This document shows positions 1-64,000 of a DNA stretch of 64,000 nt, one piece after another; the stretch's first letter is position 1, and each line of letters opens with the position of its first letter. The notes beneath the pieces are model-generated. The model saw only the letters and a list, made by a program, of their open reading frames with translations, was not told the DNA's origin and made no database searches. The translations under genes were made by a program, and so were the position numbers. Source of the DNA: Candidatus Cloacimonadota bacterium (GTDB taxonomy: Bacteria; Cloacimonadota; Cloacimonadia; Cloacimonadales; Cloacimonadaceae); assembly GCA_029781115.1 (NCBI GenBank), contig JAKOXG010000009.1, forward strand, positions 1-64,000, given 5' to 3'.

Positions 1-158
1 CGGATCCAGTTGTAAATGGTAGCGCTACCCTTGATGTCATATAAACGCATAGCTTTAGTTATTGTCAAGTGTCCTCTTTCAATCTCCTCGACTACCTTGA
101 GTTTGAAGGCTTCACTGTACCGGATAATGACTCCGCTGTTAGACATTTTTCTCATCAT
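1..158 (-). CDS. IS3-type transposase OrfA, N-terminal fragment (runs off left edge)
   Basis: The minus strand starting at 158 reads MMRKMSNSGV, then IIRYSEAFKLKVVEEIERG, and continues to YNWI at the window edge. This is the start of a helix-turn-helix transposase subunit of the IS3/IS150 OrfA type, which binds the inserted element's ends. An AAGGAG box lies 4-9 nt before the tandem ATG codons (158 or 155), so the start is well supported. Only about 52 residues lie in the window, so I cannot tell whether the element is intact. It is the only insertion-sequence coding sequence I see here. Confidence 0.75.
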   Translation of the reverse strand, partial: MMRKMSNSGVIIRYSEAFKLKVVEEIERGHLTITKAMRLYDIKGSATIYNWI

Positions 159-345
159 GTTCTCCTTAGTATTTTCTGTCCGGTATTTCAGTACGATACA
201 GACGCTGGTCTCGGGGATGTGCGTGCTTTTGGGGACAATTCTCATGGTTCAGAGGCTGTTGTTTTTGCGAGCTGCGCTTGCATGGGGCGGTTTGGCGACC
301 GCCCATACAAGGTCGCTATGGCAAGCGACCATACCAGGCAAAAGC
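159..345. other. Non-coding stretch between transposase fragment and radical SAM gene
   Basis: No gene is supported here. It contains the presumed upstream end of the transposon (159-240), a 26-nt motif at 207-232 that recurs near the DGR template, and a pair of hairpins at 285-330. Long plus-strand open frames through this stretch are antisense to the real genes. Confidence 0.6.
285..330. repeat. Twin-hairpin repeat, copy 1
   Basis: Two adjacent perfect hairpins: GGGCGGT/ACCGCCC at 285-304 (6-nt loop) and GGTCGCT/AGCGACC at 311-330 (6-nt loop). In reverse complement the same pair occurs at 44342-44385, next to the DGR. This looks like a REP-type intergenic palindromic unit. Confidence 0.75.
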
Positions 346-1287
346 TCAGCGGTCGAAATCCGGTGTCCAATCCGGAGTTGGTCTCAGCTCTTGGGCAAAG
401 ATATTCTCAAATCCCAGCTCTTCGGCGACATCAAGCACTTCCTGGTATTCATCATAAGTGATGCTGCGGGAAAGCTCCGGATAGCCTGCGCAGGAGGCGG
501 TTGGGTAGTATTGTGCCATGAGGCTGAGGCTTACCGTATTGCCGATAGCGTCATAGATCATATGCAGTGCCTCTTTGGAGCTGGAGATCCCGTTGGGAAG
601 CACCAAATGGCGGATCATCACTCCTTTGGTGGCAACACCCCAAAAGTCTGTCTGCAACTCACCTGCGCTGCCCCACATCGCTTTGATGGCGTTGATGGCG
701 ATGGCCGGATAATCTGAAATGCCGGAGTATTTGCGAGCGTGTTCTTTGTCAGCATACTTAAAGTCAGGCAGCCAGATATCCACAAGATCGCCCAAAGCCC
801 GGATGCATTCTACCTTTTCGTAGGCGTTGCTGTTCCACACGATGGGGATGCGCAAGCCGGCAGCCTTGGCCTGCCGGAGGATGGGGATCAGCTGAGCGGT
901 GTATTGGGTGGGCGAGACCAGGTTGATGTTGAGGGCACCTTGGTCTTGGAGCCCAAAGATGATATTGAGCAGGTTTTCCTCGCTGATGTGTCTGCCCTGT
1001 CCTAAATGGCTGATCTGGTAGTTTTGGCAGTAGATGCAGCGGAGGTTGCAATGTGAGAAGAAGATGGTGCCGCTGCCACCGGCCAGGCTTTCGCCTTGAG
1101 AGGAGGTGACCACACGGGCTCTATGCGCCTCAAAGCCGCTCAGGACAGGCTCTTCGCCATAGTGAAGAGTGGCGAGGCTTATCTTGAGCCGGGCGTCAGC
1201 TCCGCAGGCTCCCTTCTCTTGAGTGCGGTCTGCCAAACATTCTCTGGGACAGACGCTGCACTGCGATAGATCGAAAAGCTCTTTCAC
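346..1287 (-). CDS. Radical SAM protein, PflX/COG1313 family
   Basis: 313 residues. The radical-SAM cluster motif CNLRCIYC (C80, C84, C87) binds the [4Fe-4S] that cleaves S-adenosylmethionine. An N-terminal cysteine group (C10, C13, C17, C28) could bind a further metal or cluster. The overall pattern matches COG1313, annotated as pyruvate-formate-lyase-activating-like, but the substrate is unknown and no glycyl-radical enzyme is nearby. The start is a GTG overlapping the cdd stop (GTGA), so the two genes are translationally coupled. Confidence 0.8.
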   Translation of the reverse strand: MKELFDLSQCSVCPRECLADRTQEKGACGADARLKISLATLHYGEEPVLSGFEAHRARVVTSSQGESLAGGSGTIFFSHCNLRCIYCQNYQISHLGQGRHISEENLLNIIFGLQDQGALNINLVSPTQYTAQLIPILRQAKAAGLRIPIVWNSNAYEKVECIRALGDLVDIWLPDFKYADKEHARKYSGISDYPAIAINAIKAMWGSAGELQTDFWGVATKGVMIRHLVLPNGISSSKEALHMIYDAIGNTVSLSLMAQYYPTASCAGYPELSRSITYDEYQEVLDVAEELGFENIFAQELRPTPDWTPDFDR

Positions 1288-1676
1288 GGGCTCAGGCTGA
1301 AGGCGGAGGGCAGGAGCGTGGCGGAGTCTGTAATCTCGTATTGGTGAGCATTGCCAAAGATCACGGGGATATTGGGGGCAAACTCACTTATCACCTGCCT
1401 GCAAGCGCCACAGGGCGGGAAGATGGTATCGGCTTCCACCCAAACGGCTAAAGCTTGAAAGCTTCGCACACCTTCGCTGACCGCTTTGAAGATAGCGGTG
1501 CGTTCTGCACAATTGGAGAGAGAATAGGAGGCATTCTCCACGTTGCAGCCCAGGTGAATCTTGCCATGTGAGTCCAAAAGCGCAGCGCCTACCTTGTAGC
1601 CTGAATAGGGAGCGTAGGCATTTTGGGCAGCTTGTTTGGCTTGATTCAAAAGCTGTAAAAGTGAGTCTTTATCCAT
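1284..1676 (-). CDS. cdd: Cytidine deaminase
   Basis: 130 residues, the usual length for a tetrameric cytidine deaminase. It hydrolyses cytidine or deoxycytidine to (deoxy)uridine in pyrimidine salvage. The zinc-binding and catalytic residues are visible: C56-A-E58 in NCAERTAIFKA, and C89/C92 in PPCGACRQV. It overlaps the downstream radical SAM gene by 4 nt and lies 9 nt after an oadB-like gene. Confidence 0.95.
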   Translation of the reverse strand: MDKDSLLQLLNQAKQAAQNAYAPYSGYKVGAALLDSHGKIHLGCNVENASYSLSNCAERTAIFKAVSEGVRSFQALAVWVEADTIFPPCGACRQVISEFAPNIPVIFGNAHQYEITDSATLLPSAFSLSP

Positions 1677-1685
1677 AATGCAGCC

Positions 1686-2786
1686 TTATGATAAAAGAGC
1701 CAAGACCAGTCCACCTGCGATCACAGAGCCGATCTGTCCACCCACGTTCACGCTCACTGCGGGCATGAGCAGGAAGTTGAAGGGATCTTCCTTCTGCCCC
1801 ATCTGGTGAACCACGCGGGCGCTCATGGGGAAGGCTGAGATGCCGCAAGCGCCGATCATGGGGTTGATCTTGTTTTTGCGGATGAGGTTGAGCAGTTTGG
1901 CAAAGAGCACGCCGCCGGCGGTGTCAAAGACAAAGGCGACGAGTCCCAAAAGCAGGATGAAGATGGTCTGCACCCTGAGGAAGGCTTCCGCTTTCATGGT
2001 GGAGGCAATGGTGATGCCAAGCAGGATGGTGATGATGTTGCCCAGCTCGTTTTGAGCACTTTTGGAGAGGCTGTCCAGCACGCCACATTCTCTGATCAGG
2101 TTGCCAAACATGAGGAAGCCGATCAGGGACACGCTGTCCGGCACCAAGATACCGGCAATGAGCGTGATGGCGATGGGAAAGATGATCTTCACGATCTTGG
2201 GCACATCATTGCTGCTGTAGTCCATGCGGATCTTGCGCTCTTCCTTGGTGGTGAGCAGGCGGATGATGGGCGGTTGGATGATGGGCACCAAGGCCATGTA
2301 AGAATATGCCGCCACGGAGATTGGCCCCATCAGCGAGGGTGCAAAGCGGTTGGCTACGTAGATGGAGGTGGGACCATCTGCGGCTCCAATGATGCCGATG
2401 GCGCCGGCTTCGGGCAGGGAAAAGCCAAAGAGGGTGGCCAAAGCGATGGTCACAAAGATTCCCAGCTGTGCGGCCGCTCCGAAAAGCAGCATGGAGGGGT
2501 GTTGCAAGAGCGGGGAGAAGTCTATCATCGCACCGATGGCGATGAAGATGAGCAGCGGGAAGAGCTCGGTGCGGATGCCAGCATCAAAGAGCACGGTGAG
2601 CGCCCCGTTTTCACCCACGGCCGCAGAAAGTGGGATGTTGGCCAAAATGGTGCCAAAACCTATGGGCAACAAAAGAGCGGGTTCATACTTTTTGGTGATC
2701 GCCAACCAGATCAACACCACTCCGATCAGCATCATCAACACTTGCTCCCAAGTGAGAAGGCTGAGGCCTCGTGTGATTATTTCCAT
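1686..2786 (-). CDS. Na+-transporting decarboxylase beta subunit (OadB family), copy 1
   Basis: 366 residues, very hydrophobic, with about nine to eleven membrane segments. Diagnostic OadB motifs are present: IGIIGAADGPTSIYVANRF in the re-entrant loop, and YSYMALVPIIQPPIIRLLTT. In the family this subunit decarboxylates carboxybiotin and exports Na+. No alpha or biotin subunit lies beside it; the complete operon is at 17418-21721 with a second beta subunit. This copy may be an alternative pump subunit. GGAG lies 7 nt before the ATG. Confidence 0.9.
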   Translation of the reverse strand: MEIITRGLSLLTWEQVLMMLIGVVLIWLAITKKYEPALLLPIGFGTILANIPLSAAVGENGALTVLFDAGIRTELFPLLIFIAIGAMIDFSPLLQHPSMLLFGAAAQLGIFVTIALATLFGFSLPEAGAIGIIGAADGPTSIYVANRFAPSLMGPISVAAYSYMALVPIIQPPIIRLLTTKEERKIRMDYSSNDVPKIVKIIFPIAITLIAGILVPDSVSLIGFLMFGNLIRECGVLDSLSKSAQNELGNIITILLGITIASTMKAEAFLRVQTIFILLLGLVAFVFDTAGGVLFAKLLNLIRKNKINPMIGACGISAFPMSARVVHQMGQKEDPFNFLLMPAVSVNVGGQIGSVIAGGLVLALLS

Positions 2787-2811
2787 CAGTGTCTCCGTAA
2801 TGTTTTAAGAC

Positions 2812-3639
2812 TTAGTCTTCTTCCAAGGCCAATCTTAAGATTCTATTTTCCTGCGTGAGAGGCAGCAAAAGCTCGTTGGAGGGCTCGTGCCAATACATGT
2901 CAGCGGGGGTTTTCAGGTTTTGTTCAAAAAGGATAAAGCGGTTTTGCGTCTGCGGGATCATGATCACAGCTTGCTCCTGGCGGGAACAAAAGAAGATGCG
3001 ACCCAGGTCATCTGCCTGGATACCGCTGATCTGTGAATACATGGTGTCTTTGAAGATGCTAAACTCATCGGTCTTGGTGTTGAAAGTGATAATAGGCCGC
3101 CTCTCCCCCATGCTCGTCACCATCATCTGACGGCGGGGTTTATCAAAATAGATAGCGCTGGGCTGCCTCAGCAAATGACTGGTAAACTGGGTCGGATTGC
3201 TGCCCTGCTTGTCCAATCTCCAGATGCACTCGGCGTCGGTATCCGTGAGATAGATTGCGCCCAGCTCGTCTACTTCCACGTCTATCAGCATCTTGGCTCC
3301 ATCTATGGCTACAGTCTTGGAGATGATGCTCAGCTGCGGGTCTATGAAGTGCAGCTTGTCGTCGTCCACCACCAATAGTTCCTGGCCTCTCATCTTGATG
3401 CCACGGGGGTTTTTGATGCCTTTTTTGATCACGTTCTTGAGCTTGCCATCGGCATCCATGGCCACGATGGTGCTATTGCCCATATTGGAGATGAGGAATC
3501 TCTCACCCAAGGCATCGTAAGTAACGCTCATGGGAGCGCTGATTTTGGGCTGTGCTTTGAGGATGAAAAAGAGGGCGATGAACACCCCTATCAGGATGAG
3601 GATGGAGATGATCAGGTAGGTTTTGAAGGCTTTATTCAT
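2812..3639 (-). CDS. Membrane-anchored beta-propeller (NHL/SMP-30-like) protein
   Basis: 275 residues from the chosen ATG (MNKAF); a longer frame extends upstream into cysS, but AAGGA precedes this ATG. Residues 5-27 form one membrane segment (YLIISILILIGVFIALFF), followed by repeated strands such as DALGERFLISNMGNSTIVAMD and GIQADDLGRIFFCSRQ, typical of six-bladed propellers. It is probably tethered to the outer face of the inner membrane. The function is unknown. It lies 2 nt after cysS and 25 nt before oadB copy 1, so probably in one transcript. Confidence 0.7.
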   Translation of the reverse strand: MNKAFKTYLIISILILIGVFIALFFILKAQPKISAPMSVTYDALGERFLISNMGNSTIVAMDADGKLKNVIKKGIKNPRGIKMRGQELLVVDDDKLHFIDPQLSIISKTVAIDGAKMLIDVEVDELGAIYLTDTDAECIWRLDKQGSNPTQFTSHLLRQPSAIYFDKPRRQMMVTSMGERRPIITFNTKTDEFSIFKDTMYSQISGIQADDLGRIFFCSRQEQAVIMIPQTQNRFILFEQNLKTPADMYWHEPSNELLLPLTQENRILRLALEED

Positions 3640-3641
3640 GA

Positions 3642-5027
3642 TTATTGTTCCTTGTAAGACCACTCGGCGCCGGTGGCTGTGTCTTTGAGCTCAATGCCCA
3701 AGGCGGCAAGGTCGGCTCTGATTTCGTCGGAGAGAGCCCAGTTTTTGTCGGCACGGGCTTGAGCACGATACTTGATGATCAGCTCGATCAGCTGCTTGCT
3801 TTGATCCGGCAACTCTGCGGCTGCTTCCAGGTTTTGGAAAAAGCCAAGCACCCTACCCAGCTTTACCAGCATTCTGGCCGCATCTTGACGCTCCGCAGTG
3901 GGTAGCTGGCGATTGCGGATCAGGCTGTTGATCTCAAAGAGCACCGCGATGGCTTTGGCACTGTTGAAGTCGTCATCCATGGCAGCTTGAAACTCTGCTT
4001 CAAGCTTCTGGAGCTGCGGGTTGGGTTCAAAGGCTTCATCCAGAGAGAGGAAATCTATATCCTTGAGGCTTTGGCGGAAGTTGCCAACCGCACGCTCGGA
4101 TTCCTCGATGATCTCTCTGTTGAAGTCAATCGGGCTGCGGTAGTGTTTGGAGAGGAAGAAGAAGCGGATGGCCTCGGCACTGTGTTGCTTCAGGATGTCA
4201 CGTGCGGTGAAGAAGTTGTCCAAGCTCTTGCTCATCTTTTCACCCTCAATGTTGAGGAAGCCATTGTGCACCCAGTAGTTTGCCAAAGGTTTGCCGGAGA
4301 TGGCTCTGGCTTGGGCGAGTTCGTTTTCATGATGCGGAAAGACGAGGTCTACGCCACCGCCATGGATGTCGAAAGTCTCACCCAGAAAGTGCTGGCTCAT
4401 CACCACGCATTCGCTGTGCCAGCCGGGGCGTCCTTCTCCCCAAGGGCTTTGCCAGACAGGTTCGTTTGGCTTGCTGTTTTTCCAAAGGGTGAAGTCGGTG
4501 GGATTGCGCTTGAGCAAGTTTTCTGCCACGCGCGCACCTGCCTTTTGGTCTTCGATTCGCTTGCCGCTCAAGGAACCGTATTCCGGCAGCTTGGAGGTGT
4601 CAAAATACACGTCTCCCTCCACTTCGTAGGCATAGCCGCGCTTGACCAGCTCTTCGATGAGGGCGATGATTTCTGCCATAAACTCGGTGGCGCGGGGCTG
4701 ATGATGCGGCGGCTTGATGCCCAAGGCTTTGGAATCCTGCAGGAAGGCCTCTGCATAGTGAGATGCAAATTCGTCGTATGGGATGCCTTCCTCAATGGAG
4801 CGGGCGATGATCTTGTCTTCTATATCGGTGATGTTTTGCACGTAGGTAACATCATAACCTTTGTATTCAAAATACCTTCGCATCACGTCGAAGAAGAGGA
4901 AGGCGCGGGCGTTGCCGATATGGAAAAAGTCATATACGGTTGGGCCGCAGGCATAGAGCTTTACCTTGCCTTCTTCAATGGGGACGAAGGGCTCTTTTTT
5001 GTGGGTAGCTGTGTTGTAAATGAGCAT
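3642..5027 (-). CDS. cysS: Cysteine--tRNA ligase
   Basis: 461 residues, normal length. It charges tRNA-Cys. Visible class I signatures are HIGN (36-39, within YDFFHIGNARAF) and GEKMSKSLDNF near residue 265; the zinc-binding Cys lies in YACGPT (C28), with HGGGVDLVFPHHENE as a further conserved block. The C-terminal anticodon-binding region is complete. Confidence 0.97.
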   Translation of the reverse strand: MLIYNTATHKKEPFVPIEEGKVKLYACGPTVYDFFHIGNARAFLFFDVMRRYFEYKGYDVTYVQNITDIEDKIIARSIEEGIPYDEFASHYAEAFLQDSKALGIKPPHHQPRATEFMAEIIALIEELVKRGYAYEVEGDVYFDTSKLPEYGSLSGKRIEDQKAGARVAENLLKRNPTDFTLWKNSKPNEPVWQSPWGEGRPGWHSECVVMSQHFLGETFDIHGGGVDLVFPHHENELAQARAISGKPLANYWVHNGFLNIEGEKMSKSLDNFFTARDILKQHSAEAIRFFFLSKHYRSPIDFNREIIEESERAVGNFRQSLKDIDFLSLDEAFEPNPQLQKLEAEFQAAMDDDFNSAKAIAVLFEINSLIRNRQLPTAERQDAARMLVKLGRVLGFFQNLEAAAELPDQSKQLIELIIKYRAQARADKNWALSDEIRADLAALGIELKDTATGAEWSYKEQ

Positions 5028-5037
5028 GGGTGGTTTC

Positions 5038-8000
5038 CTATTTATATATTACCAGCCGCTCGGTGGCTTCGGTGCTCTTGGAAGCGGCTTTGGCTTTTAC
5101 TTTGATGAAGTAGGTGTTGTTTGCCAAGGGATGTCCATTATGGTCTCTGGTGTCGATGGGGATTTGGTTGAAGCCCTCACGTCCCGTGGTCTTGATGCGC
5201 TTTACCCTCTTGCCGGTGACGGTGTAGATGCCAATATCCAGAGAGGCATCTTCGCTGAGCATGAAGGTGATATGTCCCTCATCCTGCATGGGGTTGGGAT
5301 AGGGGAGCAACCTTTGGATGGACAGCTCGGAGGTGTGTTTGGCCACAAAGTGAGTATTGGCTACCGAGGGTAGATTGAGGTTGTCAAAGGCTATCAATTG
5401 CAGGCTGTGAGTTCCTTCTGACATCTTGGGGAGCGGGTAGCGCAGGGTTCCTGCCGTAAAGGAATCCTTGTTGTAACTGAAGTATTGGGTGACAGGGATA
5501 GGCTGAAGGGCATCATCAATCACCAACAAGATGTGGTGACCCGCACTGTCAGTGATATTGATGCCGTTGTTATCTGAAATCTTGGCAATCAACGTGGTGT
5601 TGGTAGAAACGGTGTCGCCGGGCCTAAAATCCTCTGTCTCCACAAAGAGCTCTATCTTGGGCGGGCCATCGTTGTCCATCGCAACGGCATCATCGCTGGT
5701 GCTTACGGGATAGAGGTAATTGATATAATCCTGCTTGCCTTCTTCATCCCAGAGATAGCAGAGGATGGAGCCCGTGGTGCCGTTGGTGATGTCGTCAGGA
5801 ACGATGAAGCCACCTTGATAGCTGCCATTATTGACCGATACATCACCCTTGAAGAGGATGCTGCCTTGTTGGCTCACACCTATATCACCCAAGGTATAGT
5901 TTCTGCCACTGTCATAGAGGCGAAGATTGGCTGTGCCGTTACCCGAAAAAGGTGATAAAGAACCTGCAATGGAGGGTTGTTGACGTGAACGCAATGTCGT
6001 TGATTTATCGCTTCTTGCCTCTATCTCCCCAACATTATGCTCCTTGCCTGAAAGCTGCTGACCTGAGCGCACAGTCGCTCTTAATCCACGGTTATCTACG
6101 CTCATCAGACTGTCTCTGGCCGGAGTATTGATGCAGAGGGTGGGATCGCCCAAAAGTATATAAAAGCTATCGTTGCCATCGTTTGTAGAATTGAACTTGG
6201 CTGCCATGATGCTTTTGCCTATGGGGTGGCGTTTGTAGGTCATCTCATTAAAGAGAAGGTCCATCAGTGTGGCATTTGCAGGGCCACTACTCATGCGGGT
6301 GGCAGCGAAACTGGCGATACTGCCGATGTTGTTCATCAAAACCACCTTTTGCCCCAAGCTATCAAAACCCCAGTGATCGTAATCCGACACACTACAGGAA
6401 GCAGCCACAAAGAGGGGCAGCTTGCCCTCGTTGTGGAGGCGACCGAGGTCCGTTGCTCCATTGAAATAGTCTTCCGAACCCAGGGAATCATAGGCCCCAT
6501 GACCGGTGTAATACCACACAAGCACGCCTTCATTGATGGCAGCGATCATATCATCGCGGGCAGCCGGCTTGTTTTGAAACTCATCATAATCATATTCCCA
6601 GGCAAAGATCTTCGTCAGACGTATGCTTTTGTGCAGACTGTTGGCAGTAGCCTCCATATCCCTTGTATGGTAGCTTTCTGCTCCCGGACGGCTGCCATTG
6701 TAGAGGTCATCCGCCAGGAGAACCATGGAATTGCGCCACCAGCCGGGCGTGGGATTGCCCACATAAGCGCGGTAATTTGACAACATGATATCGAGCTCTG
6801 CTGTGGTGCGCACGGGATAGCGTCCGATTATCAGCTCCGGATAGTAGCTGGAGTCCATCATAACGTAGTAGTCATCAGACGAGGATTGGCCTCGCACATA
6901 GACCATCAGCTTATTCTTTGGGGTAGCAAGTCGGGATTTATTGCGCCAATCTATGGTTCCAACACCCAAGAGGGTCACGCCCTGAAGCTTGGGTGCGCTG
7001 ATGTTCTTGTAGATGTAGCGCAGGTATTGGCGGATGGCATAAGGATCAGGATGTCCGCCATTGAACTGGTTGAGGATGTCCGCTTGGTCCACGATCCTCA
7101 CGCTGAGCCCGTGAAACTCCTGATACATGGATGCCAGCGTAGAAGCCTGAGTGAGAAACTCAGCCGGACTGATGATGATGTGGTCTACTTGCGACTTATC
7201 TGCAGTGAGGTCTTGAGGATCGACCTTGGTGACTGAAGCGGGGCTGTGATACTCGCTGGGCTTGGTGATCACAAACTTGGTGGGAGCACTGCCGGGCGAG
7301 ATGAAGGTGTTGGTTCCACTCTGCCAAGGCACCCGCGTCACATCCGCAAAAGAATCAATGCGATAGACCTCCAAGCCGGCACTATCTGTCTGCATTTGAT
7401 AAGCTATCTTGGAGGTTCCGGTACTCTCTGGTGCGGCAATAAAATACTGTCCTTCACGCTTCTTCAGCTTCTGTTGATAGTCGATTTGGATAAAGTCCAG
7501 CATGATGTTATCTGTGATATTTCTTATCACTTGGATGCGAACCTGGTTTTCGCCTTCACGTACGTTTCCTCCAGCGCCATTGAGGGTAAAATCAAATGGT
7601 CCAGACCAGCTAAAGTAACCAATACTGGGGGGCGGCATTTCTTCATCGTTTACCCACAATCTGACTTTATGCTTGGCATCTTCTTCACTTACACCTGGCG
7701 GCAAAGTGCGTTCTTCAGGGCGCATCCGCACTGTAATCCTGCTTTCAGCCCCAATCACGACATCCGATAGCTCAATGTTAAAGAGGTAATCAGCAGTTTT
7801 GTTGCCATAAAGCTTGTCACTATACCAGTCAAAACCAAAGTCGTCGAGGCGGTAGGTTTCTTTTTCAAAGCGGCCACTGGCTTTATGGCTATTCACAGCA
7901 TTGTCATAACTGCCAGATGAATCTTGCATTTGCATCCTCAAGGGAGGTGCGGAGAAGCTGCCACCAAAGGTGAGCCAATAGACGCCATGCAGACTGTAAG

Positions 8001-8970
8001 GATTGTGAATAGTGGGAGCTGATCCCGTTAGGTTTTCTGTTTTATCCAGCCCATCACGGTTTTCGCCGTAGAAGAGAATCTTGTCGGAGGCATCAAAGTG
8101 GCCATCCTCCTCGCCTATAACCTTGATGGGGATTTCCCTGAATTCAGGCCCCGGGCTATTCACTGTGTGAGTATTGATAGCACCACCGGTGGAAAACATC
8201 CTGATGGTGCGGGGATCAACATCATCCAAGGGAAGCAAGCTGAGGTTTTGCCTGTTAAGCTGTTGGATACCATCCTTGTCTACTTCTATCTTGAGCCAAT
8301 AATCCGCATTGGCGAAAGGTGCATAGTTGATGCTTGCTCTGTGATAATTTTGCCAGTGTTTGGCTTGCGAGGGGTTGATCACGGCATCCATAAAGACCTC
8401 AGCCAGATCATCCTGCACAGGTGCTGCCTTGTAGGATACATCACCGTCAATTGTGACGCTGATGAGGGCGCGCTTGAGGACGCTAACTCCATGCTGCCCG
8501 TCATACTTAAATGGATTCACTCTCAGGGTCACAAATCTATAGCCCCGGAAGATATCCGGCTCCTTTTCCGTAATGTATGAGCTCCGGGCTTGTGCGTAGA
8601 GTGCTTCATCTATGATATAATGATGCTGACTTACTCCGCTTTTCTGCTCTGAGATATGAGGCACGGGCGCTACTCTCTTGTTCAAGGTCAATTGCTCCTC
8701 TTCCAGGATGGTGAGGTGCCACGCAATGCTCCCTGAGGGAGGCAGCGCAATCTTGAACTCAGTGAAAGGCAGTGCCGGTGCACCGGAAAGATGTGGATAC
8801 ATCATTTTGGGAGCACCAATTCTGACAAAAGAATCCATCTCCTCCAGGTAATAATCATCCAGGGCAAACTCCACCCGGCTATCGTATCCGGAGGAGGAAA
8901 GCACAGTTACGGCTGCCGGCAATGAAAGCACCGCCAGAGCGAAGATCAGCACAAGATATAGCTTTTTCAT
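5038..8970 (-). CDS. C25 (gingipain/PorU-like) protease with type IX sorting domain
   Basis: 1310 residues. Signal peptide about 1-20 (MKKLYLVLIFALAVLSLPAA). A large N-terminal region is followed by a caspase-fold C25 protease domain. Its dyad is His824 (VWYYTGHGAYDS) and Cys859 (FVAASCSVSDYDHWG). The last 85 residues are a T9SS-type C-terminal sorting domain (PYPNPMQDEGHITFML, GIYTVTGKRV). PorU, the T9SS sortase, has the same fold and cysteine context (TCEFSRFD in PorU), so this may be the sortase or a secreted C25 substrate. Its ATG overlaps the stop of a 50-residue membrane protein by ATGA. Confidence 0.85.
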   Translation of the reverse strand: MKKLYLVLIFALAVLSLPAAVTVLSSSGYDSRVEFALDDYYLEEMDSFVRIGAPKMMYPHLSGAPALPFTEFKIALPPSGSIAWHLTILEEEQLTLNKRVAPVPHISEQKSGVSQHHYIIDEALYAQARSSYITEKEPDIFRGYRFVTLRVNPFKYDGQHGVSVLKRALISVTIDGDVSYKAAPVQDDLAEVFMDAVINPSQAKHWQNYHRASINYAPFANADYWLKIEVDKDGIQQLNRQNLSLLPLDDVDPRTIRMFSTGGAINTHTVNSPGPEFREIPIKVIGEEDGHFDASDKILFYGENRDGLDKTENLTGSAPTIHNPYSLHGVYWLTFGGSFSAPPLRMQMQDSSGSYDNAVNSHKASGRFEKETYRLDDFGFDWYSDKLYGNKTADYLFNIELSDVVIGAESRITVRMRPEERTLPPGVSEEDAKHKVRLWVNDEEMPPPSIGYFSWSGPFDFTLNGAGGNVREGENQVRIQVIRNITDNIMLDFIQIDYQQKLKKREGQYFIAAPESTGTSKIAYQMQTDSAGLEVYRIDSFADVTRVPWQSGTNTFISPGSAPTKFVITKPSEYHSPASVTKVDPQDLTADKSQVDHIIISPAEFLTQASTLASMYQEFHGLSVRIVDQADILNQFNGGHPDPYAIRQYLRYIYKNISAPKLQGVTLLGVGTIDWRNKSRLATPKNKLMVYVRGQSSSDDYYVMMDSSYYPELIIGRYPVRTTAELDIMLSNYRAYVGNPTPGWWRNSMVLLADDLYNGSRPGAESYHTRDMEATANSLHKSIRLTKIFAWEYDYDEFQNKPAARDDMIAAINEGVLVWYYTGHGAYDSLGSEDYFNGATDLGRLHNEGKLPLFVAASCSVSDYDHWGFDSLGQKVVLMNNIGSIASFAATRMSSGPANATLMDLLFNEMTYKRHPIGKSIMAAKFNSTNDGNDSFYILLGDPTLCINTPARDSLMSVDNRGLRATVRSGQQLSGKEHNVGEIEARSDKSTTLRSRQQPSIAGSLSPFSGNGTANLRLYDSGRNYTLGDIGVSQQGSILFKGDVSVNNGSYQGGFIVPDDITNGTTGSILCYLWDEEGKQDYINYLYPVSTSDDAVAMDNDGPPKIELFVETEDFRPGDTVSTNTTLIAKISDNNGINITDSAGHHILLVIDDALQPIPVTQYFSYNKDSFTAGTLRYPLPKMSEGTHSLQLIAFDNLNLPSVANTHFVAKHTSELSIQRLLPYPNPMQDEGHITFMLSEDASLDIGIYTVTGKRVKRIKTTGREGFNQIPIDTRDHNGHPLANNTYFIKVKAKAASKSTEATERLVIYK

Positions 8971-9119
8971 GGTCTTGTTTTTGGCTTAAAGATTTTCCCC
9001 AAAGCCCAGACCAACAGGTAAAAGATACCCATAAACAGGAACACCCCGCCCATGCCCTGCACCAAGACGTACAAGGCGGTGAGGAAGTTGTCCAGCGTGT
9101 TTGCGTCCAGTTGAAACAT
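8967..9119 (-). CDS. Small OadG-like single-pass membrane protein
   Basis: 50 residues starting MFQLDANTLDNFLTALYVLV. One membrane helix spans about 14-41, followed by a basic tail KPKTRP. AAAGGA lies 8 nt before the ATG. Length and the pattern of one helix plus a short basic tail resemble OadG-related small transporter subunits of Na+-pumping decarboxylases. It sits 12 nt after rlmH and its TGA overlaps the ATG of the C25 protease, so translation is probably coupled. The family call is tentative; that it is a real gene is better supported. Confidence 0.6.
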   Translation of the reverse strand: MFQLDANTLDNFLTALYVLVQGMGGVFLFMGIFYLLVWALGKIFKPKTRP

Positions 9120-9131
9120 GGTTAAAATCCT

Positions 9132-9596
9132 TTAGATATGGTATTTTCTACCGCTGCGTATCATGCAGGCGCGGTAGATTTGTTCGATCAGTATCAAGCG
9201 TGCCATGCGATGAGTGAAAGTGAGCGGAGACAGGCTCATGAGTGCATCAGCACGTGCCTTGAGGCTGTCGCACACGCCAAACACTCCACCGATCACAAAG
9301 AGCACTCTGCGTTTTTCAGATAAGTTAGTCAGAAATGCGGAAAAATCAAGGGAGTTATATTGCTTCCCCATCTCATCCAGCACGATCAGGTAATCATCAG
9401 CTTGGATAACCTTCAGAGCTGCCTCAGCTTCCTTCTGCTTCACGGCTTTGGCATCAGAGCTGTTTTTGATGGATGCATCCGGCAATTGGATGATCTGAAC
9501 CCTGTGCCAAGGTTCCAAGCGCTTGAGATATTCATCTATGCCTTCTTGCAGCCAGCGATCCTTGGTTTTGCCAAACTGAATCAGGCCCAGGTTCAT
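9132..9596 (-). CDS. rlmH: 23S rRNA pseudouridine-1915 N3-methyltransferase
   Basis: 154 residues, standard length. This SPOUT-class enzyme methylates the pseudouridine at position 1915 in helix 69 of 23S rRNA using SAM. Characteristic elements are YLIVLDEMGKQYNSLDFS, the knot segment FVIGGVFGV, and the C-terminal RLILIEQIYRACMIRSGRKYH. The usual FVIGGPEG loop reads FVIGGVFGVC here, a modest deviation. Confidence 0.93.
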   Translation of the reverse strand: MNLGLIQFGKTKDRWLQEGIDEYLKRLEPWHRVQIIQLPDASIKNSSDAKAVKQKEAEAALKVIQADDYLIVLDEMGKQYNSLDFSAFLTNLSEKRRVLFVIGGVFGVCDSLKARADALMSLSPLTFTHRMARLILIEQIYRACMIRSGRKYHI

Positions 9597-9602
9597 CGTC
9601 TA

Positions 9603-10505
9603 TCACACAATGGAGGTAAGTGCCATCGCCATGCAGAGCATCTTGTTTTCGCCATCATCCGCTCTTGAGGGGATAAGAATGGGCACCTTGGTTCCCACCA
9701 CAAAGTGAGCTACACGATAGCCGCAATAGAGAGACACCATTTTGCCGTAGATGTTGCCGGCTTCGATGTTTGGCACGATGAGGATATCTGCCTGACCACC
9801 CACTCCGCTGTCGGTGAGGCCTTTGAGCTTTGCCGCTTCCATATCTATCGCACCATCAAAAGCGAGCGGGCCTTCCACGATGCAGCCAGGTATCTGTCCC
9901 CGCTCATTCATCTTGCTGATGATAGCAGCATTGACAGTGGATTCCATCTTGGGGTTCACCACTTCTATAGCGGATAGCAGGGCAACCTTTGGCATCTCAC
10001 ACCCCATGTCATGAGCGGTTTTCACGCTATTCTTGACGATGGCGATCATCTCTTTCAGATTGGGACAGAGGTTGACACCTCCATCGCTCATTATCCGAAG
10101 GCCATCCGGATGCTCGTAGGCGAGGACGTCGGAGACAACTTCGCTCTGCCTGAGTCCATGGTCTTTATCCAACACAGCTCTCATGATCGTCGCACTTTCC
10201 GTCTTGCCTTTGAGGATGAGGTCTGCCTTGCCTTCTCTGGCCAAATCCACCGATTTATATACAGCAGCCAAAGGGTCAGCCCCTGTATCTATGATCTCAA
10301 ATTTGGAGATCAGATCGGGTGCCATCTCCTCCAGGAGAGCAATGATGGCGGTTTTATCGCCCACCAAGATACTATCTGCCAGCTCTTCTTTATAGGCCAA
10401 AACAGCAGCATCCAACACACTGGCTGTCTGTGCTGCTGCAATTACTGCACGTCCTCTGCGTTTGCTTTTCACAAAGTCTTTCATCTCGTCAAAGTTCTTA
10501 AACAT
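9603..10505 (-). CDS. ptb: Phosphate acyl-transferase (phosphate butyryltransferase/acetyltransferase family)
   Basis: 300 residues, single PTA/PTB domain. It transfers an acyl group between CoA and phosphate. Conserved blocks include ADLILKGKTESATIMRAVL, MSDGGVNLCPNLKE, VALLSAIEVVNPKMEST and GQADILIVPNIEAGNIYGK. The length favours the butyrate-type enzyme, but no acyl kinase gene is adjacent, so the substrate is uncertain. Confidence 0.85.
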   Translation of the reverse strand: MFKNFDEMKDFVKSKRRGRAVIAAAQTASVLDAAVLAYKEELADSILVGDKTAIIALLEEMAPDLISKFEIIDTGADPLAAVYKSVDLAREGKADLILKGKTESATIMRAVLDKDHGLRQSEVVSDVLAYEHPDGLRIMSDGGVNLCPNLKEMIAIVKNSVKTAHDMGCEMPKVALLSAIEVVNPKMESTVNAAIISKMNERGQIPGCIVEGPLAFDGAIDMEAAKLKGLTDSGVGGQADILIVPNIEAGNIYGKMVSLYCGYRVAHFVVGTKVPILIPSRADDGENKMLCMAMALTSIV

Positions 10506-10525
10506 CTCGTTACATCCTTGTTTTG

Positions 10526-11410
10526 TTATATGCTGTATCTATCCAAAAACTCGTCCACAAAGGAGTCTTCTTCAGGTTTAAGTATCTCCGTCATCTTGCG
10601 CAGAGCTTCTTTTTGGATCTGTCTCACTCTTTCTCTGGAAAGGCCGATCTTCTCTGCGATCTGGGCAAAGTTTTGGGCTTCGTTTTCTTCATTCAAACCA
10701 AAATAGTCTCTGATGATGCCAGCTTCACGGCTATCCAGCTGATCGATGGCATCGTGTATCCTGTCATGGATCCGCTCGCGATAGTAAAGCTGCTGCGGAT
10801 CAAGCTGTTCCTTATCCACCATCAGGTCTTTGGTGGTAAAATCTGCAAAGTTATCGCCTTTGATGACCTCGTCAAAAGAGGTGGTATTTGGCATCTGGTC
10901 CATGATCTGTTCCACCGCCTTTTCAGAGAGATTGGTGGCTTCTCCCAGTTCTTCAGTGGTAGCTTCTTCGCCGGACTGCGTATAGATCCTGTCCTTGGCG
11001 GCTTTGATCCGGTAGGCAGTGCTGGCTCTTCCCAAAGGAACGCGGATCAACGAACTTTTCTCGCTCACCGCCAGGGTTATACGCTGCTTGATCCACCAGA
11101 TGGCATAGGAGATGAGCTTGATATCTTTGGTGGGGTCAAAACGCTCTATCGCCTTGATCAGGCCGATATTGCCTTCGCTGATCAACTCCGAAAGGCTCAG
11201 ACCCCTATTTTGGTAGCGCGCCGCTATCTTGACCACAAACTTCAGGTTTGCCTGGATCAAGCGCTCAATTGCCTCGCTGTCACCATTCTTGGCGCGGATG
11301 CCAAGCTCACGTTCTTCTTCCCGGGAGAGCGGCTCATACTTTGATATCTGCTTCAGATACTTTTGCAGCGCTTTATCTGCAAAAACATTCTCTCTGCGGC
11401 GCTTTGGCAT
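10526..11410 (-). CDS. rpoD: Primary-type RNA polymerase sigma factor, short RpoD
   Basis: 294 residues. It has regions 1.2 (DKALQKYLKQISKYEPLSREEE), 2 (RLIQANLKFVVKIAARYQNRG; SYAIWWIKQRI), 3 (VPLGRASTAYRIKAAK) and 4 (GLSRERVRQIQKEALRK). Region 1.1 and the non-conserved spacer are absent, as in the short RpoD of Bacteroidetes. This fits promoter-like sites in this window that pair TTGACA with an element ending in TG instead of TATAAT. It lies 18 nt after the LysM/M23 gene and 20 nt before ptb. Confidence 0.9.
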   Translation of the reverse strand: MPKRRRENVFADKALQKYLKQISKYEPLSREEERELGIRAKNGDSEAIERLIQANLKFVVKIAARYQNRGLSLSELISEGNIGLIKAIERFDPTKDIKLISYAIWWIKQRITLAVSEKSSLIRVPLGRASTAYRIKAAKDRIYTQSGEEATTEELGEATNLSEKAVEQIMDQMPNTTSFDEVIKGDNFADFTTKDLMVDKEQLDPQQLYYRERIHDRIHDAIDQLDSREAGIIRDYFGLNEENEAQNFAQIAEKIGLSRERVRQIQKEALRKMTEILKPEEDSFVDEFLDRYSI

Positions 11411-11428
11411 ACCCCTACCTACATATCC

Positions 11429-12679
11429 TTAAAGATTCAACACCTTACGCGGGTTGATGGCTTGACCTTTGATGCGGTATTCAAAATGGAGATGAGGCCC
11501 TGTAGACTTGCCCGTGTTTCCCACCTCGGCAATCTGCTGGCCTTTCTTCACCTCGTCCCCCAAGGATACCAGGTTTCTTTCGTTATGGGCATATACCGTC
11601 ATCACAAAATCCGGATGCTCGAGCACTATCACGTTCCCATAACCTCTTTGCACGCCTGAAAACACCACCACTCCATCCAATACTGCATAGATGGGCGTGC
11701 CAGACTTTGCGGCGATGTCTATCCCCTTGTGGGGTCTACCCCTGCGCAAGCCAAATTCTGAGGTGACCCTGCCTTGAACAGGTAGGAAGAGGTCATCACG
11801 AATCATCTGCGTGCCTTCCAGATCCGAAAGCGTCACAGAAGGAGTGAGCGTGCTGCTGCCGGGACTTCCCACTATATACAGATTTTGACCCACAAAGATG
11901 CTGTTTGAACTGAGATTGTTGCGGGTTTTGAGGTCATCCACCGTGGTGCCATGTGCTTTGGCAATGCTATAGAGGGTATCACCTTTTCGCACCTTGTAAG
12001 TCTTGGAAACCACCACAGCTTCTTCAGCGGCAGCCTGTTGACTTGGGGTGCCAGTGCTCTGCTGAGGCTGTTCCTGTTCCGCACCGGATGGCACGTAGGT
12101 AGCGGGATCCTTGATCACCAGCTTATCGCCGGGATGGATGTCAAAATCATCCCAACCGCTCTTGCCATTCCAGGCAAAGAAGTCTTTAGAACTGATGCCA
12201 TAGTTTTGCGAGATGCGGTAGGGGTTATCCTTCGGTTTTACGATATGATAATACTCAATCGGCAGCTCTACAACCTGAGCGGCAGCAGGTGCTTCCTGTT
12301 GAGAAGCGGACGGCTCAACTGCCGGCGTGGCAGGCTGTTCCGCGGGAGCCGGCTCTGCAGCAGGTGGCGGGGGAGGCGGCTTGGGCTTTGCTTTGGGGAT
12401 TTCTTTGATCTTGAGCCGCTGCCCGATGCTCAGATTCGTCCCACTCATATTGTTAAGTTTCTGGATCTGAGCCACGGTTACACCATACCTCTTGGACAGC
12501 GCATAAAGCGTATCACCTTTTCTCACGGTGTGATATTTGTAATCCGCAAACAGCAAAATGGGCAGCAAAAACAAGCTGAACAACAGAATAACCCGCCATT
12601 TTGATGGGATGGAGCAAGCTCCAAAGGCCCGCGCTGTATGCCTTGATTGCGTTTTATAGTTATCTAATCTCAAATCCAT
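11429..12679 (-). CDS. Secreted LysM / M23 peptidoglycan endopeptidase
   Basis: About 416 residues from MDLRLDN. A hydrophobic export segment (VILLFSLFLLPILLFA) is followed by three LysM modules (YHTVRKGDTLYALSKRYG; YHIVKPKDNPYRISQNYG; YKVRKGDTLYSIAKAHG), a proline/alanine-rich linker, and a C-terminal M23 domain. Zinc ligands and catalytic residues are visible in HKGIDI and HLHFEYR. It should bind and cleave peptidoglycan in the periplasm, or act as an amidase activator of the NlpD/EnvC type. The start overlaps acyP by 20 nt; a longer upstream frame is less likely. Confidence 0.85.
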   Translation of the reverse strand: MDLRLDNYKTQSRHTARAFGACSIPSKWRVILLFSLFLLPILLFADYKYHTVRKGDTLYALSKRYGVTVAQIQKLNNMSGTNLSIGQRLKIKEIPKAKPKPPPPPPAAEPAPAEQPATPAVEPSASQQEAPAAAQVVELPIEYYHIVKPKDNPYRISQNYGISSKDFFAWNGKSGWDDFDIHPGDKLVIKDPATYVPSGAEQEQPQQSTGTPSQQAAAEEAVVVSKTYKVRKGDTLYSIAKAHGTTVDDLKTRNNLSSNSIFVGQNLYIVGSPGSSTLTPSVTLSDLEGTQMIRDDLFLPVQGRVTSEFGLRRGRPHKGIDIAAKSGTPIYAVLDGVVVFSGVQRGYGNVIVLEHPDFVMTVYAHNERNLVSLGDEVKKGQQIAEVGNTGKSTGPHLHFEYRIKGQAINPRKVLNL

Positions 12680-12941
12680 AATACTCACTTGCGTGTTCAA
12701 GCGGCAATACATCGATACTCAGCACCGTGCTGCGACGACTGCCAAGCTTGATCTGATCCACAAAAGAATGCAGAATCGGCTGCGAAGCCTGGCCGATGAT
12801 AATGACCGAGGAATCTGGTAAATTGCGGACATAGCCACTCACGCCAAGCGCATCTGCAAGACGCTTTACAAACCAGCGAAATCCAACTCCTTGGACTCTA
12901 CCTCGAACGGTCATTTCCCATGTAACCATCACTTCTGACAT
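12660..12941 (-). CDS. acyP: Acylphosphatase
   Basis: 93 residues. It hydrolyses carboxyl-phosphate bonds. The signature GRVQGVGFRWFV carries the phosphate-binding loop and catalytic Arg; GYVRNLPDSSV carries the catalytic Asn. It has a CAGGAGA ribosome site and its own promoter-like sequence at 12959-12987. Confidence 0.92.
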   Translation of the reverse strand: MSEVMVTWEMTVRGRVQGVGFRWFVKRLADALGVSGYVRNLPDSSVIIIGQASQPILHSFVDQIKLGSRRSTVLSIDVLPLEHASEYYGFEIR

Positions 12942-12958
12942 TCTCCTGAGGATAGGAT

Positions 12959-12987
12959 CATATTTATAGATAGCGGATATTTGTCAA
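12959..12987 (-). promoter_or_regulatory. Putative promoter of acyP
   Basis: TTGACA at 12987-12982 and TAAATATG at 12966-12959, with the acyP ATG 18 nt further on. It fits the TTGACA ... TA-n-TG arrangement seen upstream of several genes in this window. Confidence 0.5.
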
Positions 12988-13047
12988 GTATTCCTTTAAA
13001 ATTTGCCAAGAAAAAACGATCGTTTGAGGAAGCAGGGACGGACTCCG

Positions 13048-13842
13048 CTATCTTGAGTTTCGAGCGATATGAAATCCTGCCACACCGAAGGCCACACCCA
13101 CATTGAGGGAGTTTTTCCAACCCTGCATGGGCAGTGATATGTAGGCATCACAGAGCGCAAGCACCTCTTGAGAGACACCCAAAGCTTCATTGCCCAACAC
13201 CAGAGCCAGAGGCAGCTCATAGCTTGCTTCAAACACATCCTGAGCCGTTTCCACCGTCTCCAGAGCATAGACACTTCTCCCCTGCTGCTTGGCTTTCTTG
13301 ACCGCCTCCACCGCGGTATCAAAGGCTTGCCAAGCCAGCCTCGCTTCGGTTCCCATAGCTGTTTTGGCCAAAGCTTTATCTCCCGGCTTACTGGTGATGC
13401 CACACAGCCACAACTCCTTGATTCCCAAACACTCCGAAGTCCTGAAGATGGAGCCCACATTGAAGCTGGAACGCAGATCCTCCAAGATTACCACCATATT
13501 TTGCGCATTGTGATAGAGCTCATCATCACGCCGACCGAGGCCATCCTGAGCGTAGACCATTATATCCGCATCTCTATATGCTTCAATATGTTCCTGAAGC
13601 CAGGCTGCCGCTTTCAAAGCCACCTTCCTCGGCTCATCCATCTCCAGCTCAATAACGGGAAGCCCCACATCTTTCTGCATCCAGCTTCGCATATCCTTCA
13701 GCAAAGCCACCAAGTCCTCATATTCAAGCCCATTGATCGCCCTGCATTCCAGCTCCTGCATGGCTCTCCTGACGTGCTCCAGCTGCCTTGCCGGCTTCAA
13801 TTCCTTAAACTTCTGCTCCTTGAAGCTGAATCTATTCTTCAC
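13048..13842 (-). CDS. TrmH/SpoU-family RNA 2'-O-methyltransferase
   Basis: 264 residues. The C-terminal SPOUT domain shows the three family motifs: ILEDLRSSFNVGSIFRTSE, PLALVLGNEALGVS and ISLPMQGWKNSLNVGVAFG. It methylates a ribose in tRNA or rRNA; the target cannot be read from sequence. The N-terminal 100 residues are helical and charged. The start is a GTG preceded by GGAG 8 nt upstream. Confidence 0.88.
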   Translation of the reverse strand: MKNRFSFKEQKFKELKPARQLEHVRRAMQELECRAINGLEYEDLVALLKDMRSWMQKDVGLPVIELEMDEPRKVALKAAAWLQEHIEAYRDADIMVYAQDGLGRRDDELYHNAQNMVVILEDLRSSFNVGSIFRTSECLGIKELWLCGITSKPGDKALAKTAMGTEARLAWQAFDTAVEAVKKAKQQGRSVYALETVETAQDVFEASYELPLALVLGNEALGVSQEVLALCDAYISLPMQGWKNSLNVGVAFGVAGFHIARNSR

Positions 13843-13862
13843 AAAACTGCTCCACCAATATC

Positions 13863-14450
13863 TCAGCTGAAATACTCTATCACCTTGGCGGCGGTGAGCA
13901 GGTCTTCACAGATGAAGTCCGGCTTGTGATCCCAGTTCATCACACCCTTTTTCAGCTCATCCCAACCGTTGCCACTCAAGAGCAGTATACTCCTGAGTCC
14001 ATTGGTTTTACCGAAGGCGATGTCGGTATATCTATCCCCAATCATCCACGAGGCAGAAGGCTGGAAGGGATGCTCTTTCAGCGCTTTTTGAAACATTCCC
14101 GGCCCGGGCTTCCTGTCCGGATGATCGATATTCCAAGGGCTCACGCTCCCGCCCTCATAGTAAGGCGCAAAGTAGATTTGATCCAGCTCCACCTGCTCTT
14201 TTCTCAGCAGCTCTTCCAGGCGATCATGCACCTCTTTCAGCTCTTCAAAACCAAAATACCCCCGGGCAATACCGGATTGATTGGTAACGATAAAGAGCAT
14301 ATATCCCAAGCGCTTGAGCAGCCTCAAAGCCTCGGGAGTATAGGGGTAGAGCTCATATTTGGAGGCATCAGAGATATAGCCAAATTCATCGGGGCTGATG
14401 CACCCGTCCCGATCCAAAAAGACGGCTTTTCTAATAGCGTTTACTGTCAC
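13863..14450 (-). CDS. gmhB: HAD-family heptose-bisphosphate phosphatase (GmhB-like)
   Basis: 195 residues. HAD motif I is FLDRDGCIS, motif II VTNQSGIARG, and motif IV MIGDRYTDIAFG. It probably removes the 7-phosphate of D-glycero-manno-heptose 1,7-bisphosphate for LPS core synthesis, in keeping with the adjacent lptD, which it overlaps by 20 nt. The zinc-loop cysteines of E. coli GmhB are missing (the loop reads FAPYYEGGSVSPWNIDHPD), so the substrate may differ, for example the histidinol-phosphatase or GDP-heptose branch. Confidence 0.8.
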   Translation of the reverse strand: MTVNAIRKAVFLDRDGCISPDEFGYISDASKYELYPYTPEALRLLKRLGYMLFIVTNQSGIARGYFGFEELKEVHDRLEELLRKEQVELDQIYFAPYYEGGSVSPWNIDHPDRKPGPGMFQKALKEHPFQPSASWMIGDRYTDIAFGKTNGLRSILLLSGNGWDELKKGVMNWDHKPDFICEDLLTAAKVIEYFS

Positions 14451-16824
14451 GTGTCTGAAATCTCAAAGCATCTGGCAGAGCCATGTTGAAGAGCACCAAG
14501 CGGTATTCCCAAAACTCGTTGCGACGGGAATAGCTCAGCTCCAATTTCCAGCAGTGCAAATCCCGTGAAAGTGAGATGGATTGCGAGAGCAGCTTGCTTT
14601 TCTTTAGGTCGTAATAGTTGGAATATCTCATCTGCCAGTTTTGGCTCACCTTCAAGCTGGCGTCAAAATGTAGGTTGCTATTCTCCGGCTTCAGCAGGTT
14701 TTTGGAGGCAGAAATGTCCTGGCTCAGGGAAAGCTTCCAGCCCTCATCCGAGCTGCTTCTTTCACTGGAGGAGTCATCAATGATTCCTTCCAGCGAGCTG
14801 AACATCCTGTTTTTTGCTCTGGTAAACCACGTTTTATAGGCAGCCGAGCCGGAGATCACAATCTTGTGGCTAAAGTATTGGTTTTTCAAGGCCAAACTCT
14901 GCCAGGTAATCTCGTAAGGATTGTGGCTGAAACTCATCTGAGCATCATAGGCAAGCCCCGCTTCCCGCAGCACCGTCTTTGTGCCCGGAATGCGGATGGA
15001 ACCCAGTTTGACGTCTCCCGGCCTGAAAGAGAAACTATGCGCCAGATTGTTGAACTTCTTTTCCTTGGATTTCAAATCTGCGGAGGCTCTGCTACTGAAG
15101 CCAAAAGCTTCCGAGATGCGCCGTTCTTCCCCACCTGATTTATACTTCAATTGCCACTTTTGCACTATGCCCAAACTCAGCGGCAGTGCGGCTTTCCCTT
15201 GGCTGACCCCAATGCCGCCAAAGCTATAAAAGCGCTTGTTACCCTCAAAATCCGGTCTGTAACTCAAGCTGGCAGAGGGCGTCACTATATGCCTGATAGA
15301 CGTGATCTTGCCCCGTTTGAAGTTCCGGATGCCATAGATATTGAAATTGGCCGAGGTGCTGAGGCTGTAATCGTTGCCCCTCACCCACTTTTTATCATCT
15401 CTGTCACGGTCAAACCACGCCTCACCATAACTGATGCTCTGACTGGTATTTAACCATCCAACAGGCTTGAAACTATAGCTCAGCCCAAAGTTGTGTTTAA
15501 TGCCCGCATGATGCTCACTCAGCACCTGCGTGGAATCGCTTCTGTTGCTCCACAGAAAGTCGCGCCAGCCCCTGTTTGCATCGTTGATATAGCCGGTGTG
15601 ATCCAGCCTCACATTGTAGCTGTAGCTGAGGTTGGCAAACCATGCCGCCGGACTGCGCCCCTTAAGGCCAAACAGTTCATACACCGGCCTGCTGGGCATG
15701 GAAAAACTGGCACTGGGAAGCGAGAGCGCAACCTGATCATTGACCAAATCTTGCGTATAAGTAGCACCCACATTGAGATATGAGCCCAGGAGCGGCTGAC
15801 GGTAGGACATCGTCGAGCTCAATCTTTCGGCCAGATTCTCGTCCAAACTGCCCGACGACTCCCAGATGCGTTTGTTGCTGATAAAATCCAGGTCTGCATC
15901 AAAGGCAGCACGCTCGCCCAGATCGTGGTGATGCCGCGCCCTGAGCGACCAATCATAGCTGGTAATAAAGTCTCTGCTCTGCTTTTGAAATGCGCCCCGC
16001 AAATAACCATCATAGAAATAACGCTTTGTATAAGTGGTATTCAGCTTTGCCTTCCAACCCGTCTTTTCCATCAAATCCATACTAAAGATGATATCCGCAT
16101 AATCCTTGTAGGGATAATACCAGGCGATTTCTCTCAAAAACTTGCCATCCACGTTGTTGTAACCCGGCTCCGGAATCAAAAACCCCGGATGCCTGCCCCT
16201 GCGGATCGGCACCACAATAAAGGGAAAGTAAAACACCGGCAGATGATTTACCCAAGCCAACACAGGCTTGCCTACCAGCTTGTCACCCTGATAAATCCTC
16301 AGCTTCCCTGCTGTAAACCAAAAATCAGGATCCTCAAGATCGCAGGTGGTAAATCTTCCATTATCAACATCATAGACCTTGTCACCCACCTTACGCACCT
16401 CAGCACCGCCATAATAGGATTTCTCGATGCGGCTCAAACCATCCCACATATACCCTGTCTGACTCCGCACATCGTAGGCCACATCGCGCCCTAAGAGAAC
16501 CTGATCGCCATCCCGCATGGTGGTGGGACCATAGGTGAAAGCCTGCTCTTTTTTGAGGTCTATATACATGCTGTCTGCCGAAATCTGGGAATCCTCGTAA
16601 AAGACCGAACTGTTGTGCCAAAGGTAGATGCGCTCATCCAAATGATTGTAAGCCAGGCTATCCGCCACATAGAGCAAACTGTCCATCACTGCGACATTTA
16701 AAGAGTCCAGCAGCTCCGCCTTTTCCAAAGCCACAGCGGGTTCCTCAGATGCCTGCGCCCAAAGCAGCATCTGGAAACTTGCCAACAGCAAGCTGAAAAG
16801 CAGCAGTAACTTGGTCTTTTTCAT
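14431..16824 (-). CDS. lptD: LPS-assembly protein LptD (OstA/Imp family)
   Basis: 797 residues. Signal peptide MKKTKLLLLFSLLLASFQML, then an OstA/LptA-like domain (about 60-150: YLWHNSSVFYEDSQISADSM, VLLGRDVAYDVRSQTGYM). A typical LptD linker follows (PVLAWVNHLPVFYFPFIVVP, RRGRHPGFLIPEPGY), then a long beta-barrel with alternating aromatic strands. It inserts lipopolysaccharide in the outer leaflet, so the organism is a true diderm. A putative promoter lies upstream at 16848-16876. Confidence 0.92.
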   Translation of the reverse strand: MKKTKLLLLFSLLLASFQMLLWAQASEEPAVALEKAELLDSLNVAVMDSLLYVADSLAYNHLDERIYLWHNSSVFYEDSQISADSMYIDLKKEQAFTYGPTTMRDGDQVLLGRDVAYDVRSQTGYMWDGLSRIEKSYYGGAEVRKVGDKVYDVDNGRFTTCDLEDPDFWFTAGKLRIYQGDKLVGKPVLAWVNHLPVFYFPFIVVPIRRGRHPGFLIPEPGYNNVDGKFLREIAWYYPYKDYADIIFSMDLMEKTGWKAKLNTTYTKRYFYDGYLRGAFQKQSRDFITSYDWSLRARHHHDLGERAAFDADLDFISNKRIWESSGSLDENLAERLSSTMSYRQPLLGSYLNVGATYTQDLVNDQVALSLPSASFSMPSRPVYELFGLKGRSPAAWFANLSYSYNVRLDHTGYINDANRGWRDFLWSNRSDSTQVLSEHHAGIKHNFGLSYSFKPVGWLNTSQSISYGEAWFDRDRDDKKWVRGNDYSLSTSANFNIYGIRNFKRGKITSIRHIVTPSASLSYRPDFEGNKRFYSFGGIGVSQGKAALPLSLGIVQKWQLKYKSGGEERRISEAFGFSSRASADLKSKEKKFNNLAHSFSFRPGDVKLGSIRIPGTKTVLREAGLAYDAQMSFSHNPYEITWQSLALKNQYFSHKIVISGSAAYKTWFTRAKNRMFSSLEGIIDDSSSERSSSDEGWKLSLSQDISASKNLLKPENSNLHFDASLKVSQNWQMRYSNYYDLKKSKLLSQSISLSRDLHCWKLELSYSRRNEFWEYRLVLFNMALPDALRFQTRDSKRY

Positions 16825-16847
16825 GCGTTTTTTCTCTTGGTAGAATA

Positions 16848-16876
16848 CAACACCTCAAAAGTGGGATAATTGTCAA
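16848..16876 (-). promoter_or_regulatory. Putative promoter of lptD
   Basis: TTGACA at 16876-16871, with a GTGTTG element ending 23 nt downstream. The lptD ATG is at 16824. No TATAAT is present at 17-nt spacing. Confidence 0.4.
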
Positions 16877-16992
16877 GTGTCCTTTTTCGAGCTCCACTTG
16901 AGTATCAAAGACAGATTGCTGACAAAGAGGTTAATCACACAGCATATTAGTAGGAGTTTCTTCCCGGGCTCCGGCACCGGAAAACCTCGGCC

Positions 16993-17215
16993 AAAAGTCA
17001 ATATTTGACCGCATTAGAGAACAACATCACAAGAAAGTGCTCTTTCCGACCCCTCTCAAATGCCCATTCCATGCGGCTTGCCAACCCCGCCCCTGCTGCT
17101 CTCCTGCTCCTTGAGCAAGTAACGAGTAGGAAAGCAGGCAGTTAGGAGAGAGAGCCAAGGGGAAGGAAAAGCACCTCTCGGAGTGCGGTCAATCAGGCCG
17201 AAAAGTCAATATTTG
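16993..17215 (+). repeat. 223-bp dispersed intergenic repeat, copy A
   Basis: It is bounded by two identical 15-bp direct repeats, AAAAGTCAATATTTG, at 16993-17007 and 17201-17215. The interior matches the reverse complement of 31175-31397: CTGCTGCTCTCCTGCTCCT, AAAGCAGGCAGTTAGGAG and CTCAAATGCC occur in both at the same spacing, and both copies are exactly 223 bp. No open frame is shared. It looks like a degenerate MITE-like or structured intergenic unit. Confidence 0.8.
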
Positions 17216-17366
17216 CGCCGAGGCCTGGTATTTTACAAACAAATTAAGCCTCAAAGTGAGCATCTTTCCCGGGGCAAATCTAAGGAGTGAATTCTCAACC
17301 TGTCATGATCCTGAAGTATGCGCCTGCAAGAGAATCATCATCTCCTAATCTGATGGACGCAAAATA

Positions 17367-17400
17367 AAAGACCCTGTCCTCCAAACGGGACAGGGTCTTT
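17367..17400 (-). terminator. Terminator of the methylmalonyl-CoA decarboxylase operon
   Basis: A perfect 13-bp stem (AAAGACCCTGTCC at 17367-17379 with 17388-17400) and 8-nt loop lie 18 nt after the beta-subunit stop. On the minus strand it is followed by a T-rich tail. Confidence 0.9.
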
Positions 17401-17417
17401 GTTATATCTTTACGGGT

Positions 17418-18545
17418 TTAGCGGCCCAAGATACCTAAGAGCACGCCTGCAACAACGGCAGAGCCCACGACTCCGGCTACGTTGGGAGCCATGGCATGCA
17501 TGATCAGGTAGTTTGATTTGTCATATTGTTGTCCCACCACTTGAGACACTCTCGCTGCGGCCGGCACTGCGGACACGCCTGCGTTTCCAATCAGAGGATT
17601 GATCTTGTCCTTGACAAAGAGGTTCATTATCTTGGCAAAGAGCACGCCTGAAGCAGTAGCAACGGCAAAGGAGCAAGCTCCCATGATGAATATCTTGATT
17701 GAGGCGGGAGTCAGGAAGGTGGCGGCGGTGGTTCTGGCGCCCACTGTAAGGCCGATCAGCACGGTGACGATGTCTATCAAGGTGGTTCTGGCTGTGGCGG
17801 CTAAGCGCTCTGTGACGCCGCTTTCTTTGAGCAGGTTGCCCAAAAACAGCATACCCAAAAGCACCACGCTTGCAGGCGAGATGAGGGTCGTCACGATGAA
17901 AGCCACGATGGGGAAGAAAATCCTTTCACGCTTGGAGACCACGCGCAGTGGCTTCATGCGGATCAGGCGTTCCTTCTTGGTGGTAAGCAGCCTCATGATG
18001 GGCGGCTGGATCACGGGTACCAGCGACATATAAGAATACGCCGCCAAGGCGATCGATCCCACCAAATGCGGTGCCAGATTTGAAGCCAAGTAAATGGATG
18101 TGGGGCCGTCAGCTCCACCGATGATGCCGATAGAGGCAGCTTCCATCACGTTGAATCCCAAAAGGATAGAACCGATGAAGGTGGCAAAGATGCCAAACTG
18201 GGCTGCTGCTCCCAAGAGAATGAGCTTGGGATTGGCTATCAGAGTGGAGAAGTCGGTCATCGCTCCAATACCCAAGAAGATCAGGGAGGGATAGATACCA
18301 TGTTTGACGCCAAAGTAGAGCAGGTTAAACACGCTACCGGTATCGTCCACGCCCAAGCCCTGTTCAGCAACTCCGGGCAGGTTTCCCACCAACATTCCAA
18401 ATCCGATGGGCACCAGCAGCAGTGGTTCAAATCCTTTGGTGATGGCGAGCCAGATAAAAAGCCCGCCAAAGCACATCATGAGCAGGTTTCCCCACGAGAA
18501 GTTCAGGAAGCCGGTGGTCTGAATAAATTGGATTAATTCTTGCAC
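17418..18545 (-). CDS. mmdB: Methylmalonyl-CoA decarboxylase beta subunit (OadB family), copy 2
   Basis: 375 residues, polytopic. It shares IGIIGGADGPTSIYLASNL and YSYMSLVPVIQPPIMRLLTT with copy 1 at 1686-2786. In the complex it decarboxylates carboxybiotin and drives Na+ out across the inner membrane. It is the last gene of a four-gene operon and starts with GTG after GGAGGGATAAG, 1 nt after the biotin-protein stop. The alpha subunit upstream makes methylmalonyl-CoA the likely substrate. Confidence 0.9.
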   Translation of the reverse strand: MQELIQFIQTTGFLNFSWGNLLMMCFGGLFIWLAITKGFEPLLLVPIGFGMLVGNLPGVAEQGLGVDDTGSVFNLLYFGVKHGIYPSLIFLGIGAMTDFSTLIANPKLILLGAAAQFGIFATFIGSILLGFNVMEAASIGIIGGADGPTSIYLASNLAPHLVGSIALAAYSYMSLVPVIQPPIMRLLTTKKERLIRMKPLRVVSKRERIFFPIVAFIVTTLISPASVVLLGMLFLGNLLKESGVTERLAATARTTLIDIVTVLIGLTVGARTTAATFLTPASIKIFIMGACSFAVATASGVLFAKIMNLFVKDKINPLIGNAGVSAVPAAARVSQVVGQQYDKSNYLIMHAMAPNVAGVVGSAVVAGVLLGILGR

Positions 18546-18546
18546 C

Positions 18547-19269
18547 TTATCCCTCCACCTCGACGAGGGGTTCGCCCTCTTGGACGCTATCTCCCTTTCT
18601 TACATGCACCTTTTTGACCTTTCCTTTCAGAGTGCTGAAGATATCAGATTCCATCTTCATAGCTTCCAAGACTAGGACGCGATCGTCAACATTGAGCTGT
18701 TGACCCACTTCCACAAACACATCCACCACCAAGCCCGGCAGAGGTGCATACATCACCGTCTCGGTCGCAACAGGAGCTGCGGGTGCGGGAGCGGGTGCAG
18801 CGGTGGTCTTGGCAGCGGGTTTGGGAGCGGGAGCAGGCTTGACCTCATCGCCTTGGATCAGGATCATCAGGTCACCCTCTTTCACCAATTCGCGCTCTTT
18901 GATCTTGATTTCTTTGATCACTCCATCCACTGGAGCGGCAATCTCAGTCTCCATCTTCATCGCTTCCAACAGGAGTAGAGTCTGACCCTTGGTGACCTTG
19001 TCGCCTTCTTTCACTTTGATGGCATGGATCACGCCGGGGATGGGAGCTCTCAATTCACCGGTTCCGGCTTCAAAGCCGCTGGAAAGAGTGGGAGCCATGG
19101 GAACAGCCTTCTCTTGGCTGGCAAGTTTGGGAACTACGCGAGTGTCATCATCTTCGAAAGTGATGGTGTAATCCGTGCCATTGACGTTTACTTTGGCATG
19201 CTCGTCGGTGTATTCCACCACCTTGGCTTCGAAGAGCTCGCCATTGATTTTGAGTTTGTAGGTTTTCAT
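18547..19269 (-). CDS. mmdC: Biotin carrier (gamma) subunit with two biotinyl domains
   Basis: 240 residues. Two biotin-attachment domains: the first around residues 75-145 with EAMKMETEI, the second around 170-240 with EAMKMESDI; each MKM lysine would be biotinylated. A proline/alanine linker (PAPAPKPAAKTTAAPAPAP) separates them. It carries CO2 from the carboxyltransferase alpha subunit to the membrane beta subunit. Tandem biotin domains in one carrier are unusual; most homologues have one. AGGAGATAGATAA precedes the ATG. Confidence 0.92.
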   Translation of the reverse strand: MKTYKLKINGELFEAKVVEYTDEHAKVNVNGTDYTITFEDDDTRVVPKLASQEKAVPMAPTLSSGFEAGTGELRAPIPGVIHAIKVKEGDKVTKGQTLLLLEAMKMETEIAAPVDGVIKEIKIKERELVKEGDLMILIQGDEVKPAPAPKPAAKTTAAPAPAPAAPVATETVMYAPLPGLVVDVFVEVGQQLNVDDRVLVLEAMKMESDIFSTLKGKVKKVHVRKGDSVQEGEPLVEVEG

Positions 19270-19273
19270 TTAT

Positions 19274-20158
19274 CTATCTCCTGGATCGGAACAATTGACG
19301 GTTGGGCATTTCCAACACCTGGCTGGCGCGCCATTGGTTGGTTGGAGTGCGTTTGAAGGTAAGCATCAATTTCTTCTTTTCTTTGATGCCGGTTTCATAT
19401 ATGTGTAAAGCCATGATGGCGGCGGCAACGGCGTTGCGGTCATGCATCTTTGGAGCGGGAACGGGCTTAGCTTTGCCCTCTGTCGCCGTAGCAACTTCTT
19501 CTGCCTTGGCTTTGGCCTTGGGCTTCTTGTTGACTATCTGCAACTGGTTGACAACTATACTGGTTACAAACAGAGCTGCAAATGTAACGGTCATCCCAAC
19601 CAATGTGAGGGATAAGCCATAGGGAATGGAATTATCGTTGAACTCTGTGATCAGACTGTCCATAGCAGCAGGTCTGACCCCCATGGCCTGTAGAGAAGAA
19701 TGGTCGTGACTATTGTCTTGCGAGTTCAAGCCAAGCTTCTCCCTCATGATCTTGATGGGCATGCATTCACGCTCGGAGATCTCAGCGAAAGTAGAAAGCT
19801 CCGTGAAGCCAAAGACGCTGTACTGTCTTGCCAGCAAAGCCTGATAGGGGGTGATCCCCAAGTTGCTCAAAGACATAGAGTCCAAAGCTTCGTTGGCAGG
19901 CTCCAGTTTCAGATATTTCTTCCATTTGGCTACATCTTGGATTTCCAATATCTCGGCTACATCAGCCAGTTTATCCCTGTTGGTAAAGCCAAATTCTTCC
20001 CTGATCTCCAGCTCACGCTGCTGTAAGAGACTGTCTGAAATGGCTGCAACAAGCTCTTCCAAGCTGAGCTCTTCAATCTCTTCATCAGGAGCCCCCTGGG
20101 CCATGAGCACACCGGCGAGAAGCAGCAGCACAATTGTTGTTATTATGAATCTATACAT
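19274..20158 (-). CDS. mmdD: OadG-like (delta) subunit with extended N-terminal exported domain
   Basis: 294 residues, much longer than the roughly 80-130 typical of OadG. Signal peptide (YRFIITTIVLLLLAGVLMAQ), then about 150 residues of helical, acidic sequence, one membrane helix about 180-205 (YGLSLTLVGMTVTFAALFV), and a basic cytoplasmic tail. The helix followed by NKKPKAKAKA resembles OadG, which holds the decarboxylase together. The helical repeats (DKLADVAEILEIQDVAKW, GITPYQALLARQYSVFGF) look like DNA-binding-type helix-hairpin repeats, but they lie outside the membrane by topology. It is 9 nt after the alpha subunit. Confidence 0.75.
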   Translation of the reverse strand: MYRFIITTIVLLLLAGVLMAQGAPDEEIEELSLEELVAAISDSLLQQRELEIREEFGFTNRDKLADVAEILEIQDVAKWKKYLKLEPANEALDSMSLSNLGITPYQALLARQYSVFGFTELSTFAEISERECMPIKIMREKLGLNSQDNSHDHSSLQAMGVRPAAMDSLITEFNDNSIPYGLSLTLVGMTVTFAALFVTSIVVNQLQIVNKKPKAKAKAEEVATATEGKAKPVPAPKMHDRNAVAAAIMALHIYETGIKEKKKLMLTFKRTPTNQWRASQVLEMPNRQLFRSRR

Positions 20159-20167
20159 GCTCTTATC

Positions 20168-21721
20168 CTACAAAGGCATGTTCCCGTGCTTGCGCGCAGG
20201 GATGGTGTCTTTCTTGTTTGCCAGCATCTCAAAGGCTCTGATCAGGCGGAAACGTGTGGAGGCGGGTTCGATGACGTCATCCACGTAGCCTCTTTCAGCT
20301 GCACGGTAGGGATTGGCAAAGGTCTCTTGATATTCTTCTTCTCTTTCTAACAGTGTTTGCTTGGGATCTTCAGATGCCTTGGCTTCCTTGCGGAAAATCA
20401 CTTCCACGGCACCCTTGGCGCCCATCACGGCGATCTCGGCACTCGGCCAGGCATATACCAAGTCCGCTCTCATGTGACGGCTATTCATCACACAGTAGGC
20501 ACCGCCGTAGGCTTTGCGCACGATCACGGTAACCTTGGGAACTGTGGCTTCTGCGAAGGCATAGAGCAGTTTGGCACCATTGCGGATGATACCGTTATGT
20601 TCCTGATTGGTTCCGGGCAAGAAGCCGGGGACATCCTCAAGCACCAAAAGCGGGATGTTGAAGGCATCACAGAACCTCACAAAGCGGGCGGCTTTGACCG
20701 AGGCGTCGATATCCAACACACCTGCCAACACTCTGGGTTGGTTTGCCACTACGCCAATGGAATGGCCATTCAAGCGGCAAAAGCCCACCAGGATGTTTTG
20801 GGCAAAGTTGCTCATCACCTGCAAAAACTCTCCGTCGTCCGCAAGCTGTTGAATCACTTCCAGCATGTCGTATGCTTTGTTTGGATTGTCCGGGATGATC
20901 TCTTCCAAGGCGTCACATGAGCGGTTTGCCGGATCTTGGGGCAGATGATAGGGAGGGTCTTCCATGTTGTTGCTGGGTATGTAGCTGAGCAACTTCTTGA
21001 TGGTGAGAATGGCTTCCTCTTCGTTTGCGGTGATAAAGTGCGCCACACCGCTTTTACTGGAGTGCACTTCGGCACCACCGAGGTCGGATACGCTCACCGT
21101 CTCGTTGAGCACTGTCTTCACCACTTTGGGACCAGTCACAAACATGTAGCTGTTTTCCTTTTCCATGATCACAAAGTCTGTGATCGCAGGAGAATAGACA
21201 GCACCGCCTGCGCAGGGGCCCAAGATGGCGGAAATCTGAGGGATCACACCACTGGCCATCACGTTACGCCAAAAGATCTCGGCATAACCGGCCAAGGCGT
21301 CCACACCCTCTTGGATGCGCGCTCCACCGCTGTCGTTGAGACCGATCAGGGGACAACCATTCTTGAGGGCCATATCCATGATTTTGCAGATCTTCTCTGC
21401 ATAGGTCTTGGAAAGTGAGCCACCAAATATGGTAAAATCTTGTGCGAATACATATACCATTCGCTCGTTGATGGTTGCCACACCGGTAACCACACCATCG
21501 CCGGCGTGGATATATCTATCCATTCCGAAGTTGGTGCATTTGTGGGTGACGAACATATCAAACTCTTCAAAACTACCGGGATCAACCAAGAGGTTAATCC
21601 GTTCACGGGCAGTAAGTTTGCCCTTAGCATGTTGCTCCTCAATGCGTTTGGGACCGCCACCCAGGAGGGCGGCTGCCTTTTTGTCACGCAAGGTCTGGAT
21701 TGGCTTGGGTAACTGCGACAT
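20168..21721 (-). CDS. mmdA: Methylmalonyl-CoA decarboxylase alpha / acyl-CoA carboxyltransferase
   Basis: 517 residues, the standard length. It shows both crotonase-fold halves of the carboxyltransferase family: [42 protein letters not shown] and [16 protein letters not shown] in the first, [20 protein letters not shown] and [16 protein letters not shown] in the second. It moves the carboxyl group of methylmalonyl-CoA to biotin. As the first gene of the decarboxylase operon, it suggests energy conservation by Na+ export during propionate formation or amino-acid fermentation. Confidence 0.93.
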
Positions 21722-22015
21722 GTTTTTCCTCTTTTTATGTATTTTGAAAACTAACTGTCATCCTAAGTGAACCACAAATAAAAGGAGCATATTTTGGCAA
21801 GCTTTATCTTGCCTTTTGGGCTAAACCTTGGCTTCATGTTAGGAGAATCAGTTGCAAAAGAGGCTCAGAACCCTTATCAATACTCCCTTCAGTCTACATG
21901 AAGAAGGTTCATCAATCTTAACCCTCATCACAGAGTCGCAGCACTCCAAACCCAAGCCCTCTTTAGCATAATCCCCCTCTAAATCAGCTATTTGGGCAAA
22001 TGCAGCTCTTATCAC
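21722..22015. other. Divergent intergenic region between mmdA and fhs
   Basis: No gene. It holds the 5' region of the mmd operon and a hairpin GGCAAG/CTTGCC at 21796-21813 followed by TTTT. I see no convincing TTGACA for mmdA. Confidence 0.5.
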
Positions 22016-22044
22016 TTGCAAAACGGCGCAAGACGGACTATAAT
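22016..22044 (+). promoter_or_regulatory. Sigma70-type promoter of fhs
   Basis: TTGCAA at 22016-22021, exactly 17 nt, then TATAAT at 22039-22044. The start codon is 30 nt further on, after GGAGG. This is the most canonical promoter in the window. Confidence 0.75.
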
Positions 22045-22073
22045 ATCATATAGATCACTTATTGGAGGTATTT

Positions 22074-23744
22074 ATGCTCAACGACCTGGAAATAGCCAGA
22101 CAAGTTCGACTCAAAAACATAGACGAAATCGCAGCTCAGCTTGGCCTTAGTCCCAATGACATCGACCATTACGGTGAATACAAGGCCAAGATTCGCTATT
22201 CAGCCATCTCTAAAATTCAGGGGAATGACCATGGAAAGCTGATTTTGGTCTCTGCCATCACACCCACACCTGCTGGTGAAGGAAAGACCACCGTAGCCAT
22301 CGGACTATCCCAAGCTCTCAACCAGTTAGGGAAAAGGTCTACGGTAGCCATCCGCGAGCCCTCGTTGGGTCCGGTATTTGGCATCAAAGGCGGCGCCGCT
22401 GGTGGAGGCTGGAGCCAGGTGCTCCCCATGGAGGACATCAACCTCCACTTCACCGGAGACTTCCATGCCGTCACCACGGCCAACAACACTCTGGCTGCCC
22501 TTTTGGACAACCATATCTACTTTGACAATGAACTGCAAATAGACCCGCGCCGGGTTACCTGGAAGAGGGTTTTGGACGTCAACGACCGTATGTTGCGCAA
22601 GATTGTCATCGGCTTGGGTGGCCGCAGGCAAGGCTTCCCGCGTGAAGACGGCTTTGACATCACTCCCGCCAGTGAAATCATGGCTATTTTGTGCCTTTCA
22701 AACAACCTGGATGAGCTCAAGAAGCGCATTGGCAACATCCTCGTAGGCTTCACCTACTCTGGCGAGCCTGTGTTTTTCCGCCAACTGGGCTTTGAAGGCG
22801 CTATCGCTGCCCTGCTCAAAGATGCCCTCAAACCAAACCTGGCTCAGACCACCGAGAATACTCCCGCCATCGTACACGGAGGCCCCTTTGCCAATATCGC
22901 CCAAGGAGCAAACAGCATCTTGGGCACCAAAACGGCACTGAAACTCAGCGATTACGTGGTCACGGAAGCAGGCTTCGGCTTTGACCTCGGCGCAGAGAAG
23001 TTCTTTGACCTGGTATGCAAATATGGCAAATTATGCACCGACGCCGTAGTCTTGGTAGCCACAATCCGTGCCCTCAAGATGCATGGCGGCGCCAAGCTGA
23101 AAGACTTGGCCGAACCCAATCCCGACGCCGTTACCAGAGGCCTGGAAAACCTGGATAAACACCTGGAAAACATCGAGAAGTTCGGCATGAAGTCCATCGT
23201 CGCCATCAACCGCTTCCCCACCGATACCCAGGAAGAACTGGCTATCGTAAAGAGACATGTTGAAGAGAAGGGCTTTTTGGCTTCCGTCGTGGATTATCAC
23301 GCCAAGGGCGGTGCCGGAGGCTTGGAACTGGCTGAAACCGTGATGAATATGGTGGATTCCGAAGAGTGCCGCTACCATGGGCTTTATGACTGGGATAGCC
23401 CGGTGGAAGACAAAATCTTCACCGTTGCCTCCGAGATCTATGGAGCTCAAAAGGTGGACTACACCGCCGAAGCAAAAGCCAACCTCAAACGCATCAACAA
23501 ATATGGCTTTGATAAACTGCCAATCTGCATCGCCAAGACCCAGAAATCCCTCTCCGATAACCCCGACCTCATGGGGCGTCCCAAGGACTTCCTGGTTACT
23601 GTGCGTGAGATTGCCATCGCCAATGGAGCTGGCTTCCTGATTCCCATCACCGGCGAGATCATGAGAATGCCCGGCCTGCCCAGAAGACCTGCCGCTCAAA
23701 ACATCGACGTTCATGCCGGTGGCACGATCGACGGTTTGTTTTAA
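22074..23744 (+). CDS. fhs: Formate--tetrahydrofolate ligase
   Basis: 556 residues. It makes 10-formyl-THF from formate, THF and ATP. The P-loop is TPTPAGEGKTT; other family blocks are REPSLGPVFGIKGGAAGGG, HGGPFANIAQGANS and the C-terminal EIMRMPGLPRRPAA. I chose the ATG 5 nt after GGAGG over an upstream TTG in the same frame. It is a single-gene unit with its own promoter and a terminator. Confidence 0.96.
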   Translation: MLNDLEIARQVRLKNIDEIAAQLGLSPNDIDHYGEYKAKIRYSAISKIQGNDHGKLILVSAITPTPAGEGKTTVAIGLSQALNQLGKRSTVAIREPSLGPVFGIKGGAAGGGWSQVLPMEDINLHFTGDFHAVTTANNTLAALLDNHIYFDNELQIDPRRVTWKRVLDVNDRMLRKIVIGLGGRRQGFPREDGFDITPASEIMAILCLSNNLDELKKRIGNILVGFTYSGEPVFFRQLGFEGAIAALLKDALKPNLAQTTENTPAIVHGGPFANIAQGANSILGTKTALKLSDYVVTEAGFGFDLGAEKFFDLVCKYGKLCTDAVVLVATIRALKMHGGAKLKDLAEPNPDAVTRGLENLDKHLENIEKFGMKSIVAINRFPTDTQEELAIVKRHVEEKGFLASVVDYHAKGGAGGLELAETVMNMVDSEECRYHGLYDWDSPVEDKIFTVASEIYGAQKVDYTAEAKANLKRINKYGFDKLPICIAKTQKSLSDNPDLMGRPKDFLVTVREIAIANGAGFLIPITGEIMRMPGLPRRPAAQNIDVHAGGTIDGLF

Positions 23745-23757
23745 CAGATAGATTATC

Positions 23758-23793
23758 AAAAGGGGTTTATGCTTAAGGTATAGACCCCTTTTT
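23758..23793. terminator. Bidirectional terminator between fhs and queE
   Basis: AAAAGGGGT (23758-23766) pairs with ACCCCTTTTT (23784-23793). The A-rich and T-rich flanks allow it to act for both convergent genes. Confidence 0.85.
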
Positions 23794-23806
23794 CATTGAG
23801 GGCAGT

Positions 23807-24427
23807 TTAGGATATACCCAGAACCTTATGCAATTGGATTTGAAACCTGACTGCCAAGGCATCCTCCAGGATCCAGCTTGCCAAGAGCTCAGGCTGCAGG
23901 CGCTCGGAGACAGGGGAAAAGAGCAGGTTTAAACCCTCTCTACCCCGGGCTTCCACCCACTGCTTGGCCTCAAGGTAATCCTCCCTATCCGAGATCACAA
24001 ACTTGATCTCATCACCCTCTCTCAACAGCTGATAGTTTGCTTCAGCAAAGCTACCACCCTCACCGCTACCCTTCAGTTTATAGTCTATGATTCGCACCAC
24101 CCCAGCCGGAACCTCCGCTATGCTGAGTGAGCCATTGGTCTCCAACAGCACCTGATAGCCGTTATCCACCAGTGCCTGCATCAGTTGGATGGATTCCTTT
24201 TGGCACAAAGGCTCCCCTCCCGTCACTTCCACCAGTGGGATATTATGCTTCTCTACTTCTGAAAGGATCTGCTCTACGCTCAACCATTCCCCACCCTCAA
24301 ATGCATAGCTGGTATCGCAATAGTTACACCTCAGGTTGCAGCCGCTCAAGCGGATAAACACGCAAGGACGCCCAGCATAGCTACTCTCCCCTTGCAAGCT
24401 TGCAAAGATCTCGATCACCTGGAGCAT
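23807..24427 (-). CDS. queE: 7-carboxy-7-deazaguanine synthase
   Basis: 206 residues. A radical SAM enzyme of queuosine/7-deazapurine synthesis. It shows the cluster motif CNLRCNYCDTSYAF, the N-terminal EIFASLQGESSYAGRPCVFIR, and the EVTGGEPLCQ SAM-binding segment. No other que gene is nearby. Its 5' end is 6 nt after the amidohydrolase stop. Confidence 0.92.
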   Translation of the reverse strand: MLQVIEIFASLQGESSYAGRPCVFIRLSGCNLRCNYCDTSYAFEGGEWLSVEQILSEVEKHNIPLVEVTGGEPLCQKESIQLMQALVDNGYQVLLETNGSLSIAEVPAGVVRIIDYKLKGSGEGGSFAEANYQLLREGDEIKFVISDREDYLEAKQWVEARGREGLNLLFSPVSERLQPELLASWILEDALAVRFQIQLHKVLGIS

Positions 24428-24433
24428 GGCTTT

Positions 24434-25642
24434 CTAAAAAGGCAAATATGCAAAGTCTTTGTGATAACCGAGCGCCTCATCCACATCATCATTGATCTGC
24501 ATGGGATCGCCGATCACAAACTTCTCCTTTTTACCCACTCTGAAATAGCTGTAGTCGTCTTCGTCAAGCCCCAGTTCCTCCACCCAGCTCACATCACCCA
24601 TCAGTGCCTCGCCATTCACGATCATCAGGTTTATCATCTCTGCATCCAGGTTCATCAGGTTTTCAAAGGGGTCTTTATCCACCTGATCCACCAGCAGGAT
24701 ATCACGGCAGTCCTTATCCTGAAGGAAAGCACAGCGCTGCGGCAGCATCATCGCTCTCGCCGCATTTTCAGTAACCATCCGATACAGAGTTTGCGCACTG
24801 ATCTGAGGATGTTTTTGGCGCACCACGTCAAATTCACTCACGATGTTGATGGTGCCGCTCATGGTGGAGTCTGTGCCCAAAACCACGTTCACGCCTGCTT
24901 TCAGGGCTTCTTCCACCTGCAGGGTTTCGCCGATGAGAAAGTAGTTTGAGCCCGGGCACCAACACACGGAAGCCTGCGCTGCGGCAGCCCGCTTCAGCTC
25001 CTCTTTGGTGAAGGCGATGCCATGGATGAGCACCGAGTTTTTCCTCAGCAGCCCTTGAGATTCCAGCAGTGCAAATTCGCCTTTCGCCACCTCGTCTATC
25101 CCTTCACCCAAGTGTATGATGAAGGGCATCTTACCCTTGGTGAGCTCCATCTCTTCCTGCGCTGTGCCACCGCCCCACCAATTTCCCATGGTGATGGAGT
25201 GACACTGCCTGAAGGTCTCTATCACATGCCCGGGCAGGCTGTCGTAATAGAACTTATCTTGGACGGGAGCGTGATCATGCACTCTGCCACAGCCCGAAAA
25301 CAGGTTTTTATAACACCCCAAAGATGCCATCTGCAAAGCCCTTGCTTCACTGAGATTGAAAGAACCATCGTTCATCCAAAAGCCATCACGCTCATGGAAG
25401 CTAAAGGAATCCTTCATATCTTCCACCCAAACGTGCGAGTTTGGGTAGGGACGATGGTCGCCAGCCCGGGGCACCCAGTTGCCGACCAAATGATCATGCG
25501 AATTGATCAGGGGAACATAGGCCACAATCCGCGGCAGCTCCAACACTCCCTGCTCTTCGCCAGAACCCAATGCCAATTGTAAGGTAAAATCTGCCTTCAC
25601 GTGATCTGCATCGACCACGCTTAGTGCGGGTTTAATAAGCAT
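24434..25642 (-). CDS. Amidohydrolase-family (chlorohydrolase/deaminase-like) enzyme
   Basis: 402 residues. A TIM-barrel metal hydrolase: metal ligands in INSHDHLVGNW, a further histidine in LIHGIAFTKEEL, and a terminal Asp in VLGTDSTMSGT. These match the ATZ/TRZ-type deaminases. The substrate is unknown. Its ATG overlaps the etfA stop by one base (TAATG), so it is coupled to that gene. Confidence 0.8.
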   Translation of the reverse strand: MLIKPALSVVDADHVKADFTLQLALGSGEEQGVLELPRIVAYVPLINSHDHLVGNWVPRAGDHRPYPNSHVWVEDMKDSFSFHERDGFWMNDGSFNLSEARALQMASLGCYKNLFSGCGRVHDHAPVQDKFYYDSLPGHVIETFRQCHSITMGNWWGGGTAQEEMELTKGKMPFIIHLGEGIDEVAKGEFALLESQGLLRKNSVLIHGIAFTKEELKRAAAAQASVCWCPGSNYFLIGETLQVEEALKAGVNVVLGTDSTMSGTINIVSEFDVVRQKHPQISAQTLYRMVTENAARAMMLPQRCAFLQDKDCRDILLVDQVDKDPFENLMNLDAEMINLMIVNGEALMGDVSWVEELGLDEDDYSYFRVGKKEKFVIGDPMQINDDVDEALGYHKDFAYLPF

Positions 25643-26829
25643 TATCTCAACTCTTTTATCCTTTTTGATAGTTTTGGCACGATCTCGAAGAGATCACCGA
25701 CAATACCCAAATCTGCCACCTTAAAGATAGGCGCATCAGGGTCTTTATTGATGGCAATCACATAATCCGAGCTGGACATCCCTGCCAAATGCTGAATAGC
25801 TCCAGAGATACCAACGGCAATGTAAATGCCCGGTTTTACGGTCTTACCTGTCTGCCCCACCTGATGAGCGTAGGGAATCCACTCTGAATCCACGGCTGCA
25901 CGCGATGCACCCACAGCACCATCCACAGCTTCCGCCAACTCCTCCAGGAGGGCAAAGTTCTTGGCTTCTTTCAAGCCACGTCCACCCGAGACGATGATGT
26001 TTGCCTCGGTGATATTCACCAGGTTGGTCTTTTCCTTTTCAAATTCCAGCCAGGTGCTCATTGCTTCTTCCTGATCAAAATCAATGCTTTCCTCGATCAC
26101 GGTGCCGTTGCGGCTCTCATCAGCCTCCATTGCATCCATCACCTTATGACGCACCGTTGCCATTTGCGGCCTATGGTTGGCGGTCATGATGGTAGCCATG
26201 ATGTTGCCACCGAAGGCAGGACGTGTCTGCATCAAATTGCCGCTTTCCGCATCATAGCTCAAGCCAGTGCAATCCGCAGTGAGCCCGGTCTTCAGGTTCA
26301 CCGCCACTCTGGGGATGAAGGAACGGCCGATCACCGTAGCTCCTGCCAGAATGATGGAAGGCTTGTATTTATTGGAAAGTGTAACCATCGCCTGAGTGTA
26401 TCTCTCATCACGGAAGTTCTTCAGCTCAGGATCATCCACCACGATCACCTGGTCTGCGCCGTGTGCGATCAGTTGCGAGGTCAAGCTACCTACCTCATGC
26501 CCCAAAAGCACGGCACTCAGCTCACACCCCATCTCATCGGCAAGCTCACGGCCTTTGCCCAGAAGCTCAAAGACCACCGGCGCCAAAGCCCCGGCTCTCT
26601 GCTCGGCAAAAACCCAGATGCCCTGATAATCATTCTTATCCAGCTCTACAGCTGCTTTTTTACGGAGGACGATGGCGTCAAAGGAACACGCATCCACACA
26701 TCCACCGCACAGTGTGCACTTATCAAAATCGATAACTGCCAGTTGATCTACGAGACTGATTGCGCCGTATGCACAGGCATTTGTGCACGCTCCGCAACCG
26801 ACACATTTTTGTTCTAATATTTCTATCAT
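25642..26829 (-). CDS. etfA: Electron transfer flavoprotein alpha subunit with N-terminal ferredoxin domain
   Basis: 395 residues. Residues 1-60 hold two [4Fe-4S] motifs (CVGCGACTNAC and CTLCGGCVDAC); the rest is EtfA with the FAD-binding C-terminus (VSGGRGLKEAKNFALLEELA, VGQTGKTVKPGIYIAVGISG). It would pass electrons between an acyl-CoA dehydrogenase or similar enzyme and ferredoxin or quinone. The obligate beta subunit EtfB is not in this window, which is unusual because etfB normally adjoins etfA. Confidence 0.92.
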   Translation of the reverse strand: MIEILEQKCVGCGACTNACAYGAISLVDQLAVIDFDKCTLCGGCVDACSFDAIVLRKKAAVELDKNDYQGIWVFAEQRAGALAPVVFELLGKGRELADEMGCELSAVLLGHEVGSLTSQLIAHGADQVIVVDDPELKNFRDERYTQAMVTLSNKYKPSIILAGATVIGRSFIPRVAVNLKTGLTADCTGLSYDAESGNLMQTRPAFGGNIMATIMTANHRPQMATVRHKVMDAMEADESRNGTVIEESIDFDQEEAMSTWLEFEKEKTNLVNITEANIIVSGGRGLKEAKNFALLEELAEAVDGAVGASRAAVDSEWIPYAHQVGQTGKTVKPGIYIAVGISGAIQHLAGMSSSDYVIAINKDPDAPIFKVADLGIVGDLFEIVPKLSKRIKELR

Positions 26830-26922
26830 CTCTTTAAAACCTCTTGAGTGGTAATGAATTTAAGCTTATTGAAATTGTCAAGCACAAATCTTTTATCAGC
26901 ACCCATCCACAGCCTCCACATC

Positions 26923-28383
26923 CTATACATCCTTCTTTATCTTCTTGCGCACAAAGCTCTTGAGTATCTCCACCGGAAGCATCTCGATATTTTGTTTTTC
27001 CACCAACACGGTGAGAATATCCTTGGGCACTATCTCGACCTTCCCGCTCGGTGTAATCAGTTCACCTTCCCGATTGATCAACACTATCAAGGTCCCCGTT
27101 GGCAAAGTAAGCTCCGAGATCAAGCAGGAGCCATCATAGTATTCTTCATCGATGTGAACCTCCACGATCTCATAGTTGGTATCCTGAACCGTCACCAGCT
27201 CCACGAGCCGTGGTGCGATGTTTTTCACCTTGCTTAGCAGATCCAGCTTCTTTGCCAATGCGAAGATGCCCGTGCCCTGGCCGATGATGGAGAGTGTCAC
27301 CGTGAAAAAGACCAGGTTAAAGATCTCACGGTCTGGGTCCAAACCCGCAGCCAAGGGATAGGTTGCCAGCACGATGGGCACGGAGCCCCTGATTCCGGCA
27401 AATGCGATCAGGATCCTCTGCTTGAGCGTCAGCCCCGCTTTTGCAGTATAGATAAATACCGTTATCGGCCTGGAGATAAAGGTGATGATCAGGAACACCA
27501 GCACACCCTTACCCCAGATCTTGGGAAAGCTCCCCGGAGATGCCAGCAGCCCCAAGAGGATAAACAGTCCCACGTTGGTGATAAAGGAGAGCGTATCATT
27601 GAAGGAAAGCAATCCCTTTTTGAAGGGAATCTTGCTATTTCCCATCACAAATCCGGCAGAGAAAGCAGCCAGCATGCCACTGGCTTTGGCCAGATCCGCC
27701 ACGCCATAGCTAAACATCACGATAGCGATCAGATACACAAAGAAGTAGTCTGTATCGCTCTCCCTGATCTTATTGAAGAAGTAGACCGCCACATATCCCA
27801 CCAGGACGCCTATCGCCACCCCGCCCACCATCTGCCAGGAAAAAGCCAGGATGGCCATCAAGGTGCTGGTGGTCTTCCCCAGGCTGAGGCTGATCACAAA
27901 GGTGGTGAGCACGATTGCCATGGGGTCGTTGGCCACGGATTCCAGCTCCAGCACGGTACGCGTTTTGGCTTCGATGGGTCTGTTGCGGAAGATGGCATAC
28001 ATCGCAGCGGCGTCTGTGGATGAGATGATGGAGCCCAACAGTAAAGAGCGCAAAAAAGACCAATCAGTGAGCAGATGAAATACTATGCCCGTGATTAATG
28101 CTGTGGTAACTACACCTGCTGTAGCCAAGAGAACTACCGGACGCAGCACTGGCTTGAAGGTTTGCTTCTTGGTACCAAATCCCCCAATAAACAGGACAAA
28201 CATCAAAGCCAAATTGGCTACTTCTTTGGCAAAAAAAGCGTCATCAAAGTATATGATATTTAGCACATCGCTCCCAAAGATGAGACCTATCATCAAAGAG
28301 AGGATGATCACAGGAACATTTACCTTGCGAAACGCACTGGCCAACAAAACCAATGCCAGCAAAATCATCGCTATGATCAGCAT
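26923..28383 (-). CDS. K+/H+ or Na+/H+ antiporter, NhaP2/CvrA type
   Basis: 486 residues from the chosen ATG (MLIIAMILL), preceded by GGAG; an upstream extension of 47 residues is unlikely. About twelve membrane helices of the CPA1 family with SLLLGSIISSTDAAAMYAIF and ATRTVLEL-type segments (AKTRTVLELESVANDPMAI). A soluble TrkA-C/RCK-C domain occupies about the last 90 residues (EVHIDEEYYDGSCLISEL). It exchanges monovalent cations for protons and is probably gated by a ligand at the RCK-C domain. Confidence 0.88.
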   Translation of the reverse strand: MLIIAMILLALVLLASAFRKVNVPVIILSLMIGLIFGSDVLNIIYFDDAFFAKEVANLALMFVLFIGGFGTKKQTFKPVLRPVVLLATAGVVTTALITGIVFHLLTDWSFLRSLLLGSIISSTDAAAMYAIFRNRPIEAKTRTVLELESVANDPMAIVLTTFVISLSLGKTTSTLMAILAFSWQMVGGVAIGVLVGYVAVYFFNKIRESDTDYFFVYLIAIVMFSYGVADLAKASGMLAAFSAGFVMGNSKIPFKKGLLSFNDTLSFITNVGLFILLGLLASPGSFPKIWGKGVLVFLIITFISRPITVFIYTAKAGLTLKQRILIAFAGIRGSVPIVLATYPLAAGLDPDREIFNLVFFTVTLSIIGQGTGIFALAKKLDLLSKVKNIAPRLVELVTVQDTNYEIVEVHIDEEYYDGSCLISELTLPTGTLIVLINREGELITPSGKVEIVPKDILTVLVEKQNIEMLPVEILKSFVRKKIKKDV

Positions 28384-28472
28384 GCGCAACTCCGAATGTT
28401 GTCTGGTCTGTATATCATATCCATCAATGGGTCCTTGTTTATTTGCCTGACCTGTCTCTTGAGGCCATGACG

Positions 28473-28502
28473 CAAGATGTGATTTATAGCCTTTTTTGTC
28501 AA
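28473..28502 (-). promoter_or_regulatory. Putative promoter of the antiporter gene
   Basis: TTGACA at 28502-28497 with a CTTG element ending 24 nt downstream. The start codon lies 90 nt further on. Confidence 0.35.
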
Positions 28503-28565
28503 GTCCAAAATAAATAAAATCCACATTTTTGTTGACATCTTTTCGAGGTTTGTGAAGGTGGGATC

Positions 28566-29126
28566 ATGAAGAAAGTCGCCATAATCCTCTTGACTCTGCT
28601 TGCCCTGATGGGCTGCGAGCTATTTAAGGTGAGAGAATCCGAACCTCCCACCAAGCCCCCCATGTGGAACAATTTTGTCACCACTTGGAACGCCTGTCTG
28701 CAAAACCTCCACTATTGCTATGGTGACGCCCGCAACGTAGTCAAATACAGCAGCCTCTTCACCACCGGCTTTCGCTTCAACTTCGCCGCACAAGACCTCA
28801 ACGATTATGGCATCAGCGGCATTTGGGGACGCACACAGGAGCAGGACATGCTCTTTTCTCTGCATGACCAATGCGACAGCCTCGGCCTTGACCTCACACC
28901 CATCCCAAACCAAACTGATCAGATAAACGCCTCAGACGCCACCATCTACCGCTCCTACATCCTGAGGGCTTACAAGAAAGACCAGCCCGCACCGGAAATC
29001 TACGAAGGCAATCTGGAGCTAAAGTTCAGGAAAGACCTTGGCAACTGGTATATAGACCACTGGAACGACTACCGTAGTGGTAGCCAGCCCACCTGGGGAA
29101 AGCTGAAGTATGACAACTCCCAATAG
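28566..29126 (+). CDS. Lipoprotein of unknown function (pair member 1)
   Basis: 186 residues. Lipobox LALMGC (Cys18) directs lipid attachment. The mature part is compact and aromatic-rich, ending WYIDHWNDYRSG. It resembles the next protein in layout: CLQNLHYCYGDARNVVKYSSL here and LLQNLERAYKERNIDIYKTL there, followed by FRF. The pattern recalls SnoaL/NTF2-like cone folds, which I infer only from length and spacing. TTGACA lies 29 nt before the ATG. Confidence 0.75.
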   Translation: MKKVAIILLTLLALMGCELFKVRESEPPTKPPMWNNFVTTWNACLQNLHYCYGDARNVVKYSSLFTTGFRFNFAAQDLNDYGISGIWGRTQEQDMLFSLHDQCDSLGLDLTPIPNQTDQINASDATIYRSYILRAYKKDQPAPEIYEGNLELKFRKDLGNWYIDHWNDYRSGSQPTWGKLKYDNSQ

Positions 29127-29697
29127 GCTCGCCATCTTTGCCCTGCTTATCCTCAGCCTCGCCTTTGGCAGCTGCCGCAACCCCTTTTGCCCCAAGATGG
29201 TGGATGAATCCGTCCAAGAGATCAAAAACAACACCCCCATCGAGCTGCTCCAGAACCTGGAAAGAGCCTATAAAGAACGCAATATCGATATCTACAAGAC
29301 ACTCCTCTCGCCGCACTTTCGCTTTGAACTCATCTCCTCTGAAGTGGGCTTGATCGGCATAGACGTCAACGGAGACGGCATCAACGACTCCTGGTGGGGC
29401 TATGATGAAGAAGTGGAATTTACAAACAATCTCTTCAAACACGGCTCCTCAGACGGCATCTATCCCCCGCCCGATGACCTGTTGCTGCGCCTGCAAATCC
29501 CGCCCGAATCGGATTGGGAAAAGGACCCCGAAGTTGGGCATGAAGACTGGATCGTCATCGGCTGTCTCTTCGATCTCTCCCTGGTCTACCACGCTTCCAA
29601 TACCAGCATCAACGCCTCCGGTGTTGCCAGATTTTATCTCGAACCCATCGGCGACCGCTGGTACATCTCCATCTGGAGGGATGAGTCATACCTGTGA
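29110..29697 (+). CDS. Lipoprotein of unknown function (pair member 2)
   Basis: 195 residues, overlapping its paralogue by 17 nt. Lipobox LAFGSC (Cys22). It contains GIDVNGDGINDSWWG, a possible calcium-binding or loop segment, and ends YLEPIGDRWYISIWRDESYL, matching the terminal W-Y-I-x-x-W of pair member 1. Both stand directly upstream of ruvX and mltG in one likely transcript. No function is assigned. Confidence 0.75.
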   Translation: MTTPNRLAIFALLILSLAFGSCRNPFCPKMVDESVQEIKNNTPIELLQNLERAYKERNIDIYKTLLSPHFRFELISSEVGLIGIDVNGDGINDSWWGYDEEVEFTNNLFKHGSSDGIYPPPDDLLLRLQIPPESDWEKDPEVGHEDWIVIGCLFDLSLVYHASNTSINASGVARFYLEPIGDRWYISIWRDESYL

Positions 29698-30113
29698 GCA
29701 GGATCCTGGCTATCGACCATGGCAGCAAAAGGATAGGCATCGCACTCAGCGACCCCTTGCGCATCTTCGCCAAGCCCTTCACCACCCTCCCAAATACCGG
29801 CTTTAAAAAGTTTATCACCGCCCTCAAGCAGATCATCTCCGAACAGGATGTAACTTTGATCGTGCTGGGCATGCCCTGGGCTATCGATGGCAGCAAAACC
29901 CCCAAGACCCTGGAAGTGGAAACCTTTGGCGAAAAGCTCAGGAAGCACTTGGATACCGAAATTGTCTTTTGGGATGAACGCTACAGTAGCTCTGAAGCGG
30001 ATGAAGCCCTCAAGACCATAGGCCTCAGCTGGGAAGAAGGCAAGACAGCCCGCGACGCCATGGCCGCAACCATGATCCTCAAAAGCTATCTGGAAAACCA
30101 TGAAAGCAGTTAA
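29694..30113 (+). CDS. ruvX: Putative pre-16S rRNA nuclease / Holliday junction resolvase, YqgF
   Basis: 139 residues, RNase H fold. Conserved LAIDHGSKRIGIALSDP (catalytic Asp), VLGMPWAIDGS, FWDERYSSSEAD and the final DAMAATMIL. The start is GTG, overlapping the preceding stop (GTGA). It overlaps mltG by 14 nt, as in many genomes where yqgF and mltG adjoin. Confidence 0.93.
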   Translation: MSRILAIDHGSKRIGIALSDPLRIFAKPFTTLPNTGFKKFITALKQIISEQDVTLIVLGMPWAIDGSKTPKTLEVETFGEKLRKHLDTEIVFWDERYSSSEADEALKTIGLSWEEGKTARDAMAATMILKSYLENHESS

Positions 30114-31092
30114 AATCATCATCCCCATAATCTTAGCTATCTTGCTCACCCTCGTGGCCGTAGTGCTCTGGAACATCTTCGCACCCTTAAGATCGCATCA
30201 GGTGGTGCTCCGCATCAAACCTGGCGACAACGCCGCCACCATCGCCCAAGCCCTCAAAGACAAAAGAATCATCCGCAACCAAGAGCTCTTCGTCATCCTG
30301 GCCAAACTGAGGAAAAGCGACAGACAGCTCAAAGCCGGCACCTACAGCTTTGGTGGCCATCTCAACCTTATCGACACCATCAAACTTCTGGAAGATGGCA
30401 ATACTGAGGCCATCCGCATCACCATCGTGCCCGGTTTCTCCCTCTATCGCAGCCTGAGAAGAATCGATGCCAGCGGCTTGGCCAGCTATGATTCGTTGCT
30501 GACCCGCGCTCAAGACCCAATCTTCATCAAGCAGCTCACCGGTATGAACATCACCAGCCTGGAAGGCTTTATGCTGCCCGAAACCTATATCTTCGACATC
30601 AGATCCCCCGTAGACAGCCTGCTCAGCATCCCGGTGCGGGAGTTTTTCAAGGTCTTGAAAAAACATGACATCAACCCCCAGCAGATACCCAACTTTTATG
30701 ATAAACTCATCCTCGCCTCCATCGTGGAAAAGGAAAGTGCCCACGCAGACGAGCGCGAGATCATCGCCGGGGTCTACCTGAACCGCCTCCGCATCGGTAT
30801 GCGCCTGCAATCCTGCCCCACCGTAGATTACCTCCTGGAGCCCTACGGCATCAAGCGCAAGGTACTCACCGACAGCGACCTCAGCATCCCCTCACCTTAC
30901 AACACCTATCTCCACGATGGCTTACCGCCCACCCCCATCTGTAACCCCTCGCTGCAAGCTATCCAAGCGGTAATCAACCCCAAACCAAACAATTACCTCT
31001 ACTTCGTCTCCAACCGCGAAGGACGCAACGATTTCTCCGCCACCTACCAGGAGCACCTGCGCAAAAAGAGAATCTACGAATCCAGAGAGTAA
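30100..31092 (+). CDS. mltG: Endolytic murein transglycosylase MltG (YceG)
   Basis: 330 residues. One N-terminal membrane helix (VKIIIPIILAILLTLVAVVL), a LysM-like subdomain (KPGDNAATIAQALKDKRII), then the YceG lytic domain with ASIVEKESAHADEREIIAGVYLNRL, whose Glu is catalytic, and the terminal YFVSNREGRNDFSATYQEH. It cleaves nascent glycan strands in the periplasm. Confidence 0.95.
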   Translation: MKAVKIIIPIILAILLTLVAVVLWNIFAPLRSHQVVLRIKPGDNAATIAQALKDKRIIRNQELFVILAKLRKSDRQLKAGTYSFGGHLNLIDTIKLLEDGNTEAIRITIVPGFSLYRSLRRIDASGLASYDSLLTRAQDPIFIKQLTGMNITSLEGFMLPETYIFDIRSPVDSLLSIPVREFFKVLKKHDINPQQIPNFYDKLILASIVEKESAHADEREIIAGVYLNRLRIGMRLQSCPTVDYLLEPYGIKRKVLTDSDLSIPSPYNTYLHDGLPPTPICNPSLQAIQAVINPKPNNYLYFVSNREGRNDFSATYQEHLRKKRIYESRE

Positions 31093-31174
31093 CTCGTACC
31101 AAAAATCCGGACTATTGTGGGTGATTGCTGCTGAAACCCGTCCAAAATTTGTTTTCCGAAAACGGAGGAAAGCG

Positions 31175-31397
31175 CAAAGATTGACTTTTCGTCTGCATTA
31201 CCCACCTGCCTGACACCAATTTTCCTCCCACTTGCCTCCTGCTCCTAACTGCCTGCTTTCTTACTCGTTAGCTGTTAGAGGAGCAGGAGAGCAGCAGGGA
31301 AGGAGTTGGGAGTCCGCATGAAATCGGCATTTGAGGGGTAGCCTGACGGGCGGTTTTAGGTGATATTATTCTACCTTGGAGTCAATAGTTGATTTTT
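31175..31397 (-). repeat. 223-bp dispersed intergenic repeat, copy B
   Basis: Opposite orientation to copy A at 16993-17215, and the same length. The boundary motif is CAAAGATTGACTTTT at 31175-31189 (1 mismatch to copy A's boundary repeat) and a more degenerate version at 31383-31397. Inside, CTCCTGCTCC and GGAGCAGGAG flank a 33-nt segment with TAAC/GTTA extending the stem, forming a long hairpin. Confidence 0.8.
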
Positions 31398-31430
31398 GGC
31401 TTGGTTTTTCTTTGAAGGATATCGCCGCTT

Positions 31431-31455
31431 AACACCTACTAAAATGGTAGGTGTT
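31431..31455. repeat. 9-bp inverted repeat
   Basis: AACACCTAC and GTAGGTGTT around a 7-nt loop. There is no T-tract on the minus strand, so a terminator role for the transporter is uncertain. Confidence 0.55.
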
Positions 31456-31525
31456 CATTGGCTGTTTTGCTCAGAAAAATGTCCGGATTTTCAATAAGGG
31501 TCACAAATGTGGCGTGGCTTGCCAC

Positions 31526-32824
31526 CTACAGCCCTCGCAGCCAGAAATACCTTACCAGGATATATACTGCAGAAACCACCAAGGTATTGAAGGTAAACAG
31601 CGCACCTATAACGGTGAACTGTTTAAAGGTGATGCGAAAGCCGTTGCGATTGGCGATTCCCACCGCCACGATGTTACTTGATGCACCGATCAGCGTTCCA
31701 TTTCCACCCAAACAGGTTCCCAGTGCCAAAGACCACCACACCGGGTGCATATCCACCCCAGCCCCGAGCATGCTTCCCATCGTTTTCACCATGGGTATCA
31801 TCGCCGCCACAAAAGGCACGTTATCGATAAAGGCAGAGAGTATTCCAGACATCCAGAGTATCATCATCGAAGCCTTTTTGGTATCTCCCTGTGTAGAAGC
31901 CACGATGGCGTTGGCCATTTGGTCTATCAGTCCCGTTTTCACCAGGCTTTCCACCAGAATGAACAGGCCGATAAAGAAAAACAGCGTCACCCAATCTATA
32001 TCACGCATCAGCACTTGATCCACTTCTTTGCGATTGCTCATCAGCATCAGTATCAGCCCTGCCGTCATGGATATGGTGGCGATTTCCACGTGCAGCACAC
32101 TCTGCATAGCCAAAGCTAACAGCATCAAGCCCAGCACCACCAAGCTACGGATCAGGAGCTTTCTATCTTTGATCAGCGTATCTTCTTTATAGCTCAAGAG
32201 GCGCGCTCTGTTTTCGTTTGTGACAGTCAGTTTTTTACGATAGATCAGATACATCAAAACCACGCTGGTGCCCGATGCGATCAGTATTGGCGGCGTGAGG
32301 TTGAAAAGAAAGTCCAAAAAGGTGTAAGACGTTGCGCTGCCGATCAGGATGTTGGGAGGATCGCCCACCATCGTTGCTGCGCCGCCCATATTGGAAGCGA
32401 TCACCATGGTGATGATGAAGGATACAGGCGATATCTTGAGCTCGTCGCAGATCAACATCACCACCGGCACCAGGATCATCACTGTAGTTACGCTGCCCAA
32501 AAAAGCGGAGAGGAAAGCCGTGACCAAAAACATCAAGATCATGATCCACAAGGGCTTACCCCTGGCCACCTTGGCCGTCTTGATCGCCAGATACATAAAG
32601 ACGCCCGTTTTCTTGAGCACCGAGATTACCATCATCATGCCAATCAAAAAGAAGATCACATTCCAGTCCACCGCCAAGAGAGCTTCCTGTTGGGTCAAAA
32701 TCCCCACGAGAATGATCGTAAAGCCACCTATCATGGCAGCAAGCATCTTATTTACCCACTCTGTGATGATCAACACATAGGTCACCACAAAGATGGCCAA
32801 AGCGAGAACCATAAAGAACATCAT
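31526..32824 (-). CDS. ArsB/NhaD/SLC13-type ion transporter
   Basis: 432 residues with about eleven membrane helices. It carries both re-entrant-loop regions of the ion transporter superfamily: SNMGGAATMVGDPPNILIGS in the first half and LGGNGTLIGASSNIVAVGIA in the second. Substrates of this group include arsenite, sodium/proton and dicarboxylates; none can be chosen from sequence. It is 2 nt downstream of an EIIA/CBS protein, suggesting that protein senses or regulates the transport. Confidence 0.85.
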   Translation of the reverse strand: MMFFMVLALAIFVVTYVLIITEWVNKMLAAMIGGFTIILVGILTQQEALLAVDWNVIFFLIGMMMVISVLKKTGVFMYLAIKTAKVARGKPLWIMILMFLVTAFLSAFLGSVTTVMILVPVVMLICDELKISPVSFIITMVIASNMGGAATMVGDPPNILIGSATSYTFLDFLFNLTPPILIASGTSVVLMYLIYRKKLTVTNENRARLLSYKEDTLIKDRKLLIRSLVVLGLMLLALAMQSVLHVEIATISMTAGLILMLMSNRKEVDQVLMRDIDWVTLFFFIGLFILVESLVKTGLIDQMANAIVASTQGDTKKASMMILWMSGILSAFIDNVPFVAAMIPMVKTMGSMLGAGVDMHPVWWSLALGTCLGGNGTLIGASSNIVAVGIANRNGFRITFKQFTVIGALFTFNTLVVSAVYILVRYFWLRGL

Positions 32825-32826
32825 TG

Positions 32827-33732
32827 TTAAGCCCTTATCACCTTTCTCACTATGTCCTTGGCAGTGATTATGCCTTTGAGGATGCCATCTTCCACCACGC
32901 AGAAAACTCGCCTTTGGTGATGGATCATCATGCTCACCGTCTCGATGATCGAAGCTGAAGGCTCCAGCGTCGGCGGTTCTTTATCCATAAAGTCCTGCAC
33001 CAGCAGGGTATGCTCCTGTTCAAAAATCCTCTCCAGGGGCTCCACCGATTGCAGGAAATTGAGGTTGTCTATACTCAACATATAATCCGGCACCCCTATC
33101 TTAAGCATATTGAGGATGTGCACTTCGCCCAAAAACCGTCCCGCTTCATCCACCACGGGAAACACGGCATGTCCATACCTGTTGATCAGCGAGTTGAGAT
33201 TGCCCAGGGTGTAGTCCGGTCCCAATGTGATCGGTTTTGGCGTCATGATGTCTTCCAAATGCAGGCTTTTGCTGATCTGTATCTTCTCCTTATCAAAGGC
33301 TACAAAGATGTCATGCGCATTCTCGCAGGCAAAGATGCGCCCCATAAACTCCGCATTTTGGGATACCTTCAGCAGTGCCGCCACGATATTCAGATACAAC
33401 CTTGAAGATGCAATATCCGTGAGAATCATGGCAATCCAGCGCACCTGAACACCGTCATAATCTATCGGGTGCTTCAAAAAACAAAGACACACTATTGTGT
33501 CGTTTAAGTCCTCCAAACGCACATGCGGAATGGCCAAGCCCGAAGGATAGCCCACGCTGGCCTCCCGGTCGCGTTCCAATATCTTCTTCAGCAGCATATC
33601 ATCGCAGGTATTGGATTCTTTACCATATACCTTACATATCGCTGCTATCATGTTTTTATAGATCTGCTCCCGATCAAGCGCATCATTCTCCATCAAGATG
33701 GTGCGTTGGTTTAAAAAGCTGGATAACAACAT
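32827..33732 (-). CDS. PTS EIIA-like domain fused to two CBS domains
   Basis: 301 residues from the ATG after AGGAG. The N-terminal 150 residues are PTS_EIIA type 2, with the phospho-histidine region LAIPHVRLEDLND. The C-terminal half is a CBS pair (DIMTPKPITLGPDYTL and DFMDKEPPTLEPSASI, ending ITAKDIVRKVI). No PTS permease or HPr is nearby. A regulatory role for the co-transcribed ion transporter is likely, with adenine nucleotides binding the CBS pair. This is inference. Confidence 0.82.
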   Translation of the reverse strand: MLLSSFLNQRTILMENDALDREQIYKNMIAAICKVYGKESNTCDDMLLKKILERDREASVGYPSGLAIPHVRLEDLNDTIVCLCFLKHPIDYDGVQVRWIAMILTDIASSRLYLNIVAALLKVSQNAEFMGRIFACENAHDIFVAFDKEKIQISKSLHLEDIMTPKPITLGPDYTLGNLNSLINRYGHAVFPVVDEAGRFLGEVHILNMLKIGVPDYMLSIDNLNFLQSVEPLERIFEQEHTLLVQDFMDKEPPTLEPSASIIETVSMMIHHQRRVFCVVEDGILKGIITAKDIVRKVIRA

Positions 33733-34135
33733 CTTAGGCTCCTGCAATCGTTATTTTGGTACAGACTACGAAAAACCTCATTTTCTGGCAAGTGATTTAT
33801 CGCTTGACAGCATCCGATACTTCAATATTCTGTGCCCCACGATGAATATTAACAATATGGCCCGTACGACACACGACAGTTTTCTGAGCCGCCTGGCTCA
33901 GATGGGGACTCCTTTTGTCCTTACTGCCAGACGGGATGGTGCTGAAATGAGCAACCAACGATAGACCGCTGCCCAATGCGCCTCTTGAAGTCGTGATTTG
34001 AAGGCGACCTCAAGTGAAGCTCTCCAAATGGCGGTGTAGCCCTTTGAAGTAGCACAGTCTGTCGAAATTCTGAACCCAATAGTTCAGTTCCCAACCATCT
34101 AACCTGCAACCGCACCCTATCCATAGGAGCATAGT
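33733..34135. other. Intergenic region between EIIA/CBS gene and ABC exporter unit
   Basis: It contains a plus-strand promoter-like site (TTGACA 33804-33809, TATTCTG 33826-33832) and a hairpin CTGAGCC/GGCTCAG at 33884-33901. I see no convincing gene; open frames here lack ribosome sites and recognisable motifs. Confidence 0.5.
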
Positions 34136-34318
34136 ATGCGAAAAGTCATGTTAATATTGATCTTATTACTTGTTACCAGCTTGCCTCAAGGCTTTGAAGT
34201 CCCGTCATGCGGGCGTGCTGTGCCTGAGGATTTTTGCTTCATTTCAGATTCCGTGAGTTTCATCAAGATATTGAATTGTAAGGAGGTAACATCATGTCGA
34301 CAAAGACAAAAAAGATGA
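34136..34318 (+). CDS. Possible small exported protein or decayed gene
   Basis: 60 residues. AGGAG precedes the ATG and the N-terminus is a good export signal (MRKVMLILILLLVTSLPQGF), but the remainder (VPSCGRAVPEDFCFISDSV) shows no recognisable domain and runs into the start of the ABC exporter. It may be the surviving head of a truncated exported protein, or a leader peptide. Confidence 0.35.
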   Translation: MRKVMLILILLLVTSLPQGFEVPSCGRAVPEDFCFISDSVSFIKILNCKEVTSCRQRQKR

Positions 34319-36075
34319 GCCACAGAGCTCTCATTGTTTGGTTTATCAAGCATCGCTTCCGCAAAGAGTTTCTGCAGATCACGCTTCTGGCACTGCTTGC
34401 GGCTTTGCTGTCCACACCCATCCCCTTTATCTACAGGACCGTGATTGACGGCTTGGAAGGCCTGCCCACCAAGGAACTGTTAGGCTTGGCAATCCTCTAC
34501 GTAGTGCTGATCATTCTCGAAGTCCTCGTTGAATTTTGGAGAGAGAAGGCCTTGACAACCTTCGATTGGTCGGCATATTCCGCCATGGCCACCGATACAT
34601 ACAGAGCGATTGTCAAACTCCCCTACCATATTTCCGGCAAACGAAGCTCATCGGATTTGATCAAGTTAATGAGCACGGACAGCTACTATCTCCAAGGTGC
34701 CATCGTATACGGTACCACCAGAGTGATTTCACTGCTGATCCGCTTTATTGTCGATCTCGTCGTCATGTATATCCTCTTTGGCTGGGGTATCCTGGGTGTG
34801 ATTGTGGTCTTGCCGGTGTATTATCTGCTGATCAAAAAAAGCGTGAAAAACGTGGATAAATACGATCGTGAGCACGATGACAAGTTAGAGACCTGGTATG
34901 ACGACTCCTACTCGCCCCTCCATCGCTTGAAGGAAGTGAAGTCGAGGCGGCTGGAGAATTTCCTCATGACAAATATCAGCAAATCCAGCCAAGACGTCAG
35001 TACCACGGGTGTGAAGACAGGCAGAGCAAAGAATGTGCTATACTCCCTTTATGACTTTTTCGATAAAGGAGTTTATGTTACCATCTTCCTGGTAGGTGTT
35101 TACGGAGTCATCAAAGGACACCTGAGCTTGGGAACCCTGTTTGCCATCTTCTATGTGTCCTCATCTATAATATCCAAGCTGAACTCTCTCTGCATAGCGA
35201 TCAGTGATGATTATCACCGCAGGATCCCGTCTTTGGATCGCTTGGCAGAATTGTATGCTGTCGAAGTGGACAGCCCCCAGCAGCAGCCACCGGATTTACC
35301 CGCACTCAAGGTGGAGTTCCGGGATGTGAAGTTCGCCTATCCTGAATCCAAATTTGAACTCAGCATCCCCGCCCTGACTCTATCCAAAAACAAGAGATAT
35401 GTTCTGGTAGGCCGGACGGGCTCCGGCAAATCCACCCTCTTTGATCTCCTGAATGGAATCATGCATCCAGACGCAGGCAACATCTTGATCAACGGCACCA
35501 AAACCACCGAGATCGCCGAAGATTGGTGGAAAAAGAACTGCTTTGTTCTGCTGCAGGATTCCTATATCTTCCGCGGCACTATTGAGGACAACATTCTCCT
35601 TGGTGATACCGAACTTCAGCCAGACCTCGACAATCTGATAGCAGAGCATGGGTTTGCCACCTTCTTTGAGCGTTTTACCGACGGCATCAAGACCAACCCC
35701 AAAGAAGGCAAGGAGCTTTCCGGCGGTGAAAAACGCATGGTCTGCCTGCTGAGGCTACTGCTGAAACAGCAGTATCAGATGATCCTGGTGGACGAGGGCA
35801 AGACGGGGCTGGATGCGGAACTGAGAGTGAAGATAGATGCCCTGATGCAGGAAGTGGTGGCCAATCGCCTCTCGTTGACCATTACCCACGACTTGGCTGA
35901 GGTCACCCGCTACGATGAGGTGCTCTTTGTGAGTGAGGGAACCGTGATCCAGGATCAGCACGAGAACCTGATGGAGGATAATCAGGATTACCGGGAACTG
36001 ATGGAGGTGGGAGCGGCTTCGCCGCATCAAAACATCATCTTCAGCAGCTCCTCAGTATCCACATCCCCAAAATAG
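34294..36075 (+). CDS. ABC exporter, fused membrane and ATPase domains
   Basis: 593 residues, a half-transporter. Six-helix membrane domain about 20-310, ATPase about 340-575: Walker A GRTGSGKST, Q-loop FVLLQDSYIF, signature LSGGEKRM, Walker B MILVDEGKTGLD and H-loop LTITHD. The Walker B/D-loop segment reads DEGKTGLD instead of the usual DEATSALD, but the catalytic Glu is kept. The substrate is unknown. AAGGAGG lies 6 nt before the ATG. Its last 49 nt overlap the 3' end of the convergent lplA. Confidence 0.88.
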   Translation: MSTKTKKMSHRALIVWFIKHRFRKEFLQITLLALLAALLSTPIPFIYRTVIDGLEGLPTKELLGLAILYVVLIILEVLVEFWREKALTTFDWSAYSAMATDTYRAIVKLPYHISGKRSSSDLIKLMSTDSYYLQGAIVYGTTRVISLLIRFIVDLVVMYILFGWGILGVIVVLPVYYLLIKKSVKNVDKYDREHDDKLETWYDDSYSPLHRLKEVKSRRLENFLMTNISKSSQDVSTTGVKTGRAKNVLYSLYDFFDKGVYVTIFLVGVYGVIKGHLSLGTLFAIFYVSSSIISKLNSLCIAISDDYHRRIPSLDRLAELYAVEVDSPQQQPPDLPALKVEFRDVKFAYPESKFELSIPALTLSKNKRYVLVGRTGSGKSTLFDLLNGIMHPDAGNILINGTKTTEIAEDWWKKNCFVLLQDSYIFRGTIEDNILLGDTELQPDLDNLIAEHGFATFFERFTDGIKTNPKEGKELSGGEKRMVCLLRLLLKQQYQMILVDEGKTGLDAELRVKIDALMQEVVANRLSLTITHDLAEVTRYDEVLFVSEGTVIQDQHENLMEDNQDYRELMEVGAASPHQNIIFSSSSVSTSPK

Positions 36076-37007
36076 CGCTCCACCTTCAGCTCACTCAGCA
36101 GCTTACGCAACACCTCCTCATTGTGCTCCACGCCGGTCAGTTTTGCCTCCAATTCCGCCGAATCTTCCTGCCCGAAGTAGTCGCCAAAGAAGCGTATCCC
36201 CTCGATCTTCCCCCGCTTGACCTCAAAATAGACCTCGATCGTGCCCGCATTGCTGCGCATGCCTCTGTGATTTGAATAGGCCGGCGACTCTGAATAGTTC
36301 CAGCTCCACCGGTCATACTTCTCATCACAGAGCTTTTGTATCCCTTGCTTTTCTGCCTCACTGAAGCGATACTCCTGCAAGTCCGGATATTGCTGTTTCA
36401 CCCTCTTTTGCAGCAGCCTGATAAACTCCTCCATCTTCACGGGTTCATCCAGATGTTGGTTTACGGTAGTGACTCTCGAGCGCACGGACTTCACCGCTTT
36501 ATCCTTAAACTTGAGCGGATTGGCCTTCAGCGCCTTGGTCAGCTCCTCGATCTTGCTGTCAAACATCACCGTTCCGTGCTGGATCACACGCCCCATCAGC
36601 ACCGCCTTGGCATTGCCGGAAAACTTCATCCCGTCGATCAGCAGATCGTTGCGCCCCTCGAGGTATGCCTTCACGCCCAATGAGTTGAGCACATCCAGAA
36701 TCGGTGCCGTATACTTCTGAAAAGAGATCGCCTTTTCCTTCTCATCCGTCACGATAAAGCTGAAATTGAGGTTGCCCAGATCATGAAACACCGCTCCCCC
36801 ACCTGTCAGCCGTCTCACCACCGGGATCTTGTGCTCGTTTACATATTCGCTATTGATCTCAGAAAGTGTGTTCTGATGCTTGCCGATGATGATCGAAGGC
36901 GCATTGATATAGATCAAAAACACGTCCTCGGCGATGTTGCGAAGGATAAACTCCTCTGTGGCTATGTTGAAGGGTGCATAATTGCTTTCGCTGATGATGA
37001 ATAACAT
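36027..37007 (-). CDS. lplA: Lipoate--protein ligase
   Basis: 326 residues. It activates lipoate with ATP and attaches it to E2/H-protein lysines. Signature blocks are IVRRLTGGG-type VVRRLTGGGAVFHDLGNLNF, DLLIDGMKFSGNAKAV and the C-terminal accessory domain. The 3' end overlaps the convergent ABC exporter by 49 nt, so antisense transcription is possible there. Confidence 0.93.
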   Translation of the reverse strand: MLFIISESNYAPFNIATEEFILRNIAEDVFLIYINAPSIIIGKHQNTLSEINSEYVNEHKIPVVRRLTGGGAVFHDLGNLNFSFIVTDEKEKAISFQKYTAPILDVLNSLGVKAYLEGRNDLLIDGMKFSGNAKAVLMGRVIQHGTVMFDSKIEELTKALKANPLKFKDKAVKSVRSRVTTVNQHLDEPVKMEEFIRLLQKRVKQQYPDLQEYRFSEAEKQGIQKLCDEKYDRWSWNYSESPAYSNHRGMRSNAGTIEVYFEVKRGKIEGIRFFGDYFGQEDSAELEAKLTGVEHNEEVLRKLLSELKVERYFGDVDTEELLKMMF

Positions 37008-37042
37008 GTCTTTTTACTCCTTGGTTGCGCTCCTACTTTCCC

Positions 37043-37072
37043 AAGGCAAAAACATCGGCCTTTTTTGTCAAG
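37043..37072 (-). promoter_or_regulatory. Putative promoter of lplA
   Basis: TTGACA at 37072-37067 and CCTTG ending 24 nt downstream. The ATG follows 36 nt later. Confidence 0.35.
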
Positions 37073-37129
37073 AGCCAAGCCGGATGAACCACCCCATCAT
37101 AGAGATGAAGCCGCCTGCGATCTTTCCAC

Positions 37130-37159
37130 TTGACAATATCGGCACACTCCTTTACGATG
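37130..37159 (+). promoter_or_regulatory. Putative promoter of the 37197 lipoprotein gene
   Basis: TTGACA at 37130-37135 and TACGATG at 37153-37159. The gene starts at 37197 after AAAGGAG. Confidence 0.45.
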
Positions 37160-37196
37160 CGGCTCAACGATATTTTCCCAGCCAAAGGAGAACCCC

Positions 37197-38204
37197 ATGA
37201 AGATGATGCGCAAGTCAGCCAGTTTGCTGTCTTCACTCATTCTATGCTCAATTCTGTCGGGCTTAGGTTGCAGCACTGGAACCATATATCAAGCGGATGA
37301 AAGCTCCACTCACAGGAGCTTCGCAGCAAGAAGCTACCCTCCGCCAGTAGAAAACGACTTTGTATATAAAAACAGCAGAGAGAAGCAAAACTTCAAGGGA
37401 CCGGTAAAGTCCGTATCCACGGAGTATCTGGGCGTGCCCGCTCATTTTTACTACAGGGAGTATTATCCCGATGGTAAAATCAAGCAGCGTACCGGGGGCA
37501 GGACTTTCATGAATTATGAGACCAACTACTGGTACAACGATCAAGGCTATCTCTCCAAGGAACAAAACATTGATTATGGCTACGATGGAGATTCTGAATC
37601 CTCCCAAACACTCTACCTATACGAATACGATGAGCTTGGCTATCCGGTTAAAATAACCGAGAAAACCGAAGTTGGAGGGAGCACTTATGAATCTCAATTT
37701 GTTTATGTGTGTGCTGATACAACCTACAGCAAGTCATGGTGGGCTGAACCAAGCGACTACTTCCCCGGTTACGAATACCGGGAAACCTATGACAGCAAAG
37801 GACGCATCGCTTTAAGAACAGCAACCAGCTCGTCCAATGGGTTTGTCATCAAGACCAAATACTCTTACATCCCTGATCGACACATCGTTATTGAGGAAAG
37901 TGATTGGGACGGCAGCAGATTCAACAAAAAGAAAGTCACCACCTACAGCCCCAATGGTGCCGTGAAGGAGTGGACTCTTTATGACGGTTCCGGCGCAATC
38001 ATATCCCAAGAAACCAACACCCTCGATGCTAACGGACACATCATTTCATCTGCCTTTTATTATGCGGAAGACGGAACCACCCGCCGCAACACATTCAAAT
38101 ACACCTTCGATAAGTACGGCAACCCCCTCAGTGTGATCTGCACAGCTGATGGTGAAGTAGACGACAATCAATCCAGCAACACAAGCTACGAGTATTACCG
38201 CTGA
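37197..38204 (+). CDS. Lipoprotein with RHS/MORN-like YD repeats
   Basis: 335 residues. Lipobox LSGLGC (Cys25). The body repeats units such as EYYPDGKIKQRTGG, YNDQGYLSKEQN, YDELGYPVKITEK, YDSKGRIALRTA, YSPNGAVKEWTLYDGSG and FDKYGNPLSVI, similar to the YD-type or antitoxin-like MORN strands of surface proteins. No enzymatic motif. Probably a cell-envelope beta-strand repeat protein of unknown role. Confidence 0.78.
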   Translation: MKMMRKSASLLSSLILCSILSGLGCSTGTIYQADESSTHRSFAARSYPPPVENDFVYKNSREKQNFKGPVKSVSTEYLGVPAHFYYREYYPDGKIKQRTGGRTFMNYETNYWYNDQGYLSKEQNIDYGYDGDSESSQTLYLYEYDELGYPVKITEKTEVGGSTYESQFVYVCADTTYSKSWWAEPSDYFPGYEYRETYDSKGRIALRTATSSSNGFVIKTKYSYIPDRHIVIEESDWDGSRFNKKKVTTYSPNGAVKEWTLYDGSGAIISQETNTLDANGHIISSAFYYAEDGTTRRNTFKYTFDKYGNPLSVICTADGEVDDNQSSNTSYEYYR

Positions 38205-38415
38205 CAACCGTCCCAAAGATTTCAAGTGCCGGCGCAGCGGGCAAACCAGTTATCTTGCCAATCGTCTTCCCCCTACGCCTATAAAAGTCTGTGCAATCCC
38301 GCGGGTCACCAAGCTGGACAGGCTTTGCCTGCACCTTTCGCCAAGCGTAGACGATGTATTCCCGATCCACGCAGTAGACCGCCTCTGTCATGCCGGTTTC
38401 CATCTTAAGAAATAA

Positions 38416-38817
38416 TCACTTCCTTTGCTTGCGGACAAAACGGAGAAGCACAATCAAAAACAACAGGCCAAAGCCAAATACCTTCTCGATTGTCACCACC
38501 GGGTGAAACGCCACCTTGCCGTCCGTGATGGCAAAAACACCCAATGGCACTGTGGTAGCTCCACCACCTATGCCCACACCATAATCTTCGGGCATCTTGC
38601 CTTCTTCAGTGGGCTCAGTTTCTGCTTGTTGCGCTGGCTTTTTGCCTTTTCTGCGCCCGGTACTGCCACCTTCGCCACCGCCGCCTCCAATCATTACTTT
38701 GGCCACGGGAATCACTGTCACTCCATCGACTGTTTTGGCTTCACCAAAAGACACGTTCACTCCGCCTACTTGCGAGAGCAGCTCCTTGATCTTGCTTGTA
38801 AAGTCTGTAATATTCAT
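38416..38817 (-). CDS. GerW/YtfJ-family protein
   Basis: 133 residues from the ATG after AGGAGG. N-terminal TSKIKELLSQVGGVNVSFGE and DGVTVIPVAKVMIG, then a glycine-rich loop, GVGIGGGATTVPLGVFAI, and a C-terminal membrane helix (FGFGLLFLIVLLRFV). This matches the GerW family, named from Bacillus spore germination but found widely in non-spore-formers, where its role is unclear. No sporulation genes are seen here. Confidence 0.78.
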   Translation of the reverse strand: MNITDFTSKIKELLSQVGGVNVSFGEAKTVDGVTVIPVAKVMIGGGGGEGGSTGRRKGKKPAQQAETEPTEEGKMPEDYGVGIGGGATTVPLGVFAITDGKVAFHPVVTIEKVFGFGLLFLIVLLRFVRKQRK

Positions 38818-38852
38818 TTTATACCTCCTAAGCATCTAAGCTATGGTTCTGC

Positions 38853-38882
38853 AACCCTAAAACATTAGCTTATTTTGTCAAG
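38853..38882 (-). promoter_or_regulatory. Putative promoter of the GerW-like gene
   Basis: TTGACA at 38882-38877 and TAGGGTTG at 38860-38853, with the ATG 36 nt later. This is a good match to the TAnnTTTG-like element expected for a short FCB-type RpoD. Confidence 0.5.
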
Positions 38883-38990
38883 AAAGAAGCGAAGCCAAAA
38901 AGACAATTATTCTTAACCCAAGTGCAAACAAACGCCTGTAGCTCTATATGATGGACTACTCTTACCCATCTATAGCATTTTGCCATATAT

Positions 38991-39058
38991 CCCCCACACC
39001 CACTAACCCCTATCCCATCAATTCCTTACCCCCTCTCACCCACCCACATCCCGCCCCC
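38991..39058 (-). other. Two G-quadruplex motifs upstream of purS
   Basis: On the minus strand, runs of three or more G occur at 39058-39054, 39052-39050, 39045-39043, 39041-39039 and 39033-39029 (loops 1, 4, 1 and 5 nt). A second set lies at 39016-39014, 39010-39007, 39001-38999 and 38995-38991. The plus strand here is almost free of G. Sequence shows the motif; folding is inference. Confidence 0.6.
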
Positions 39059-39134
39059 TGCCTTAAAAAAAGTATTGACTGAATACAGCATTCTACAGAA
39101 AAGGAAATTCTATTACAATTAAAGGGGATAGCTA

Positions 39135-39392
39135 ATGCTAAAAGCCAAGATTTTCGTGCAGCTCAAGCCAAGTGTGCTTGATCCTCAAGGGAAAGCGGTG
39201 AGTGGAACCTTGTCTCAATTGGGTTTTGATACGGTGCAGAGTACCCGCATCAGCAGATACATCGAGATCGTTTTCGCAGAAAACGATGTCGAGGTGTTGC
39301 GGCCCAAGGTAAAAGAGATTTGTGATACACTTTTGGCCAATCCCAATACTGAAACCTATCATTTTGACATTGAAAAGGTGGCAGAATCTTGA
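39135..39392 (+). CDS. purS: Phosphoribosylformylglycinamidine synthase subunit PurS
   Basis: 85 residues. The small bridging subunit of the three-part FGAM synthase. Conserved KAKIFVQLKPSVLDPQGKAV and the SRYIEIVFAENDVE strand are typical. Its stop overlaps the purQ start. purL is not in the window. Confidence 0.95.
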   Translation: MLKAKIFVQLKPSVLDPQGKAVSGTLSQLGFDTVQSTRISRYIEIVFAENDVEVLRPKVKEICDTLLANPNTETYHFDIEKVAES

Positions 39393-40084
39393 GAGTAAGT
39401 GTGATCACCTTTCCAGGCTCAAATTGTGATATAGACTCCCGCGACGTTTTTGCCGATCTGGGTCATGACAGTCGCACAATTTGGCACAAAGATACAGACC
39501 TGCAAAACCCTGATTTAGTGGTGCTTCCGGGTGGATTTTCCTATGGTGACTATCTGCGCAGTGGTGCGCTGGCACGTTTTTCTCCCGTGATGAAAGAGGT
39601 GATCTCTTTCGCCAAGCAGGGAGGCTATATTTTGGGCATCTGCAATGGTTTTCAGGTGCTCACCGAGGCGCAGCTTTTGCCCGGCAGCCTGCTTGCCAAT
39701 GAAAACCTTGACTTCATCTGCAGACATCAATACATCCGGGTGGAGACCGGCAATTCACCTTGGACTCACGGCCTCGATAAAGGGCGGATTTTGGACATCC
39801 CCATCGCCCACAAAAAGGGCAGATACCACCTTGACCAAGAGAGCTTGAAACGCCTGGAAGACAACGACCAAGTGATCTTCCGTTATGCAGACGAAGAAGG
39901 CAGGATCACCCCTGAGGCAAACCCCAACGGTTCAGTAAATAACATCGCCGGCATCTGTAGCGAAAACCGCCGGATTTTGGGCATGATGCCGCATCCCGAG
40001 CGCGCTGCAACCAAGGCAGTAGTATCATCGGATGGATATGAAATCCTCAAAGCCTTTGAAAGCTATCTGGCAAGCGGGAATTGA
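39389..40084 (+). CDS. purQ: Phosphoribosylformylglycinamidine synthase subunit PurQ
   Basis: 231 residues. The glutaminase of FGAM synthase, supplying ammonia for purine synthesis. Class I glutamine amidotransferase triad: Cys in GGYILGICNGFQVL, His and Glu in MMPHPERA. N-terminus VITFPGSNCDID is typical. The start is a TTG overlapping the purS TGA. It overlaps the next gene by 53 nt in another frame. Confidence 0.95.
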   Translation: MRVSVITFPGSNCDIDSRDVFADLGHDSRTIWHKDTDLQNPDLVVLPGGFSYGDYLRSGALARFSPVMKEVISFAKQGGYILGICNGFQVLTEAQLLPGSLLANENLDFICRHQYIRVETGNSPWTHGLDKGRILDIPIAHKKGRYHLDQESLKRLEDNDQVIFRYADEEGRITPEANPNGSVNNIAGICSENRRILGMMPHPERAATKAVVSSDGYEILKAFESYLASGN

Positions 40085-40757
40085 CCTGATTCTCACGCCC
40101 ACTTGCTTTTCCTGCGGTGAGCGATTGGACAGGGCGCAGGACGTCCTCTGCCGCAGTTGCCGTCAGGAGGCGATCCCTTTGAGCGATAACACCTGCCCCA
40201 GATGCTACTCCCTGATGGAAGAAGGCAAATGTCCCAGTTGTGATACCGGCGACATCTTCTACGATTTTGCGCATAGTGCCTGGGTCTTTCAGGGGCCGAT
40301 CAAGGACGTGATCCACTCTTTTAAATATCAATCCTACAGCAGCCTGTCCACCTGGTTAGGCGAAGGCATGTATCGAGCCTTTCAAGAGGAAGCAAAGCTG
40401 CTAAATTGCGACCTGATCACGCCCGTCCCGCTCCACTTTACCCGCAAGAAAGACAGAGGCTACAATCAAAGCGAGCTTTTGGCACGCTACCTCAGCAAAA
40501 AGAGCCTGATCCGCTATGAGAGGCTGCTCAAGCGAACAAGATACACCGCCAGCCAGACCCTGCTCAGCAAGTCGGAACGCGAGCACAACCTGGATGGAGC
40601 CTTTGCTATCAGACGCAACAAGAGTGTGCACGGCATGCACATTTTACTGATAGACGACGTATTTACTACCGGCACCACGGCAAACCAGATCGCCATTTTG
40701 CTCAAAGAGCAGGGCGCAAAGAGTGTGAATATCTTCACCGCAGCGAGGGCTGCATGA
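40032..40757 (+). CDS. comF: ComF-family phosphoribosyltransferase-like protein
   Basis: 241 residues. N-terminal zinc-finger cysteines (CFSCGERL, LCRSC, TCPRC, KCPSC) and a C-terminal type I PRTase domain with the PRPP loop LLIDDVFTTGTT. ComFC proteins take part in DNA uptake or fork repair. It starts inside purQ; the alternative ATG two codons later (40038) is equally possible. Confidence 0.85.
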   Translation: MDMKSSKPLKAIWQAGIDLILTPTCFSCGERLDRAQDVLCRSCRQEAIPLSDNTCPRCYSLMEEGKCPSCDTGDIFYDFAHSAWVFQGPIKDVIHSFKYQSYSSLSTWLGEGMYRAFQEEAKLLNCDLITPVPLHFTRKKDRGYNQSELLARYLSKKSLIRYERLLKRTRYTASQTLLSKSEREHNLDGAFAIRRNKSVHGMHILLIDDVFTTGTTANQIAILLKEQGAKSVNIFTAARAA

Positions 40758-41164
40758 ACTTTAGAAAGCACGAATATCAAGAGATCATCGTAGAGATCAG
40801 CGATGCCGAAGCTGCCGAGATGATAGAAAGGGTAGCCCGCTTCATCGCTGAGCGTCACTTTGCCGCTGCGGGCATCATGTTGGTGGAATCCCTGCGGCCT
40901 CTACGCTCCATCGGCAGTCAGTTGCTGTATTTTGTCTTGCCCTTTGCCGAGATCCTCTTTGATAGTCAAAAATACCAGCGTTTTGCGCTCATGATCCAAA
41001 ACGAGGAAAACCTCAAGAAGTTGGTCAAGCGCATGGACGAGCTGGATGAAGAGATAAACCGCGAGAGGCGTGAAGCTGCGAGATTGAAGCGCAAGCGTCG
41101 CCGCGCCAAACGCAGGGAATTTTGGATTAAGACCTTTAAAATTAAAGATAAAAAAGCTGAATAA
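40754..41164 (+). CDS. Conserved-looking hypothetical protein with basic C-terminal coiled coil
   Basis: 136 residues. The first half is mixed helix with AERHFAAAGIMLVESLRPLRSIGSQ and LLYFVLPFAEILF; the second half is a charged coiled coil (KRMDELDEEINRERREA) ending in a lysine/arginine stretch (RLKRKRRRAKRREF). It may bind nucleic acid or membrane. It overlaps comF by 4 nt and precedes the MutL-like gene by 11 nt. I do not recognise the family. Confidence 0.7.
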   Translation: MNFRKHEYQEIIVEISDAEAAEMIERVARFIAERHFAAAGIMLVESLRPLRSIGSQLLYFVLPFAEILFDSQKYQRFALMIQNEENLKKLVKRMDELDEEINRERREAARLKRKRRRAKRREFWIKTFKIKDKKAE

Positions 41165-41175
41165 GCGGAGGAATA

Positions 41176-43038
41176 ATGCAATACGATGAGAAACGCCTTA
41201 CCCGCATCGTTGCCACAGACTGCGGCAGCACGACGACGAAGGCTATTTTAATCGAATGGGTGGACGGCGAATACCGTCAGACCATCCGCGGCGAAGCTCC
41301 CACCACCGTGGAAGCGCCTCTCAACGACGTTACCAAGGGCGTGATCAACGCCACCAACGAACTTGAGGAGTTGGCTCGCCTCAAATATAACAATCCCAAC
41401 ATCAAATTTATGGAAAATGGTGAATTTGTGATCCCCCGCAACGGTGATATTGGCGTGGATGCCTATGTATCCACATCCTCAGCCGGTGGCGGATTGCAGA
41501 TGATGGTGACCGGTGTGGTTGCATCCATGACCGGTGAAAGCGCAGAACGTGCCGCTTTGGGCGCAGGCGCCATCGTGATGGACTTGATCGCCAGCAACGA
41601 CAAGCGTATGAACCACGAGAAGATTGAGCGGATCCGTCACTTACGCCCGGACATGATCCTCATGGCTGGTGGTGAAGACGGCGGCACGGTCAAGCACGTG
41701 GTGGAAATGGCTGAGTTAGTCAGCGGTGCCGATCCCAAGCCTCGCCTCGGTGCAGGCTACAAACTGCCCGTGATCTACGCCGGAAATGTGGAAGCGCAAG
41801 AAGAGGTCAAGAAAACCCTGCAAGACAAAGTTGACCTGATCGTGACAGAAAACATCCGTCCCAAATTGGAGACGGAAAACCTCGGCCCTGCACGTGACAA
41901 GATCCACGACCTCTTTATGGAACACGTGATGAAACAGGCGCCCGGCTACAACAAACTGATGGAATGGACACGCGGCCCAGACCATGAAAACGTGCCCATC
42001 ATGCCCACTCCCGCAGCCGTGGGAAACATCATGCAGACCATCGCCCGTGAAGAAAACATCGAAGTCTTGGGCGTGGACATCGGCGGAGCCACCACAGACG
42101 TCTTCTCAGTGTTTACCGATGAACACATCTTCAACCGCACCGTGAGCGCCAACCTCGGCATGAGCTACAGTATCTCCAACGTGTTAGCTTCTGCCGGATT
42201 GGACAACATCATGCGCTGGGTTCCTTTTGACATCAACGAAGGTGAGCTGCGCAACATGATCAAAAACAAGATGATCCGCCCCACCACCATCCCCTTCCTA
42301 CTCAAAGAATTGGTGCTGGAACAAGCCATCGCCAAAGAAGCGCTGCGATTGGCCTTTATCCAACACAAGGATTTTGCCAGCAGCCTCAAGGGAATGCAGA
42401 AACAGCGCGACATCTCAGAGGCCTTCAGCCAATCCACTTCCGGTGCTACCATCGTGGACATGATGAGCCTTGATCTCTTGGTGGGAAGCGGCGGCGTGCT
42501 CTCCCATGCACCCAGAAGAAACCAAACCTTCATGATGCTCATCGACGCTTTCCTGCCGGAAGGAATCACTCAGATCGCCGTGGATAGCATCTTCATGATG
42601 CCTCACTTGGGCGTGCTCTCTGAAATCAGCACCAAAGCCGCTACCGAAGTGTTCCGCAAAGACTGTATGCTCTACCTGGGCACCTGTGTGGCACCCGTGG
42701 GCAGAAGCAAAATCGGCAAACAAGCCCTCCACGCCACCATCACCCTGCCCGATGGCAAGGTATTTGACGAACACATCCCCTACGGCGAATTGCGCCTCAT
42801 ACCCTTAGGAGTGGGAGAAGTAGCCAAGGCACACCTCAAAACCTCCGGCGGCTTGACCTTGGATAGCAACAAGAGCAAAGAACTGGATGTAGAGCTGCAT
42901 GGCGGCACAGTGGGAATCGTCATCGATACCCGTGGACGCCGTCCCTTTGGCCTGCCCACCGAGAAGGCTCAACGCATCAGCTACCTCAAAAAGTGGATGC
43001 GTGAGCTGAAAGTCTACCCCGAAGAAATATTGGCTTAG
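41176..43038 (+). CDS. MutL/GlmL-type ASKHA ATPase
   Basis: 620 residues. N-terminal phosphate-1 motif IVATDCGSTTTKAILIEW and a second nucleotide-binding block LGVDIGGATTDVFSVF mark the ASKHA fold of GlmL, the presumed chaperone of coenzyme-B12 glutamate mutase. It is longer than typical GlmL, and no mutase subunits are nearby. AGGA(GG) precedes the ATG. It probably acts with the next gene on an enzyme encoded elsewhere. Confidence 0.82.
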   Translation: MQYDEKRLTRIVATDCGSTTTKAILIEWVDGEYRQTIRGEAPTTVEAPLNDVTKGVINATNELEELARLKYNNPNIKFMENGEFVIPRNGDIGVDAYVSTSSAGGGLQMMVTGVVASMTGESAERAALGAGAIVMDLIASNDKRMNHEKIERIRHLRPDMILMAGGEDGGTVKHVVEMAELVSGADPKPRLGAGYKLPVIYAGNVEAQEEVKKTLQDKVDLIVTENIRPKLETENLGPARDKIHDLFMEHVMKQAPGYNKLMEWTRGPDHENVPIMPTPAAVGNIMQTIAREENIEVLGVDIGGATTDVFSVFTDEHIFNRTVSANLGMSYSISNVLASAGLDNIMRWVPFDINEGELRNMIKNKMIRPTTIPFLLKELVLEQAIAKEALRLAFIQHKDFASSLKGMQKQRDISEAFSQSTSGATIVDMMSLDLLVGSGGVLSHAPRRNQTFMMLIDAFLPEGITQIAVDSIFMMPHLGVLSEISTKAATEVFRKDCMLYLGTCVAPVGRSKIGKQALHATITLPDGKVFDEHIPYGELRLIPLGVGEVAKAHLKTSGGLTLDSNKSKELDVELHGGTVGIVIDTRGRRPFGLPTEKAQRISYLKKWMRELKVYPEEILA

Positions 43039-43047
43039 GAGGAAACA

Positions 43048-44178
43048 ATGGCACAAGCATATTCCGCTGGACTCACCGTTACAGACAATATAATCCTCAG
43101 AAAAGAGCGTGTACTGCCCCTCAAAGGCGAAGTGTTGGTCCAAAAAGGCGACAAGGTGAAAGCCGAAGACGTGGTGGCTGAAACACTGCTGCCCGGAAAG
43201 GTCGTCCCCTTCAACCTGGCAAATAAACTGGGCGTCACACCCGCTCAACTGCAAAACTTCATCAAAATCCAACCCGGACAGCAGATCACCAAAGAAACTG
43301 TCCTGGCAGAAAATAAAGGCCTTTTTGGCACCGGACTCTTCAAAAACGTGGTATACTCACCCGTGGATGGAGAAGTGGAAAACATCTCCAGCGTCACAGG
43401 ACAGGTGCTGCTGCGTGAACCCCGTATCCCTGTGCAAGTGAAAGCCTTTATCGACGGCGTGGTGACCGACGTGATCCCCGAAGAAGGCGTGATCATCGAA
43501 AACAAAAGCGCCTACATCCAAGGCATCTTCGGCGTGGGAGATGAAACAGTCGGCGAGCTGAAAGTGATCGCCAAATCTCCCAGCGATGAGATCGGCGTCG
43601 GTGATATTAATGACTCCTGCAAAGGCAAGGTGATCGTCACCGGTGCCTGCGTGAGCTACGAGGTGATCGAAGCCGCCAGAAATCACGGCGTCGCTGCCAT
43701 CATCACCGGCGGTATCGACGACCAGGATATCAAGAGACTCTTGGGTTACGATATCGGAGTCGCCATCACCGGACACGAAAAGATCGGCCTCACCATCGTT
43801 TGCACCGAAGGCTTTGGCAAGATCAATATGGCCCAAAAAACCTACGACCTGCTCAAACAATTCGATGGACACAAAACATCCATCCATGGCAGAACGCAGA
43901 TCCGCGCCGGCGTGATCCGCCCCGAAATCATCATCCCTCTGGATTTTGAACACGAAGAACTGAAGGCTCCGGAAGCCGCAGTCCCCGTGCTAAAACCGGG
44001 AACTATGATCCGCGTCATCCGCCAACCTCACTTTGGCCGCATCGCAAAAGTGACCGCTCTACCCGAAGAGCTCACCAAGGTGGAATCCGAAACCATGGTG
44101 CGTATCCTGGAAGCAGAATTTGAGGACGGCACCAAGTTCAGCCTACCCAGAGCAAACGTGGAAGTAATAGAATCTTAG
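43048..44178 (+). CDS. Hypothetical protein with barrel-sandwich and KOW-like segments
   Basis: 376 residues, 9 nt after the MutL-like gene and ended by a terminator. Several hybrid/biotinyl-like strand groups are visible (LPLKGEVLVQKGDKVKAEDV, VYSPVDGEVENISSVTGQVL, AFIDGVVTDVIPEEGVIIE). A Rossmann-like middle part follows (VIVTGACVSYEVIEAARNHG, AAIITGGIDDQDIKRLLGY), and the C-terminus KPGTMIRVIRQPHFGRIAKV resembles KOW. No lysine in a MKM context. I infer that it works with the ATPase; the specific role is unknown. Confidence 0.75.
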   Translation: MAQAYSAGLTVTDNIILRKERVLPLKGEVLVQKGDKVKAEDVVAETLLPGKVVPFNLANKLGVTPAQLQNFIKIQPGQQITKETVLAENKGLFGTGLFKNVVYSPVDGEVENISSVTGQVLLREPRIPVQVKAFIDGVVTDVIPEEGVIIENKSAYIQGIFGVGDETVGELKVIAKSPSDEIGVGDINDSCKGKVIVTGACVSYEVIEAARNHGVAAIITGGIDDQDIKRLLGYDIGVAITGHEKIGLTIVCTEGFGKINMAQKTYDLLKQFDGHKTSIHGRTQIRAGVIRPEIIIPLDFEHEELKAPEAAVPVLKPGTMIRVIRQPHFGRIAKVTALPEELTKVESETMVRILEAEFEDGTKFSLPRANVEVIES

Positions 44179-44215
44179 CAAATAAAGTAGCAAATCGATC
44201 CTAACTCTCTCTAAC

Positions 44216-44253
44216 AACCCCGGAGTATCCCCTGCTTCGGGGTTTTCTTTTTT
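44216..44253 (+). terminator. Terminator after the MutL-like operon
   Basis: AACCCCG (44216-44222) pairs with CGGGGTT (44238-44244), followed by a T-rich run. The loop is 15 nt. Confidence 0.8.
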
Positions 44254-44773
44254 TCTTCCACGAATTACACGAATTAACACGAATTATGGGATAAAGAAGT
44301 CCACGGATGAACACGGATGCTCACGGATGGGAACTATGTATGGTCGCTTGCCATAGCGACCTGTACGGGCGGTTGCCAAACCGCCGCCAGCAGGCGCCAG
44401 CCTGCTTCCCCAACCCAGCCCCATAAACACACCCGGCTACACCAAGAGCACCCGCATCTCCGAAATGGGCGTCAGCGACTGACTACTGATTACTGACGAC
44501 TGACTACTGCGGCGCAGCCGCCCCCATTCGTGGAAAAACAAAAAGCCCCAAAGCCCAACTGATCTTGGCCAAAAGCACGCGTATCCCCGAAACTTCGATC
44601 AAACTGCTCACCAAAAATGTATTTGAACCAGAAACTCGGGCTTTCGAGGAACTCTCCCTACTAACCTAAAAGAATCATTCGATGCACGGCAACATCAGGT
44701 CAAGGTGCTGGGCTAGATTTTACACACCCGGAACATCCGCAGAGAAGATCCCGGTTCTGGCTTCTTTAGCATT
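44254..44773. other. Non-coding repeat-rich region downstream of the DGR template
   Basis: No gene. In order: three CACGAATTA copies at about 44260-44287; three CACGGATG copies at about 44302-44329; a twin hairpin at 44342-44385; a 26-nt motif at 44442-44467 and again at 44569-44594; CGACTGACTACTG twice around 44474-44507. Nothing else is evident up to the template repeat. Confidence 0.7.
44342..44385. repeat. Twin-hairpin repeat, copy 2
   Basis: GGTCGCT/AGCGACC at 44342-44361 and GGCGGT/ACCGCC at 44368-44385, the reverse complement of copy 1 at 285-330, including the TGCC-type loops. Confidence 0.75.
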
Positions 44774-44884
44774 GCAGAGACGAAAACCGACATTGTTGTT
44801 GTTGCCTTTGTATGGATTGTTGTTGTTACGGTTAGCTACACGGCAGTTAGTTGCATTGTTGTTCCAGCTACCACCACGCAACAG
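44774..44884 (-). repeat. DGR template repeat (TR)
   Basis: 111 nt, read on the minus strand from CTGTTGCGTGGTGGT to CGTCTCTGC. It starts 20 nt after the reverse-transcriptase stop. In the target frame it has 37 codons, 13 of which are AAC or AAT; 35 of 111 bases are adenine. Its last 18 nt contain no adenine and are shared, A-to-N free, with the VRs of two targets: this is the expected priming (IMH) end. Beyond TGCA, TR reads AT-GCTAAAG while the VRs of genes 1 and 3 read GG-GCTATAAA. Confidence 0.96.
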
Positions 44885-44904
44885 TCTCTTTGGCACCTTG
44901 ACCT

Positions 44905-45969
44905 TTAAGGTAAAACCATTTTCCATTTCCTCTTTTCATCCGAGAACTCAATGTCCTCAAATATGGTGTTTATCAGTTTCTTGGTATGACCAGCGGTGAG
45001 ATAACCAATATGCCCGTTGATGCTACGTAGAAGTTGGTTGAAATCTGTGACTTTCCTGCGGGATTTCAATTTACGCCGGAATCTGACCAGGTTTTGGGAG
45101 CGCAATTTTATCCTGTTTTCGTGCAGACGAAAGCCCAGAAAGTCAATACCTAAAGCGTTCTTTTTGATGTAGTTCTTCTTCTCGTTTGGGATCAGTCTGA
45201 TCTTGGCCAATTCCGACAAAATCTGGTTTACAGCCTTTTTGAGGCTATCCCGGCTATCGCCAAATACTATCACATCATCCATATACCTGATGTAGTAAGG
45301 GAAATGAAGTTGTTCTCTCACATAGTGGTCAAAATCATTCAGATAGAAATTGGCGAAGAGTTGGCTGGTCAGGTTTCCTATGGGTATACCTCGTGGTCTG
45401 ATCAGCTCGCAGACATCAGGCTCGCCCGCAGGGAAGTAATACTGAGCACCACTGTCGTAAGTGCCTAACAATTGATCCAGCAAAACCAGTAGCTTGCGGT
45501 CTTTGAACTTTCTCTCAAGCTTAGTCATCAGCATTTGGTGGTCAATAGTGTAAAAATACTTTTTGATGTCCAGCCGATAGTGATACTGAGAGTTTTGATA
45601 GAACCAGAAGGCTCTTCTGATTGCTTTGTGCAGACCCTTGTTTTTGCGGCAGGCATAGCTGTCTACGATCATGGACTTCTCCAAAACAGGCATAATCACA
45701 TTACAGATGGCGTGGTGCGTTACCCTGTCCCGGAAGGGAGAACAGGAGATGGTGCGCTGTTTGGGTTCAAAGATCTCGAAATGACGGTAAGCACCGAACC
45801 GATAAGCTTGTTCCCTCAACTGCTCTTGAATCTCCAGAAGGTTGCATTCCCAATTGTATTCAAACGCACTCAGATCAGCCGAAGTTTTGCCCCTTTTCGC
45901 ATTACGAAAGGCGCTTAACAGATTTTCCCAAGTGTAAATCTGCTCGTAGAGGTAGCCAAGCCTTTTCAT
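44905..45969 (-). CDS. DGR reverse transcriptase
   Basis: 354 residues. RT motif A is [12 protein letters not shown] (132-143), motif 4 [17 protein letters not shown] (194-210) with the [I]GxxxSQ form characteristic of DGR enzymes, and the active site YMDDVIVFG (229-237). It copies the template RNA while misincorporating opposite adenines, then the product replaces the target VR. ATG is directly adjacent to the Avd stop, and the TR lies just downstream, the usual avd-RT-TR order. There is no group II intron maturase or endonuclease domain. Confidence 0.96.
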
Positions 45970-46305
45970 TTATCTTTGCAGCGATTTCAGCCAGCCTCCC
46001 AGTTGCTTGCCGATGTTGTCAATCTGCTCAACAAAGGCATGGTGTTGTGCGGGTGAGATCAGTTTGAGCTCAAAAGTCAAACGCACCAGAAATCGCAAAA
46101 CATCCAGCTTGATGCTCGCCTGACTGAGCAACTGCGTAGACCCTGGCTGCGCTTTCTGACCGATTAGCAGCTCAAGAATATCGTAAAGCGTGTTTTCTAT
46201 CCGCAGCCCCAAAGCATAGCGATGGTTGCGCGGAAACTTGCTCAAGAGGTTGCCATACCACTTGAGCAAGTTGTAAGAATCGTTGATAATCTTGAGCTCT
46301 TTCAT
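45970..46305 (-). CDS. avd: DGR accessory protein Avd (four-helix bundle)
   Basis: 111 residues from the chosen ATG (MKELKIINDS). Family features are clear: YNLLKWYGNLLSKFPRNHRYALGLRIENTL and the terminal IGKQLGGWLKSLQR. Avd forms a basic pentameric barrel that binds RT and template RNA and is needed for mutagenic retrohoming. A longer frame to 46356 adds residues that lie in the conserved tail of the VR1 gene, so I reject it. The ribosome site is weak, so it may be translated by read-through from the upstream gene. Confidence 0.93.
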   Translation of the reverse strand: MKELKIINDSYNLLKWYGNLLSKFPRNHRYALGLRIENTLYDILELLIGQKAQPGSTQLLSQASIKLDVLRFLVRLTFELKLISPAQHHAFVEQIDNIGKQLGGWLKSLQR

Positions 46306-46368
46306 AATTTCGACCGGCTGCGCCGGAATTGCCAAAGGCCAAATACCAAGAACCAAGAACCAATCAAT

Positions 46369-48150
46369 TTATAGCCCTGCAGAGACGAAAACCGACATTG
46401 TGGAGGTGCCCTTGCAAGGATTGCTGACGTTACGGTAAGCTACACGGCAGTAAGACGCAGAGTTGATCCAGCCACCACCACGCAACAGTCGATATTGCCC
46501 TGTTTTAGGCCCGGTGGGATCATCCTTGGGACTGCTGCCGTAATAGGAACTGGAATACCAATCCCAGCACCATTCCCAGACGTTGCCGCTCATGTCGTAG
46601 ATGCCCAGTTCGTTGGCTGCCTTGGTTCCCACTACATGGTTCTTGCCGCCTGAATTTTCATCGTACCAAGCCACTGAGCCGATGTCATTGGAGCCGGAAT
46701 ACTCATATCCCTGGCTCTTCACTCCGCCCCGGGCGGCAAACTCCCACTCCGCTTCGGTGGGCAAACGGTAACCGTTGGCACTGAAATCGCATTTGACCGC
46801 ATCCCAGGTGGCATCGTTACTGTCTTTGGGAACAGCACCCCAATGGTTTGGATTGGTGCTGCCGCCAATCGAGTAACAAGGCGTGAGCCCTTCCGCCAGG
46901 CTGCGCAGGTTGCAGTATTTAATGGCAGCATACCAGGAGACATAATAGGCAGGATAGTTATCCCCTATGCCCCTGTTATCATTCCAGCTTAAACCCGGCT
47001 GCAGATACTGGGCAAACTCCGCCTGAGTGACCACGTACTTACCGAGATAGAAAGACTTAACCGATACCTGATGCTCCGGTATTTCGTCCGTGACGCCCTC
47101 ATTGGAGCCCATTTTGAAGCTGCCGCCCTCGACATAGACCATGTTTTCGGGCACCCAAGAGAAGTGCACCTTGCTCTGCTGATCTTTGCTCACATACAAG
47201 CTCTTGCTTTCTCTGCTGCCGGAGGCGCGAGCCTCTAAGGAATGGTTGCCCACGGTAACATCGCTGATCTTCATGCTGGCTGCAGGGGATACCTTGCCCG
47301 TGTAACTTCCGTCTACATACACATCCGCTTCCCGGGAAGAAGTGACAATTATCGTGCCATAGTGGTGCACAGTTTGCACCCTGGGTGCTTTGGTTTCGCT
47401 CGGCTTTGCCGTGGTCGGGACGTAATCTGTGGCCCGGGCGAAGCGGAATTCCACAGCCAGACTGCCCAAGGCCCAAGGTGTCTGTTTATCGGATGTTTTG
47501 TCTTTGACTTCGTTGATGACTTTCCTCATCATAAGTTCCACCGGCTCTGGCTCGCCCAGGTATTTTACAAAGCTCTCGGTAAAAGGACTGTTATTTCCTC
47601 TGCCATCAGCCGCTGTCTTGCCTTGTTCGGTGGCAAAGATGATGTATTGGCTGCCAGCCTTGCACTGCATGCTGGCCAAACCTTTACTGCCGCTTTTGAC
47701 ACCACGGAAAGGATTGTCCCGACAGGCATCCAACACCATCACGGAAACCCGGGCATGTTGCAGTTTATTCATAGCCAGGTTGCAGTTGAAGGCATAGTAT
47801 TGCAGGTCTTCCTCGTCATCAAACTCCCGACCCACAGGGATCAGATAGTTTATGCCATCCACATTGGCACCGTGACCGCTGTAATAAAACACTGCTTCAT
47901 CGCTGTCCGTCAATCCGGAGACAAAGTTTTTCAAAGCCCTGTCCATGGCTCTCTGATCAGCGTTGGTGACCTTGGTGACGTCGAAGCCCAGCTCTGTGAG
48001 CTTTCCGGAAACCAGGTTGGCGTCATTTACCGGATTACGTAAACGTGCACCCTCATAATCTGCATTGCCGATCACCAAAGCCTTACGGGTTCCCAGCAAC
48101 GGACATGCTGTTAGGGTCAGCAGTAGCAGCCCTAAAATGATCTTGTTCAT
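46369..48150 (-). CDS. DGR target 1: exported caspase-PEGA-FGE-like protein (3' frameshift)
   Basis: 593 residues from the ATG after CGAGG (MNKIILGLLL). Signal peptide with possible lipobox LTAC (Cys16). Caspase-like C14 domain with His93 (YYSGHGANVDG) and Cys143 (VLDACRDNPF). PEGA domain about 265-335 (TIIVTSSREADVYVDGSYTG), then an FGE-sulfatase domain from about 340 (NMVYVEGGSFKMGSN ... RLPTEAEWEFAARGG ... LGIYDMSGNVWEWCWDW). Its end is VR1. A 1-nt deletion near 46400 makes the protein end MSVFVSAGL; restoring the base gives NVGFRLCRAIN as in its paralogues. Confidence 0.93.
   Translation of the reverse strand: MNKIILGLLLLTLTACPLLGTRKALVIGNADYEGARLRNPVNDANLVSGKLTELGFDVTKVTNADQRAMDRALKNFVSGLTDSDEAVFYYSGHGANVDGINYLIPVGREFDDEEDLQYYAFNCNLAMNKLQHARVSVMVLDACRDNPFRGVKSGSKGLASMQCKAGSQYIIFATEQGKTAADGRGNNSPFTESFVKYLGEPEPVELMMRKVINEVKDKTSDKQTPWALGSLAVEFRFARATDYVPTTAKPSETKAPRVQTVHHYGTIIVTSSREADVYVDGSYTGKVSPAASMKISDVTVGNHSLEARASGSRESKSLYVSKDQQSKVHFSWVPENMVYVEGGSFKMGSNEGVTDEIPEHQVSVKSFYLGKYVVTQAEFAQYLQPGLSWNDNRGIGDNYPAYYVSWYAAIKYCNLRSLAEGLTPCYSIGGSTNPNHWGAVPKDSNDATWDAVKCDFSANGYRLPTEAEWEFAARGGVKSQGYEYSGSNDIGSVAWYDENSGGKNHVVGTKAANELGIYDMSGNVWEWCWDWYSSSYYGSSPKDDPTGPKTGQYRLLRGGGWINSASYCRVAYRNVSNPCKGTSTMSVFVSAGL
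46379..46488 (-). repeat. DGR variable repeat 1 (VR1)
   Basis: 110 nt aligned to the 111-nt TR with one gap. There are 17 substitutions, all at TR adenines (e.g. AAC to ATC, GTC and TCC; AAT to TCT), and one base missing in the 30th codon. No substitution falls at a non-adenine. Confidence 0.96.
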
Positions 48151-48209
48151 GTCAACCTCGTTATATGTTTTTTCCCTTCTTATATCTGAAGCTGTCAAAA
48201 GCCTTAAGC

Positions 48210-49709
48210 TCACTCAGCGACCAAAGCCTCCGCCCAGGTTTGGAGCCTGAACTCCAAGTCTTTACTGAAGCCCAGATGATCAAAGGCGACTTTGCCTTGT
48301 TTGTCTATCACGTAGATTTGTGGGATGGCTTCCCCGCCATATTGGCTGAACACCTCATCCGCTTCGAGTAGCAAGGTCATAGCATAGGATTTTTCATTCA
48401 TGTAGTCTATGGCATCCTGAGGGTCGTCTTCGTACACATTAACTGAAAACACCTTCACACCCTCAGGCATGGAGGTTTTTATCCAGTTATCAATCACGGG
48501 CATAACCCCGCGACAGGGGCCGCACCAGGTAGCCCAAAAGTCCAGGATCACCACTTGACCCCTCAGATCGGCCAGGCTGACCTTGTTACCTGCAGCGTCA
48601 TTCAGTTCCCAGTCCGGGGACGGCTTGTCCAATCGCTCTTTCAGCATTTTCTGACGGCGCAGGGAAGCATCAGCCTCCCAGTTTTGTTCTGCTGCAGCCA
48701 AGAGGGTATCCCAGCGTTTATCCTCATGCAGAACGGTCAACTCTTCATCATTCTGCAAATCCAGATAGTCCAGCACTCTGCCCTTCACAAGGCGTTGGAG
48801 CCGGTTCAGGGCATTATCAGCTTGATCAAGTTCAAGATAGGTGTAAACAAGCCGCATCTGCATTTCAGTCTTGTTTTGGTATTCAGGATGGGAGTTCAAA
48901 AAATTCTCCATCAGTGCTGTTTCCCCTAATTCTCCCAGACACGTGAGATAAAATCTATCGGAATGTTCAGCGTTGGTCTGTTCGTCTATCTCCTGTATTG
49001 CCTCCTTGGTTAACATACTGAAGGGAGTTATACAGCTCCAGTCGACTTGCAAACTACGCTGTAGGGATGCCAATAGTTCAGGCCGGTCCGCTTCCTTCAG
49101 GAAAGCCATAACATCCTGCCAATTGAACAACAAGACTTCGTCGTCCTTTACCTTCAGCAGGGATAACTCCGCATTTTTAAGATCGCCATCAAACCAGAAA
49201 CTGCGAAACTGGGCTAAATTGAGAATAGGGTCTGCAGGAAACTTCTGAAGTCCCTGCTTCAACAGCGCTTTATCCGCAGCGTAGTCTTTGGTGGTGTAGT
49301 CATCTGCCGTGTAAGCATTGCTTAGCAGGTAATACATGTTATCCGCCATAATCTGATAACCTCCAAAATAATCCGGGTGCTCGGCTATCATCTGACGGGC
49401 TGATTCAAGCCTCAGATCATCGTCTTCAATACGGAGGGCTAAGTATTGATATTTTGGATCATTGGGATGTTTCTCCAGAAGTTGCTCGTAATAATCGCAA
49501 CAAGCTTCAGGGTCAATCCTGAGCCAAATGTCCTGAAGAAACCGGTGATCCTCAGTTTCCTGGGCCCGGGGCAAGGCACTCTGAATACAAGCCGAAAGCT
49601 GCACTTTAGTTTCAGCCTTATTCAGCTCCGTGATTAAATCTTCATTGAAGCTTCCGCACAGCATAACTGCCGTGCAAAACAACAGCATAAGCAAAAGAGT
49701 CCTTTTCAT
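48210..49709 (-). CDS. Exported TlpA-like thioredoxin with long helical N-terminal region
   Basis: 499 residues from the ATG after GGGAGG. Signal peptide (KRTLLLMLLFCTAVMLC), about 320 residues of helical, TPR-like repeats (YLELDQADNALNRLQRLVKG), then a thioredoxin fold with redox motif FWATWCGPCRGV. It would work in the periplasm, reducing or forming disulfides; the VR-bearing domains nearby contain conserved cysteines. It is 59 nt upstream of the first DGR target, in the same direction. Confidence 0.82.
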   Translation of the reverse strand: MKRTLLLMLLFCTAVMLCGSFNEDLITELNKAETKVQLSACIQSALPRAQETEDHRFLQDIWLRIDPEACCDYYEQLLEKHPNDPKYQYLALRIEDDDLRLESARQMIAEHPDYFGGYQIMADNMYYLLSNAYTADDYTTKDYAADKALLKQGLQKFPADPILNLAQFRSFWFDGDLKNAELSLLKVKDDEVLLFNWQDVMAFLKEADRPELLASLQRSLQVDWSCITPFSMLTKEAIQEIDEQTNAEHSDRFYLTCLGELGETALMENFLNSHPEYQNKTEMQMRLVYTYLELDQADNALNRLQRLVKGRVLDYLDLQNDEELTVLHEDKRWDTLLAAAEQNWEADASLRRQKMLKERLDKPSPDWELNDAAGNKVSLADLRGQVVILDFWATWCGPCRGVMPVIDNWIKTSMPEGVKVFSVNVYEDDPQDAIDYMNEKSYAMTLLLEADEVFSQYGGEAIPQIYVIDKQGKVAFDHLGFSKDLEFRLQTWAEALVAE

Positions 49710-49878
49710 TGTTCCTCCCATATTATTTGGTTTTTTAGGACGTTCTCACTCAATCCTCTTTGAGTTTCAATGTTTTTTTAAACTCATCTCTAAGTCCTGT
49801 AACTTCATCTATAATCCTTGTGTGTGATTAAGCTGTCGGCTGCGCCAGAATTGCCAAAGGTTAAAAACCCAGAATCAA

Positions 49879-51663
49879 TCAATTTGCGGTCCTGCAGAGA
49901 CGAAGGCCGACATTGTCGTAGTTGCTCTTGTACGGAGGGTCGAAATTACGGTAAGCCACACGGCAGTAAGCTGCATTGAAGCTCCAGCTACCACCACGCA
50001 ACAGACGTTTTTGCCCTGTGTTAGGGCCGGTGGGATCATCCCTGGGGCTGTCGTTGTAATAAGAGCTGGAATACCAATCCCAGCACCACTCATTAACGTT
50101 ACCGCTTATGTCGTAGATACCCAGTTCGTTGGCGGCTTTGGTTCCTACAACATGGTTTTTGTCGCCTGAATTGTCTTTATACCAAGCCACGGAGCCGATG
50201 TCATTGGAGCCGGAATACTCATATCCGTGGCTCATTTTTCCGCCTTTGGCAGCAAACTCCCACTCCGCTTCGGTGGGCAATCGGTAACCGTTGGCACTGA
50301 AATCGCATTTGACAGCATCCCAGGTGGCATCGTTGTTTTCCTTGGGAATAACACCCCAATGACTTGGATTGGTGCTGCCGCCAATCGAATAACAGGGAGT
50401 AAGCCCCTCTGCCAAACTGCGCAAATTGCAGTATTTAATGGCGGCATACCAAGAAACAAAATAGGCAGGATAGTTATCCCCTACGCCCCAGTTATCATTC
50501 CAGTTTAAACCAGGCTGCAGATATTGGGCAAACTCCGCCTGAGTGACCACGTACTTACCGATATAGAAAGACTTAACCGTCACCTGATGCACCGGTTTTT
50601 CAGCGCTGTAACCGTCATTGGAGCCCATTTGGAAGCTGCCGCCTTCCACATACACCATGTTGTCAGGTATCCAAGAGTAGTGCACCGGGCTCTGCTGGCC
50701 TTTGCTCACATACAAGCTTTTGCTTTCACGGCTGCCTGAGGCGCGTGCTTCCAAGGTGTGATTGCCGACCATGACGTTGCTGATTTCCAGGCTGGCTGCG
50801 GGGGAAACCTTGTCCACGAAGTTCCCATCCAGATACACATCTGCCTCACGAGCAGAAGTAACAGTTATCGAGCCATAGTGGTGCACCTTTTGCACCTGGG
50901 GTGCCTTGGTTTCGCTCGGCTGGACCGTAGTCGGGACCTGATCCGTGGCTCGGGCGAAGCGGAATTCCACAGCCAGGCTGCCCAAGGCCCAAGGTATCTG
51001 CTTGTCAGATGTTTTGCCCTTGACTTCAGCTATGACTTTCCTCATCATATCTTCCACCTTGAGGGGCTCGCCCAGGTATTTTACAAAGCTCTCAGTGAAA
51101 GGGCTGTTTTTGCCGCTACCGTCTGAGGCAGTCTTGCCTTGTTCGGTGGCAAAGATGATGTATTGGCTGCCAGCCTTGCACTGCATGCTGGCCAAGCCTT
51201 TGCTGCCGCTTCTAACCCCACGGAAAGGATTATCACGGCAAGCATCCAATACCATCACGGAAACCTTGGCGCGTTGCAGTTTATCCATAGCCAGATTGCA
51301 GTTGAAGGCGTTGTAAGGAAGGTCTTCCTCGTCATAAATCTCCCGGCCCACGGGAATGAGATAGTTTATGCCATCCACGTTGGCGCCGTGACCACTATAA
51401 TAGAACACAGCCTCATCGCTGTCTGTCAATCCTGAGGCGAAGCTGCCCAAAGCCTTGTCCATGCTTTTCTGGTTGGCATTGGTGATCTTGGTGACGTCGA
51501 AGCCCAGTTCTGTGAGCTTGGCGGAAACCAAGTTGGCGTCATTGACTGGATTGCGTAAAGGTGCATCGGTATAGTTGGCATTACCGATCACCAAAGCCTT
51601 ACGCGCAGCGAAGCCCGCAAAGGTCAAGCAGAGCAAGAGGACTACGATTAGGTGTTTCTTCAT
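49879..51663 (-). CDS. DGR target 2: exported caspase-PEGA-FGE-like protein
   Basis: 594 residues. Signal peptide MKKHLIVVLLLCLTFAGFAA. C14 caspase domain with His92 (YYSGHGANVDG) and Cys142 (VLDACRDNPF), PEGA about 265-335 (SITVTSAREADVYLDGNF), and FGE-like domain from about 340 ending in VR2 (NVGLRLCRTAN). It is about 80 percent alike to target 1 by eye. The 5' leader contains a structured 67-nt element at 51701-51767. A protease head plus a diversified binding tail suggests ligand-triggered proteolysis outside the cytoplasm; this is inference. Confidence 0.93.
   Translation of the reverse strand: MKKHLIVVLLLCLTFAGFAARKALVIGNANYTDAPLRNPVNDANLVSAKLTELGFDVTKITNANQKSMDKALGSFASGLTDSDEAVFYYSGHGANVDGINYLIPVGREIYDEEDLPYNAFNCNLAMDKLQRAKVSVMVLDACRDNPFRGVRSGSKGLASMQCKAGSQYIIFATEQGKTASDGSGKNSPFTESFVKYLGEPLKVEDMMRKVIAEVKGKTSDKQIPWALGSLAVEFRFARATDQVPTTVQPSETKAPQVQKVHHYGSITVTSAREADVYLDGNFVDKVSPAASLEISNVMVGNHTLEARASGSRESKSLYVSKGQQSPVHYSWIPDNMVYVEGGSFQMGSNDGYSAEKPVHQVTVKSFYIGKYVVTQAEFAQYLQPGLNWNDNWGVGDNYPAYFVSWYAAIKYCNLRSLAEGLTPCYSIGGSTNPSHWGVIPKENNDATWDAVKCDFSANGYRLPTEAEWEFAAKGGKMSHGYEYSGSNDIGSVAWYKDNSGDKNHVVGTKAANELGIYDISGNVNEWCWDWYSSSYYNDSPRDDPTGPNTGQKRLLRGGSWSFNAAYCRVAYRNFDPPYKSNYDNVGLRLCRTAN
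49894..50004 (-). repeat. DGR variable repeat 2 (VR2)
   Basis: 111 nt. Twenty differences from TR: 16 at adenines and 4 elsewhere (one C-to-T, one G-to-A, two T-to-C, the last two in the otherwise adenine-free IMH end). It is the most diverged of the three variable repeats. Confidence 0.94.
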
Positions 51664-51700
51664 CTGGTAACTTATCCCTTATAAATAGAGAACAGTTTGC

Positions 51701-51767
51701 CGCTTAGCGGGAGCTTCGAAAAGCGAAATCACATGGAGGTGAGCCCAGATCGAAATCCCGCTAAGCG
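51701..51767 (-). ncRNA. Structured leader element upstream of DGR target 2
   Basis: A perfect 12-bp outer stem (CGCTTAGCGGGA at 51701-51712 with 51756-51767) encloses two smaller hairpins: GCTT-CGAA-AAGC at 51712-51723 and TCAC-ATGGAG-GTGA at 51729-51742. It would fold as a three-way junction in RNA. It lies 37 nt before the start of target 2. It could be an attenuator, processing site or palindromic insertion; I cannot tell which. Confidence 0.5.
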
Positions 51768-51782
51768 ATAGTTATTACCTGA

Positions 51783-52352
51783 TTAGTCTTTTTCCAAAGA
51801 GCGTTCCAACTCCTGGAAAGCCTGGCTGGCCTTGAATTCGCTGTACATGGCTTCTTCACTGCGAACGAAGTCATAAACACCCTTATTGACCTGTTTTGCC
51901 GGCACTTTGAGTTGAATGTAGGATTTATAGCGGGTATCGCCATCCACCTCAACCTGGCGGGTATCCAACTTGCCGGTAATTACTCCTGAGAATTTGGCTT
52001 CAGCCACAGTCTTTGCAGCAGATTCTGTCAGCGAAAGAACCTGGGGAGCGACTTCTCCGGCTTCCTGAATATAGTCTTTCAGCATGGTGGTCACCTTGGC
52101 TTCCACGTAATAGGCAATCTCCTGCATGGCGTTTTCCCGAGCGGATTCCACCGACGCCCTCTGATTTGCCTTGATTGCGAAACCATAGGCACACACATAA
52201 TCCGGATCGTCCTGACTCAGATACCAAGATGGGTATTCTTCAGGCGTACCTTGGACTTGGGCTTGGACTTGGACTTTGTCTTTGCTGCAGCCGGCCAGAA
52301 CCAGCAGGATGAACAGCAAACTCAATACCAGTAATACGATGTTTTTCTTCAT
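51783..52352 (-). CDS. LPP20-like lipoprotein
   Basis: 189 residues. Lipobox LVLAGC (Cys22). Mature part begins PSWYLSQDDPDYVCAYGFAIK, with ASVESARENAMQEIAYYVEAKV, typical of LPP20 proteins of the cell envelope. The end YSEFKASQAFQELERSL recurs in the 58212-59360 product. It lies upstream of DGR target 2. No enzymatic residues. Confidence 0.8.
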   Translation of the reverse strand: MKKNIVLLVLSLLFILLVLAGCSKDKVQVQAQVQGTPEEYPSWYLSQDDPDYVCAYGFAIKANQRASVESARENAMQEIAYYVEAKVTTMLKDYIQEAGEVAPQVLSLTESAAKTVAEAKFSGVITGKLDTRQVEVDGDTRYKSYIQLKVPAKQVNKGVYDFVRSEEAMYSEFKASQAFQELERSLEKD

Positions 52353-52425
52353 GTTATTCTCCTTTGGGGTTTACCCCGATTTTATTGTTGTGAGGGATTC
52401 TATCATTTCGTATCTGTTTATCGTG

Positions 52426-53529
52426 TTACAACTTCTTGATCTCAAAGTTTGTATAAAGCTGTCCCTGATGCAGATCAAGCTTGAAACCGGCTATTTCCTT
52501 GATCTCTTCAAAGACACCGCTCAGCATGTATCTGCCGTTGATGTAAACCTTGTAGGTGTTACCAACTCGTTTGCAGCGAAACTGATTGAGGTCTTCGCAT
52601 TCAAATTGCATGGCCATCGAGCCCGATATCCACACCCAGTAGCCTCTCCAGTTTCTTGCCAGAGTCACCCTGACCTCAGAGCCGGAGCTATCATAGAGGA
52701 TCAGGCTGGGATTTTCCACCACGCGGGAAAAGCTGAAACTGATCTCGGCTTGCTCTGGAATGGCGATTTCTCTGCCGATTTCCCGCTTGCCTTTGATCTG
52801 GCTGCCCACAAACTTCTTGCCTTCGGGGCTCTTGATCACCACAACTCCCTTGCCCCAGTCTGGCAAAGCATCGCCTTCTTCAAAGCCGGAAAAATCTTCG
52901 CTGAGGAGGATCTTGTTTCCCGTTTCGGGTGGCTGGGGTGGAGGTGTCGGCTTGGGTTTGGGGCTCTCTTGTGTGAGCTCAGGTTTCTCTTTTGCAGGTT
53001 CAGGCTTCTCTGTGATCGGCTTGCCCAGCAGTTGGTTGCTTTGGTTATCTGCGGGACATTCCTTTTTCACCATTGCCAGCTCCGAAGTAGTGATGGCATC
53101 GATGAGCCTGAGTTCCAGCTTCAGGGTATCATTCAGGTCTGTAAAATTGATCTCCAGTAGAGCGTCGGCGATCACATTCAGGTTTTGATGGATTCTAAAA
53201 CCCAGCTCGTCGAAATAATGGTAATCCCGCTTGGTGCCGGCCAAACCTTTCAGGATGGGATCGGTCTTGGCAACATCAATTGGTTTCAGGGTCTCGGATT
53301 GCTCCAAGGCACTGTCCAACAGTTCCCGGATAAAACCTTGCATCATAGCTTTGCCGGGTGCTGGCTGAGCTTTGATGTTTGAGTTGTCCAGAACTACTTT
53401 CAGGGGAATTACAGTGTCGAACTTGCCTGCCAGCTCGCTGCCGGCTTCTTTGACAAAATCCTCGAAAGGCGTTGCCAAGAGGACACTGCAGAACAATAGG
53501 ACGGTTATTAAAACAATTGCATGTTTCAT
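52426..53529 (-). CDS. Exported protein with FlgO-like N-domain, Pro-rich linker and lectin-like C-domain
   Basis: 367 residues. Signal peptide MKHAIVLITVLLFCSVLLAT. Residues 25-150 (SELAGKFDTVIPLKVVLDNSN, IADALLEINFTDLNDTLKLEL) resemble FlgO/CsgG-type envelope domains. A linker rich in proline (about 175-205) is followed by strands typical of a concanavalin-like jelly roll (FSGFEEGDALPDWGKGVVVI, NTYKVYINGRYMLSGVFEEI). It may bind a carbohydrate or surface ligand. Promoter TTGACG-16-TACAAT lies upstream at 53653-53680. Confidence 0.65.
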   Translation of the reverse strand: MKHAIVLITVLLFCSVLLATPFEDFVKEAGSELAGKFDTVIPLKVVLDNSNIKAQPAPGKAMMQGFIRELLDSALEQSETLKPIDVAKTDPILKGLAGTKRDYHYFDELGFRIHQNLNVIADALLEINFTDLNDTLKLELRLIDAITTSELAMVKKECPADNQSNQLLGKPITEKPEPAKEKPELTQESPKPKPTPPPQPPETGNKILLSEDFSGFEEGDALPDWGKGVVVIKSPEGKKFVGSQIKGKREIGREIAIPEQAEISFSFSRVVENPSLILYDSSGSEVRVTLARNWRGYWVWISGSMAMQFECEDLNQFRCKRVGNTYKVYINGRYMLSGVFEEIKEIAGFKLDLHQGQLYTNFEIKKL

Positions 53530-53652
53530 CGTTTGCTCCTCGTATTTTGTATATTTAGTTGAGTCTTACATATTGGGGTAAACACTAACGCACTGCTTCG
53601 ATGGCTGTCCGGCTGCAGATAGTACGACAGCTTCAGTCGACAGGCTGGCAGC

Positions 53653-53680
53653 ATTGTATTTAAATGGTGAAATACGTCAA
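53653..53680 (-). promoter_or_regulatory. Putative promoter of the 52426-53529 gene
   Basis: TTGACG at 53680-53675, 16 nt, TACAAT at 53658-53653. It overlaps a near-palindrome AAGCATAAGCTTATTGCTT at 53679-53697. Confidence 0.45.
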
Positions 53681-53695
53681 GCATAAGCTTATTGC

Positions 53696-55072
53696 TTACC
53701 TTTTGGAAGTTGTGAGCGTCAGGCTTGTTTCTGAGTTCTCTATTTCCTCGCGTTCCACCATCAGACCGCGGGTAAGGGCCACTGCATCAAGGGGATTGTC
53801 AGAGATGCGCAGCAGTTTGTAATCGTCCTTTCGGTAGGGTGGAACTGACCCTTGCAGGCTACCGGTGGAGGCGATTACATGCAGGGTTTCCACTCCGAAG
53901 GGCTCGGTTACTTTCAACGGCGGCAACTGCACCCAACGATTGCATTGATCGGCACTGATCCTGCAAATTGGCCCGCTGTCCAGATCCAACACATAGGAAT
54001 AGACCCCCCAAGCGGTATTGGCATGAACGACAATGTAATATTCGCAGGGGATGTTGGCTTTGATCTCCAGTTGCACTTTTTGGCCTTCGGTAAAGTAAAG
54101 CTGGCTTGTGCCGTTGGAGCCCCGCAGTTTGATGTTCAGCTTGTTGGAGACCAGTTCGCCCATGTCCATCAGCTTGGCTAAATCCATGGTGCGCGGCTCG
54201 TATTCATAGGCTCGGTAAGCCTGAGGACTAAAGCTGATCTGGGCGGATTTGACTGCTGAGCCTTGTCTGTCGGTGAGGCGCAGGTGCAAGTCTATCCTGT
54301 CAGTCAGGATTTCATAAGATGAGCGGAGAAACCAGGAGGCATTTTGCGGACTTTCACAGCTCGATACCAGCCCCTGCAGACGATCGTGCACCGCACGGGC
54401 AAACTCAGTGGTCTCATCCGAGGGATATACAGAAGGATAGAACACATAGATACCCTCGTATTCTGCAAAATCCTTCACGTTCAGTCTCAGCCCCAAATCC
54501 AGATCAGAAAACACCGATGTCAGCTCGTGCAGAGCTTCATCCAGCGCTTGTACCGTGATGGGAGCAGAGATATTGGCTTTCCCACCCAAGGCAAGGTAGA
54601 TAAAGCGGTAGACTTCAAATTCCTCCAAGTCTTGCCTGGCCAAAAGCAGCTTCTGAAAGCGTAAGGACGCATCTCCCGAAGCTCTCAAATACTCGCTCGC
54701 TTCCACTAAGCGGTCATGCATGGCACTCAGCTGCTGACTGTATAGAGGCAGAGCCCGCTGGGGCTCCAACATTGCGGTAGCCCGATATTCCTTCTTGGTA
54801 TACTTCTCCTCATTGTAAACCACGCCCAAGATGGGCAGATTGCTGGAGGTGGTAACTTCCTTGACCGTCCTCTCGAAGACCTCGAAATTCTCCTCCCTGA
54901 GCAGGTCTGATACCTTGGCATCAACCCGCACATACAACTGTATAGACAGGTTGGCCAGAGCATCACGTTTAGCACTTTCTGCAGTGTCACCATAGCCTAT
55001 GGCACTGAGCTGGAAGGAAAACAATCCCCCTGCCAGGCTGAGCATCAGTAACAGCCACGCTATCTTCTTCAT
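53696..55072 (-). CDS. Exported LPP20/FlgT-like plus DUF4384-like protein
   Basis: 458 residues. Signal peptide MKKIAWLLLMLSLAGGLFSF, then AIGYGDTAESAKRDALANL, the helix start typical of LPP20/FlgT domains, and a C-terminal DUF4384-type domain (YFTEGQKVQLEIKANIPCEYYIVVH). DUF4384 domains commonly accompany caspase-like and surface proteins. It is 133 nt downstream of DGR target 3. The function is unknown. Confidence 0.72.
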   Translation of the reverse strand: MKKIAWLLLMLSLAGGLFSFQLSAIGYGDTAESAKRDALANLSIQLYVRVDAKVSDLLREENFEVFERTVKEVTTSSNLPILGVVYNEEKYTKKEYRATAMLEPQRALPLYSQQLSAMHDRLVEASEYLRASGDASLRFQKLLLARQDLEEFEVYRFIYLALGGKANISAPITVQALDEALHELTSVFSDLDLGLRLNVKDFAEYEGIYVFYPSVYPSDETTEFARAVHDRLQGLVSSCESPQNASWFLRSSYEILTDRIDLHLRLTDRQGSAVKSAQISFSPQAYRAYEYEPRTMDLAKLMDMGELVSNKLNIKLRGSNGTSQLYFTEGQKVQLEIKANIPCEYYIVVHANTAWGVYSYVLDLDSGPICRISADQCNRWVQLPPLKVTEPFGVETLHVIASTGSLQGSVPPYRKDDYKLLRISDNPLDAVALTRGLMVEREEIENSETSLTLTTSKR

Positions 55073-55205
55073 AAATCGCTCCTTATCATGTGTTATTTTG
55101 CTTTATTATGTTAATTGACTGTCTACGGTTGCCTTTGGAGGGCAAAAATCAAATTTGCGCCTGCGGCGGGCTGCCAAAGACCAAGTTCCAAAAGCCAAGA
55201 ATCAA

Positions 55206-56786
55206 TCATTTTATAGCCCTGCAGAGACGAAAACCGACATCGTTGCTGTTGCCCCTGTATGGATAGCTGAGGCTACGGTAAGCTACACGGCAGTTAGTCG
55301 CATAGTTGTGCCAGCTACCACCACGCAACAGCCGAGATGAGCCAGTTTTGGGCCCTGTGGGATTATCCTGTGGGCTGCTGCTGTAGTAAGAGCTGGAATA
55401 CCAATCCCAACACCATTCCCTGACGTTGCCGCTCATGTCGTAGATGCCCAGTTCGTTGGCTGCTTTTGTACCTACATCATGGGTCTTGTTGCCGGAATTG
55501 TCTGCATACCAGGCTACGGAGCCAAGATTGTTGGAGCCGGAATAATCATAGCCGATACTCCTGACTCCTCCCCGGGCAGCGAATTCCCATTCCGCCTCGG
55601 TGGGCAATCGGTAACCGTTGGCACCAAAATCGCAGACGACAGCGTCCCAAGTGCTGTTTCTGTCTTCAGTAGGAACAGCCCCCCAATTGCCAGGCCTGGT
55701 GATACCGCTGATCGAATAGCAGGGAGTAAGCCCCTCTGCCAAACTGCGCAGATTGCAGTATTTGATGGCGGCATACCAGCTCACCTGTTCCACCGGCAAT
55801 TTATCCCCTTTCCAATATGAGGGATTGGAGCCCATCACTTCTTTCCATTCCGCCTGCGTGACCTCGTTTTTGCCGATCCAGAAAGATGAAACCGTTACCT
55901 TATGCACCGGTGTTTCGTCATCATCATAGCCATTTGAGCCCATCATGAAGCTGCCTCCTTCGACATAGACCATGCCCGGCGGTGTTGAAATCTGCGGAGC
56001 AGGCGGCGGAGTGTAAACCGGCTTGCTGGATGTTGTGGACAGAGGCACAGAGTCATCCACCCGAGCCAGGTAGTAGGGCTGATCCATGCTGTGATAGGTG
56101 AAGGGAATCTGTTTCCCATCCGTACATTGACGCACATCGGCATTGACCATGTGCATCATTTGATCAATGGTCAGTCCGGGCGTGCCGGCATGGCGCACAA
56201 AGGCATCGGTAAAGGGGCTCAGTCCGGCGGAGCCTCCATCTGCAGCAGTCTGCCCGCTGGCGGTGCTGTAGATGATGTATTGTCTACCCTTATCCAAGGA
56301 CATTACGGCTAAGCCCTTATTGCTGCCTCCCTTCACGCCGCGGAAAGGATTGTCCCTACAAGCGTCCAATACCACGATTGACACTCCCGCATTGGAAAGC
56401 TTCCCCGTGGCCTTGTTAGCATTCACAGCATCGAACTTGATGTCCTTCTCGTCCTTCATCACCTTGCCCACGGGGATGAGGTAATTCTCGCCTTCCACCT
56501 GGGCTCCGTGACCGCTGTAATAGAAGATTGCCTCATCTTCAGGCTTTAGAGAGGCGGTAAAACTGTCTATGCTCTCTTCCAGGTCGCGCCTGTTCTGGTT
56601 GATGCGCAGGGTGGTGGCAAATCCCAGCTCTTTTAGCAGCTTTTCCACCGCCCGGGCATCGTTCACCGGGTTGCTCAGAGCTGCAACATCGTAATCGGCG
56701 TTACCGATCACCAAAGCTTTGCGGGCGGCTGGGAGACTGATGCAGCCCATGAGCAACATCAGAATAAGTATCCATTTGTTAGACAT
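55206..56786 (-). CDS. DGR target 3: exported caspase-FGE-like protein
   Basis: 526 residues, without PEGA. Signal peptide with possible lipobox LLMGC (Cys15). C14 caspase domain with His93 (YYSGHGAQVEG) and Cys143 (VLDACRDNPF). A short proline linker (PVYTPPPAPQISTPPG) joins the FGE-like domain (GMVYVEGGSFMMGSNGYDDD ... GIYDMSGNVREWCWDWYSSS), ending in VR3 (NDVGFRLCRAIK). It is the most distant target, 10.3 kb from the TR. Confidence 0.94.
   Translation of the reverse strand: MSNKWILILMLLMGCISLPAARKALVIGNADYDVAALSNPVNDARAVEKLLKELGFATTLRINQNRRDLEESIDSFTASLKPEDEAIFYYSGHGAQVEGENYLIPVGKVMKDEKDIKFDAVNANKATGKLSNAGVSIVVLDACRDNPFRGVKGGSNKGLAVMSLDKGRQYIIYSTASGQTAADGGSAGLSPFTDAFVRHAGTPGLTIDQMMHMVNADVRQCTDGKQIPFTYHSMDQPYYLARVDDSVPLSTTSSKPVYTPPPAPQISTPPGMVYVEGGSFMMGSNGYDDDETPVHKVTVSSFWIGKNEVTQAEWKEVMGSNPSYWKGDKLPVEQVSWYAAIKYCNLRSLAEGLTPCYSISGITRPGNWGAVPTEDRNSTWDAVVCDFGANGYRLPTEAEWEFAARGGVRSIGYDYSGSNNLGSVAWYADNSGNKTHDVGTKAANELGIYDMSGNVREWCWDWYSSSYYSSSPQDNPTGPKTGSSRLLRGGSWHNYATNCRVAYRSLSYPYRGNSNDVGFRLCRAIK
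55221..55331 (-). repeat. DGR variable repeat 3 (VR3)
   Basis: 111 nt with 13 differences from TR, every one at a TR adenine (AAC to CAC, TAC, AGC and CTC; AAT to TAT and GAT; AAA to AGG; GCA to GCG). The last 18 nt match TR exactly, as expected for the IMH end. Confidence 0.97.
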
Positions 56787-56815
56787 AACTCAACTTCCTT
56801 TATAGTGATACCAAA

Positions 56816-58222
56816 TCACGGCTTCTCGGGCTCCCCTTTTGCGCTTTGGGCAAAGTCATGATAAGCTTTTGAGTCTTTTATCTGAGAAAGTTGTGTGTGG
56901 AAACCGTCTATGATGCTGCAGAGCAGGCGGTTGACATACATTCTATCCACTTTCATCACGACTTGCTCACTCGCAGAAGTTCCTTTCGTTTCAGTGCTGG
57001 GTGCTTCAACCTCATAAAATAGCTTGAATAAAGCCCTAACAGGTTTCATATTTACTACCGTTTTCACGCGTTGTGCACTCTGCTCCTCTGCAACGCCTGA
57101 GTCTTGTATAAAGTCTTTTCTTGCCGATTGAAACTGCAGGTCCAGGCTGTCCCGCATTGCTGCCAAGACGAAATGCGCCAGGTCGGATCGGGTGGATTCT
57201 TCGGTGTTCTTACTGGGAAGCCAAGCGCGGATCAAGGAATCCGCATCCGCCAAGATGTATTTCCTTAAAGCACTCTCTGTTTCATGCCATCTTAATTCAG
57301 CCCACTCATTATAATCATACTCCTCAAGGACGGCTCCCTCAAAAAAGAACTGATAGTTAGCAGAATCTGCCGTAATCAGGCATGACTCCTTGTTCATCGG
57401 GGGTATGGTTGTCCTTGGTTTTGGGCTTTTTCCCTGAGCAGGGGAGAAGTAGAATTCATCGACCAAACTGCCAATGGCACACGGTGTTTGCTTAGAGTTG
57501 GTCCTGGATTCCACGTCTCGGATGACCAGTCTTGCCATATTCTCGATGACGAGTGGCTGGTCGAGGTATTTCACGAAGCTCTCGGTGAAGGGGCTGTTGC
57601 TGCCTTTACCGTCGGATGTGGTCTTGCCATACTCTGTGGAGAAGATGACGTATTGGTTACCAGCCTTGGCCTTTATATTGATCATGCTGCTGAGACCGGA
57701 GCTCTTTTTGCTGTAGGGGTTGTCGCGACAGGCATCCAGCACCATCACCGAGACACGAGCCCGCTGCAATAGTTCCAGCACTCGGTTGGTGTCGAGGGCA
57801 TTATGGCGCAGATCATCCACGTTATTGATCAACTTATCTACAGGTGTCAGATAGCTTATGCCGTCCACAGCAGCCCCGCCACCGCTGTAAAAGAACACGG
57901 CCTCATCGCGGCTCGTCAGTAGGTCTGCAAAGCTCTTCAAAGCTTTGTCCATGGTACTTTGGTTAGCGTTGGTGACTTTGGTGACCTCGAAGCCCAGTTG
58001 CGTGAGCTTGTCCGCAACCAAGTTGGCATCGTTGACCGGATTCCTCAGAGGGTTATATGCATAATCAGCGTTGCCGATCACTAAAGCTTTGCGTACGGCT
58101 TGGAGCGGGATGGACAGGCATACCATCATCAAGAGTAGGATGCTGGCAATTGCCTTCATGCTATAGCAGCCCTGCTTCAATGATGGTGCTTGTGAAGTAT
58201 CCAGCGTCTTTTTACTTTTCAT
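56816..58222 (-). CDS. Exported caspase-like protein, catalytic His replaced by Gly
   Basis: 468 residues. I use the ATG after AGGAG; an internal ATG at 58159 gives a more normal signal peptide (SILLLMMVCLSIPLQA). The C14 domain matches the DGR targets (VRKALVIGNADYAYNPLRNP), but the motif is FYSGGGAAVDG, with Gly115 in the place of His; Cys164 (VLDACRDNPY) remains. The C-terminal 200 residues are helical and unlike the FGE domain. It is probably catalytically dead, a decoy, scaffold or regulator. It overlaps the upstream gene by 11 nt. Confidence 0.85.
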   Translation of the reverse strand: MKSKKTLDTSQAPSLKQGCYSMKAIASILLLMMVCLSIPLQAVRKALVIGNADYAYNPLRNPVNDANLVADKLTQLGFEVTKVTNANQSTMDKALKSFADLLTSRDEAVFFYSGGGAAVDGISYLTPVDKLINNVDDLRHNALDTNRVLELLQRARVSVMVLDACRDNPYSKKSSGLSSMINIKAKAGNQYVIFSTEYGKTTSDGKGSNSPFTESFVKYLDQPLVIENMARLVIRDVESRTNSKQTPCAIGSLVDEFYFSPAQGKSPKPRTTIPPMNKESCLITADSANYQFFFEGAVLEEYDYNEWAELRWHETESALRKYILADADSLIRAWLPSKNTEESTRSDLAHFVLAAMRDSLDLQFQSARKDFIQDSGVAEEQSAQRVKTVVNMKPVRALFKLFYEVEAPSTETKGTSASEQVVMKVDRMYVNRLLCSIIDGFHTQLSQIKDSKAYHDFAQSAKGEPEKP

Positions 58223-59360
58223 CTTTGAGCTCCTGCATAAATTCCTTTCTCAGAGCTTCCAGATCAGCTTCTGATTCCTTTTCTTTCTTGCGTCCTTCCA
58301 GAACCTCCTGTTCAAACTCCAAAAAAGCCGGAGAGTTTTTAAGGGCGGAATGCAGTTCGGTAGATTCGAGTATTCCTTCATACCAGGCATGATACAGGTC
58401 GAACTTAGGCAGTTTCAACACAATTTCCGTATTTGATTTCTCGGAACCATCAACAGGCTCATATTGTTTGACCAAGCTTTTCACCTTGTCCGGGAAAACC
58501 TCCCTGTACAACGCCTTGAATGCAAGGTATTGCAGTTGGCCCATCAAATCTACAGACAGACCCTCATCCCCGACGAGTTTTTCAGCTTTAATCCGTAATT
58601 TGAGTGCAATGCCATCCTGGAATCTATCCAGTGCTTTGGACAACAGGGAATCTGGTTGCGGCTTGGAAACCTGAAGGGAGGAATATGAAACGAAACAACG
58701 GTAGCTTTCTTGATCTTCATTGATCAAGGTCACCTTCTTACGATCCGTGTCCCCTTCCTGCTCCGATTTGAGCAGAGCCTCTTCATGTTTTTTGATCTGA
58801 AAGTCATCAAACTCCTGAAACGACTTTGATTCCTTCAGACTTTGGTACAGTTCCGGTTGCCCTACGATCAGTCCGTGCAACCGGGAGAGAAGGCCGGATT
58901 TACTCACTCTGACAGACAACATGGCATCGTAACTTTCGCCGTTTTTGTTGATCTTTAATGACTGGTAAGTGTATCCATTGCCCTCGAATGTGGATAGTTG
59001 CACCTTTGAATCATCAACTCGGTCAACAAATGAATCGAGGCTCTCCCTGGTGGTATCCCAGACTGCACCGGCAAGAGCTGACCTGAATTCAGCGGGCACA
59101 CCGGCCTCCTTGGCAAAAACAGCGACTTGCTCCAACACCGCTTTTTCTACCCAAGCGGATATTTGTGGTGTTGCTATGTCTAACGCAGCCTTGGTAGCCA
59201 GTTTGGGGCTGTTGCCAACAGCTTGGTAAACAACTGCAAAATCGCTCTCTTCGGCTTTAAGGGAGCTTGGTGTCAGCTCAGCTATACCCGAACAGAGACT
59301 AAACGGTAATAACCCAATCAGCAGGGTCAAGAAAAGGGTGATTAGGTGTTTTGGTTTCAC
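58212..59360 (-). CDS. Exported LPP20-like protein with two similar units
   Basis: 382 residues. Signal peptide (LITLFLTLLIGLLPFSLCSG). Two units end alike: ELYQSLKESKSFQEFDDF (about 170-188) and ELHSALKNSPAFLEFEQE (about 340-358), the same motif as the LPP20-like lipoprotein at 51783. The tail is a charged coiled coil (LEGRKKEKESEADLEALRK). It is co-directional with, and overlaps, the pseudo-caspase gene. Confidence 0.72.
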   Translation of the reverse strand: MKPKHLITLFLTLLIGLLPFSLCSGIAELTPSSLKAEESDFAVVYQAVGNSPKLATKAALDIATPQISAWVEKAVLEQVAVFAKEAGVPAEFRSALAGAVWDTTRESLDSFVDRVDDSKVQLSTFEGNGYTYQSLKINKNGESYDAMLSVRVSKSGLLSRLHGLIVGQPELYQSLKESKSFQEFDDFQIKKHEEALLKSEQEGDTDRKKVTLINEDQESYRCFVSYSSLQVSKPQPDSLLSKALDRFQDGIALKLRIKAEKLVGDEGLSVDLMGQLQYLAFKALYREVFPDKVKSLVKQYEPVDGSEKSNTEIVLKLPKFDLYHAWYEGILESTELHSALKNSPAFLEFEQEVLEGRKKEKESEADLEALRKEFMQELKDEK

Positions 59361-59386
59361 GGTTAACTCCTTGTTATATCATATGG

Positions 59387-60157
59387 TTATTCAATACAAT
59401 AGGGCAGGAATGCAGAGCCCAGTCTCCTGTCTTTCATCAGGATTTCCAGTCCGGATATCGACATCGATGCCGGAGGAACCTGATACTGGAACAGCGGCTT
59501 ATCGGTTGCCAGCAGGCAAAAGGCTCCATATTCGATTGGTTGGTCGCTCTTGACCATTTCGATGACAATCTCAGAATTTTCTTGGGGGATATTGATTATC
59601 TTGTTAGCCTTGATCGGATGATCGCTGTTCCACAGCAGGTAGACAGAATCCTGCTCTGAGATGGCAATCAAACTGAGGTAGGCTTTCTTGCTCAAAGTGC
59701 ATCGGATGGATGCCAACTCTCCATCTTTGAAAGAATTGGAGTTTATCTTGGCATTGATCGCAATGAGATCTTTGTCGTCCGGGATGTCCAGGGTGGCGTT
59801 CAGAGCCAGACTGACGGTCAGCACGCCGTTTTCCAAGAGCTGCGTCCGCTTGCTATCAGGTACGATGCTGTATTTCTTCACGTAGCCGGTAGTCATGATC
59901 GACGAATACTTGGAAAAAATATCTTTTGAAATCTTACCATCATCATACAGTGTTTGGGACGCGAATGCGGTCACACTCACGCCGCTCTTTTGCCTCACTA
60001 TCTCCTCTAACGCCAGTTTCACCGTCTCTTGTTCCGCCTGGCCGGGAGACAAGTCGGTAAAGGACTCTGTATGGCGAAACCCTTTAACTTCCACTATCCT
60101 GGCATATAGGGCGTTGCATGCCAGAATAAGCAATAAGAATGTGATGCGTCTAAACAT
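59387..60157 (-). CDS. Exported FlgT-like/DUF4384-like protein
   Basis: 256 residues. Signal peptide FRRITFLLLILACNALYA, possibly a lipobox (ILAC). Residues 25-110 (EQETVKLALEEIVRQKSGVSV) look like the FlgT N-terminal unit, residues 140-230 like DUF4384 (KAYLSLIAISEQDSVYLLW). It directly follows the caspase B gene (1 nt). A truncated copy of its start lies between the two caspase paralogues. Confidence 0.72.
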   Translation of the reverse strand: MFRRITFLLLILACNALYARIVEVKGFRHTESFTDLSPGQAEQETVKLALEEIVRQKSGVSVTAFASQTLYDDGKISKDIFSKYSSIMTTGYVKKYSIVPDSKRTQLLENGVLTVSLALNATLDIPDDKDLIAINAKINSNSFKDGELASIRCTLSKKAYLSLIAISEQDSVYLLWNSDHPIKANKIINIPQENSEIVIEMVKSDQPIEYGAFCLLATDKPLFQYQVPPASMSISGLEILMKDRRLGSAFLPYCIE

Positions 60158-60158
60158 A

Positions 60159-62000
60159 TTACTTGCTCAAGATAATCTGATTGTCACCGAATAAACGGGG
60201 TGTTTGTGTCCGGTTGAACTGGCGCAGCGTGTAACCCGGAATCCCATCGTCCCTATCGCCCAGCTCATTAAACAGAGCCTGAACCGAAATCGGGTCTTTC
60301 CCCTTGCCGAGGCTTTGCAGGGCTTTCATCAGATGATATGAGAATACGGTGTGCCCCTTATCCTCCATGATATTGGACACCTCATCGCCCTCCGAACTGG
60401 TGATGACCACTCCATTGCTTGGCGAGAGGCTGCCTGATTTCAACCTTGTAGTTGGAGCCATTGTACCTTTGCTCAGCCCGCTGTAGCAGGCGTCGATAAA
60501 TAGCACATAGTTTTGCATGGGAATCTCTTCCAGATCACTGATAATGCTCCTTATAGATACCCCGGGCCTTTTTGCAGAGTAGGGATTGCTGTCTGTGCCT
60601 AACAAATAGGAAAGGTTATCCCGGTTACCTTGCTTAGTGATGCCATGGGAAATGATATAGAGCAGCAGTTGGTCATTTTTCCCCACGATATTGGAGATCA
60701 GGCCTTCATCGGGGTCTACCAGATCTTCGAGCTGGCTGATGGTGTAATCCTTGTATACGTAGATATTCGCTTCATTTATTCCCAATGTCTGTATCAGGTA
60801 CTTCTTCAGTGTTTTGGCGGCATTGGAGCCCACCTTGATCGGTTCAACCGATTCATTCCGGTAGTTTTCATTGATGACCAGCACCGCTTTCAGATTTGGG
60901 TTCTGAACCTGGCGCTGAGGGATATACCGATCCAATTCCGAAGGATTGTAGACCACACTTTGAGTGGCGACCGCACTCCCTTTAGGGTCAGGTGACAGGG
61001 TGATGGTAACCGGTAGTTCGATTTTATACTCGTTGTTCGCCGGGCTAATCTCAAGAGTATGCTGGGTATCAGATGGAATTGCATCCTTTGTTGTTATCGG
61101 TATGGATGCAACGTATGAATCCTTGGCCTTGATATTGAAGGAGAAGGAAGACCCTGTCGACAGGCCGGGATAGTTTCCATCGGGCTTGAGAACCGCTTTC
61201 AGGTTGTCACCATCAACTTTGCTGGTATTCTCCAACAGCAACTTCAGATGACCTGTATCTGTCTGGGAAATGCGATTCCCACTGGTCCCGTGCAAGGAGG
61301 TGTCCGTGATGCTTATGATCGGTGTGTAAATCTTTTTTTTCACGCGTTGCCTGCCTACAGCCGATTTATTCATCAGCGAGAGATTGACTCCTGCTGATAT
61401 GCTAAGCCCAGAATTGTTAGAGCTGATACGTTTTTCACCCCAATGTCCGTATTCATAACTTCTTTCTGTATCCTGGACTAAAGTGTACGATAGCTTGGCA
61501 AATAAAAAAGAACTCTGGATTCGAACACCAAGATCCAAGTAAGGAAATAATATACCAATTCCGTTTGGTTGCCCTTCATAGTTATAAAAATACGGCTTTT
61601 CGGTATACCATCCTATTAGGGCAGTTTCAAAGAAAGGACTAACTGCGAAGTACAATGGCTTGAAGCCAGAATCAGCATCAGAACCAAACGCACAGACCGG
61701 GTACTGAACCATCGTTGGAAAGGCCACAATGCCTTCGCCTGTGTCATCGTCAAATCTATTGGAAAACCGCTGCCTTTTCCCAATAAGGCTCGGTGTAATA
61801 TTCATTCTGTCGCCAAAAGTATACGATAGGACATTCCATTCGCTGCCTCCATTGGCTATACCAAAACTACCTATCGACCACGACGGACGGTATAGATTCT
61901 GATAATGATCGGCAGTGTCATAGTAATATCCTCTTTGCGCTTGTGCTGCGATGCAGACCACTGTCACTGTGAACAGCAGTGTGATTAGTAGTTTATTCAC
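60159..62000 (-). CDS. Exported protein with envelope-like N-terminus and C-terminal caspase domain (B)
   Basis: 613 residues. Signal peptide MNKLLITLLFTVTVVCIAAQ. The N-terminal 210 residues have beta-strands with alternating aromatics (FPYLDLGVRIQSSFLFAKLSY), suggesting an outer-membrane or surface domain. A middle Ig-like part (LKLLLENTSKVDGDNLKAV) is followed by a caspase domain with His452 (YIISHGITKQG) and Cys505 (LFIDACYSG). The domain order is opposite to that of the DGR targets. Paralogous to the next upstream gene. Confidence 0.82.
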   Translation of the reverse strand: MNKLLITLLFTVTVVCIAAQAQRGYYYDTADHYQNLYRPSWSIGSFGIANGGSEWNVLSYTFGDRMNITPSLIGKRQRFSNRFDDDTGEGIVAFPTMVQYPVCAFGSDADSGFKPLYFAVSPFFETALIGWYTEKPYFYNYEGQPNGIGILFPYLDLGVRIQSSFLFAKLSYTLVQDTERSYEYGHWGEKRISSNNSGLSISAGVNLSLMNKSAVGRQRVKKKIYTPIISITDTSLHGTSGNRISQTDTGHLKLLLENTSKVDGDNLKAVLKPDGNYPGLSTGSSFSFNIKAKDSYVASIPITTKDAIPSDTQHTLEISPANNEYKIELPVTITLSPDPKGSAVATQSVVYNPSELDRYIPQRQVQNPNLKAVLVINENYRNESVEPIKVGSNAAKTLKKYLIQTLGINEANIYVYKDYTISQLEDLVDPDEGLISNIVGKNDQLLLYIISHGITKQGNRDNLSYLLGTDSNPYSAKRPGVSIRSIISDLEEIPMQNYVLFIDACYSGLSKGTMAPTTRLKSGSLSPSNGVVITSSEGDEVSNIMEDKGHTVFSYHLMKALQSLGKGKDPISVQALFNELGDRDDGIPGYTLRQFNRTQTPRLFGDNQIILSK

Positions 62001-62020
62001 GGTCTTTCTCCTAGTATTAT

Positions 62021-62182
62021 TTATCTGTCTTTCAGGGCTTCTGGTGTTAGTTTAAATACCAGCCCGTTGTTTTTATGTTTTATTGGTAGCATTCTGCATA
62101 GCTCGTTTTTCATCGTCACTATCCCGGCAAATAAGGCATCACAGGCCAGAATAAGAAACAGGAAAGTGATGTGTTTAGACAT
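62021..62182 (-). pseudogene. Truncated duplicate of the FlgT/DUF4384-like gene
   Basis: 53 residues: MSKHITFLFLILACDALFAG matches the start of the 59387-60157 product (FRRITFLLLILACNALYARI), then the sequence diverges into a short unrelated tail and stops. Its position right after caspase A mirrors the intact gene after caspase B, and the flanking DNA (ACTTGCTCAAGATAATCTG) is shared. It is the remnant of a two-gene duplication. Confidence 0.8.
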
Positions 62183-62183
62183 G

Positions 62184-64000
62184 CTACTTGCTCAAGATAA
62201 TCTGCTTATCACCGAATAAACGGGGTGTTTGTGTCCGATTGAATTGACGCAGGGTATAGCCGGGGATTCCATCGTCCCTATCGCCCAGCTCATTAAACAG
62301 AGCCTGAACCGATATCGGGTTTTTCCCCTTGCCGAGGCTTTGCAGGGCTTTCATCAAATGATATGAAAACACGGTGTGGCCCTTATCCTCCATGATATTG
62401 GCCACCTCATCTCCCTCCGAGCTCGTGATAACCACTCCATTGGTTGGCGAGAGGCTGCCTGATTTCAACCTTGTGGTTGGAGCCATTGTGCCTTTGCCCA
62501 GCCCGCTGTAGCAAGCATCGATAAATAGCACATAGTTTTGCATGGGGATTTCTTCCAGATCCCTGATAATGCTCTTTACAGACACTCCTGGCCTCTTTTC
62601 AGAATAAGGATTGCTGTCTGTGCCTAACAGATAGGAAAGGTTATCCCTGTTGCCTTGTTTGGTGATCCCATGGGAAAGAATATAGAGCAGCAGTTGGTCG
62701 TTTTTCCTCACGATATTGGGGATCAGACCTTCATCGGGGTCTACCAGCTCTTCGAGCTGGCTGATGGTGTAATCCTTGTATTCGTAGATATTCGCTTCAT
62801 TAACTCCCAGTGTCTGGGTCAGGTATTTTTTGAGCGTTTTAGCTGCGTTGGAGCCCACCTTGATCGGCTCAACCGATTCATCCCGGTAGTTTTCGTTGAT
62901 CACCAGCACTGCTTTCAGATTGGGGTTCCTGACCTGGCGTTGGGGAATATTCCGATCCAATTCCGAAGGATTGTAGACCACACTTTGAGTGGCAACAGCA
63001 CTCCCCCGGGGATCGGGTGACAGGGTAAATGTTACCGGTAGTTCAATCTTATACTCACCGTCATCTGCCAGAATTTCTAAAATATGATGAGTGTCGCCTG
63101 GAATTGCGTTCTTCGTTGTTATCGGTATGGGCGCACTGTATGTTTCCCTGGCTTTGATATCGAAGGAGAAAGCAGAACCTGTAGACAAACCGGGATAGCT
63201 TCCTTTGGGTCTGAGAACCGCTTTCAGATTGTTACCATCAACTTCACTTGTATTTTCCAGCGTTAGCTTCAGATAACCACTATCTGACTGGAAAACACGA
63301 TCCCCTTCGGAGCCGCTTAATGCAAAGTCTGTTACATTTATAACCGGTACGTAAATCTTTTCCTTGTGGACTCTCCTTTGTTTGCCAACAGCAGATTTAT
63401 CCATAAACGAGATGTTGACGCCTGCGGATAGACTCAACCCAGAGTTGTTTGAGACTTCACGTATTGAGTTACCATAGTTGTAACCTTTTTCAGAATCCCT
63501 TACTAAAGTATATGATAGCTTGGCATAGAAAGCAGAACTCTGAACGCGTACACCAAGATCTAGGTAGGGAACAAAGGTAAGATTGTTACGTTCAGCATAC
63601 CCTCCAAAGAGGGCAGTTTCAAGAAAGGGATTAATTGTGAAGTATAATGGCTTTAAGCCGGAATCAGTATCATAACCAAATGCAAAAAACGGGTAATGAA
63701 CCATTGTAGGAAGGACTACAAGCCCTTCACCCGTTCTCTCAGCATACTTGTTCCAAGGGGCAGAGCTAGACTCCCTCCGATATTCGACTATTCTGTTTGA
63801 AAACCGTTGCCTTTTCCCAAACAAGCCTGGGGTAATAGTTATTCTGTCGGCAGGAGCGAAAGAATACGAGCATACACTCCACTCGCTACCTCCATTGGCC
63901 ATACCCACACTGCATATCGACCACGACGGACGATAGATATTCTTGTAAAGACCGGAGGTGTCATAGTAATACCCCTTCTGCTTTTGCGCTGCAATGCAGA
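62184..64000 (-). CDS. Exported protein with envelope-like N-terminus and C-terminal caspase domain (A), 5' end beyond window
   Basis: About 605 residues visible; the frame continues past the right edge. Before the first in-window ATG the sequence reads GYYYDTSGLYKNIYRPSWSI, matching GYYYDTADHYQNLYRPSWSI of paralogue B, so the internal ATG at 63908 is not the start. It keeps the caspase motifs YILSHGITKQG and LFIDACYSG. The C-terminal 300 residues are nearly identical to B and the N-terminus is more diverged, suggesting recent duplication or gene conversion. Confidence 0.85.
   Translation of the reverse strand, partial: CIAAQKQKGYYYDTSGLYKNIYRPSWSICSVGMANGGSEWSVCSYSFAPADRITITPGLFGKRQRFSNRIVEYRRESSSAPWNKYAERTGEGLVVLPTMVHYPFFAFGYDTDSGLKPLYFTINPFLETALFGGYAERNNLTFVPYLDLGVRVQSSAFYAKLSYTLVRDSEKGYNYGNSIREVSNNSGLSLSAGVNISFMDKSAVGKQRRVHKEKIYVPVINVTDFALSGSEGDRVFQSDSGYLKLTLENTSEVDGNNLKAVLRPKGSYPGLSTGSAFSFDIKARETYSAPIPITTKNAIPGDTHHILEILADDGEYKIELPVTFTLSPDPRGSAVATQSVVYNPSELDRNIPQRQVRNPNLKAVLVINENYRDESVEPIKVGSNAAKTLKKYLTQTLGVNEANIYEYKDYTISQLEELVDPDEGLIPNIVRKNDQLLLYILSHGITKQGNRDNLSYLLGTDSNPYSEKRPGVSVKSIIRDLEEIPMQNYVLFIDACYSGLGKGTMAPTTRLKSGSLSPTNGVVITSSEGDEVANIMEDKGHTVFSYHLMKALQSLGKGKNPISVQALFNELGDRDDGIPGYTLRQFNRTQTPRLFGDKQIILSK

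Follow-up and report, generated by a model that had tools for sequence, protein, structure and literature searches.

The question raised by this locus is how far the placement of adenines in a short template dictates which residues of its target proteins are free to vary. The segment at 44774-44884 of the window (the whole stretch of DNA that was analysed, 64,000 nucleotides) is the template repeat (TR) of a complete diversity-generating retroelement (DGR) in a Cloacimonadota genome, a new member locus of a known kind, and the original prediction held that its codons are arranged so that only surface positions can change. The underlying design principle (AAY codons, no stops, surface variability) is already known and is stated almost identically in the literature: the avoidance of stops by AAY codons has been published (PMC6328139 and PMC12875486, citing earlier work), as has the tendency of variable residues to cluster at the binding surface (PMC12875486, PMC4891356). 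The DGR lies on the minus strand in the order target 3, target 2, thioredoxin-like gene, target 1, Avd, RT and TR, with the following features:

55206..56786, minus strand: target gene 3, caspase-like and FGE domains (FGE match; PDB matches to TvpA, FGE and the MALT1 paracaspase domain)
55221..55331, minus strand: variable repeat (VR) VR55, 13 substitutions relative to the TR, 13/13 at TR adenines (p = 5e-8)
49879..51663, minus strand: target gene 2, caspase and FGE domains (PF00656, PF03781)
49894..50004, minus strand: VR49, 16 substitutions at TR adenines and 4 others
48210-49721, minus strand: thioredoxin-like gene, between target genes 1 and 2
46369..48213, minus strand: target gene 1, caspase and FGE domains (PF00656, PF03781), C-terminus frameshifted
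46379..46488, minus strand: VR46, 17 substitutions, 17/17 at TR adenines (p = 1e-10), and a 1-nt deletion
45970..46356, minus strand: Avd accessory protein, 128 aa (PF22296 bAvd; NCBIfam NF033474 DivGenRetAVD, 96 bits against a cut-off of 80)
44905..45969, minus strand: DGR reverse transcriptase (RT), 354 aa (PF00078, E = 7e-22; IGNLTSQ and YMDD motifs)
44774..44884, minus strand: TR, 111-nt core, 37 codons in the VR frame (A-specific mismatches against VR55, VR49, VR46 and a fourth VR, on contig C13)
44774..44791, minus strand: adenine-free 3' end of the TR, GTCGGTTTTCGTCTCTGC, encoding VGFRLC, in an IMH-like position and the same in VR55 and VR46
44768..44773, minus strand: 3' boundary of the TR, AATGCT (AGGGCT in VR55 and VR46, AGGACC in VR49), a predicted IMH*/IMH-like switch from boundary comparison

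The RT, the only one found in a genome-wide search, carries both the DGR motif [I/V/L]GxxxSQ and the YxDD active site, and is 94% identical to the RT of the nearest named relative, UBA3900; identity as a group II intron RT/maturase was rejected (TIGR04416, 138 bits against a cut-off of 300). Elsewhere in the genome the TR matches the three VRs of the window and one at C13:44114-44224, which has 6 non-A mismatches; a further VR, at C13:41817, is decayed, with 22 mismatches at adenines and 12 at other bases. Every one of these VRs belongs to a gene with a caspase domain, an FGE (TvpA-like) domain or both. All 30 of the 30 mismatches in VR55 and VR46 fall at TR adenines. The TR/VR relation, its A-specificity and its frame are established, as are an intact RT and an intact Avd. 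We hold with high confidence that the segment is a DGR TR and that adenine placement in the VR frame sets which residues vary. As taken over from the BPP-1 literature, the RT, together with Avd, would copy the TR RNA with errors in which template adenines can be read as any base, and the resulting cDNA would take the place of the homologous VR at the 3' end of each target gene, the adenine positions in the VR frame thereby determining the residues that vary. The AAY codons, which can yield as many as 15 residues but no stop, would then stand at change-tolerant surface positions of a TvpA-like FGE/C-type-lectin domain, and the core motifs RGG, C, R and GFRLC would be left without a mutable adenine.

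Read as the reverse complement of 44774-44884 in the VR frame, the TR (111 nt) bears out much of what had been predicted from its letters: there are 13 AAC/AAT codons among the 37 (10 AAC and 3 AAT), three codons with adenine only at a silent third position (GCA, GTA and CCA), and no adenine in the final 18 nt (44791-44774). Adenines number 16, 15 and 4 at codon positions 1, 2 and 3, respectively. The adenine-free scaffold codons exist as a class, although there are 17 rather than 16 (CGT at codon 19 had been missed). Four further codons with replacement-capable adenines had been left out of the prediction (AGC at codon 6, ACT at 12, TAC at 25 and AAA at 26), each of them altered in at least one VR, and the residue-changing codons are 17 of 37 rather than 13 (codons 6, 8-10, 12-13, 18, 20-23, 25-26 and 28-31). 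Freedom from stops holds for the AAY codons but not for AAA at codon 26, which can give TAA, TAG or TGA. The equation of adenine-free codons with scaffold is likewise right only in part: R3, G4, G5, R19, G33, F34 and R35 are encoded without adenine and do not vary in paralogues, but codons 2, 15, 17, 27 and 32, which also lack adenine, vary there to about the same degree as the mutable codons, indicating that 'A-free' does not mean 'buried scaffold'.

The VR sits at the 3' end of the target, and the FGE domain, correspondingly C-terminal, is predicted to adopt a TvpA-like C-type-lectin fold. In the model of this domain from 55206-56786 (pLDDT 96) the fold is that of TvpA (2Y3C), the nearest solved structure both by sequence (E = 9e-55) and by fold (TM 0.91, rmsd 1.9 A), and 12 of the 17 mutable residues are assigned to loops (DSSP of the model). 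Variability was evaluated independently of the DGR in 11 FGE paralogues, these being the FGE proteins of the same genome that the TR does not match; entropy among them reaches 2.60 bits at mutable codons, against 1.12 bits at the others (p = 1.3e-5), supporting the conclusion that TR adenines sit where the fold tolerates variation. That 'only surface positions' can change is overstated: surface exposure of the mutable residues is suggested by homology to TvpA together with published mapping, in which the variable residues of TvpA and other DGR proteins are exposed (PMC4891356, PMC6328139). The genome has 16 FGE genes, of which six, unmatched by the TR, are clustered at positions 62529-68636 of contig C10 (G000:C10) and vary at the same C-terminal positions; these are possibly former DGR targets.

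We compared the TR with a set of 52 non-redundant TRs, found by scanning near related RTs; most of the top 25 Cloacimonadota RT loci carry a recognisably similar TR. Richness in AAY codons and avoidance of stops are general across these 52 DGRs, the mean probability of producing no stop being 0.95 for the reading frame used, 0.48 and 0.50 for the two alternatives, and 0.90 for synonymous shuffles. AAC is favoured over AAT, although both yield the same residues. Comparison of close TR pairs (21 independent) provides a direct test of whether adenine placement is kept by selection on a template that is untranslated as target protein. Between such pairs adenines differ in 6.4% of comparisons and other bases in 12.7%, and differences are most frequent at codon position 3 (177, versus 59 and 34; p = 7e-29). 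Because the TR does not itself encode any part of a target protein, this frame-dependent conservation most likely arises through its role as template. A general loss of adenines from the TR by its own mutagenesis is disfavoured, given that adenine is the most conserved base; such self-mutagenic loss may apply to silent adenines.

These comparisons bear on the alternative that ordinary codon usage in an Asn-rich copy of an FGE C-terminus accounts for the pattern, its adenines being unselected. In the single TR the avoidance of adenine in scaffold codons is indeed within chance (3 silent fourfold adenines, versus 2.2 expected from synonymous shuffles), and the adenine-free choice of scaffold codons exceeds chance only across the 52 TRs. 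Ordinary usage is hard to reconcile, however, with the enrichment of Asn over paralogues (13/37 in the TR versus 23/460 in the matching segment of 12 FGE paralogues of the genome; odds ratio 10, p = 1.8e-7), with the rarity of AGR arginine codons (13 versus 87 expected in the 52 TRs), or with the close pairs, in which AAY adenines differ in 1.7% of cases and bases other than A at the first two codon positions in 6.8%. The AAY adenines, about four times better conserved than other bases at these positions, are thus held by selection, and we regard the codon-usage explanation as extremely improbable. A second alternative, that the element is a relic in which template and targets have ceased exchanging sequence, draws on the frameshift associated with VR46 and on the non-A mismatches noted above for VR49 and the two VRs on C13. 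It has to contend with the intact RT and Avd, and with VR55 and VR46, which are free of non-A substitutions even though the TR has altered since this lineage and the sister species separated, indicating that both were rewritten from the present TR; we consider it unlikely.

Three of the four non-A mismatches of VR49 match the TR of the sister species UBA3900 (locus L025; p = 6e-4), two of these sites being shared by the VR at C13:44114. The last rewriting of VR49 therefore probably used an earlier TR, in which codon 27 was AGC. In the present TR codon 27 is GGC (AGC to GGC, the mutable adenine having been lost), and Gly is found there in VR55 and VR46. The 1-nt deletion in VR46 lies near 46407 within an AAC run (codon 28) and shifts the frame of the C-terminus of 46369-48213, which ends in MSVFVSAGL instead of NVGFRLCRA. 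Indels within the repeat occur in 3 of 94 TR/VR pairs, all in AAC-rich runs (-1 here, +1 at locus L083 and +3 at L135). The deletion fits template slippage as discussed in PMC12875486, and may instead be an assembly error. As read from their sequences, then, the frameshifted target and the non-A mismatches of VR49 and the C13 VR indicate that not every target has been rewritten recently.

Protection of the protein does not appear to be the whole cause of the adenine layout. In the 52 TRs adenine occupies 62/1011 (6.1%) of fourfold silent third positions, compared with 28% in the upstream part of the same genes; T shows no depletion (27.9% versus 25.4%), C and G rise, and the depletion is seen in 49 of 52 loci. 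Across these TRs silent adenine is low in every quarter of the repeat (4-11%), and its turnover between close TR pairs is 61%, compared with 25-34% for other bases. Adenines are avoided about fivefold even where the protein is unaffected, a depletion that protection of the protein cannot account for and that may reflect a template-level cost of adenines or mutation. A related observation, that variable adenines lie almost only at codon positions 1 and 2 in one organism, has been explained by maximal diversity (PMC10907252); we found no published report of silent-adenine depletion in TRs in the literature searched, and to our knowledge the effect is new. It could inform on the cost of template adenines. 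We can envisage, though we would put it at somewhat short of an even chance, that the layout is partly shaped by such a cost (RT speed or fidelity, cDNA-VR homology, or mutational adenine loss) rather than by protein protection alone, adenines perhaps surviving only where diversity pays. The extent of the depletion, its agreement among loci and quarters and the high turnover all favour this reading; it is weakened by the present TR, an exception with 3/16 silent fourfold adenines and hence undepleted, by a third-position adenine content of about 13% in paralogue segments, and by a smaller effect in the FGE-like subset (24 versus 47), and mutation bias or expression-related codon choice may also underlie the depletion. 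Only tentatively, then, do we suggest that DGR templates face a pressure against adenine itself, even at silent sites, the adenine map being a compromise between diversity and template cost and not purely a shield for the protein.

Directly after the adenine-free 3' end, a change from A(A/G)T in the TR to AGG in the VR recurs in most Cloacimonadota pairs (loci L025 and L134-L157). No BPP-1-type hairpin that folds better than shuffles was found just 3' of the three VRs (z = -0.45, 0.14 and 1.44). A hairpin downstream of the VR is of BPP-1 type and is not universal in DGRs, and Avd is present in many of them. The BPP-1 Mtd DGR (PMC12875486, PMC3240598) resembles the present one in its RT, Avd and TR, in adenine mutagenesis, in an AAC-rich TR and in an adenine-free 3' end adjoining an IMH/IMH* difference, putative here, and its literature already makes the argument from stop avoidance and surface placement; the present element differs in residing on a bacterial chromosome rather than in a phage, as well as in the hairpin.

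The closest counterpart of the variable domain is in the TvpA DGR of Treponema denticola (2Y3C; PMC4891356), which has an FGE-type C-type-lectin domain with a C-terminal VR, in which Asn codons and a Lys codon are targeted and the variable residues have been mapped to the outer surface, an exposure that homology would extend to the residues here. In contrast to TvpA, the FGE domain here is fused to a caspase domain, and several targets precede the RT, Avd and TR, with one or two more on another contig. The DGRs of multicellular bacteria (Thiohalocapsa PB-PSB1, PMC10907252) likewise have several targets, including remote ones, confine variable adenines almost entirely to codon positions 1 and 2, and have peptidase-linked putative sensors with FGE domains; the present locus differs in the direct fusion of caspase to FGE in the targets, in a single RT for all of them, and in its phylum. 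It adds a Cloacimonadota DGR that diversifies caspase-FGE proteins, putatively sensors that are secreted or anchored in the membrane and that carry a caspase-like protease domain. Adjoining the targets, at 56816-58222 on the minus strand, is a caspase-domain gene that has no FGE domain and that gives a weak match of the EACC1-associated type.
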